Translations under genes and position numbers: made by a program
Part shown: positions 1-37,216 of the stretch, in pieces
Position numbering within the stretch: the stretch's first letter is position 1
How the letters are laid out: the number at the start of each line of letters is the position of its first letter
NCBI GenBank assembly: GCA_015654985.1
Contig: JAATFW010000343.1
Coordinates: 1 to 37,216, forward strand
Reading direction: 5' to 3'
DNA from: Sphingobacteriales bacterium
GTDB taxonomy: Bacteria > Bacteroidota > Bacteroidia > Sphingobacteriales > Sphingobacteriaceae
DNA: 37,216 nucleotides
The notes under the pieces: generated by a model
The model's input: only the letters and a program-made list of their open reading frames with translations
Told to the model about the DNA's origin: nothing
Database searches by the model: none

Positions 1-1428
1 AAAAGCAGAGATCAGTACCGCCGCGCCTATTACTACACCGAACTCTCTGAAGAGCCTCCCCACAAAGCCCTCAAGGAATATTACAGGAAGGAACACTGCC
101 GCCAGGGTGATTGAAATAGAGATCACTGCTATGAAGATCTCGTTGGCCCCCTTGATGGCGGCCTGGATAGGCGGCATTCCTTCTTCTACTTTCTTGAAAA
201 TATTCTCCGTTACCACAATACCGTCGTCTACCACTAGTCCTGTTGCCAGAACGATTGCCAGCAGCGTAAGCACATTGACTGAAAAGCCCATGAGATACAT
301 GATGAAGAAGGTGGCAATCAGTGAAACCGGAATATCTATCAATGGCCTGAATGCAATTCCCCAGTCGCGGAAGAACAGGTAAATGATGAGGATTACCAGG
401 ATCAGGGAAAGGAGAATGGTTTCGGCTACTTCAGTAACAGACTTTTTAATAAACAGGGTGTTGTCTACAGCGATATCCAGTTTGATATCAGCAGGCAGTT
501 CCTTTTTCAGTTGCTCGTAACGTTCATGAAAAGCCGCTGCGATCTGAAGGTAATTAGTTCCCGGCTGCGGAATGATAGCAAGCCCTACCATTGGTTCGCC
601 CGACTGGGTCATTTCTGTTTCAGTATTTTCAGGGCCGAGCGTGGCAGTGCCGATATCTTTGAACCGGATAATTTTATCGCCATTCGTGCGGATGATCAGG
701 TTGCTGAACTGCTCCTCGTCGGAGAGGTTTCCCAGGGTCCTTACGCTCAGTTCTGTATTGGCCCCGGTTACTTTTCCTGAGGGAAGCTCTACATTCTCCT
801 GCTCAAGGGCCGTTCTGATGTCGGCAACGGTAAGGCCAAAGGAGGCAAGTTTCATAGGGTCGATCCAGAGGCGCATGGCATATCTCTTCTGACCCCAGAT
901 CTGCACGCTGCTTATGCCTGGAATAGTCTGGAGCCGCTCGGAAATAACGTTCTCGGCGTAATCGCTCAATGCCAGTTGATCGCGTTTACTGCTCTGGACG
1001 GTCATCGTAATAATAGGATCGGAATCGGCATCTGCTTTTGACACGACCGGAGGAGCATCTATGTCCTGGGGCAGGCTGCGTGATGCCTGCGAAACCTTGT
1101 CGCGTACATCGTTGGCTGCTTCCTCCAGGTTTTTATCAAGATTAAACTCAATGGTGATGTTACTCGATCCCTGGTTACTGGAAGAAGTGATATTTCTGAT
1201 CCCGTCAATCGAATTAATTGATTTTTCAAGCGGCTCTGTGATCTGCGACTCTATAATATCGGGATTGGCACCTGAGTAACTCGTGCGGACAGAAATTATC
1301 GCGGGGTCAATAGACGGAAACTCCCGTACACCCAGGTAAGTAAATCCTATAATCCCGAATAATATCAGGACCAGGTTCATTACAATGGTAAATACCGGCC
1401 GCTTTATGCTGATGGTTGATAAACTCAT
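1..1428 (-). CDS. RND multidrug efflux transporter, inner-membrane subunit (partial, N-terminal 476 codons)
   Basis: This is the proton-driven pump subunit of an AcrB/MexB-type tripartite efflux system, located in the inner membrane. The ORF track misses it because it runs off the left edge. Reading the minus strand from the ATG at 1428 gives MSLSTISIKRPVFTIVMNLV, the usual short cytoplasmic N-terminus and first membrane helix. The pore-domain text IDPMKLASFGLT follows, and then the helix with GLVVDDGIVVTENIF. Its Asp pair falls at about residues 401-402 and matches the essential proton-relay Asp407/Asp408 of AcrB. Family members are about 1000-1060 residues long, so a little under half is present. 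It starts 9 bp after the stop of the adaptor gene, which indicates one operon. The substrate cannot be told from sequence, and the outer-membrane TolC-like partner is not in the window. Confidence 0.95.
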   Translation of the reverse strand, partial: MSLSTISIKRPVFTIVMNLVLILFGIIGFTYLGVREFPSIDPAIISVRTSYSGANPDIIESQITEPLEKSINSIDGIRNITSSSNQGSSNITIEFNLDKNLEEAANDVRDKVSQASRSLPQDIDAPPVVSKADADSDPIITMTVQSSKRDQLALSDYAENVISERLQTIPGISSVQIWGQKRYAMRLWIDPMKLASFGLTVADIRTALEQENVELPSGKVTGANTELSVRTLGNLSDEEQFSNLIIRTNGDKIIRFKDIGTATLGPENTETEMTQSGEPMVGLAIIPQPGTNYLQIAAAFHERYEQLKKELPADIKLDIAVDNTLFIKKSVTEVAETILLSLILVILIIYLFFRDWGIAFRPLIDIPVSLIATFFIMYLMGFSVNVLTLLAIVLATGLVVDDGIVVTENIFKKVEEGMPPIQAAIKGANEIFIAVISISITLAAVFLPVIFLEGFVGRLFREFGVVIGAAVLISAF

Positions 1429-1437
1429 AATCTCCTG

Positions 1438-2511
1438 TTACTTTCCGCCGGTTTTTACTTTTACCGGACTTCCTTCTTTTAATGTCATGATCCCTGTTGT
1501 TAAAACGGTATCCCCTTCTTTTAATCCCGAAGTTACAAGTACATCTTTATCAGTTCTGACGGAGGTTTCTACTGCCACCGATTTGGCTTGTCCGTGGTCT
1601 GAAATAAATACAGTCTTCCCGTTTTGGACCGGTACAATGGCTTCAGTGGGGACCAGTATCGCTTTATTAACCGTTTTAAGCGGGAGCTGTATAGTGGCAA
1701 ACGAACCGGGGATAAGAGCGCCGTCGGGATTGGGTGCTTTCGCCCTCAGCTGAAGGGTCCGGGTAGAGGCTTCTACTCTTGGTTCTATTGCATAAACAGT
1801 GGCTGTATATTTATTATCCGATCCTGCTACAGTAAATAAAAAGCGGGTGTTGTTGCGAACCATGGTCGAGTATTTTTCAGGTACCGAGAACGTTACTTTT
1901 ACAGGATTGGTACTGACCAGGTTGGCAACAATGGTAGTAGGGGTAAGATATTCGCCTTCAGAAACTGAGCGTAGGCCGATCCTTCCGCTGAACGGGGCCG
2001 TAACCAGCGTTTTTGCCAGTTGTGCACGGATAAGCTGTGTCTGTGCTTTCAGAGAACGCAGATCTGCCAGGGCCACATCATATTCTTCCTGGCTTATTGC
2101 TTCTTTTTCAAGGAGTAACTTAGCCCTTCTTTCGGTCTCTGCAGCCAGGTTCTGTTTGGTTAAAGCCTGTGCAAGCTGTGCGCGTAATTCAGAATCATCG
2201 ATCCGGAGTAAAACCTGACCCTTCGAAATATTGCTGCCTTCATTGAAAGAAATGCGCCGTACTATTCCCTGCACTTCGCTCCTGATCTGAACCTCCTCGT
2301 TAGCGTCAATAGATCCGGTAACAGCAAGGTTGTTGGCAAACTCTGATGCTTTTACCACTACTCCCCTTACGGATGCAGGTCTTTGCGCTGACCCCCCTTG
2401 CGCAGGCCCTCCGCTTTCCGTATCAGTGCTTTTATTTTTCTTTATTCTATACACTATCAGAGAACCAATGCCAATGATCAGTACAGCATAAACGATATAT
2501 TTAATTTTCAT
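1438..2511 (-). CDS. RND efflux periplasmic adaptor (membrane fusion protein, HlyD/AcrA type)
   Basis: This 357-residue protein is the periplasmic adaptor that links the RND pump to an outer-membrane channel. The N-terminus (MKIKYIVYAVLIIGIGSLIV) is a membrane anchor with no lipobox. A lipoyl half-motif follows (GSIDANEEVQIRSEVQGIV), then an alpha-hairpin of about 70 residues rich in Leu/Ala/Gln (LRAQLAQALTKQNLAAE). The second lipoyl half (LVTAPFSGRIGLRSVSEGEY), the beta-barrel and the membrane-proximal domain (LKEGDTVLTTGIMTLKEGSP) complete it. It is the first gene of the minus-strand efflux operon and lies 9 bp before the pump gene. It is divergent from the M61 peptidase gene across a long intergenic region, where any local operator would be expected. 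No regulator gene is adjacent. Confidence 0.95.
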   Translation of the reverse strand: MKIKYIVYAVLIIGIGSLIVYRIKKNKSTDTESGGPAQGGSAQRPASVRGVVVKASEFANNLAVTGSIDANEEVQIRSEVQGIVRRISFNEGSNISKGQVLLRIDDSELRAQLAQALTKQNLAAETERRAKLLLEKEAISQEEYDVALADLRSLKAQTQLIRAQLAKTLVTAPFSGRIGLRSVSEGEYLTPTTIVANLVSTNPVKVTFSVPEKYSTMVRNNTRFLFTVAGSDNKYTATVYAIEPRVEASTRTLQLRAKAPNPDGALIPGSFATIQLPLKTVNKAILVPTEAIVPVQNGKTVFISDHGQAKSVAVETSVRTDKDVLVTSGLKEGDTVLTTGIMTLKEGSPVKVKTGGK

Positions 2512-2547
2512 TAGAACAGTTTGTTTTTTTAATGGTGTTCATAGAGA

Positions 2548-2626
2548 AGAACGCTTCGCTAAGTTTTCACTATTGTTTGCTTTTTCTGCTTTTAAGGGTA
2601 TTCAAGGAGAACACTTTGCTAAGTTT
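2548..2626. repeat. Two direct copies of a degenerate 19-bp intergenic repeat
   Basis: The copies at 2548-2566 and 2608-2626 share AGAAC(G/A)CTT(C/T)GCTAAGTTT with a 60-bp period. Read on the other strand they give AAACTTAGC-AAG-GTTCT. That resembles the AACTTAGCG/CTTTGCG-style low-complexity repeats scattered between Bacteroidota genes. There is no coding reading that explains the similarity. Copy number elsewhere in the genome cannot be judged from this window. Confidence 0.5.
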
Positions 2627-2759
2627 ATCCCGGTTTGTGAGCTTCCGCACATACTCATGGTGGTTTCATATTCCGAATGTGATCCGTCTAAGTTAATCAG
2701 TAAATTGAGAACTTCCCGGAATACCAATACTCAAAAAGAGCAATTATATTTTGAAACTC

Positions 2760-2806
2760 CAAAATTACTCTTGTAAGTATCAAATAGTAGGGTGTATCAA
2801 CTATTT
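2760..2806 (-). promoter_or_regulatory. Possible efflux-operon promoter with operator-like repeats
   Basis: On the minus strand a TAATTTTG box (plus 2760-2767) fits the Bacteroidota -7 consensus TAnnTTTG. Immediately upstream lie two GTATCAA direct repeats (2777-2783 and 2794-2800, 17 bp apart) and an inverted pair AAATAGT/ACTATTT (2782-2788 and 2800-2806). These would cover the -33 region, where a repressor of an efflux operon commonly binds. No good -33 TTTG is present at 19-20 bp. The assignment to the minus-strand operon, rather than to the plus-strand peptidase gene, is inference. Confidence 0.3.
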
Positions 2807-2893
2807 TACTTAAATCCTTTCTTTGTACTTAAATCTTTCTATATAAAACTTCCGTTATGTATTTTGGGCTGTTCACATTCGGTCTATTTCCAT

Positions 2894-2901
2894 TACTTTT
2901 G
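2894..2901 (+). promoter_or_regulatory. Candidate -7 box (TACTTTTG) for the M61 peptidase gene
   Basis: TACTTTTG matches TAnnTTTG and lies 9 nt before the ATG at 2911. It favours that ATG over the upstream-most ATG at 2857. No TTTG lies at the normal 19-20 bp upstream distance, so support is partial. Confidence 0.35.
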
Positions 2902-2910
2902 CAATTATTT

Positions 2911-4725
2911 ATGTACAGATACTTTTTTACAGCACTTATTTTTATGATATCTTCTCTTAAAGAGGTTCAGGCGCAGGCAGAAATTTCTTTTCTGGTATCC
3001 TTTTCTGAACCGCAGGCCCACTATGCCGATGTTGAAATCCAACTATCAGGGAATAAAAAGGATTTTGTGGATTTTAAAATGCCAGTATGGGCTCCGGGAT
3101 CTTATCTTGTGAGGGAGTTTGCTAAAAATGTTGAAGGTTTTTATGCAAAAGATGCAACGGACAGGTCTCTTGCCGTACAGAAAATAAACAAAAATACATG
3201 GCGGGTCTCTGCCGGGGGAAAGGAAACTATTAAAGTTGCTTACCGTGTGTATGCTTATGAATTATCTGTCAGGACCAGCTTTATAGATGATTCTCATGCT
3301 TTTCTCTCACCTACGGGAATTTTTATGTACGCCGGTGGGCTGATCAGTCATCCTGCCACTGTCACCATTAAACCTTACGGCACCTGGAAGAAGATCTCTA
3401 CCGGATTGACTCCTGTAAAGGGTAAGGAGAATACTTTTTATGCCCCCGATTTTGATATTCTGTATGATTCGCCTTTTGAGGTTGGCAATCAGGATGTGTT
3501 TGACTTTGAGGCTGCAGGTGTTAAACATGAGGTTGCTATGTATGGGGGAGGTAATTATGATAAGACACGCCTTGCCGCCGATATGGCAAAGCTGGTAGAA
3601 GAGGAAACGGCGATCTTTAAGGAAAATCCGAATAAACACTATGTTTTCATTGTTCATAATACCCAAAGCGGCGGCGGGGGACTGGAACATTTAAACTCTA
3701 CTGTTCTCGGGGCCCCGCGTCTGAGCTATGCCAGTGAAACCGGTTATAAAAATTTCCTTGGCCTGGTGGCGCATGAATATTTTCATTTGTGGAATGTTAA
3801 GCGCCTGCGTCCGGCAGCATTAGGCCCTTTCGATTACGATAATGAAAATTATACTCCGGATCTGTGGGTGGCTGAAGGCTTTACTGCTTATTATGATAAT
3901 ATGATGCTGAGAAGGGCCGGCTTTTATTCCCCTGAAAAGTATCTTGAGGCGCTTTGCGACGATATTGAGAAAGTTGAGAACCAGGCAGGCAGCAAAATTC
4001 AGCCGGTAAGTGAAGCGAGTTTCGACGCCTGGATCAAATATTACAGGCCGAATGAAAATTCAAAGAACTCAACAATATCATATTATAATAAAGGAGCCCT
4101 GCTGGGGATGATCCTTGATCTGGAAATATTGAATGCCACTAAAGGGCAGAAAGGGTTGGATGATGTAATGAGTGGGATGTACGATGAGTATTATAAGCAT
4201 CAGAAGCGCGGTTATACCAGTGAAGAGTTTAAATCAATGGCCGAAAAGGTATCAGGCATCTCTCTTGATGATTTTTACAGGAACTATGTTTATGGCATAG
4301 CTCCGCTTAATTATAATTTACATTTGGGCCATGCAGGTTTAAATCTTGTTAATGATAATGCCGGGAAGAACACTTCGTCGTTAGGGATTACAACTGTTGT
4401 TAAGGAGGACCGTTTTCTTGTTGGTTCTGTAATAAGAGGGGGTGCCGCATGGACCGATGGTTTAAATGTGAATGATGAAATTATTGCTGTAGATGGTTAC
4501 CGTGTTACAGGTGCTACCGATGCTTTGCGCACTACCGACCTTGATAAACTTATTGCTGAAAGAAAGGCGGGCGACAGGGTGAATGTTCTTATTTCAAGAG
4601 ATGGCTTAGTAATAAGCCGGGAGGTAACGCTTAAGGCAAGTGAAACCGGTAAATACAGAATAGAGGCAGATAAAAATGCAAGCCTGGAACAACTGGCTTT
4701 GAGGAAAAAATGGCTGAAACTTTAA
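2911..4725 (+). CDS. M61-family metallopeptidase with C-terminal PDZ domain (glycyl aminopeptidase-like)
   Basis: This is an exported zinc peptidase of family M61, about 604 residues long. The ORF track begins at 2857, but the ATG at 2911 gives a clean signal peptide (MYRYFFTALIFMISS, ending near VQAQAE) and sits just after a -7 box. The N-terminal beta domain contains the family's PGSYLVREFAKN-type segment (about residues 70-80). The thermolysin-like core has HEYFHLWNVKRL (HExxH at about residues 288-292), and the third zinc ligand is in WVAEGFTAYYDNM. A PDZ domain follows near the C-terminus (VIRGGAAWTDGLNVNDEIIAVDG). Family enzymes release N-terminal Gly or Ala, though the physiological substrate in Bacteroidota is unknown. 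The gene is monocistronic or heads a run towards lutB, from which it is separated by an inverted repeat. Confidence 0.93.
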   Translation: MYRYFFTALIFMISSLKEVQAQAEISFLVSFSEPQAHYADVEIQLSGNKKDFVDFKMPVWAPGSYLVREFAKNVEGFYAKDATDRSLAVQKINKNTWRVSAGGKETIKVAYRVYAYELSVRTSFIDDSHAFLSPTGIFMYAGGLISHPATVTIKPYGTWKKISTGLTPVKGKENTFYAPDFDILYDSPFEVGNQDVFDFEAAGVKHEVAMYGGGNYDKTRLAADMAKLVEEETAIFKENPNKHYVFIVHNTQSGGGGLEHLNSTVLGAPRLSYASETGYKNFLGLVAHEYFHLWNVKRLRPAALGPFDYDNENYTPDLWVAEGFTAYYDNMMLRRAGFYSPEKYLEALCDDIEKVENQAGSKIQPVSEASFDAWIKYYRPNENSKNSTISYYNKGALLGMILDLEILNATKGQKGLDDVMSGMYDEYYKHQKRGYTSEEFKSMAEKVSGISLDDFYRNYVYGIAPLNYNLHLGHAGLNLVNDNAGKNTSSLGITTVVKEDRFLVGSVIRGGAAWTDGLNVNDEIIAVDGYRVTGATDALRTTDLDKLIAERKAGDRVNVLISRDGLVISREVTLKASETGKYRIEADKNASLEQLALRKKWLKL

Positions 4726-4727
4726 AA

Positions 4728-4816
4728 GACAGTTAGAAATTAGTTTTTAGAGTTAGCGGCGGTCAGGATTAATACTGATAAAAACTGATTATAACTATAA
4801 CAAACTCAAAACTGTC
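4728..4816. repeat. Imperfect inverted repeat with 7-nt periodicity between M61 and lutB
   Basis: GACAGTT (4728-4734) is perfectly complementary to AACTGTC (4810-4816), and inner GAGTT/AACTC elements continue the symmetry. In the left arm TTAG recurs at 4733, 4740, 4747 and 4753 (steps of 7, 7 and 6). This resembles the heptad arrays at 6222-6393 and 33672-33702. It could act as a transcription barrier after the peptidase gene, but there is no U-tract. Confidence 0.5.
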
Positions 4817-4837
4817 AGAATTATTGAGTAAAACATT

Positions 4838-4845
4838 TAACTTCG
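4838..4845 (+). promoter_or_regulatory. Candidate -7 box (TAACTTCG) directly before lutB
   Basis: TAACTTCG is a one-mismatch version of TAnnTTTG and ends exactly 4 nt before the lutB ATG. Transcription from it would give a leaderless or nearly leaderless mRNA. There is no TTTG/TTG at the expected -33 distance. The same 4-nt spacing occurs at gatA and rlmN. Confidence 0.35.
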
Positions 4846-4849
4846 CTAT

Positions 4850-6228
4850 ATGACAAAATTTGCTGAGGATTTTCAGGGAGCGGCAGAAGAGAAAGCATTT
4901 GATTTAGACCACCGTCGTATTATAAATTTTAATATCGGAAGGTATCATACTGCTGTAGAGCGGGGTTTGTCGAAACTTGCGACTCTGGAGGCCTCCAAAA
5001 GAAAGGCACATGCCATTAAATGGAAGGTGATGGAGAACCTGGATAAGCTGTTACCGGAGTTTGAAGCAAATTTTCAGAAGAGGGGTGGTAAAGTAATCTG
5101 GGCGAATGATGCGGAGGAGGCTAACGACGAAATTCTGAAGATCATCCGTAAAGCTCATGCAAAAACTGTTATAAAATCGAAGTCGATGACTACGGAAGAA
5201 ATTCATCTGAATGAATTTCTCGGGGAGCACCAGATAGAATCTGTAGAAAGTGATCTTGGCGAGTATATTGTGCAATTGCTGGGACAGAAACCTTATCATA
5301 TTGTAACTCCGGCCATGCATCTCAGTAAAGAGGACATCGCCAGGCTGTTCCACGAAAAGTTTGGTACTGCGCCAGACTCCACACCCGAACAGCTAACTCT
5401 TAAAGCAAGAGAGCTGCTGCGCGAAAAGTACACTACGGCAGACGTAGGCATCACCGGCGGTAATTTTCTTATTGCTGATACGGGCAGTATTGCATTGACT
5501 GAAAATGAAGGGAATGCACGGCTCTCTACTACCTTCCCTAAAATTCATATTGCTATAGTTGGAATTGAAAAATTAATCCCTTCCGTTACAGATCTCGACC
5601 TGTTCTGGCCGCTTCTGGCTACACATGGCACTGGTCAGAATCTTACTGTATATAACACTATTCTTGGAGGCCCGCGGCAGCCTGGGGAAACCGATGGTCC
5701 GGAGGAAATGTATGAATCCTGCTGGATAACGGACGTACTGACCTGCTTGCCCAAAAAGAGCAACGTCAGGGATTGTATTGTATCCGGTGTGGAGCTTGTT
5801 TAAATGCCTGCCCTGTTTATAAAAATATAGGTGGCCATACTTATCAAACTACGTATAGCGGCCCTATAGGTTCTGTCATAACTCCTCATTTCAGGGGGAT
5901 GGAAGAATTTAAACATCTTAGTTACGCTTCGAGCCTTTGCGGCAAGTGTACTGAAGTTTGCCCTGTTAAAATAGATATTCATAAAATGCTTCTGCTAAAC
6001 CGGCGCGACGCTGTTTCTGAAGGACTGGCGTCCAAAGCGGAAAAGCTGGGATGGCTGGGCTGGAAACGGGGGATGCTTAAAAGAAGTCTGATGGACTTTG
6101 TGGGCGGCAAGATGAAAAACTTCCTGATGAGGACTTTCTTTAGGAAAAGCTGGGGGAAATACCGGGAAATGCCTGAAGTTGCTGAGAAATCATTCAGTAA
6201 ACTGTGGAAGGAAGGGAAGAGGTTGTAA
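4850..6228 (+). pseudogene. lutB: LutB-type lactate-utilisation iron-sulfur protein, interrupted by a -1 frameshift
   Basis: LutB belongs to the LutABC complex that oxidises L-lactate to pyruvate. It carries a LUD domain and a ferredoxin-like region with two [4Fe-4S] sites. The track shows two ORFs (4850-5803 and 5773-6228). The first carries the LUD domain (for example TADVGITGGNFLIADTGSI), then runs into nonsense (CWITDVLTCL) after residue 289. The second begins with a TTG and carries CIRCGACLNACP and CGKCTEVCP. Switching frame after the GAA codon at 5714-5716, so that the next codon is read from 5716, gives ILLDNGRTDLLAQ and then the cluster motif. That is the expected LutB junction. Rejoined, the protein is about 459 residues, a normal LutB length. 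One missing base explains the split; it may be a real mutation or a sequencing error. lutA and lutC are not adjacent. Confidence 0.9.
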
Positions 6229-6393
6229 GTTATAAGTTATAAGTTGTAAGTTGTGGGTTGTAAGTTGTGAGTTAAGATCTGAATGCCTAATGAGGTCTTT
6301 TTCATTTAATCTTACACTGAGGGCCATGCAGATGTATATTTATCACCCTATAACTCATCACCCATCACTCATAATTCATAATTCATCACTCAT
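6222..6393. repeat. Mirror-image tandem heptad repeat arrays downstream of lutB
   Basis: The left array has eight in-phase 7-mers from 6222 to 6277: GTTGTAA, GTTATAA twice, GTTGTAA, GTTGTGG, GTTGTAA, GTTGTGA and a decayed last unit. The first unit contains the lutB stop codon. The right array has six in-phase 7-mers from 6352 to 6393 (AACTCAT, CACCCAT, CACTCAT, AATTCAT twice, CACTCAT) and is the complement of the same consensus, RTGAGTT. About 74 bp separate the arms. The track ORF 6251-6454 is an artefact of translating this repeat. Further AACTCA/AACTAATAAC text follows near 6405-6425. Confidence 0.8.
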
Positions 6394-6428
6394 ACCGTTT
6401 TTTAACTCACAATCAACTAATAACTTTA

Positions 6429-6459
6429 TTTGCTCTTTCGGTGTAGAGTTGTAGTTTTG
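6429..6459 (+). promoter_or_regulatory. maeB promoter (Bacteroidota sigma-ABfr type)
   Basis: TTTG (6429-6432), a 19-bp spacer and TAGTTTTG (6452-6459) match the -33/-7 consensus TTTG-N19-TAnnTTTG in full. The -7 box ends 24 nt before the maeB ATG, which predicts a leader of about 15-20 nt. Confidence 0.7.
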
Positions 6460-6483
6460 CTTCTTCCCAACATATAGATTATA

Positions 6484-8802
6484 ATGGATAAATTAAATCG
6501 AAAGAAGGACGCGCTGGATTATCATTCCCAGGGACGTCCCGGTAAAATCCAGGTAGTACCAACTAAACCTACAAATTCTCAGCGTGACCTTACATTGGCT
6601 TATTCTCCGGGAGTCGCGGAACCCTGTTTGAAAATTGCTGAGAATACAGAAGATGTTTATAAATATACAGCCAAGGGAAACCTTGTTGCTGTGATTAGTA
6701 ATGGAACTGCCGTATTAGGCCTGGGCAATATTGGCCCGGAAGCCGGTAAACCGGTCATGGAAGGCAAAGGCCTTCTTTTTAAAATATTTGCGGATATTGA
6801 TGTATTTGATCTTGAGTTGAATACAACGGACGTAGATGAGTTCGTAACTATTGTTAAGGCGCTGGAACCGACATTTGGCGGTATTAACCTGGAGGATATT
6901 AAATCACCAGAGTGTTTCGAGATTGAGCGCCGGCTGAAAGAAGAGATGAAGATCCCGGTGATGCATGACGATCAGCATGGAACAGCCATTATCTCTGCCG
7001 CTGCATTACTTAATGCCTGTGAACTTCAGAAGAAGAAGCTTGATAAGGTAAAGATTGTTGTGAATGGAGCTGGTGCAGCCGCCATATCCTGTTCAAGGTT
7101 ATATGTAAGCCTTGGCGCACGCAGGGAAAATATCGTTATGATAGACCGTACCGGTGTGATCCGGAGGGACAGGGGTTCATTAAATTCTTTAAAATCAGAA
7201 TTTGCAACCGACAGGAACATCTATACCCTGGAGGATGCCATGAAAGATGCCGATGTATTTATCGGATTGTCTGCTGCTGATATCCTTTCGCCGGAGGTAT
7301 TAAAAACAATGGCAAAGAATCCTATTGTTTTTGCTATGGCTAATCCCAATCCGGAGATTGCCTATGAACTTGCTATTGCTGCCCGTAAAGATGTTATAAT
7401 GGCTACCGGTCGTTCTGATTATCCTAACCAGGTAAACAATGTACTCGGCTTTCCCTACATTTTCCGCGGGGCAATGGATGTAAGGGCTACAACTATCAAC
7501 GAGGAAATGAAAATCGCTGCTGTGAAAGCAATTGCAGATATGGCTAAGAAGCCTGTGCCCGATGCTGTAACGCTTGCGTATAATTTGCAAAATCTGAGTT
7601 TTGGAAAAGATTATATTATTCCAAAACCAATGGACCCGCGTTTGATTACTTCAGTGTCCTCCGCTGTGGCAAGGGCCGCTATGGAATCGGGAGTAGCGCG
7701 TGCGGCTATAACCGATTGGGATGCCTATACTGAAGAACTGGGCAGAAGACTGGGCGGGGAAGATACCCTGTTGCGTACTTTAAGCAACCGCGCGAAATCA
7801 AATCCAAAGCGGGTGGTGTTTGCTGAGGCCGACCACCATAAAATATTGAAAGCGGTTCAGATCGTTAAAGAAGAAGGAATAGCTATTCCGGTGTTACTTG
7901 GAAATAAGGCGAAGATAAGACAGATACTTGACGAATATTGTCTTGACCTTGGTAGTGTAGAGATCGTTGATCCGCTGGAAGAAACTGAATTGCTTGAACG
8001 TTATGCCAATTACCTGTATGAAAAAAGGCAGCGGAAAGGCATTACCCTGTTTCAGGCAAGAAAAATGGTGAAAGACCGGAATTATTTTGGCGCCTGTATG
8101 GTCGAGTTTGGTGAAGCGGATGCTCTTATTTCGGGACTTACCAAAGATTATGGCTCAACCGTTCGTCCTGCCCTGCAGATTATTGGCACTGAACCCGGTG
8201 TGAGCAAGGTTGCGGGGATGTATATGATGCTTACTAAAAAAGGCCCTGTTTTCTTTGGTGACACTACGGTGAACAAAAACCCTACAGTTGACGAACTCGT
8301 AAATATTACAGCCCTTATAGATCATTCTGTCAGGAAGTTTAATATCAGTCCGAGGATCGCCCTGCTTTCTTATTCTAATTTTGGTTCTACAGGGGGCGAA
8401 GTTCCTGAAAAGACCAGGGAGGCTGTACGGATCCTTCATGAGAAACATCCCGGTATTGCTGTGGATGGTGAGATGCAGGCTAATTTTGCCATTAACGAGT
8501 GTCTGTTAAAGGATAATTTCCCTTTCAGCAAGCTTAGCGGTGCTCCTGCCAATACCCTTGTTTTTCCTAATCTTGAATCGGGCAATATTGCTTATAAATT
8601 ACTGCAGGAACTTGGTGATGCAGAAGCTGTAGGGCCGATCCTTTTAGGTTTGAACAAGCCTGTTCATGTATTACAGATCGGTAGTTCTGTTCGCGAAATT
8701 ATCCATATGGTAACAATTGCTGTAGTGGATGTACAGACTAAACAGGAGGAAGCATCTGAAATGCTGGAAAAAAAGGGTACTTTCGGGCTGGTATTGAATT
8801 AA
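6484..8802 (+). CDS. maeB: NADP-dependent malic enzyme fused to a phosphotransacetylase-like domain
   Basis: This cytoplasmic enzyme decarboxylates malate to pyruvate while reducing NADP. The 772-residue length and two-domain layout are those of MaeB. The malic enzyme domain covers about residues 1-430 ([40 protein letters not shown], metal-site [11 protein letters not shown], nucleotide-binding [15 protein letters not shown]). A PTA/PTB domain covers about residues 440-772 ([64 protein letters not shown]). In this family the PTA domain is usually not catalytic and instead binds acetyl-CoA as an allosteric inhibitor. It has its own strong promoter and is followed 30 bp later by ruvA. Confidence 0.97.
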
Positions 8803-8832
8803 TAAAACCTATATAGATCTTCTGAAGCAGGC

Positions 8833-9423
8833 ATGTACGCATATATTGATGGAAAGCTGGTTTTTAAATGTCCCGCATACGTAATAATTGATGCAGGAGG
8901 CATTGGATACCATATTAATATTTCATTAAATACTTACGCGAAGCTGCCGGATGGTGAACGCTGTAAATTATATACCTGGCTTCATGTTAAGGAGGATGGA
9001 CATACATTATACGGATTTGCGGATGAAGGGGAAAGGCGTTTATTCCTTCATCTCATTTCTGTTTCAGGCATTGGCCCCGGAACGGGCAGAATGATCCTGT
9101 CCTCTGTTACCCCCGATGAGATACAGACTGCAATTGTAAAAGGGGATGTTCCGCTGATTAAAAGAATTAAAGGTATAGGGCCTAAATCGGCACAGCGTAT
9201 GATCCTCGAACTGCAGGATAAATTAAAAAAGGAAGGAATTGAAACTTTAACCGAAGGGCCACAGTATAACACTGCAAAAGAAGAAGCCTTATCAGCACTC
9301 GTAATGCTTGGATTTGCTAAGAATGTAGCGGAGAAAGTGTTAGACAGTGTTTCCCAGTCTCAAAAGGATGCGGGAAACCTTTCAGTTGAGCAGCTGATAA
9401 AGTTAGCTTTGAAAAGTTTATAA
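8833..9423 (+). CDS. ruvA: Holliday junction branch-migration protein RuvA
   Basis: RuvA binds four-way DNA junctions as a tetramer and loads the RuvB motor during recombinational repair. The 196-residue length is typical. The N-terminal OB-fold (MYAYIDGKLVFKCPAYVIID) is followed by two helix-hairpin-helix motifs at about residues 76-90 (GIGPGTGRMILS) and 114-128 (GIGPKSAQRMILEL). The mobile C-terminal three-helix domain that contacts RuvB ends the protein (EALSALVMLGFAKNVAEKVL). It lies 30 bp after maeB and 19 bp before sprA. ruvB and ruvC are not nearby. Confidence 0.97.
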   Translation: MYAYIDGKLVFKCPAYVIIDAGGIGYHINISLNTYAKLPDGERCKLYTWLHVKEDGHTLYGFADEGERRLFLHLISVSGIGPGTGRMILSSVTPDEIQTAIVKGDVPLIKRIKGIGPKSAQRMILELQDKLKKEGIETLTEGPQYNTAKEEALSALVMLGFAKNVAEKVLDSVSQSQKDAGNLSVEQLIKLALKSL

Positions 9424-9442
9424 TGTAAATCATTCCATAAGG

Positions 9443-12400
9443 GTGGGACAAAGACCTTTTCTTAATAATTTTTTAAGGATCTGTATTATTGCTGCAATAT
9501 TCCTGCAGAGCAAAGGCTTTGCTCAGAATACTGCTTCAGACAGTCTCAGAATCCCCTATCCATTTAAAGATCTTAAATCCCTGGACCTTAATCCCCGACA
9601 GGGGCCTTATCTGCTAAACCCCTCTAATTTACAAAGGTCGGTAGAATTCGATCCTGTAAACCACCGGTATATTGTTACTGAAAAGATTGGTGAACATTTA
9701 TACCGCCCCCCTCAATATTTCACTATAGAAGAGTATCAGCGTTATGAAGCAGAACAGCTTAAACGCCAGTATTGGAGACAGCTTGCTGACACTACCGCCG
9801 CGCGGATAAAGCAGGAGGGCTTTATTCCCTCTATCGAGGTAAACAGCCGCGCCTTTGAACGTATTTTCGGAGGTTCTACCATTGATATTCGTCCTCAGGG
9901 CTCTGCTGATCTTACTCTTGCAGGCCGTTTAAGCAAAAACCAAAATCCATTGCTTAACGAAAGGCAGCGTAAGCAGCTCAACTTCGATTTTGATCAGCGT
10001 ATTCAAATGAATGTTACCGGCCAGATCGGTACTAATTTTAAGATAGCAACCAACTATAACACTGAAGCGCAGTTTGACTTTGAGAACCAGATCAAACTGA
10101 ATTATGAGGGAAAACCTGATGAAATTATCCAGAAGATAGAGGCCGGGAATGTTAGCCTGCCTTTGAATTCGTCGCTGATCAGCGGAAGCCAGGCCCTGTT
10201 TGGAATTAAAACCCAGTTGCAGTTCGGTAAACTGAATGTTACCAGTGTATTTTCGCAGCAGCAGTCGCAGCAAAAGGAAATTACAATTACCAATGGTTCG
10301 CAGCAAAACGAATTTAGCATCAGTGCGGATAATTATGAGGCAAATAAACACTATTTCCTGGCGCAATATTTCAGAAATAACTATAACAATGCCCTGAAGA
10401 ACCTCCCTCTTATTGCTTCTAATATCAACATCACGAAAATAGAAGTATGGATTACCAACAGAAATAACAGCACGACTGATTCAAGGGATGTGCTGGGATT
10501 GATGGATCTGGGGGAAAACAGTCCTTATGATGCGCGGCAGGTACGTGCGGGCGGATCTAACCTGCCGGCTGCAGGCCCTCTGAATGATCCGGCGTTCCCG
10601 CAGCAGTCAAATAATCTTTTACAGAACCTGTTAAATTATTCCGGAGATGTTAGAAACACCAGTTCTAATGCGGTTACTGAGTACTTTCAGGGCAACGGGG
10701 GAACGGAAAATTATTCCAAACTTACCTATGCCCGTAAACTTAGCGACCGGGAGTTTACGCTGAATCCGCGGCTGGGTTATATTTCACTTAATTCGGCTTT
10801 AAATGCTGATGAAGTACTTTCGGTTGCTTTCAGGTATACTTACAACGGCGTAGAATACCAGGTTGGTGAGCTTTCTGCCGATGTGCCGGTTGATCCGGCT
10901 AATCCAAAGATGTTGTTTGTAAAACTTCTTAAAAATGAGGTTCTTAAGACCAGTTTGCCTACCTGGGACCTGATGATGAAGAACATATATTCGTTAGGGG
11001 CTTATCAGGTAAGTACAACGGATTTCAGGCTTAATATTTACAGGCTGGATGAAAATAGCGGAGTGGAAACTCCCACGATTAATGAAGGTATCAATACGAG
11101 CGGGAAGCGATGGCTGCAGTTAACGAATCTCGACAATTTAAACCAGGCAGGAGAGAAAACGCCTGATGGCTTTTTTGATTTTATTGAAGGGATTACCATT
11201 GATCCCCTTAACGGAAGGATTACCTTTCCTCTGGTTGAGCCTTTCGGTTCAGACCTGGCGTCGAAGTTTAACCCGGCAGAGGCGAATCTGAAGGCGAAAT
11301 ATGTGTTCCAGCAATTGTATGATCTTACCAAATCTGACGCCCAGCAACTGTACCCCGGGCTTAACCGCTATGCTATCAAGGGAACTTATCAATCGCAGGT
11401 GAGTTCGGAATTTCAGTTAAATGCCATTAATATTCCGCCCGGCTCTGTTCAGGTTACCGCCGGAACGCTTCCTTTGGTTGAAGGGACTGATTTTACCGTA
11501 GACTATAATATAGGACGGGTGCGGATCCTGAATGAGGCCCTTCTCAATTCAGGGCAGCCTATCAGGATCAAGATGGAGAATAATGAGCTTTTTGGTCTGC
11601 AGCAGCGTTCGTTATTTGGAACTCACCTGGATTACAGGGTAAATAATAAGCTGAATCTCGGCGGTACTATCATGAACCTTACTGAGAAACCCCTAACGGC
11701 TAAAGTGAATCTCGGTGAAGAGCCGATTTCTAATACCATGTGGGGATTAGATGCGAATTACAGTTCGGATTCGCGCTGGCTTACGAAGATGGTCGATAAA
11801 ATCCCTTTCATTGAAACGAAAGAACCTTCTTCACTGACGTTTTCAGGCGAGTTTGCCAATCTTATACCGGGTCACCCAAGTTCATTGAATTTCGCAGGCA
11901 GTAAAAACGGAGTCAGCTATCTTGACGATTTTGAAGGAAGTAAATCGGTTATAGATTTGAAGAGTAACATAGGATGGCAAATATCAGGAACTCCCAATAC
12001 TACAGCAAGGCTTTTTCCCGAATCAGAGTTGAGTGACAATCTGGAATATGGGTTTAACCGGGCCAGGCTTGCTTTTTATAATATTGACCCTATTTTTTTT
12101 AACAGAAGTAACTCCCAGACTCCGGCAAATATCAGGAGAAATGTCAGTGAGCAGTCGAATCATTATGTGAGGGAGATCCTGGAGCAGGAAGTTTTCCCTT
12201 TAAAGCAGTCTGTTACCGGGCAGCCATTAACACTTCCAACCTTAGATCTTGCATACTATCCAAACATCAGGGGCCCTTATAACTATGCCATTACAGGAGT
12301 CAATTCGGATGGTACGCTTGCTAATCCTAAAACCCGTTGGGGTGGGATATTCAGGAAGATGGAGACTACTGATTTTGAAGCTCAGAATATTGAGTTTATT

Positions 12401-15400
12401 GAACTTTGGGTGATGGATCCGTTTATGTATAAGCAGAATTCCCAGGGGGGCGACCTGTACTTTAACCTTGGAAATATTTCTGAAGATATATTAAAGGATG
12501 GCCGCAAGTCTCTTGAAAACGGCCTCGCACCAGATGGCGACCCATCGCGCGCTGACACCACTGCATGGGGCAGAGTACCTAAACTTCAGCCGGTTATTCA
12601 GGCGTTCGATAATAATCCGCAGGCAAGGCAATATCAGGATGTGGGGCTTGACGGTTTAGCCGATAATGACGAGGCCGTGCATTTTTCAGGCTTCGTAAAC
12701 CAGGTTAAAGGCCGGTTGAACAGCGAGGCTGCAGCACAGATCAGTGCCGACCCCTCATCCGATGATTATCAGTATTTCAGGGGAGGGGATCTCGAAAGTA
12801 ATAATGCGGGGATACTGAAGCGGTACGAGCGGTATAACGGAACGGAGGGAAATTCTAAAACTACCGCTCAGTCTATCGCGGAGACAGGAATTGATAATTC
12901 GGCTGCTACGTCTCTCCCCGACGGCGAGGATATCAACCGGGATAATAACATGTCGCTTACCGATGAGTTTTATGAGTATAAAGTTTCTATCAGGCCGCAG
13001 GATATGATGGTAGGACAGAACTTTATTACCGATAAAGTTACTTCAACTGTTAAGCTGGCTAATGGCAGCAGTCAGCCGGTAACCTGGTATCAGTTCAGAA
13101 TTCCTGTTTCGCAATTCCAGGGGAAGATTGGGAATATTGAAGACTTTAAGTCTATCCGCTTTATGAGGATGTTTATGACCAACTTTGAGGATACGACAGT
13201 CCTTCGTATGGCCCGCTTACAGTTAGTAAGAGGCGAATGGCGGCAGTTTAATGCACAAAATACTTCTGAAAATGTAATTGTTGATCCATCTCTGGCAACT
13301 AATAGCCCGGATAACTCAACTCTCGATGTCAGTACGATCAATATTGAAGAGAATGGAAAAAGGTCGCCCATCCCCTATGTGGTGCCGCCCGGTATTGAAA
13401 GAGAACGTGATTTAAGTAATTATACAGGTGAAACCCAGCTTAATGAGCAGTCGCTTGCCATTACGGTAAAGAACCTCAGAGACGGATATGCAAGGGCTTC
13501 TTTTAAAACGGCCTATAATGATTTCCGCTCATATAAAAGGCTGGAGATGTTTATACATGCAGAAGGCGACCAGCTACAGGACAATGATGTTTCTGCAATC
13601 ATCCGTCTGGGCACAGATAACCAGGAGAACTATTATGAGTATGAAATCCCTTTGAAAATCACTAACCCCGGTACAGCGGACCCTTATTCTGTGTGGCCAA
13701 CGGTTAATAATCTGGATCTGGAGCTTAAAAAGCTGCAGGTAGCAAAGGCGGCCAGGAATGAAGCTTTGCTGAATGGCGCGCCCTGGCCTGTAACCACCCC
13801 CTTTCATTATAGCGATGGAAATAATATTATTACGGTTGTAGGGCAGCCTGATCTAAGTAAGGTAAGGGTCTATATGCTGGGAGTGCGGAATCCTTTAAGA
13901 AAAAGCGACCGGTCGTCTGATGATGGGCTCGATAAAAGCGCTCAGGTGTGGTTTAATGAGATGCGGCTTACAGAATTTGATGAGCAGGGTGGCTGGGCTG
14001 CTACAGCAAGAGTAAATGCGAAACTTGCAGATTTTGCTGATGTTACTGTTTCCGGGAGTAAAAGCACTGTAGGTTTTGGTTCTATTGATAAGAGAGTAAG
14101 TGAACGGAACAGAAGCGACGACCGGTATTTCGAGTTGTCGTCGAACATGGAACTCGGAAAGTTCTTCCCTGAGAGAACGGGGATTAAAATACCGGTGTAT
14201 GTTAACTTTTCTACCCAAAGGAGCATTCCTCAATACGATCCGCGCTCTCCTGATATTGAACTTGATGCCGCCCTGCAGTCGCTTTCAGAAAGTAAGCGCG
14301 ACTCATTGCACATGATCGTTGATGACTATACACGCCGGCGGAGCATTAATTTTACCAATGTAAGAAAGATCAGGACAGACCCTCAGGCTAAAATCCATCT
14401 TTGGGATATTGAAAATTTCAGCCTGAGTTATGCTTATACTGAGTATGATCATCGTGATTATATAAATGAGCTTTCATTACAGAAAACTTACCGCGCCAGT
14501 CTGGCTTATAATTATAGCAGCCAGGCAAAATATATTACTCCTTTTAAAAGAATTTTTAAATCGAATGCGTTATCGTTACTTCGCGATCTGAATTTTAATC
14601 TGAAACCATCCGCTTTGAATTTCAGAATGGATGCTGACCGGCTTTACTCAGAAAACACACTTCGCGATAATAATAATATCGATAGTCTCGGATCGACCAC
14701 GTATAATAAAAACTTCCAGATGACCCGCCTCTATGGGATAAGCTGGAACCTGACAAGATCCATGCAGATTGATTTTAATGCCACTAACTTTTCGATTATT
14801 GATGAGCCGCAGGGGAAGCTTAACGGATTGGCCAGGGATACTATGTGGAATAACCTGAAGAAGCTGGGACGTACTACAGATTACAGCCATTCTGTGAATA
14901 TAAACTATACTGTTCCGGTCAATAAGATCCCGGGGCTTGGCTGGACCAGCCTTATTGCCCGTTACGGCACCAATTTTAACTGGAAGACTGAGCCTCTTGC
15001 TACTCTCAGAGATCCGGATATCGATCTGGGCAATACTATTCAGAACTCCCGTGTCATACAGTTAAATCCTTCGTTGAATTTTACCGCGCTTTACAGCAAA
15101 TTTGGTTTCCTGAAAGGCCGGGGCACAGACGGCGTTTCTTTTCTGACCGATGCATTAACCAGTATTAAAAATATATCAGGAGCATATACACGTACCGAGG
15201 GGACATTCCTGCCCGGCTATCTTCCTAAAACTAATCTTTTTGGATACGATTTTGATGCAAATGCACCGGGCCTGGGCTTTATATTCGGCAGCCAGAAGGA
15301 TATCAGGAGCAAAGCAATTGCCAGAGGCTGGATCAGCAGGGATACTTTGCAGAATCAGCTATATATTACTACGCGGAAAGAGGATCTGAATTTCAGGGGA

Positions 15401-16486
15401 ACCATTGAACCGGTCCGTGATCTGAGGATAGAATTAACAGGACTGAAGAGCCAGAGTTTTAATTATTCTTCTAATTTTAAATACAACCAGGAGACCAGCG
15501 GCTTTGAGAACCAGAGTGCCGTAACTACGGGCGATTTCAGTATTTCATATTTTACATTACGGACTGCTTTTAAGGGAAATTCGGGTGAGGGAAAATCAAA
15601 TCTTTTCAGAAAATTCGAACAATACAGATCTATCGTTTCACAAAGATTTGGAAGTATGAATCCCAATTCAAATGGCAGGGTGGATAATTATGCTGACGGC
15701 TATGGGAAGAATTCACAGGATGTTATTATTGCATCCTTTATAGCGGCCTATACAGGAAGCGATCCTGACCGTGCCGGATTAAAAAGCTTTCCTAAAATAC
15801 CTTTTCCAAACTGGAGGATATCTTATAACGGGCTGACTAAATACGATCTTTTCAGCGACTTGTTCTCTTCTTTCGATCTGAGCCATACCTACCGTTCTAC
15901 CTATACTGTAAGTGGCTTTAGCTCGCTGGTGAGATACAATGAAGCAAACGGATATTCAAGTGTTAAGGATGCACAGGGTAACTTCCTCCCGTTTTACCAG
16001 TTTTCCCAGGTAATTTTATCTGAACAATTTGTGCCTCTGCTTGGAGTGGATTTCAGGTTGAAAAATAATGTGACCGCTAATTTTGAGTACCGGAAGTCGA
16101 GGATCTTAAGCTTAAGCCTTTCTAACAGTCAACTGGCACAGCAGGACCAGAACGGCATTGTTTTTGGATTTGGATACCGCAGTAACCAGTTCCGTTTCCC
16201 TTTTGGTCTGTTTGGCGGACGCAAACTTAGCAACGACATGAATTTTAAGGTGGATATTGCAGTGGATGATAACAAAACAGTAATTTACAGGGCAGATGTG
16301 GTGGATGCTGAAGTATCTTCGGGCGCCAAAAACATTACCCTGAGACCCTCTGTGGATTATGTATTGAACCAGCGTTTAAATGTGCGGTTGTTTTACGACG
16401 GGAATATTACCAAACCATACACTTCGCAAACGTTCAATACCTCATATAGTAATTTTGGAATTAATCTGAGATTTACCATACAATAG
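9443..16486 (+). CDS. sprA: Cell-surface protein SprA/Sov, type IX secretion system translocon
   Basis: SprA is the giant outer-membrane beta-barrel through which the Bacteroidota type IX secretion system moves its cargo, and it is needed for gliding where that occurs. The 2347-residue length fits the family (about 2300-2500). A signal peptide ends near residue 27 (SKGFAQNTASD). SprA-like text includes GEFANLIPGHPSSLNFAGSK and SYLDDFEGSKSVIDLKSNIG, the highly conserved region of the family, plus FIELWVMDPFMY and AQVWFNEMRLTEFDEQGGWA. The C-terminus is a run of amphipathic strands ending in NFGINLRFTIQ. The GTG at 9443 is the only start that preserves the signal peptide, with AAGG just upstream. 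It is 19 bp after ruvA, so readthrough is likely. Other T9SS genes (gldKLMN, porV, sprE) are not in the window. Confidence 0.97.
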   Translation: MGQRPFLNNFLRICIIAAIFLQSKGFAQNTASDSLRIPYPFKDLKSLDLNPRQGPYLLNPSNLQRSVEFDPVNHRYIVTEKIGEHLYRPPQYFTIEEYQRYEAEQLKRQYWRQLADTTAARIKQEGFIPSIEVNSRAFERIFGGSTIDIRPQGSADLTLAGRLSKNQNPLLNERQRKQLNFDFDQRIQMNVTGQIGTNFKIATNYNTEAQFDFENQIKLNYEGKPDEIIQKIEAGNVSLPLNSSLISGSQALFGIKTQLQFGKLNVTSVFSQQQSQQKEITITNGSQQNEFSISADNYEANKHYFLAQYFRNNYNNALKNLPLIASNINITKIEVWITNRNNSTTDSRDVLGLMDLGENSPYDARQVRAGGSNLPAAGPLNDPAFPQQSNNLLQNLLNYSGDVRNTSSNAVTEYFQGNGGTENYSKLTYARKLSDREFTLNPRLGYISLNSALNADEVLSVAFRYTYNGVEYQVGELSADVPVDPANPKMLFVKLLKNEVLKTSLPTWDLMMKNIYSLGAYQVSTTDFRLNIYRLDENSGVETPTINEGINTSGKRWLQLTNLDNLNQAGEKTPDGFFDFIEGITIDPLNGRITFPLVEPFGSDLASKFNPAEANLKAKYVFQQLYDLTKSDAQQLYPGLNRYAIKGTYQSQVSSEFQLNAINIPPGSVQVTAGTLPLVEGTDFTVDYNIGRVRILNEALLNSGQPIRIKMENNELFGLQQRSLFGTHLDYRVNNKLNLGGTIMNLTEKPLTAKVNLGEEPISNTMWGLDANYSSDSRWLTKMVDKIPFIETKEPSSLTFSGEFANLIPGHPSSLNFAGSKNGVSYLDDFEGSKSVIDLKSNIGWQISGTPNTTARLFPESELSDNLEYGFNRARLAFYNIDPIFFNRSNSQTPANIRRNVSEQSNHYVREILEQEVFPLKQSVTGQPLTLPTLDLAYYPNIRGPYNYAITGVNSDGTLANPKTRWGGIFRKMETTDFEAQNIEFIELWVMDPFMYKQNSQGGDLYFNLGNISEDILKDGRKSLENGLAPDGDPSRADTTAWGRVPKLQPVIQAFDNNPQARQYQDVGLDGLADNDEAVHFSGFVNQVKGRLNSEAAAQISADPSSDDYQYFRGGDLESNNAGILKRYERYNGTEGNSKTTAQSIAETGIDNSAATSLPDGEDINRDNNMSLTDEFYEYKVSIRPQDMMVGQNFITDKVTSTVKLANGSSQPVTWYQFRIPVSQFQGKIGNIEDFKSIRFMRMFMTNFEDTTVLRMARLQLVRGEWRQFNAQNTSENVIVDPSLATNSPDNSTLDVSTINIEENGKRSPIPYVVPPGIERERDLSNYTGETQLNEQSLAITVKNLRDGYARASFKTAYNDFRSYKRLEMFIHAEGDQLQDNDVSAIIRLGTDNQENYYEYEIPLKITNPGTADPYSVWPTVNNLDLELKKLQVAKAARNEALLNGAPWPVTTPFHYSDGNNIITVVGQPDLSKVRVYMLGVRNPLRKSDRSSDDGLDKSAQVWFNEMRLTEFDEQGGWAATARVNAKLADFADVTVSGSKSTVGFGSIDKRVSERNRSDDRYFELSSNMELGKFFPERTGIKIPVYVNFSTQRSIPQYDPRSPDIELDAALQSLSESKRDSLHMIVDDYTRRRSINFTNVRKIRTDPQAKIHLWDIENFSLSYAYTEYDHRDYINELSLQKTYRASLAYNYSSQAKYITPFKRIFKSNALSLLRDLNFNLKPSALNFRMDADRLYSENTLRDNNNIDSLGSTTYNKNFQMTRLYGISWNLTRSMQIDFNATNFSIIDEPQGKLNGLARDTMWNNLKKLGRTTDYSHSVNINYTVPVNKIPGLGWTSLIARYGTNFNWKTEPLATLRDPDIDLGNTIQNSRVIQLNPSLNFTALYSKFGFLKGRGTDGVSFLTDALTSIKNISGAYTRTEGTFLPGYLPKTNLFGYDFDANAPGLGFIFGSQKDIRSKAIARGWISRDTLQNQLYITTRKEDLNFRGTIEPVRDLRIELTGLKSQSFNYSSNFKYNQETSGFENQSAVTTGDFSISYFTLRTAFKGNSGEGKSNLFRKFEQYRSIVSQRFGSMNPNSNGRVDNYADGYGKNSQDVIIASFIAAYTGSDPDRAGLKSFPKIPFPNWRISYNGLTKYDLFSDLFSSFDLSHTYRSTYTVSGFSSLVRYNEANGYSSVKDAQGNFLPFYQFSQVILSEQFVPLLGVDFRLKNNVTANFEYRKSRILSLSLSNSQLAQQDQNGIVFGFGYRSNQFRFPFGLFGGRKLSNDMNFKVDIAVDDNKTVIYRADVVDAEVSSGAKNITLRPSVDYVLNQRLNVRLFYDGNITKPYTSQTFNTSYSNFGINLRFTIQ

Positions 16487-16504
16487 GAAGGACAACAATT
16501 TCCC

Positions 16505-16535
16505 TTGCTCAAATCCTTTCAAAACAATATTTTTG
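16505..16535 (+). promoter_or_regulatory. gcvH promoter
   Basis: TTG (16505-16507), a 20-bp spacer and TATTTTTG (16528-16535) fit the Bacteroidota promoter consensus. The -7 box ends 14 nt before the ATG at 16550. It shows that the longer ORF start at 16505 lies inside the promoter and is not used. Confidence 0.6.
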
Positions 16536-16549
16536 GAACAAAAAGTATC

Positions 16550-16930
16550 ATGAATTTTCCCCAGGAATTAAAGTACACAAAAGATCACGAATGGATCCGT
16601 TTGGACGGCAGCGAAGCGTACGTTGGTATCACTGAATTCGCACAGCGTGAACTCGGCGACATTGTTTATATAGATATTAACACCGTGGGACAGGAAGTTT
16701 CGCAAAATGAAGTGTTTGGAACCGTGGAAGCCGTGAAAACAGTATCCGATCTGTTTATGCCCGTAACTGGTAAAGTGCTTGAGATTAACAGCCTTCTGGA
16801 TGCCTCACCGGAACTTGTCAACCAGGATCCTTATGGCGATGGCTGGATGGTCAAAATCGCTTTGAATTCTGAATCCGACCTCAATACTCTTCTTTCTTCT
16901 GAGGAATATAAGTCACAGATAGGGGCCTGA
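16550..16930 (+). CDS. gcvH: Glycine cleavage system H protein
   Basis: GcvH carries the lipoyl arm that shuttles the aminomethyl group between the P, T and L proteins of glycine cleavage. It is also a lipoate relay in some bacteria. From the ATG at 16550 it is 126 residues, a standard GcvH length; the track start at 16505 adds 15 unconserved residues that overlap the promoter. Family text includes [30 protein letters not shown]-type text ([10 protein letters not shown]) and the lipoylation segment [18 protein letters not shown], where Lys63 is the lipoyl site. The C-terminus reads [13 protein letters not shown]. Its stop codon overlaps the next gene (ATGA), so vanZ is translationally coupled. 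The P and T proteins are not here. Confidence 0.97.
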
Positions 16931-17322
16931 TGATGAATGCATTAAAGTACCAGTACCTGGCCGTTATATGGTCAGTCCTGGTGCTCATCCTTTGTGATAT
17001 GCCAATGGGTGCTACCGATGGAGTGCCGGTATTCGAGGGCTTTGATAAACTGGTCCACACCGGTTTCTTTTTTGTTTTATCGGTTTTTATGTTCTATGGA
17101 AAAATCAGGCAACATAAAAGCTATTCATTCCGTATAATAAGCGTTCTTACAGTTTTTCTTATTTCTGCTTCTTTTGGCGGCCTGATAGAATTGTTGCAAT
17201 GGAAGGTCTTTACTTACAGGTCTGCTGACTGGTGGGACTTCTTTTGTGATGTTGTGGGATCTGCAATGGGTGTTTTTAGTTATATTTTTCTTCATAGAAC
17301 AGGATATGAAAAGTCTGCGTAA
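16930..17322 (+). CDS. VanZ-family membrane protein
   Basis: This 130-residue inner-membrane protein has about four helices. The family signature is visible: the FDKLVHTGFFFVLSVFMFYG helix, then GGLIELLQW and RSADWWDFFCDVVGSAMGVF. VanZ itself confers low-level teicoplanin resistance by an unclear mechanism. The small chromosomal homologues like this one have no established function, so a resistance role should not be assumed. It starts on the ATGA overlap with gcvH. Two Met codons lie in tandem at 16930 and 16933, and the second is equally possible. The last 17 bp overlap the start of the small lipoprotein gene. Confidence 0.85.
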   Translation: MMNALKYQYLAVIWSVLVLILCDMPMGATDGVPVFEGFDKLVHTGFFFVLSVFMFYGKIRQHKSYSFRIISVLTVFLISASFGGLIELLQWKVFTYRSADWWDFFCDVVGSAMGVFSYIFLHRTGYEKSA

Positions 17323-17440
17323 TTTTTTGTTTGTTACTGTTTTGTTCTTAAGCTTAAGTTCCTGCGGCCTGTTCAGGAAGAAATGTAATTGTCCTCATTT
17401 TTACGGAAACCAGCCGGGGAGAACTGCAGCAGAAAAGTAG
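17306..17440 (+). CDS. 44-residue putative lipoprotein with a Cys-x-Cys motif
   Basis: The track lists an ORF from 17246, but its first 20 codons are VanZ sequence in another frame. The ATG at 17306 gives MKSLRNFLFVTVLFLSLSSC, a textbook lipoprotein signal with lipobox LSSC and lipidated Cys20. The mature peptide is only about 25 residues and basic, with a second Cys pair (KKCNCPHF, Cys27 and Cys29). The gene overlaps the vanZ 3' end by 17 bp and ends 28 bp before the feoA promoter, so it belongs to the gcvH-vanZ transcript. I do not recognise a named family. A metal- or thiol-related role is possible but only suggested by CxC. Confidence 0.65.
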   Translation: MKSLRNFLFVTVLFLSLSSCGLFRKKCNCPHFYGNQPGRTAAEK

Positions 17441-17468
17441 AAGATAAATTCCTTTCTTTTTTTGCTTA

Positions 17469-17500
17469 TTTGGATTTAATTCAAATAAGGCCTATCTTTG
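17469..17500 (+). promoter_or_regulatory. feoAB promoter
   Basis: TTTG (17469-17472), a 20-bp spacer and TATCTTTG (17493-17500) form a near-perfect Bacteroidota promoter ending 15 nt before the feoA ATG. ATTCAAATAAGGCC in the spacer could hold an operator, but I see no clear Fur-box palindrome. Confidence 0.7.
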
Positions 17501-17515
17501 GAAAGTTTAAAAAAT

Positions 17516-17734
17516 ATGAAGCTATCACAACTGAAACCAGGGCAAACGGGTATTATCAAGGAATTTACAGATCTTGAAATGTCAATTAAGTTAATGGAAA
17601 TGGGATGCCTCCCGGGTGAATCTATTTGTGTAGAAAGGTTCGCACCTCTGGGCGATCCGATGGCAATTACTGTATCCGGTTATCAGTTAAGCCTTCGTAA
17701 GCTTGAGGCTTCGACGATTATATTACATAAGTGA
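17516..17734 (+). CDS. feoA: Ferrous iron transport protein A
   Basis: FeoA is a small cytoplasmic SH3-like protein that assists FeoB in Fe(II) uptake. From the ATG at 17516 it is 72 residues (MKLSQLKPGQTGIIKEF). The track start at 17498 is a TTG inside the -7 box and can be dismissed. Typical FeoA elements are MSIKLMEMGCLPGESI (the usual LxxMGxxPG), GDPMAITVSGYQLSLRKLEA and a C-terminal beta strand. It is 3 bp from feoB, so the two are translated together. Confidence 0.95.
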   Translation: MKLSQLKPGQTGIIKEFTDLEMSIKLMEMGCLPGESICVERFAPLGDPMAITVSGYQLSLRKLEASTIILHK

Positions 17735-17737
17735 TAG

Positions 17738-19852
17738 GTGAGCGGTGATCTGAAGGTTGCTCTAGTTGGAAACCCCAACACAGGAAAATCTACTCTTTTT
17801 AATGTTTTAACCGGTTTAAATCAGAAGATAGGGAATTTCCCCGGGGTTACCGTAGATAAAAAAACAGGTACCTGCAAGCTTCCCGATGGTAGAAGTGCCC
17901 TTATAGTTGACCTTCCGGGTACTTATAGCCTGTATCCCAAAAGTAAAGACGAAAGCATTGTTTTTGAAATTCTCGCTGATAAAAGCAATCCTGTACATCC
18001 CGATATTATTGTAATAGTTTCTGATGCCTCTAATCTTAAACGTAACCTCCTGCTTTATACTCAGGTAGCCGACCTTAAAATTCCGGTTCTTATCGCTCTT
18101 AATATGATGGACCTGACAAAAAAGGCGGGTACTCATATTGATATTGATAGTCTTTCATTAAAGCTTGGCGTTCAGATAGTACCTGTTTCTGCCCGTCAGG
18201 GTGAAAATATAGACAAGCTAAAAGAAGCGATAAGTTTTACTTCTGTCGTTCCGCTGCAGCACGATACTATTGAGGTTAAGGAGCTTGCTCCTGGTTTAAT
18301 CAGTAAGATACAGGAGGAACTGCATTTGGATAAACCCTACACGGCTCTTCAGTTTGCCCATCAGCATGAGAATCTGCGGTTTCTGTCGAAACAGGAGAGC
18401 GACCGGGTAGAAGAGATTGAACAGGAGTTTTCTTTCCATTCACAAAAAGCGCAGGCAGCCGAAACGATTGCCAGGTATCATTTTATTAACGGCCTCCTTT
18501 CTGACACGGTGAAGTATAAGGCCGGTGTAGAAGCTGAAACATTCAGTAATAAGATTGACAGAGTACTTACCCACAAAATATGGGGATTCTTTATCTTTTT
18601 TGCTGTACTCTTTCTGATCTTTCAATCTATTTTTGCATGGTCTGAATATCCGATGTCGCTGATAGAGGCTCTCTTTGTGTGGCTTACTGAGCTTGTGCAT
18701 AAGCTGTTGCCGGCAGGAGTATTTACGGCTCTCCTTACTGATGGAATTCTGGCTGGTTTAAGCGGCGTTCTTGTCTTTATTCCTCAGATTGCCATTCTTT
18801 TTGCCTTTATATCCATTCTGGAAGATACCGGCTATATGTCGAGGGTAACCTTTATGATGGATAAAATAATGCGTAAAGTAGGGCTTAACGGTAAGTCGGT
18901 TGTTCCGATGATCGGCGGACTTGCCTGTGCCGTCCCCGCTATTATGAGTACCCGCAATATAGGGAACTGGAAAGACAGGATGATTACCATTATGGTGACT
19001 CCTTTGGTAAGCTGTTCGGCCCGTCTGCCAATATATACTGTACTGATCTCTTTGGTTGTGCCGGATAAGAAGGTAGCAGGCCTTATAAATATGCAGGGTA
19101 TAGCTTTGATGGCAATGTATGTGCTGAGCATTACAATGGCAATTTTTGTTGCCTGGGTAATGAAATATCTGCTGAAAGCGCGTGAAAAAGGTTATTTTAT
19201 TATGGAACTTCCGGTATACCGCCTTCCACGCTGGGATAATGTGCTGCTGACAATGTATGAAAAGGTAAAAACCTTTGTATTCGAGGCGGGAAAGATCATT
19301 ATAGCTATTTCTATTGTGCTTTGGGTACTTGCAACTTACGGCCCCCCGGGGAAACATGCCGAAATTGAAAAGAAATACCGCTCTGCCGCATATGTAAATA
19401 AGTACAATACTGAAGAACTTAACCTGCACCGTTCGTCCGAAATGCTGGAAACTTCTTATGCCGGGGTTATCGGGAAGGTTATTGAACCCGTAATCAAACC
19501 CCTTGGTTACGACTGGAAAATTGGTATCGCCCTTATTACCTCTTTTGCCGCACGGGAGGTATTTGTTGGAACAATGGCTACTATTTATAGTGTCAGCAAC
19601 GATGATGCACATATTTCTTCGGTAGGCGAAAAGATGCATCAGGCGCGTAACCCTGAAACCGGCCTGCCTGTATTTACTCTGGCTTCATCCTTCTCTTTAA
19701 TGGTCTTTTATGCCTTTGCCATGCAATGTATGAGTACTCTTGCTGTAGTTTACAGAGAGACAAAGAGCTGGAAATGGCCCCTTATTCAGTTTGTTTATAT
19801 GACAGCGCTGGCTTATATTGCGAGCCTGATAGTCTATAACTTGCTTAAATAA
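17738..19852 (+). CDS. feoB: Ferrous iron transport protein B (GTPase-coupled Fe(II) permease)
   Basis: FeoB imports Fe(II) across the inner membrane. The 704-residue protein starts with GTG at 17738, immediately after feoA. The N-terminal G domain shows G1 GNPNTGKS (residues 10-17), G2 NFPGVTVD, G3 DLPGTYS, G4 NMMD and G5-like VSARQGENIDK. A helical domain precedes the membrane part. The gate-type membrane domain has GVLVFIPQIAILFAFISILE, MIGGLACAVPAIMSTR and VSCSARLPIYTVL (the conserved Cys gate), then AAREVFVGTMATIYS. The typical length is 650-800 residues. No feoC is present. Regulation by iron is likely but no operator was identified. Confidence 0.98.
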   Translation: MSGDLKVALVGNPNTGKSTLFNVLTGLNQKIGNFPGVTVDKKTGTCKLPDGRSALIVDLPGTYSLYPKSKDESIVFEILADKSNPVHPDIIVIVSDASNLKRNLLLYTQVADLKIPVLIALNMMDLTKKAGTHIDIDSLSLKLGVQIVPVSARQGENIDKLKEAISFTSVVPLQHDTIEVKELAPGLISKIQEELHLDKPYTALQFAHQHENLRFLSKQESDRVEEIEQEFSFHSQKAQAAETIARYHFINGLLSDTVKYKAGVEAETFSNKIDRVLTHKIWGFFIFFAVLFLIFQSIFAWSEYPMSLIEALFVWLTELVHKLLPAGVFTALLTDGILAGLSGVLVFIPQIAILFAFISILEDTGYMSRVTFMMDKIMRKVGLNGKSVVPMIGGLACAVPAIMSTRNIGNWKDRMITIMVTPLVSCSARLPIYTVLISLVVPDKKVAGLINMQGIALMAMYVLSITMAIFVAWVMKYLLKAREKGYFIMELPVYRLPRWDNVLLTMYEKVKTFVFEAGKIIIAISIVLWVLATYGPPGKHAEIEKKYRSAAYVNKYNTEELNLHRSSEMLETSYAGVIGKVIEPVIKPLGYDWKIGIALITSFAAREVFVGTMATIYSVSNDDAHISSVGEKMHQARNPETGLPVFTLASSFSLMVFYAFAMQCMSTLAVVYRETKSWKWPLIQFVYMTALAYIASLIVYNLLK

Positions 19853-19865
19853 TAATTTTTCTTTT

Positions 19866-20471
19866 GTGGATAAGGTTAAAATACTTTCCAAATACATTCC
19901 TGAAGAAGCTGCATTTCTCATTAGCCGCTGGATCGATTATTTTAAATGTGATTTCAAAGTATCAGGAAACAGGAATACCAAATTCGGTGATTTCAGGCCG
20001 GGACAGAATGGAGAAAATGACCGTATCTCGGTAAACTACGATCTTAATTCTTATGCTTTTCTTATAACTACAGTGCATGAATTTGCACATCTTGTAACTT
20101 GGAAGGAACATAAAGGCAGGGTAAAACCTCATGGAGCCGAATGGAAGCTTAATTTCAGGAAAATGATGCAGCCATTTTTTGAAAAAGAGATTTTTCCTGA
20201 TGACCTTCATAAGGCTGTTACCCGGTATCTTGCAAATCCTGCTGCCTCGAGCTGCAGTGATATCAGCCTGTTCAGGGCTCTGAAGAAATATGACAGAGAT
20301 ACAGGTTTTAATACGGTTGAAAGTCTCCCTGTTAAAACAGTATTTATGTTAAAAGATGGAAGGACCTTTCAGAAAGGCCATCTTCTAAGAAAGCGCTATA
20401 GCTGTAAGGAAATAAATAGCGGAAGGGTTTATCTTTTTAATCCTATGGCAGAAGTATTTCCGGTTAAGTAA
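19866..20471 (+). CDS. SprT-like zinc metallopeptidase-fold protein
   Basis: This 201-residue cytoplasmic protein starts with GTG at 19866, 13 bp after feoB. The SprT-like core has the zinc motif HEFAHLVTWKEHKG (HExxH at residues 71-75) with the expected third ligand in KPHGAEWKLNFRKMM (His89). The C-terminal half would hold the SprT zinc ribbon, but I see only one candidate Cys in a conserved-looking position (RYSCKEINSGRVYLF), so the ribbon may be degenerate. Eukaryotic SprT relatives cleave DNA-protein crosslinks, whereas bacterial members are poorly characterised. Its linkage to feoAB may be chance readthrough. It converges on the next gene with only 9 bp between the stop codons. Confidence 0.85.
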   Translation: MDKVKILSKYIPEEAAFLISRWIDYFKCDFKVSGNRNTKFGDFRPGQNGENDRISVNYDLNSYAFLITTVHEFAHLVTWKEHKGRVKPHGAEWKLNFRKMMQPFFEKEIFPDDLHKAVTRYLANPAASSCSDISLFRALKKYDRDTGFNTVESLPVKTVFMLKDGRTFQKGHLLRKRYSCKEINSGRVYLFNPMAEVFPVK

Positions 20472-20485
20472 GTTAGTAGCTTACT
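20467..20485. terminator. Weak hairpin spanning two convergent stop codons
   Basis: AGTAAG (20467-20472) pairs with CTTACT (20480-20485) around a 7-nt loop, and both converging stop codons lie in or beside the stem. T-rich sequence (TTTCGTTTT) follows on the plus strand. A six-pair stem is weak, so the terminator role is tentative. Confidence 0.3.
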
Positions 20486-21281
20486 GCTTATTTCGTTTTA
20501 ATCCTCCGCCTTTATATACAGCTTCATTGTCGTCTGTGACGTCCCATTTAAGATCGAGCTTAACGCCGTCATATCTGCCGGGGTTTGAAGAGAGTTCTTT
20601 GATAAGATCGTCTTCCTTGTCTACTCTTATTACAGCCCTGAACGCATTGAGTTCATCTCTTGACAGGATTAAATATTTTGCCTTTGGATATTCTGTTATA
20701 CCATCAAAAACAAGGTTGAATTTGCCCCGCTGGTTGAGTGCGTCTTCCATGGAAGGAATATCATGAAGCGGATCTTTCGGTTCAGGCCCTGTCTGGATAA
20801 AAGGATTTTTTTCAGGTCCGGTATTATCCCCGGCTTTTTTTTGCTCTGTATAGAACAGAATATTATTTCTGAAGTAAGCATTAATTAATGCTTTGGATTG
20901 AACAACGTTATATGGCGCAGAACTTACCTGATAAAGCAGGAGTTTGTCTTTTTTTATATAATATCGTTTTTCGGTATTCCCATCGCCGCTATTGACTTTC
21001 TCTATATAGAGAACAGGTAAGCTGTTATTCATATATTTTGTAATGCTGAATGAGCGATCACCCGAAGAATATACGAGGCTCACCTCTTTTTCAAGGGCAG
21101 GGATAAGCTGGTTTATAGAATCTGCATAAGTTTTGATCGCACTTTCGTCAGGAAGGTTTTCCCGGGGTGTTTCTAACCCGGTCTGTGGATGATCGGGCTG
21201 CAGTTTATTACAGGAAATTATGAAAATTATAAAAAGAATAATTGCAGCAATTGTTCCCGGCACATGTCCAGCCTTCTTCAT
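20481..21281 (-). CDS. Putative lipoprotein of unknown function
   Basis: This 266-residue protein is not recognised as a named family. The N-terminus is hydrophobic (residues 10-23) and ends in a lipobox-like IISCNK, so Cys24 is probably lipidated. The mature part is hydrophilic, with a proline/charge-rich linker (QPDHPQTGLETPRENLPDES) and a central region of beta-strand character (LVYSSGDRSFSITKYMNNSL). A second half reads GITEYPKAKYLILSRDELNA and ends in basic residues (GGLKRNKQ). It is transcribed alone, divergent from the DUF4198 gene and convergent with the SprT-like gene. No catalytic motif was seen. Confidence 0.75.
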   Translation of the reverse strand: MKKAGHVPGTIAAIILFIIFIISCNKLQPDHPQTGLETPRENLPDESAIKTYADSINQLIPALEKEVSLVYSSGDRSFSITKYMNNSLPVLYIEKVNSGDGNTEKRYYIKKDKLLLYQVSSAPYNVVQSKALINAYFRNNILFYTEQKKAGDNTGPEKNPFIQTGPEPKDPLHDIPSMEDALNQRGKFNLVFDGITEYPKAKYLILSRDELNAFRAVIRVDKEDDLIKELSSNPGRYDGVKLDLKWDVTDDNEAVYKGGGLKRNKQ

Positions 21282-21496
21282 GGTAAAATAGTTCTATCTG
21301 TATAATTATAAGATAATCTAATGCCAAAAGCATCCATGTCGCTGAATGATTGTTTAAGGCGGAATACCTTTTACCGTCTTTCACCGTTTGTATAAAAAAG
21401 AGTGCAGTGTGTTGCTTTTACAGGCAAAAATTTAATTATTTATCATTCATTATGAAAATTTTACCTGAATAGGTTTTATGCACCTCCGAAACTTTG

Positions 21497-21504
21497 TAAG
21501 TTTG
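21497..21504 (+). promoter_or_regulatory. -7 box (TAAGTTTG) for the DUF4198/OmpA gene pair
   Basis: TAAGTTTG matches TAnnTTTG and ends 18 nt before the ATG at 21523. At a 19-bp spacing the -33 position reads TTTT (21474-21477) instead of TTTG. It also indicates that the track's earlier ATG at 21478 lies inside the promoter. Confidence 0.5.
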
Positions 21505-21522
21505 AGCTCAAGAAAGACTAAA

Positions 21523-22305
21523 ATGAAATACCTGTTCTGCTCATTATTAATTATCTGCTCAGTTAATTTGCTTTGTGCCCAGAGTTACTACCTTGTTCCT
21601 TCCAGTTTTTTTCTGGAGAAAGGACAAATGACCGGGATCGGAGTTTTTTATGGGAAAGGCTTTGACACGCTGAAAGCAAAGAGAACTCCAATTTCGCAGC
21701 TTTCTGAAGCCAGGTTATATGCTGAGGGTAAGCCGGTAAACCTGCTTCCGGAGGGCGGGAGTACACTAACTTATTTGTCAGTTCAGTTACCAGGTTCCGG
21801 TATTGGTCTCATTACAGCAAAAAAAGAAGTAAAGATAACTGAGATAGAGAGAGAAGATTTGATACGGCAGTTTTCAGGAGAAGGGTTTACTGATCTTTCA
21901 GAAAAGATAGCTGATAAAGATGAGTTTGATATCAATAATATCTTTGAGGCAAAAACCTTATTGATGGCTTCCAGGTCCGGAGGTAACTATTACAGTGAGA
22001 AAGCCGGCCAGGAACTGGAGCTTACTTTATCTCAAAATCCGTATAAGCTGCATTATGGCGAGGATATTGCAGTACAGGTGCTTTTCAGGGGAAAGCCGCT
22101 GGCAAAAGTACATACTGAAGTATATACCAAAACTCTGAATGGAAGTATCTTTGTTGCTGAATACCTTTCAGATGAAGAGGGTAAGGTGTATGTAAAGCTT
22201 AACAGGTCCGGCGAATGGATGATCAGGGCGGTTCATATTTTGCCTGCTGATCAGGGTATTGATTATAATCGCTGGAGTTCCTCTTACAGTTTCGGATTCA
22301 GATAG
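21523..22305 (+). CDS. DUF4198-family periplasmic protein
   Basis: This exported protein of about 260 residues starts at the ATG at 21523; the track's 21478 start overlaps the promoter. A signal peptide (MKYLFCSLLIICSVNLLCAQ) is followed by SYYLVPSSFFLEKGQ, the typical opening of DUF4198 proteins. The C-terminal half carries the Ig-like domain of the family (QNPYKLHYGEDIAVQVLFRG, then VYVKLNRSGEWMIRAVHILP, then the last strand SFGFR). Some DUF4198 proteins accompany nickel/cobalt uptake or TonB receptors. Here there is no such neighbour, so no substrate is assigned. It is 30 bp upstream of an OmpA-like lipoprotein and is probably cotranscribed with it. Confidence 0.8.
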   Translation: MKYLFCSLLIICSVNLLCAQSYYLVPSSFFLEKGQMTGIGVFYGKGFDTLKAKRTPISQLSEARLYAEGKPVNLLPEGGSTLTYLSVQLPGSGIGLITAKKEVKITEIEREDLIRQFSGEGFTDLSEKIADKDEFDINNIFEAKTLLMASRSGGNYYSEKAGQELELTLSQNPYKLHYGEDIAVQVLFRGKPLAKVHTEVYTKTLNGSIFVAEYLSDEEGKVYVKLNRSGEWMIRAVHILPADQGIDYNRWSSSYSFGFR

Positions 22306-22335
22306 ATTTAACACTAAAATATATAATTATTACTT

Positions 22336-22854
22336 ATGAGAAAAATGATATCCCTTGCAGCAATCATTGGCCTGACAGTTTTATTTTCCTGTAAAAGTAA
22401 AAAGCCTCTTGTTGCCGATTCTACCCAATCCGGCCTTAATACCGATGTTCAGTATGATGCCTACAGAAATAAGATTCCCGGAACACAGGTAGAACGCGTA
22501 GACAAAAGTATCAGAGTCACTTTTGATTCTGAAATCCTGTTTCCTATTAATTCTTCTTATCTTACTAAGGACGCCGAAAAAAGCATCAAAACTCTTGTAG
22601 ACATCGTAAAGCAACAGGGGAATGCTAAGATAGTTATTGAAGGCCATTCGGATAAAACCGGTACTCCGGAGTATAACAAATGGCTTTCTGAGAAGAGAGC
22701 GGTTTCGGTAAAAACGATGGCTGTTAGCCTTGGCTTGCCTGAAGGCACCGTCTCTACCATTGGTTATGGAGATACGAAGCCGGTGGCCGACAATCGTACG
22801 CCTGAAGGACGTGCCAGGAACAGAAGGGTAGAAGTAATTATCACTCCTCTGTAG
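22336..22854 (+). CDS. OmpA-family peptidoglycan-binding lipoprotein
   Basis: This 172-residue outer-membrane lipoprotein is of the Pal/YiaD type. The signal peptide ends in a lipobox (VLFSC, Cys19). The OmpA C-terminal domain occupies roughly residues 55-172: ITVTFDSEILFPINSSYL-like text (RVTFDSEILFPINSSYL), VIEGHSDKTGTPEYNKWLSE with the Asp that contacts diaminopimelate, and YGDTKPVADNRTPEGRARNR with the binding Arg. It should anchor the outer membrane to the cell wall. Its last 14 bp overlap the 3' end of the convergent lytic transglycosylase gene. Confidence 0.93.
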   Translation: MRKMISLAAIIGLTVLFSCKSKKPLVADSTQSGLNTDVQYDAYRNKIPGTQVERVDKSIRVTFDSEILFPINSSYLTKDAEKSIKTLVDIVKQQGNAKIVIEGHSDKTGTPEYNKWLSEKRAVSVKTMAVSLGLPEGTVSTIGYGDTKPVADNRTPEGRARNRRVEVIITPL

Positions 22855-24049
22855 TCGTCATGCCTTTCCGGGCAGTGGAAGACGGTAATGCCAGGGAAAG
22901 AGCCTTCACCGGAAAGATCTTAAGGATCTGTCCCGGAACGATTGCAGTTGTTTTAAGCTTATTCCATACTTTAATATCCTGAACTTCTATGCCATATTGA
23001 TTGGCAATGGTAAGGATCGTTTCTCCTTTTTTTACTTTGTGATTGATTGATTCGGTACCGTTGTTTTGATAAGACGCATTTATGAGTTTGGGCCCCGCCT
23101 CTTTATTCAGGTTCAGTACTTCATATAAAGTATTGTAAGAAAGCTTGGTGGTAACCGGGATCACTACAGCTTTAGGACTTTCCGAACTGCCGTTAATGAT
23201 TTGCTTTTTATAAGACGCATTCAATACGTTTAATTCTTCAGGATCTATATTGGCCGCACGGGCAATATCATTTAATGATACAGTGCTGTTCACTGTTATA
23301 ACGTCTGTATTAATATGAAAATCAGGGTCTGATGGATTTATATTATGTTTCCAGTAATTATTCATTACGTAAGCGGTAGCAATAAAGGCGGGAACATAAT
23401 TTCGGGTCTCTACCGGTAAATAATCGCGTATTGACCAAAAATCTTTTTTCCCTCCTGCTTTTTGTATTGCCCATTTTATGTTATTGCGGCCGCAGTTATA
23501 AGAAGCAATAGCCAGAAGCCAGTCGTCGTACAGGAAATAAGAGTCGAGAAGATAACTTGCAGCAGCATTACATGACTTTACGGGGTCTTTCCGTTCGTCT
23601 ACCCAGTCGTCTATCTTAAGGCCGTATATTTTCCCCGTATCATACATAAACTGCCAGAGACCAGTAGCTCCCACTCTTGATACAGCATTAGGGTTGAGGG
23701 ATGACTCAATAACCGAAATGTACTTTAATTCCTCAGGCACGTTCCTGTCCTTTAAAACCTTATCGTAGATAGGGAAGTAATATTTAGCCAGTCCAAGTAC
23801 CTTGGCAAAGCGGGCTTTCTGAGTGGTGGTGTAAGTATCAATAAATTTTTGAACGTATTCGTTATAAGAGAGAGGTACCTTATCCTGGATGATCTCAAGG
23901 GACTGTTTAAATGTTAACGAATCAGAAGGTTTTGAATTGGTTGTTAAAAATTGTTTGCTACCAGTTGTTGCCATGCCTGCTGTTGAGATCGACATACAAA
24001 TCGCTCCAACGAGCAAAAACAGGGCTGAGGCCGTAGTTTTTCTCATCAT
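22841..24049 (-). CDS. MltD-like membrane-bound lytic murein transglycosylase (SLT domain plus LysM)
   Basis: This enzyme cuts the peptidoglycan glycan strand to form 1,6-anhydro-MurNAc ends. From the ATG at 24049 (402 residues) the protein has a signal peptide starting MMRKTTASALFLLVGAICMS; the track's 24073 start adds eight residues. The SLT domain shows the catalytic Glu in VIESSLNPNAVSRVGATGLW, then QFMYDTGKIYGLKIDDWVDE and IASYNCGRNNIKWAI. A degenerate LysM-like segment and one clear C-terminal LysM (HKVKKGETILTIANQYGIEV) should bind peptidoglycan. The gene lies 54 bp after gatA and probably shares its transcript. The 3' end overlaps the convergent OmpA-like gene. Confidence 0.92.
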   Translation of the reverse strand: MMRKTTASALFLLVGAICMSISTAGMATTGSKQFLTTNSKPSDSLTFKQSLEIIQDKVPLSYNEYVQKFIDTYTTTQKARFAKVLGLAKYYFPIYDKVLKDRNVPEELKYISVIESSLNPNAVSRVGATGLWQFMYDTGKIYGLKIDDWVDERKDPVKSCNAAASYLLDSYFLYDDWLLAIASYNCGRNNIKWAIQKAGGKKDFWSIRDYLPVETRNYVPAFIATAYVMNNYWKHNINPSDPDFHINTDVITVNSTVSLNDIARAANIDPEELNVLNASYKKQIINGSSESPKAVVIPVTTKLSYNTLYEVLNLNKEAGPKLINASYQNNGTESINHKVKKGETILTIANQYGIEVQDIKVWNKLKTTAIVPGQILKIFPVKALSLALPSSTARKGMTTTEE

Positions 24050-24103
24050 ACTTATCCTTTTGCCGCGAGGCACGTTAAAATTTAATTTCCCCTTTATCCT
24101 AAA

Positions 24104-25537
24104 TTACCGGCCTTTTGTTACATCCATCAGATATTTTGAAAAAGCAAGCAGTTCGTTCTCTCCAAATCGTTTTCCGATCAATTGAATTCCTAACGGTAAA
24201 TTTTTACTGTTATTGTCCAGCGGAAGCGAAATTGCGGGGATTCCGGCAAGAGAAGCCTGTACCGTGAATATATCCGCAAGATACATTACTACCGGGTCAT
24301 CGGTTTTTTCTCCCAATCCAAAAGCGGGACCGGGTGAAGTAGGCAGTAAAATGAAATCATGATAGCTCAGGATCTCTTCAGTTTTATTACGGATTAGCCG
24401 CCTAACTCTCTGTGCCTTATCATAAAAAGCATCGTAATGCCCTGAACTTAATACAAAAGTTCCAAGCAGGATGCGACGCTTTACCTCTGTTCCGAAACCT
24501 TCAGATCGGGATTTCTTATAAGTAGATTCAAGGTCGGTGGCATTATCGCTTCGGTAACCGTAATGCACCCCGTCGTATCTTGCCAGGTTAGAGGAGGCCT
24601 CTGCCATGGTAAGAATGTAGTAGGTTGGAACTACATAATCGAGGTACGGAAAAGAAACCGGCTCTACAGTGTGCCCCTCGTCCTGTAATTTTTTTATGGT
24701 GGCCTCCATAAGCGCCTTCACTTCCGGATCAAGGCCTTCACTTTCCAGCGTTTCGGGAAGATATGCAATCCTCTTTTTGCCGCTGACATTAAGGTGCTGC
24801 GAGTAGGCCGGCACCGGCAACGTTGAAGAAGTACTGTCGTATTCGTCCTTTCCTGCAATAACTTCCATGATTATGGCGGCATCTTCTACAGAGGTAGTAA
24901 GAGGCCCCACCTGATCAAATGATGATGCGTAGGCTACAATGCCATGGCGTGATACTCTTCCATAAGTGGGTTTTAAGCCAACAACTCCGCAAAAAGAGGC
25001 GGGCTGGCGCACAGATCCGCCTGTATCAGTTCCGAGAGCTGCCATACATAATCCCGCCTGCACGGCAACGGCAGAACCACCGGAAGAACCACCGGAAACT
25101 TTTGTATTATCGGCATAGTTTTTTACGGGTCCAAACCAGGAATTTTCGTTAGAGCCCCCCATAGCAAATTCATCACAGTTCAGCCTTCCTATAATAATAG
25201 CATCTTCTGCAAGTAAACGTTCTACAACAGTAGATGAGAATATCGATTTATAATTTTCAAGAATTTTAGAACCTGCAGAAATGTGGTGATCCCGGTAACA
25301 TATTAAATCCTTTATACCAATGATCAGGCCTGCGAGCCTGCCCGCTTTTTTCCGGCTGATTTTATCCTGAATTTCTGCTGCACGCTGTAATGCCTCATTC
25401 TCATAGACTTCAATAAATGCATTCAGATATCTGTGGGCTTTAATACGTTCAAGATATTCTTCAACAAGATTCTTTAAATTCAACCTGCCTTCTTTTATTC
25501 CAGCCTGTACTGTATTTAGGGAAGAATGATGTTCCAT
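24104..25537 (-). CDS. gatA: Asp-tRNA(Asn)/Glu-tRNA(Gln) amidotransferase subunit A
   Basis: GatA is the amidase subunit of GatCAB, which makes Gln-tRNA(Gln) and Asn-tRNA(Asn) by transamidation. The ATG at 25537 (477 residues) is preferred over the track's 25552, because it follows the promoter directly and gives the usual GatA start. The amidase signature residues are all present: catalytic Lys in IIGIKDLICY (about residue 76), cis-Ser in KVSGGSSGGSAVAVQAG and nucleophile Ser in GTDTGGSVRQPASF. YGRVSRHGIVAYASSFDQVG and RRILLGTFVLSSGHYDAFYD are GatA-specific. gatB and gatC are elsewhere. The upstream tatA terminator isolates this gene from the tat operon. Confidence 0.97.
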   Translation of the reverse strand: MEHHSSLNTVQAGIKEGRLNLKNLVEEYLERIKAHRYLNAFIEVYENEALQRAAEIQDKISRKKAGRLAGLIIGIKDLICYRDHHISAGSKILENYKSIFSSTVVERLLAEDAIIIGRLNCDEFAMGGSNENSWFGPVKNYADNTKVSGGSSGGSAVAVQAGLCMAALGTDTGGSVRQPASFCGVVGLKPTYGRVSRHGIVAYASSFDQVGPLTTSVEDAAIIMEVIAGKDEYDSTSSTLPVPAYSQHLNVSGKKRIAYLPETLESEGLDPEVKALMEATIKKLQDEGHTVEPVSFPYLDYVVPTYYILTMAEASSNLARYDGVHYGYRSDNATDLESTYKKSRSEGFGTEVKRRILLGTFVLSSGHYDAFYDKAQRVRRLIRNKTEEILSYHDFILLPTSPGPAFGLGEKTDDPVVMYLADIFTVQASLAGIPAISLPLDNNSKNLPLGIQLIGKRFGENELLAFSKYLMDVTKGR

Positions 25538-25541
25538 GGCG

Positions 25542-25549
25542 TGAAGGTA
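25542..25549 (-). promoter_or_regulatory. Candidate -7 box (TACCTTCA) directly before gatA
   Basis: Read on the minus strand, TACCTTCA ends exactly 4 nt before the gatA ATG. Nineteen bp further upstream is the T-run of the tatA terminator (25568-25572), which could serve as a weak -33 element. Because the terminator closes only 30 bp before gatA, the gatA promoter must lie in this short gap. Confidence 0.4.
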
Positions 25550-25572
25550 CACATTTCTCTTAAATGGAAAAA

Positions 25573-25604
25573 CCCCATACCATGCAATTCTGCAGAGTAT
25601 GGGG
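25573..25604 (-). terminator. Intrinsic terminator of the tatA operon
   Basis: CCCCATAC and GTATGGGG form a perfect 8-bp stem around a 16-nt loop. On the minus strand it is followed at once by TTTTTCC. It lies 37 bp after the stop codon of the last tatA gene. This is the best rho-independent terminator in the window. Confidence 0.85.
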
Positions 25605-25641
25605 CCTAATAGTAAATATACAAAATCTTTCGCCTTATAAA

Positions 25642-25830
25642 TTAATAGTCCCGGCGCTCTTCATCTTTAAGAGAATCGCCATCTTTGGCATTCTTGAATT
25701 CCTTGACACCTTTACCCAGTCCACGCATCAGTTCCGGTATTTTTTTACCTCCAAAAATCAACAGGATCACCACAGCTATAATGATAAGCTCCGGGGCTCC
25801 AAGCACTCCCAGTAAAATAGTATTTAACAT
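25642..25830 (-). CDS. tatA: Twin-arginine translocase subunit TatA (shorter paralogue)
   Basis: This 62-residue TatA/E-type protein forms the pore-like oligomer of the Tat system, which exports folded proteins. It has a short periplasmic N-terminus, a membrane helix (GAPELIIIAVVILLIFGGKK), the FGGKKIPEL hinge and an amphipathic helix (MRGLGKGVKEFKNAK), then a very short acidic/basic tail. It starts 2 bp after the stop of the longer tatA paralogue, so the two are translationally linked. A terminator follows. tatC is not in the window. Confidence 0.93.
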   Translation of the reverse strand: MLNTILLGVLGAPELIIIAVVILLIFGGKKIPELMRGLGKGVKEFKNAKDGDSLKDEERRDY

Positions 25831-25832
25831 AT

Positions 25833-26108
25833 TTATGAATTTATATGTGATTGTTCCGTTTCATTTTGCTGCGGATCAGACGGTTTACTGTCGGAATCTA
25901 CGTCCAGGTCGTCCTTTACAGCATTGATGTTGCGATGAATTTCCTGTTTGACCCCTTCGGAAGCATCTTTAAATTCCCGAATACCCTTACCCAGTCCTCT
26001 GGCTAATTCCGGTAGTTTTTTGCCCCCAAATAACAGCAGAATGGCAAATAATATTACCATTGTTTCGGGTGCTCCCATATTTAGAAATAAAAATAGTGAA
26101 TTCAGCAT
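25833..26108 (-). CDS. tatA: TatA/TatB-like translocase subunit (longer paralogue)
   Basis: This 91-residue paralogue has the same layout: MGAPETMVILFAILLLFGGK, KLPELARGLGKGIREFKDAS, then a longer acidic tail (DDLDVDSDSKPSDPQQNETE). Both copies have a helix starting with GAPE, where the Glu is a polar residue of the kind found in TatA and TatB. Bacteroidota usually lack a canonical TatB, so division of labour between the two copies is possible but unproven. The gene is the first of the pair and has a TAnnTTTG box 31 bp upstream. Confidence 0.92.
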   Translation of the reverse strand: MLNSLFLFLNMGAPETMVILFAILLLFGGKKLPELARGLGKGIREFKDASEGVKQEIHRNINAVKDDLDVDSDSKPSDPQQNETEQSHINS

Positions 26109-26139
26109 TGTTAAATGATTGAAAATTTCAAAAGCAATA

Positions 26140-26147
26140 CAAATATA
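26140..26147 (-). promoter_or_regulatory. -7 box (TATATTTG) upstream of the tatA pair
   Basis: On the minus strand TATATTTG matches TAnnTTTG exactly and lies 31 nt before the first tatA ATG. No clear TTTG was seen at -33. It suggests the tatA pair can be transcribed separately from the envC-type gene upstream. Confidence 0.45.
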
Positions 26148-26195
26148 GACATTTAAAACGCTATGCGTGAGTAATTATTGTGTAATATAATAGGG

Positions 26196-27443
26196 TCAAT
26201 TGGCCAGCCATCCTTCCGGGTTCATTGGAACTGCAACCTTCCTGACTTCAAAATGAAGTTGGGTAGTGCCATCTACAGGATCGGTTATTACAGAACCTAT
26301 GTTTTGTTTTACACTCACTTTTTGACCTTTCGATACGCTGACAGTACGGAGATTTGAATATACCGTAAAATATTCGCCATGGCGGATGAGAACGGCATAC
26401 TGCCCGCCCAGATTGTATACAGTAGAAACTTCCCCGGAGAAAACGGCTCTTACTGCAGCTCCTTCGCTGGTTTTAATATCAATCCCATTATTGTCAACAG
26501 TAACATTGACGCCATAACCGTGAACCCCAAATCGTTCTACAATAGTACCAACCGCAACAGGCCATGGCAAACGGCCCCTGTTGCTTAAGAAGTCAGATGA
26601 AAGTTTTGCAGCCTCAGGAGTTGCAGCAAGAACACCGCCGCCCTTTGCTACAGGTTTTGCTTCAGTTCCGCTTTTTGCTGCAGCAGCCCTGGCCGCTGCT
26701 TCCGCACGGCGCCGTTCTTCTTCAATCTCCCGGCTGATGGCAGTTTGTATTGCCCGGTTTAGCCTGGAAACTTCTTTTTGTTTTGCAGTAAGTTCCTGGC
26801 GGAGTTGTTTTTCCTGTTTGCTTAACCTGCTTAGCTGTACCGATTGGTTGTTCTTTTCCTTACCGAGGGTTACTTTCTCTTTTTCCTGGTCGTTCAGTAA
26901 AGAACCCTTTTCCCTTTTATTATGGTCGAGTTCCACTATTTTAATTCCCAGGGCTTTTTGCGTTTGCTCAATATACTCTGCCTGTTTTTGACGGTAATCC
27001 CCGAATTGCTGAAGATATTTTAAACGCTTATAAGCCTGGTTAAAATCGTGTGAGGCAAAAATGAACATAAGTTTGCTGTAAGAGCTTTGGTTCCTGAAAG
27101 CAAAAAGTACCATCGCTGCATATTCCTTTTTAAGCCTGCTTAGCTGGCTTTGAAGAGAACGAACGGTATTTGTATTTTCTGAGATCTGGTTGTCAAGAAG
27201 ACGGATCTCAGAATTAACAGTCCTTATTTTTTCTTCACGAAGCCGTATCTGGGCGTTTAATGCATTTATCTGTTTCAACGACAGGCGTTTACTGTTTACA
27301 ACCTGGTTCTGAGACCGTCTTAGCATCTCGATCTCCTGGTTTAATGCTTCTTTGCGGCGTTTCAGCTCTGCACTGTTTTGTGCGAAAGCACTGCCTGCAA
27401 TAACCAGGAATAGAAAACAAAGGAACAGCCTTATTAAACTCAT
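26196..27443 (-). CDS. EnvC-like murein hydrolase activator (coiled coil plus LytM/M23 domain)
   Basis: This periplasmic protein is about 415 residues from the ATG at 27443, which gives a standard signal peptide (MSLIRLFLCFLFLVIAGSAFA); the track start at 27473 adds ten residues. A long coiled coil (about residues 20-250, for example RRKEALNQEIEMLRRSQNQ) precedes a LytM domain in the last 120 residues (VERFGVHGYGVNVTVDNNGI). The domain looks catalytically dead: the first zinc His of the usual HxGxD-type motif is Asn (DNNGIDI), although GTTQLHFEVR remains. Loss of zinc ligands is the hallmark of EnvC/NlpD, which activate amidases during cell division instead of cutting peptidoglycan. It follows the DUF4292 gene by 53 bp. 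Confidence 0.9.
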   Translation of the reverse strand: MSLIRLFLCFLFLVIAGSAFAQNSAELKRRKEALNQEIEMLRRSQNQVVNSKRLSLKQINALNAQIRLREEKIRTVNSEIRLLDNQISENTNTVRSLQSQLSRLKKEYAAMVLFAFRNQSSYSKLMFIFASHDFNQAYKRLKYLQQFGDYRQKQAEYIEQTQKALGIKIVELDHNKREKGSLLNDQEKEKVTLGKEKNNQSVQLSRLSKQEKQLRQELTAKQKEVSRLNRAIQTAISREIEEERRRAEAAARAAAAKSGTEAKPVAKGGGVLAATPEAAKLSSDFLSNRGRLPWPVAVGTIVERFGVHGYGVNVTVDNNGIDIKTSEGAAVRAVFSGEVSTVYNLGGQYAVLIRHGEYFTVYSNLRTVSVSKGQKVSVKQNIGSVITDPVDGTTQLHFEVRKVAVPMNPEGWLAN

Positions 27444-27496
27444 GGATGCAAACTTAGATAAAATTATTTTCACAAGGAATCAATCTGCATAATCTG

Positions 27497-28291
27497 TTAC
27501 TGTAAACCTTTAGGGATGCTGAATGGCAAGTCGACTGCCTCATTCACAGTAACAGTATTGTATTTAAGGTCTACCAGTACAGGTTTATTGTCTGCATTTG
27601 ATCTTAGCTGAATATTTAATGGGATCTTCTTTCCCGACACGTCCTGGAAATCGCTGTAATTTGCCTGCAGGTTCTTCCCTGTTTGCCGGTCTTTTAAACT
27701 ATTCTCCGTTAACTTATTTTCTGTATTGAAGAAAAGTGTATAGCCAAGTTCTCCCATATTGCCGCTTAAACGGCTTTGATCGCCGGCTATTTCCACCTCA
27801 GAGGTGTCATTCAGAGTACCGGGAAGAGCATTGCCTATCAACAGCGCCTGCAAAGCCTTAAAGTCCAGGTTTCTGTTGGCAAACTGGTATATATAACTGA
27901 AAGGCTTCTTTATATAGGTTCCCTGTAGGCGGTTGCGAATTTTGATGCTATCAGGAGTGATAAGTACCCTGGCCACCTCCAGTCCTGCAATGGCTGTTAC
28001 TGAAATCCAGATTGCTTCATCTTTACGCATTCTGATAGTCATACCTACATTATTGCTGTTGTTATTAAGGCTTAATCCGGCTTTTGCTTTTATAGACAGC
28101 GTGTTAAAGTCAAACTGACCTGAAGAAATATTTCGCAGGATTTCTGTCTTAGCGGTTGAGCTGTTTCCGGCCGAAGGTATTCCTGCAGCAGCAGGAGGAT
28201 TGGAAACAGCGGCTTTTCTTGTTTTGCAGCCCGCCACCACCGCAAGGAGAACAGCCAGTAATATTATTTTATTCAAAAAATTTCTTTTCAT
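27497..28291 (-). CDS. DUF4292-family lipoprotein, LolB-like
   Basis: This 264-residue lipoprotein has the signal MKRNFLNKIILLAVLLAVVAGC (Cys22 lipidated). The DUF4292 body is clear: FDFNTLSIKAKAGLSLNNNS, RMRKDEAIWISVTAIAGLEV, ARVLITPDSIKIRNRLQG and QALLIGNALPG. This strand-rich pattern, a half-barrel built from consecutive beta strands, resembles the LolA/LolB lipoprotein-carrier fold. A role in inserting lipoproteins into the outer membrane is a reasonable inference but not shown by sequence alone. The first 23 bp overlap the end of the TPR gene, so the two are translationally coupled. Confidence 0.88.
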   Translation of the reverse strand: MKRNFLNKIILLAVLLAVVAGCKTRKAAVSNPPAAAGIPSAGNSSTAKTEILRNISSGQFDFNTLSIKAKAGLSLNNNSNNVGMTIRMRKDEAIWISVTAIAGLEVARVLITPDSIKIRNRLQGTYIKKPFSYIYQFANRNLDFKALQALLIGNALPGTLNDTSEVEIAGDQSRLSGNMGELGYTLFFNTENKLTENSLKDRQTGKNLQANYSDFQDVSGKKIPLNIQLRSNADNKPVLVDLKYNTVTVNEAVDLPFSIPKGLQ

Positions 28292-29990
28292 TTATCTTTT
28301 TATCAAGAGTTACAGATTTTACGCCTCTATCCTTTGCTTTTAACCATTGTTGAAGGGCAAGGTCCTCCTCTCCAAGGTTAAACAAAATATCTCCGTAATG
28401 TTCGTATTGGATTCCACTGTTGCTGTTGTTTTTTATCGCTTTTTCAATCCAGAAACGTGCTTCGGCAAATTTTTTCTGAGTAAACAATACCCAGGCATAG
28501 GTGTCTTCAAAGGAAGCATTTCCGGGTTGAAGTTCATTAGACCTGCGGGACATTTCTGCTGCGCGGCTAAGCCTTTCTCCTCTTAACGATAAATAGTAAG
28601 CATAATTATTCAGCGTATAAGCGTTAGACGGATCGAGCTGCAGCGCTTTTTCAAATGCCTCATCAGACTCTTTAAATTTTTTCAGGCTGTTTAAAGAATT
28701 GGCAAGGCTTGAATAAATCTGAGCTGTAAATATTTGGTTCCCGGGGTTAAGGCTGACTGCATTTTTTAAATAGCTAACCGCTTTTTCGTGATTATTGTTC
28801 TGAGCATAAGCCACTGCAGTAAAAAAATAAAGATCCGGTTCATGTGGAAACAGGGAAAGTGCTTCTTCTCCATCATTAATAGTATTCATATAATCATTTT
28901 GCGCGGTTTCAAGCTGCAGCAGTTGTGCCCATATCAGGTAAATATTTTTATTAAGAGAAAGGGCCCGCTTATACGATTGTTTAGCCTCTTCCAGCCTTCC
29001 TGACTGGAAAAATACATCTCCCTCCATTGCCTGTGCTTTCGGTTCCAAAGGGTGGACCCTTGCTGTAATTGACGCGAGTGTAAGCGCCTGCGAGAGTACC
29101 TCCGGTTCATTAAACCGTTTAAAATAGGAAAGTATTATTTGGATCTTAATATCGATCGGAAGTCTTTTATCCTGGAATGCCTGTTTTAGTTCGTTAAAAG
29201 CTTCTGTTGTTTTGCCCGATGCAACATAGGTATTTGAAAGCAAAAGGTGAATAAAAGAGTTTTCAGGCTCTATCTTCTGTGCTTTTCCTAATAAGACCTG
29301 AGCCTTTTCAGCTTCTCCGGTTTTAATATAGAGTTCACTTAGTGAAAGGTAATTGTCTATTTCCTTTGGCTCTTTTTTTATTGCCTTTTCAAGTCTGGTT
29401 ATTGCTGCTGCCGGATCTTCCAGCTTTAGCGATAGCCGTTTACGGGCTGCGTCAAGATCAGAAGATCTTCCAAAATGGTTTTCAATCTCCTGGTAAACAG
29501 CTTCAGCTTCTCCTGTCTTGTTAAGAAGGGAGTATGCATTGGCCTTATCATAATAATAGTTTTCAGTATCCGGATCCAGCCTGATCAGTTCATTGAATAC
29601 TAATATAAGTTGTTCAGCATCTGCTTTTTTTTTATAAATATCGGCTAAAAGGAGCCAGTACCACTTATTATCGGGGTTAACAGTAACTGCTTTCCGGGCA
29701 TAATCTTCTGCTTCAGCTTCCTTATTTTGAGAATTATACAGGTTTCCAAGTTCGTAAAGCGCCGCGTCATTCTGAGGATCTGCTTCTATCACTTTTTGAA
29801 ACCGGATGGCCGCCTGCTCTATGCGTCCTGAAGTTTTTTCCCTTAGTGCATTATAAAAATTCTCGTTAACACTATTGCTGTCGGCAGCACTCAATACTCT
29901 TCCGGTAACAATTACGGCCTTGCTTTTCTCCTGGCCCCAGGCAGTCGCTGAGAGTGTCAGTAACAGTAAAGTGAGAATTTTATTGATCAT
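28269..29990 (-). CDS. Exported tetratricopeptide-repeat protein
   Basis: This 573-residue protein has a signal peptide (MINKILTLLLLTLSATAWGQ) followed by about 12-14 TPR units that fill the rest. Examples are AALYELGNLYNSQNKEAEAE, DNYLSLSELYIKTGEAEKAQ and DPSNAYTLNNYAYYLSLRGE. TPR arrays bind other proteins, and this one should do so in the periplasm. It sits between dut and the DUF4292 lipoprotein gene and overlaps the latter by 23 bp. That tight coupling suggests the two products act together, perhaps at the outer membrane. The specific partner is unknown. Confidence 0.9.
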   Translation of the reverse strand: MINKILTLLLLTLSATAWGQEKSKAVIVTGRVLSAADSNSVNENFYNALREKTSGRIEQAAIRFQKVIEADPQNDAALYELGNLYNSQNKEAEAEDYARKAVTVNPDNKWYWLLLADIYKKKADAEQLILVFNELIRLDPDTENYYYDKANAYSLLNKTGEAEAVYQEIENHFGRSSDLDAARKRLSLKLEDPAAAITRLEKAIKKEPKEIDNYLSLSELYIKTGEAEKAQVLLGKAQKIEPENSFIHLLLSNTYVASGKTTEAFNELKQAFQDKRLPIDIKIQIILSYFKRFNEPEVLSQALTLASITARVHPLEPKAQAMEGDVFFQSGRLEEAKQSYKRALSLNKNIYLIWAQLLQLETAQNDYMNTINDGEEALSLFPHEPDLYFFTAVAYAQNNNHEKAVSYLKNAVSLNPGNQIFTAQIYSSLANSLNSLKKFKESDEAFEKALQLDPSNAYTLNNYAYYLSLRGERLSRAAEMSRRSNELQPGNASFEDTYAWVLFTQKKFAEARFWIEKAIKNNSNSGIQYEHYGDILFNLGEEDLALQQWLKAKDRGVKSVTLDKKINEKKFFE

Positions 29991-29995
29991 TAGTT

Positions 29996-30430
29996 TTAAA
30001 CTCCTGTATGTCCGTAGCCGCCAGTGCCTCTGGCTGTTTCATTTAATATTTCCACCTGCTCCCATATTGCCTGTTCATGTCTGGCAATGATCATCTGCGC
30101 AATTCTGTCGCCGTTTCTAACTGTAAAATCAATATCCGACAAATTTACCAGGAGGATTTTTACTTCTCCCCTGTAATCGGCATCTATCGTTCCGGGCGAA
30201 TTAAGAACAGTAATACCACTCTTTAACGCTAAACCACTGCGTGGTCGTATCTGGGCCTCATAGCCCTGAGGTAATTCCATGTATAATCCTGTTGGGATTA
30301 ATTTTCTCTGTAAAGGTTTAATGACCACTTCTTCCTCAGTAACAAAAGCCCTTATATCCATCCCTGCAGCATGGACAGTTTCGTAAGCCGGTAACGGGCT
30401 GTTTGATTTGTTTATAATTTTAATATTCAT
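29996..30430 (-). CDS. dut: dUTP diphosphatase
   Basis: This enzyme hydrolyses dUTP to dUMP, keeping uracil out of DNA and feeding thymidylate synthesis. The 144-residue protein has all five trimeric dUTPase motifs: AGMDIRAF (1), [11 protein letters not shown] (2), [19 protein letters not shown] (3, with catalytic Asp), [11 protein letters not shown] (4) and [11 protein letters not shown] (5, the flexible phosphate-binding arm). It lies 34 bp after the flippase gene and 5 bp before the TPR gene, in the long minus-strand run. Confidence 0.98.
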
Positions 30431-30464
30431 TATTTAAAGGCTCAATTATAGTTTATTTTAATCT

Positions 30465-31970
30465 TTAGTTGCTTTTGCCCATCATGATGAGAAGCTCTTT
30501 TCTCTCTGTATAAAAAGCAATTCCTGCAAACAGTACAAGCAGGACATTGCCGGCAATAATATTCCTTTCAAATATATGGAACGAGATTATTACAACGACT
30601 AAAGCCAATACAAGATAAAAAACAGCTTTTTTAATATCATACGGTATAGGGTAATTTTTCTGTCCCAGGATATATGAAAGGACCATCATCACTGAATAAG
30701 CGATCAGCGAGATCCAGGCAGATGCCATATAACTGTATTTTGGAATAAAGAGGATGTTCAGTACGATCGTCAGAACTGCTCCAATCCCCGAAATATATAA
30801 GCCGTATTTTGTCTGGTCGGATAATTTATACCAGATCGACAAATTCATATATATGCCAAGGCTTACATAGCCGAAAAGGAGTATGGGTACTACACGGAGC
30901 CCCGACCAGTATAACATTCTTTCTGCATGATTATGTGCACGGATAAAATATTTCAGGAGTTCAATATTTGCAACGAGGGCAACGAAGATCAGGGAAATTG
31001 CAATGATAAAATAATTCATTATCCTGGCATATACCTCACCGGAATTTTTGTTTTTAGCATAGTTAAAGAAAAATGGCTCTGCACCTAAACGGAAAGCCTG
31101 GATAAATATGCTGAGGAAGATAGCTATTTTACAGCAGGCCCCATAAATACCTACCTGCTGACTGCTGATATCTGCAGGAAGAAGCTTGTCTAAAAAAAGT
31201 TTATCAGAGTTTTCGTTAATTATAAAGGAGAGATTGGCAATCAGTATCGGAAAACTGTACAAAAACATTTCCCTGATTACTTTAAGGTCAATAGCGAATG
31301 TAAGCTGCAAGAGTTCAGGGATCAAAAGCAGCAGGGTAACGGCACTGGCAATAAGATTTGAAATAAATACATAACCAACCCAGGCAGGTCTGAACCAATG
31401 AGCGAAAAAGGAAGATAGCGGCCATCCGTTTTTTATGATCATTGGTATTATAAACAGAAAGAACAGGTTGAGCCCAACAAAACAAAAAATGTTTATCAGC
31501 TTAAGGATGCTATATTTATATGGCCTTCCATTTGCCCTTAGTTTTGCAAAAGGAATTACAGAAAGTGCATCCAGGCAGAGTATCGCAATAAAGAACTTTA
31601 TAAATAATTCATAATCATGAAGGCTTGCAATGTTTTCATGGTGCATCCATAATGCAATATTTGCTGCTCCCGACAATGCTAAAACCGCAAAAAGAACCGT
31701 AACTACAGCTACTGTGAAAAAGGTATTGCTGTATACTTTTTCGTGATCGTTATATTTATTTAAAAACCTGAAGAAGGTAGTTTCCATTCCGAATGAAAGA
31801 ATTGCGTTCAGAATGGACGCCCAGCTATAAAGAGTTGTAAAGATGCCATATACTTTTGCAGGATATAAACCCACATAGATTGGGGTCAGAATAAAGTTTA
31901 AAAACCTTGATATAACAGTACTAATACCGTAGATAGCTGTTTGTCCTGCAAATTTTTTTAGAGTCGACAA
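30465..31970 (-). CDS. Polysaccharide flippase (Wzx/MurJ-like, MOP superfamily)
   Basis: This 501-residue inner-membrane protein has about 14 predicted helices. It begins with the family's typical opening (MSTLKKFAGQTAIYGISTVI, then SRFLNFILTPIYVGLYPAKV). Such proteins flip lipid-linked sugars across the inner membrane for polysaccharide or peptidoglycan assembly. No glycosyltransferases or other polysaccharide genes are adjacent, so this is probably a house-keeping copy. The substrate is not inferable from sequence, and lipid-linked O-unit and lipid II are both possible. It lies 40 bp after the acylphosphatase gene and 34 bp before dut. Confidence 0.9.
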   Translation of the reverse strand: MSTLKKFAGQTAIYGISTVISRFLNFILTPIYVGLYPAKVYGIFTTLYSWASILNAILSFGMETTFFRFLNKYNDHEKVYSNTFFTVAVVTVLFAVLALSGAANIALWMHHENIASLHDYELFIKFFIAILCLDALSVIPFAKLRANGRPYKYSILKLINIFCFVGLNLFFLFIIPMIIKNGWPLSSFFAHWFRPAWVGYVFISNLIASAVTLLLLIPELLQLTFAIDLKVIREMFLYSFPILIANLSFIINENSDKLFLDKLLPADISSQQVGIYGACCKIAIFLSIFIQAFRLGAEPFFFNYAKNKNSGEVYARIMNYFIIAISLIFVALVANIELLKYFIRAHNHAERMLYWSGLRVVPILLFGYVSLGIYMNLSIWYKLSDQTKYGLYISGIGAVLTIVLNILFIPKYSYMASAWISLIAYSVMMVLSYILGQKNYPIPYDIKKAVFYLVLALVVVIISFHIFERNIIAGNVLLVLFAGIAFYTERKELLIMMGKSN

Positions 31971-32010
31971 TTTTTATGATACGTTAAAGATCCCAGGAAT
32001 CAGGAACTGC

Positions 32011-32292
32011 TTATCCCGCTATCCTTTTTACCACCTCAAAATTACGATAGTTTTTTTGTTCGCCTTCAATAACCTGTACTTTTTCAATTTCTGCCCTGTC
32101 GGTCCCCTCATTACACCATTCCAGAAACGTTTCCAGGGAGAAGTCATCTCCTTCTGCTTCAATGTATACCGTGCCATCCGGCTGATTTATTATAAAACCC
32201 TTTACAGACAGTTGATCTGCTATCGCTTTTGTAGCTGCCCTTAAAGAAACCCTTTGTACTTTTCCGCTTATGGTGATGTTCAGATGTTTCAC
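32011..32292 (-). CDS. Acylphosphatase-family protein with an atypical signature
   Basis: Acylphosphatases hydrolyse carboxyl-phosphate bonds in small cytoplasmic substrates. The 93-residue protein has the full fold: MKHLNITISGKVQRVSLRAA, ADQLSVKGFIINQPDGTVYI and EAEGDDFSLETFLEWCNEG. The catalytic Arg (SLR) and the Asn (IINQPDG) are in place. The usual GxVQGVxFR loop reads GKVQRVSLR, however, with Gly replaced by Arg and Phe by Leu. Since that loop cradles the phosphate, activity may be changed. It is 24 bp after the amidohydrolase gene in the same run. Confidence 0.88.
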   Translation of the reverse strand: MKHLNITISGKVQRVSLRAATKAIADQLSVKGFIINQPDGTVYIEAEGDDFSLETFLEWCNEGTDRAEIEKVQVIEGEQKNYRNFEVVKRIAG

Positions 32293-32316
32293 GTTTGTTG
32301 TATTATGAATGATGCG

Positions 32317-33492
32317 TTACACCAGTTTCCTTACCCTTGATTCGGGAGTAAGCGATAACCTGTCGACATTGCTTATCAGATTCAGCCCCGGTTTCTTTCC
32401 CTTTTCGATACTCCCGTAGTCATGGTCAATTCCAAGGAAGCTGGCGCCGTTTATAGTTGCCCATTTAATGGTATCAGTTAACTGTAGTGATGGAAATGCT
32501 TTGTGCAATGTTTTTAGTTCGGATAATATGCAAAGCGTATCGTTAGATGCCAGGCTATCGGTGCCAAGCGTCAGGTTGAAATCATTAAAAAGGAACATTT
32601 CAACTTTTGGTAACCGGTTTTCTATATGAAGATTGGCATTCGGACAAAAACAAAAGCTGACATCCCTTTCGGACCGGCGGATAAAGTAAACATCTTTAAG
32701 GCTGGTATAGGTGTTATGCACAAGCAGTAATTTCTGGTGGCGTGGAAGAAGGGGAATAAAGCTTTGTACAGAATTACGGGCCTGTGCTTTAAAAAAATCG
32801 ATATTGATGTTCATCCCCTGGTAGAAATCAGGAAACTGCCCGGTTTTATACCTGAAAAGCTTATTTTCTTCTTCGCTTTCCTGATTATGTATGGAAAGGA
32901 GGCTTCCTGTTTCCCAGCAAAATTTGCTCATGTACCTGAATAATTCTTTGGAAACAGAGTAGGGTGCATGTGGTACCATTGAAGCCTTCAGAGGTTTGAA
33001 CTCTTCATAAAGTTCAGACCCTGCCCTGAAAATATCTTTGGCCTTCTCCGGTTCAAATCCGATAAGTTCGATAAATGTGTGATAATAAATAGAACTGTTC
33101 TGTTTGATTTCTTTAGAGTCAATCGTATTTGAAATATCTCCTACAGCCACAATCCCGTTTTCATACATTAGCTGATCAGCTTCGCGCATTGCTTCAGCAG
33201 ATTCTTTTTGAATGAATTGTTTTTTTGATTGTATTACCTGTTTAATAAAAGGAATGAGCCCGGTGTTTTTCGGTATTTTATTCCGGAGCGGGGATAGCTC
33301 CAGATGGCAATGGCAATTTACAAATCCAGGAACAATAAGTCCCTCGAATTTCTGTATTTCCCTGCCTGATAACTCCGGACTGTTCTCTTCATATAATCCA
33401 AGTATCTGGTGCTGATCAACAGCAACGGTTCCATTCTTAACAGGAGTGCCGGAAACAGGCAGAATATAATCTGCGGAATAATAGTTAACCAT
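32317..33492 (-). CDS. Amidohydrolase-family deaminase (COG0402-like, substrate unassigned)
   Basis: This 391-residue cytoplasmic metal-dependent hydrolase is from the SsnA/TrzA/aminofutalosine-deaminase branch. Metal-site residues are seen in GFVNCHCHLELSPLRNKIP (HxH near residues 59-61), VPHAPYSVSKELF, LSIHNQESEEEN and the Asp of TLGTDSLASNDTLCILSE. The HxHLELS form is reminiscent of aminodeoxyfutalosine deaminases of the alternative menaquinone route, but no other futalosine gene is present. Guanine deaminase-type activities are also possible. It is the first gene of the long minus-strand run and begins opposite the long gap before rlmN. Confidence 0.8.
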   Translation of the reverse strand: MVNYYSADYILPVSGTPVKNGTVAVDQHQILGLYEENSPELSGREIQKFEGLIVPGFVNCHCHLELSPLRNKIPKNTGLIPFIKQVIQSKKQFIQKESAEAMREADQLMYENGIVAVGDISNTIDSKEIKQNSSIYYHTFIELIGFEPEKAKDIFRAGSELYEEFKPLKASMVPHAPYSVSKELFRYMSKFCWETGSLLSIHNQESEEENKLFRYKTGQFPDFYQGMNINIDFFKAQARNSVQSFIPLLPRHQKLLLVHNTYTSLKDVYFIRRSERDVSFCFCPNANLHIENRLPKVEMFLFNDFNLTLGTDSLASNDTLCILSELKTLHKAFPSLQLTDTIKWATINGASFLGIDHDYGSIEKGKKPGLNLISNVDRLSLTPESRVRKLV

Positions 33493-33671
33493 ATTTAAGA
33501 ATTCCTAAATCCCATCATTCCCTTCGTGCATGAAATTTTTTAGTTGAAATTGAAAACAATAATAGGCATTTTTTTGTTTTATATTATTCTAAATACGCTC
33601 TTAACCTTCATATCCACGGAAATTCTGAAAAATAGTGAGTAATTAAAATGTAAAATCACCAGGCTAAGTGA

Positions 33672-33702
33672 GTTGTACGTTATAAGTTGTAAGTAATAAG
33701 TT
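33672..33702. repeat. Short tandem heptad array (second copy of the family)
   Basis: GTTGTAC, GTTATAA, GTTGTAA, GTAATAA and GTT follow in phase. The second and third units are identical to units of the array at 6222-6277, although the loci are 27 kb apart. Only one arm is present here; no complementary right arm was found within 150 bp. Confidence 0.7.
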
Positions 33703-33821
33703 CCGGCAAAGAGCATAAGAAATAATTCTTTATCGGTATCCTTAATCATCAGATTGCGCTTAAAATGAGGCTGTACGGCAAAAACGCCGGGCTTCGGAGG
33801 TCTTTTTATTGAATAAATAAG

Positions 33822-33829
33822 TATCTTTG
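33822..33829 (+). promoter_or_regulatory. -7 box (TATCTTTG) directly before rlmN
   Basis: TATCTTTG matches TAnnTTTG exactly and is identical to the feoA -7 box. It ends 4 nt before the GTG start, so the mRNA would have no usable leader. No TTTG lies 19-20 bp upstream. Confidence 0.5.
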
Positions 33830-33833
33830 CGCT

Positions 33834-34886
33834 GTGAATGAGGTTGTTGAAAAAAAAGAGATAAGGAATCTATCCACGGAAGATTTAAAGAAATTTTTAG
33901 CTGAAGAAGGAGAGCCTGCTTTCAGGGCCAGACAGATCTCCGAGTGGCTCTGGATGAAGGCGGCAGCAGATTTTGATGAAATGAGCAACCTGTCTAAAGC
34001 CTTCAGGGAAAAGCTGAAAGACAGGTTTACATTAAATGTTGCCACGATTTACCAGTCGCAGTTCAGTTCTGATAAAACCATAAAGAATACATTTAAACTT
34101 GCCGACGGAAACATTATTGAGGGTGTACTTATTCCCGCACCCGAGCGTATGACTGCCTGTGTAAGTTCTCAGGTAGGATGCAGCCTGACCTGTAAGTTCT
34201 GTGCAACAGGATATATGGAGCGCAAGCGTAACCTTGATCCCGGAGAAATTTACGATCAGGTAGTACTTATAGACCGGCAGGCACGGCAGAACTATGGAAT
34301 TCCCCTGTCGAATATTGTATATATGGGAATGGGTGAGCCTCTTCTTAATTATGCAAATGTTTTGAAATCTATAGACAGGCTTACTTCTCCCGATGGCTTG
34401 AATATGGCTGCAAAGAGAATCACGGTATCAACAGCAGGCATCGCAAAGATGATCAGGAAACTGGGCGATGACCAGGTGAAGTTTAATCTTGCTCTTTCCC
34501 TTCATGCGGCAAATGATGAGAAGAGGAATGAAATTATGCCTGTAAACGAGCAGAATTCATTAAAGGCGCTTGCCGAAGCATTAAAATATTATTTTATAAA
34601 AACCAGGAATCCTGTTACCTACGAGTATATACTTTTCGATAACTTCAACGATGATTTGCAGGATGCTGCCGAACTGGCGAAGTTCTGTAAGCATTTACCC
34701 TGCAAAGTAAATATTATTGAATATAATCCGATCTCTTTTGCTTCTTTTCAAAATGCAGGAGAAGATAAGACAGAAGCATTTGCAGAGTATTTACGGAAGC
34801 AGGGTATCATAACCAATATCAGGCGCAGCAGAGGGAAGGACATAGATGCTGCCTGCGGGCAGCTTGCAATAAAAGAAAAGGCCTGA
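33834..34886 (+). CDS. rlmN: Dual-specificity 23S rRNA/tRNA (adenine-C2)-methyltransferase
   Basis: RlmN is a radical-SAM enzyme that methylates C2 of A2503 in 23S rRNA and A37 in some tRNAs. The 350-residue protein has the cluster motif CSLTCKFC (Cys116, Cys120, Cys123), the catalytic Cys109 in MTACVSSQVG and the methyl-carrying Cys341 in DIDAACGQLA. YMGMGEPLLNYANV and the N-terminal accessory domain (TEDLKKFLAEEGEPAFRARQ) are intact. The GTG at 33834 is chosen because the next in-frame Met (residue 41) would remove the conserved N-terminal domain. It lies only 4 nt after a -7 box, and comF follows 25 bp downstream. Confidence 0.97.
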   Translation: MNEVVEKKEIRNLSTEDLKKFLAEEGEPAFRARQISEWLWMKAAADFDEMSNLSKAFREKLKDRFTLNVATIYQSQFSSDKTIKNTFKLADGNIIEGVLIPAPERMTACVSSQVGCSLTCKFCATGYMERKRNLDPGEIYDQVVLIDRQARQNYGIPLSNIVYMGMGEPLLNYANVLKSIDRLTSPDGLNMAAKRITVSTAGIAKMIRKLGDDQVKFNLALSLHAANDEKRNEIMPVNEQNSLKALAEALKYYFIKTRNPVTYEYILFDNFNDDLQDAAELAKFCKHLPCKVNIIEYNPISFASFQNAGEDKTEAFAEYLRKQGIITNIRRSRGKDIDAACGQLAIKEKA

Positions 34887-34911
34887 TCCCTTTGTTGTTC
34901 TGCAGCTTTTA

Positions 34912-35613
34912 ATGATGAATACTGTTTTAAAATACGCGGATGATTTCCTTTCCCTTTTTTTCCCTGATGTATGTTGTGGCTGTGGGCAAGCCCTTGTAAA
35001 AGATGAAACGGTTATCTGCACCGAATGCCTGTACCAGTTACCCTTTACGAATTTTCATTTACAGGAAGATAATCCTGTAGCAAGACAAATCTGGGGCCGT
35101 TTCCCTTTCGTATATGCCGGAGCTTGTCTTTATTTTCATCAGCACTCTATAGTTCAGCAACTGATTCACCGCCTGAAATACAATAATAAACAGGAAGCTG
35201 GCAGGTTAATAGGCAGGATATATGGCAGACAAATCAAAGAACAGGCAGCCTTTCATCATACAGATCTTATTATTCCTGTTCCATTACATAAAATGAGGGA
35301 AAGAAAAAGAGGATATAATCAGAGCGAATGTATCGCACAGGGCTTATCAGAAGTTCTGAATATTCCGGTAGACGCCATTAATCTCAGAAGGGATGTATCC
35401 ACACTTACCCAAACGCACAAGTCGCGGTTTTCGAGATATGAAAACATGAAGGAGGTGTTCAGCGTCATAAAACCGGAATATTTAAAGGGAAAACACGTGT
35501 TACTTGTGGATGACGTAATAACTACAGGGGCTACAATTGAGAGTTGTGCCACTGCACTGCTCTCTGTTCCCGATATAAAAATAAGTATTGCCGCAGCCGC
35601 ATTTACTGCCTGA
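34912..35613 (+). CDS. ComF-family phosphoribosyltransferase-like protein
   Basis: This 233-residue protein is related to ComF/GntX. An N-terminal zinc-ribbon-like segment (CCGCGQ followed by CTECLYQLP) precedes a type I phosphoribosyltransferase fold. Its PRPP loop is HVLLVDDVITTGAT, and PVPLHKMRERKRGYNQSECI is the usual ComF central motif. In naturally competent bacteria ComF takes part in handling incoming DNA, but most members are uncharacterised. Two tandem Met codons (34912 and 34915) can serve as start. It lies 25 bp after rlmN and is probably cotranscribed. A terminator follows at 35726-35763. Confidence 0.9.
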   Translation: MMNTVLKYADDFLSLFFPDVCCGCGQALVKDETVICTECLYQLPFTNFHLQEDNPVARQIWGRFPFVYAGACLYFHQHSIVQQLIHRLKYNNKQEAGRLIGRIYGRQIKEQAAFHHTDLIIPVPLHKMRERKRGYNQSECIAQGLSEVLNIPVDAINLRRDVSTLTQTHKSRFSRYENMKEVFSVIKPEYLKGKHVLLVDDVITTGATIESCATALLSVPDIKISIAAAAFTA

Positions 35614-35725
35614 AAATTTTCTTACTGAAAATCAGCGTGTTGTGTGCCATGGAATTTTTTCTTTAAAATAAAGCAACTTTTTTTGAGTTTAGGAGTATAA
35701 GTAATTGAGAGCGTTAAATTAGAAA

Positions 35726-35763
35726 GAAAGAGCCGGAAAGCCCCCAAGGTAACCGGCCCTTTC
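35726..35763. terminator. Terminator between convergent comF and receiver-domain gene
   Basis: GAAAGAGCCGG pairs with CCGGCCCTTTC (one mismatch) around a 16-nt loop. The plus strand continues with TTCTTCTTTTATT, and the minus strand continues with a TCTTTC-rich tract. It can serve both converging genes. Confidence 0.7.
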
Positions 35764-35819
35764 TTCTTCTTTTATTACAGAGCTCCCCGCTTCTTCTTTT
35801 CATCCGTCATTAATGTATT

Positions 35820-36239
35820 CTAATCTTTTTTTTCTTCCTCCAAAATTGTCGCAAGCTTTGCGTGCAGTTCTGCCGGGACAAAGGGTTTAGATATATAATC
35901 AGTCATACCCGACTTGCTGATCTCATCTATATCATTTTGCATGACAGAAGCTGTTAATGCAATAATGGGTAGCTTTTTAAACTGACCATTCCTGCTTTGC
36001 CTTATAATACCTGTTGCCTCAATCCCATTAAGAACCGGCATATGAATATCCATCAGCACAACATCGTATTGTTTTGCCTCAACTTTATCTACCGCTACCT
36101 GCCCGTTTTCTGCAAAGTCAGGCGTAATTCCCCACTTCGCAAGAAGTTTTTTTATAATGAACCTGTTAATTTCATTATCATCTACTACAAGGACATTTCC
36201 TGAAAGTTGCTTTTCTGATTCGGTGATGGGAGAAGACAT
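35820..36239 (-). CDS. Stand-alone response-regulator receiver domain
   Basis: This 139-residue CheY-like protein has no output domain. The receiver core is intact: acidic pair Asp20/Asp21 (LVVDDNEINRFIIKKLL), phospho-acceptor Asp64 (DVVLMDIHMPVLNG), Thr96 (ALTAS) and Lys118 (YISKPF). The DDNEINR/MDxxMPxLNG wording is that of receivers attached to hybrid histidine kinases, so it may be a released or shuttle receiver acting with such a kinase. None is encoded nearby. The first 13 residues are an extra hydrophilic tail. It lies 77 bp after glyA, with a strong palindrome between them. Confidence 0.93.
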   Translation of the reverse strand: MSSPITESEKQLSGNVLVVDDNEINRFIIKKLLAKWGITPDFAENGQVAVDKVEAKQYDVVLMDIHMPVLNGIEATGIIRQSRNGQFKKLPIIALTASVMQNDIDEISKSGMTDYISKPFVPAELHAKLATILEEEKKD

Positions 36240-36269
36240 TTTAAAAAGATTAAAAGAGCAATAAATTTT

Positions 36270-36307
36270 TTGATTCCGGATTGAGTTCTGTCAATATCCG
36301 GAATCAA
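36270..36307. terminator. Perfect 12-bp palindrome between glyA and the receiver gene
   Basis: TTGATTCCGGAT and ATCCGGAATCAA form a perfect 12-bp stem around a 14-nt loop, 9 bp after the glyA stop codon. Position and stability suggest a glyA terminator. On the minus strand, however, it is followed by AAAAAATTTATT and not a clean U-tract, so an attenuator or mRNA-stabilising hairpin is also possible. Confidence 0.55.
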
Positions 36308-36316
36308 TATATGTTT

Positions 36317-37216
36317 TTATTTATATAAAGGATAAAGAGTCATCATTTCCTCTACTTTTTTTCTGATCCCACCAAGAGTAGCCTTGTTCTCCGGGTCTGT
36401 TATTACAGCATCAATCAATTCAATGATTTTTTCCATATGATCTTCCTTTAATCCACGGGTGGTAATGGCGGCTGTACCAATCCGTATCCCGGAAGTAACA
36501 AATGGCGACTTGTCATCGAAAGGAACCATGTTCTTATTAACTGTAATATGAGCCTGCTGCAGTGCAGCTTCTGCAACCTTTCCGGTTATGTTTTTATTTC
36601 TCAGGTCGATCAGCATCAGGTGATTATCCGTACCGCCTGAGATTATCTGATAGTTTCTGTCTGATAGCGCCTTTGCCATTGCAGAAGCATTTTTCTTTAC
36701 CTGGATTGCATATTCCAAATATTCATCGCTTAGTGCTTCACCAAAAGCGACTGCTTTAGCAGCAATAATATGTTCAAGCGGACCTCCCTGAGTTCCCGGA
36801 AAAACAGCCATATCCAGCAAAGACGACATCTGCCTGATTTCCCCTTTGGGTGTCTTCAACCCGAAGGGATTTTCAAAATCTTTACCCAGCATAATCATAC
36901 CGCCTCTCGGGCCTCTTAATGTTTTATGGGTAGTAGTGGTTACCACGTGACAATGCGGAAGCGGATCATCAAGGAGCCCTTTTGCGATAAGGCCTGCAGG
37001 ATGCGAAATATCTGCCAGCACCAGGGCGCCTATCCTGTCGGCCACTTCCCTGATAAACCTATAGTCCCACTCTCTGGAATAAGCAGAAGCACCGCATATA
37101 ATAAGTTTTGGCTTTTCAGTTAAAGCCACTTCTTCGAGTTTGTTATAATCAATCCGTCCGCTTTCTTTGTCTACTCCATAAAAGAAAGGAGTATAGAGCT
37201 TCCCGGATGAATTTAC
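36317..37216 (-). CDS. glyA: Serine hydroxymethyltransferase (partial, C-terminal 299 codons)
   Basis: GlyA interconverts serine and glycine using PLP and tetrahydrofolate, supplying one-carbon units. The track starts at an internal GTG (37129), but the frame stays open to the window edge at 37216, where [16 protein letters not shown] is readable. The N-terminal third is missing. The PLP lysine is in [20 protein letters not shown]. Other conserved segments are [54 protein letters not shown] and [19 protein letters not shown]. The protein ends LYPLYK, and a palindrome follows 9 bp after the stop. Together with gcvH it belongs to glycine/one-carbon metabolism, though the two genes are 19 kb apart. 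Confidence 0.97.

Follow-up and report, generated by a model that had tools for sequence, protein, structure and literature searches.

Three genes of the stretch of Sphingobacteriales DNA analysed here (37,216 nt, hereafter the window), namely rlmN, lutB and a gatA-like amidase gene, are in all likelihood preceded by promoters placed to give leaderless mRNAs. The three sites would be promoters of sigma-ABfr, the housekeeping sigma factor of the Bacteroidota, with its -7 box (TAnnTTTG and TTC[G/A] variants) positioned at the start codon and RNA polymerase initiating on that codon or one base into it. The mRNAs would then lack a 5' leader, with ribosomes beginning on a 5'-terminal GTG or ATG. 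The activity of the promoters, the precise start of transcription and the leaderless mode of translation are predictions from the sequence; an excess of boxes at 4 nt genome-wide, conservation at rlmN and the finding that close relatives share the gatA box support them. We propose that the sites belong to a class widespread in the family, that of promoters giving leaders of zero to three nt.

Three -7 boxes at 4 nt from the start codon

The rlmN gene (33834..34886, plus strand) starts with GTG, and the box TATCTTTG (33822..33829, plus strand), an exact match to TAnnTTTG, is separated from it by the 4-nt spacer cgct (33830..33833). The gene is divergent from its upstream neighbour, and the 341 nt between the two hold a single strict box, the one 4 nt before the GTG. 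In lutB (5' part, 4850..5803, plus strand) the variant box TAACTTCG (4838..4845) is followed by ctat and the ATG at 4850, while the gatA-like gene (24104..25537, minus strand) has the variant box TACCTTCA (25542..25549), then cgcc and the ATG at 25537. Both variants are of the TTCG/TTCA type. The three arrangements are exactly those of the original prediction; note that start codons in this organism are computed calls.

In Flavobacterium johnsoniae, many -7 elements upstream of predicted transcription starts sit 4 or 5 nt from that start (PMC6847099). A gap of 4 nt would therefore correspond to an mRNA beginning at the start codon's first or second base; for rlmN this predicts that transcription starts at 33834 or 33835.

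Distances between -7 boxes and start codons

For the home genome (G000), a draft of 4.73 Mb in 355 contigs and 88% complete, 1.70 Mb was covered, with 1291 genes from a simple coding-statistics caller. Here the TANNTTTG boxes numbered 0-1 per position at 0-3 nt from the start codon, jumped at 4 nt, remained raised through 7 nt, dropped and then rose a second time at 17-23 nt; the reversed-box control gave no peak. Many contigs had been selected for containing TANNTTTGNNNNATG, which inflates the 4-nt bin for ATG starts; we countered this bias with non-ATG starts, TTC[AG] boxes, a 52-species set and whole-genome counts. Non-ATG starts, which had no part in the contig choice, showed six boxes at 4 nt and none at 5-7 nt, and the TTC[AG] boxes also peaked at 4 nt (five boxes). 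The strictly sequential subset (C1-34), which is small, held three boxes at 4 nt and 0-3 at other positions. As expected of promoters, none of the 280 genes that follow another gene of the same strand at under 30 nt had the 4-nt box. TANNTTTGNNNNATG occurs at 97 sites in the home genome, compared to 60 for the reversed pattern; about 36 of the 97 coincide with called gene starts, and gene starts therefore explain the excess.

An independent, unbiased sample consisted of 52 Sphingobacteriaceae loci fetched around rlmN, in which each gene family was counted once. TANNTTTG stood at 4 nt in 12 gene families, compared to none for the reversed-box control. By distance, 17 gene families had the box at 4-7 nt, 5 at 8-16 nt, 27 at 17-25 nt and 16 at 26-40 nt, and boxes at 4-7 nt thus make up about a quarter (17/65 gene-family counts) of those within 40 nt of a start. 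The earlier statement that the short gap is not a window-wide habit is too narrow given this share and should be softened; leadered genes form the other main class. TTC[AG] boxes in the relatives were found at 4 nt in five gene families and at 0-3 nt in none. As a side observation, the TTC[AG] variants were relatively commoner at 4 nt than at leadered distances in loci L213-L264: the ratio of 4-nt to leadered gene families was 5:3 for TTC[AG] and 12:41 for TTTG, the latter from a per-position count of families (Fisher p ~0.03).

A genome-wide check of box-to-start distances had been named beforehand, and it revealed the 4-nt excess both in the home family and across 23 others. In 60 whole genomes the strong box TAHCTTTGC followed by ATG was counted at fixed gaps. 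The home family had 397 occurrences at 4 nt, against 141, 234, 124 and 134 at 3, 5, 12 and 19 nt, and the 23 other families had 215, against 34, 106, 58 and 96, respectively. More sites lay at 4 nt than at 3 nt in 35 of the 36 informative genomes of the family and in 22 of 23 from other families. Since these counts take in ATGs that are not starts, the real contrast is probably larger.

A box whose position is fixed relative to the start codon might instead be a translation-initiation or mRNA signal, with transcription coming from farther upstream, and the envC-like genes that carry the box within an operon would fit this. We consider it highly improbable, however, as the box is identical to the mapped sigma-ABfr box, the second hump at 17-25 nt upstream is what leadered genes would give, the 280 operon-like genes of the home genome lack the 4-nt box, and the region 5' of rlmN offers no second strict box.

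Conservation of the rlmN layout

Among the 78 distinct rlmN orthologues of at least 70% identity, the box lies at exactly 4 nt in 49, mostly with GTG, and at 5-7 nt in 21, so that 70 of 78 have it 4-7 nt upstream of the start; in four it is farther away and four have no box. At 60-70% identity (Cytophagales and others) the corresponding numbers were 15/41 at 4 nt and 6/41 at 5-7 nt, and over all orthologues of at least 60% identity the gap is exactly 4 nt in 64 of 119. Examples from Hymenobacter, Pontibacter, Marinoscillum and Adhaeribacter retain the 4-nt layout, and in Pedobacter the gap is mostly 6 nt. The closest named RlmN found was that of Arcticibacter pallidicorallinus (88% identity). 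The start codon in the 4-nt layout is GTG in 45 of 65 distinct orthologues and ATG in the other 20; for comparison, GTG and TTG together account for only ~8% of the called starts in the home genome (92/1104).

The upstream profile was built from sequences selected by the box, which fixes the box positions. It showed moderate conservation of an A/T stretch from -20 to -16 and of a G at -13, and beyond -21 most positions are little conserved. Near -33 a TTTG was absent, with only weak A-rich positions there besides the A/T stretch; the -33 TTTG element is not evident in F. johnsoniae either (PMC6847099).

The boxes could also be true promoters of genes whose start codons are mis-called, translation beginning at a later in-frame codon of a leadered mRNA. 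Start calls do depend on coding statistics and homology, yet a GTG or ATG stands at exactly 4 nt in the 65 distinct rlmN orthologues just mentioned, rlmN alignments often start at one of the first few codons, and the distance peak is sharp at a single position and gone one base nearer. This explanation, too, is highly improbable. We are very confident that the rlmN mRNA would be leaderless or nearly so. The predicted leaderless layout is very probably old and maintained, and it is conserved across most of the Sphingobacteriaceae. That selection keeps rlmN leaderless throughout this family, and recurrently in the Cytophagales, is an unlikely proposition.

lutB, gatA and other genes of the window

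The lutB box is patchy: TAACTTCG, TACCTTCG, TAAGTTTG, TAAATTTG or TATCTTTG stands at 4 nt in several family members, and the box is lost in three genomes (G001, G003 and G005) in which lutB appears directly 3' of the M61 gene. In general, lutB might be transcribed from the upstream M61 gene. The lutB frame of the window is broken near 5770, leaving a 317-aa ORF with the remainder in another frame (5773-6228), and relatives have a single ORF of ~463 aa; the break is either an assembly error or a pseudogene. The gatA box, as TACCTTCA or TATTTTCA with the 4-nt gap, was found in the genus and in two further genera and is absent from more distant relatives. The T-to-C variant boxes of both genes could be weak. 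Their mRNAs are probably leaderless or nearly so, and it is highly likely that their layout is younger than that of rlmN, or labile. lutB is the weakest of the three cases.

Two boxes of the window had been missed earlier. One, TAAGTTTG (27449..27456, minus strand), is a -7-like box 5 nt from the ATG (27443) of an envC-like gene, and the other is a variant box, TAAATTCA (25836..25843, minus strand), 5 nt from the ATG (25830) of a tatA-like gene. In the homologous envC-like family, boxes at 4-5 nt recur in the sampled Sphingobacteriaceae loci, despite the gene directly following a same-strand gene in these relatives. The box described 9 nt before the M61 gene holds if translation starts at the ATG at 2911; the alternative ORF start, at 2857, has none. 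The ordinary gaps reported for maeB, gcvH and feoA stand for maeB (24 nt) and gcvH (14 nt), and the feoA region has TATCTTTG upstream.

To our knowledge, Shine-Dalgarno pairing is not used by the Bacteroidota, and Shine-Dalgarno sequences are rare throughout the phylum. On reading the sequence, no AGGAG-like stretch was seen at 20 nt or less from the rlmN, lutB and gatA starts, which carries little weight because of that rarity.

The reversed box GTTTNNAT gives a background of ~1 per position per 1115 genes. Taking the chance rate of the loose box, TANNTT[TC][GA], as ~4 times that of the reversed box, ~0.1 cases at 4 nt would be expected by chance among the ~27 genes of the window, where three were seen. 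The sample is small, only three genes from a single window, and the boxes of two are imperfect. Chance spacing with selective reading is nevertheless the least probable explanation, given the conservation at rlmN and at gatA/lutB and the excess in 60 genomes; for rlmN, the conservation already excludes it.

Other genes of the 4-nt class

In relatives, hisS has the box at 4 nt in 13/30 cases and at 4-7 nt in 21/30, and pth keeps the 4-nt gap in 6/30. We had considered rlmN as a unique case and rejected this, hisS being similarly conserved and pth much less so. The class includes the translation genes argS, hisS, tilS, def, pth, rluD-like, queG and arfB. Enrichment of such genes was likewise rejected (~11/53, compared to ~12/60 in leadered controls), and the NCBIfam names assigned to 50 genes of the 4-nt class and to 60 leadered genes revealed no special functional theme. 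The class seems to consist of ordinary housekeeping promoters whose location happens to be the start codon; some genes, above all rlmN and hisS, look to have kept the layout over long times.

The 1.70 Mb of home genome also contains ~17-20 copies of an element with a constant loop, CATATAAAA, and short self-complementary arms, followed by TTATCTAAGTTTG. The arms vary among copies (AACTTG/CAAGTT, AAATTC/GAATTT, TAAAAT/ATTTTA), and six copies put the TTATCTAAGTTTG box exactly 4 nt from an ATG (argS, tilS, def and others). Copies lie at L059:390-430, L054:12460-12500, L042:14300-14340, L024:3150-3190, L007:13588-13630(-) and C178:39940-39990. The 52 other Sphingobacteriaceae loci gave a single weak match.

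Discussion

Leaderless mRNAs of the Bacteroidota are already known as a minority. In B. thetaiotaomicron ~3.7% of 5' UTRs are shorter than 10 nt (PMC7366714), leaderless mRNAs account for 5.5% in F. psychrophilum (PMC9723704), and in F. johnsoniae 13% of leaders are of 10 nt or less and 87% are longer (PMC6847099). This mapped leaderless or short-leader minority (3.7-13% in two flavobacteria and B. thetaiotaomicron) speaks against the reading proposed here. The Sphingobacteriaceae cases share with the mapped ones the phylum, the -7 box and a start, here predicted, on the start codon or directly beside it. They differ in that the mapped cases are experimental minorities, whereas ours are predicted from sequence, with an apparently larger share of nearby boxes and gene-specific conservation at rlmN and hisS.

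The leaderless genes known from Actinobacteria and Deinococcus-Thermus, where they make up a larger share of genes (group averages of 19% and 39%, respectively), also have a promoter box at fixed distance directly 5' of the start, in their case a Pribnow-type -10 box instead of the sigma-ABfr -7 box found here (PMC3160421). The same survey detected a leaderless signal in 1/37 Bacteroidetes/Chlorobi genomes; by its authors' own account it was limited to Pribnow-like boxes (PMC3160421).

In the literature searched, we found no paper connecting rlmN to leaderless mRNA and none on leaderless mRNAs in the Sphingobacteriaceae, nor a conserved predicted-leaderless rlmN or hisS. In the unlikely case that selection keeps rlmN leaderless, RlmN, the methylase of 23S rRNA A2503 and tRNA A37, would be made via leaderless initiation, which would couple its level to the condition of the ribosome pool. 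A box followed by 4 nt would be a start-site signal usable by gene finders in the Bacteroidota. Finally, a conserved, sequence-defined leaderless set with both GTG and ATG starts would make the leaderless contribution to start-codon choice in the Bacteroidota directly testable.
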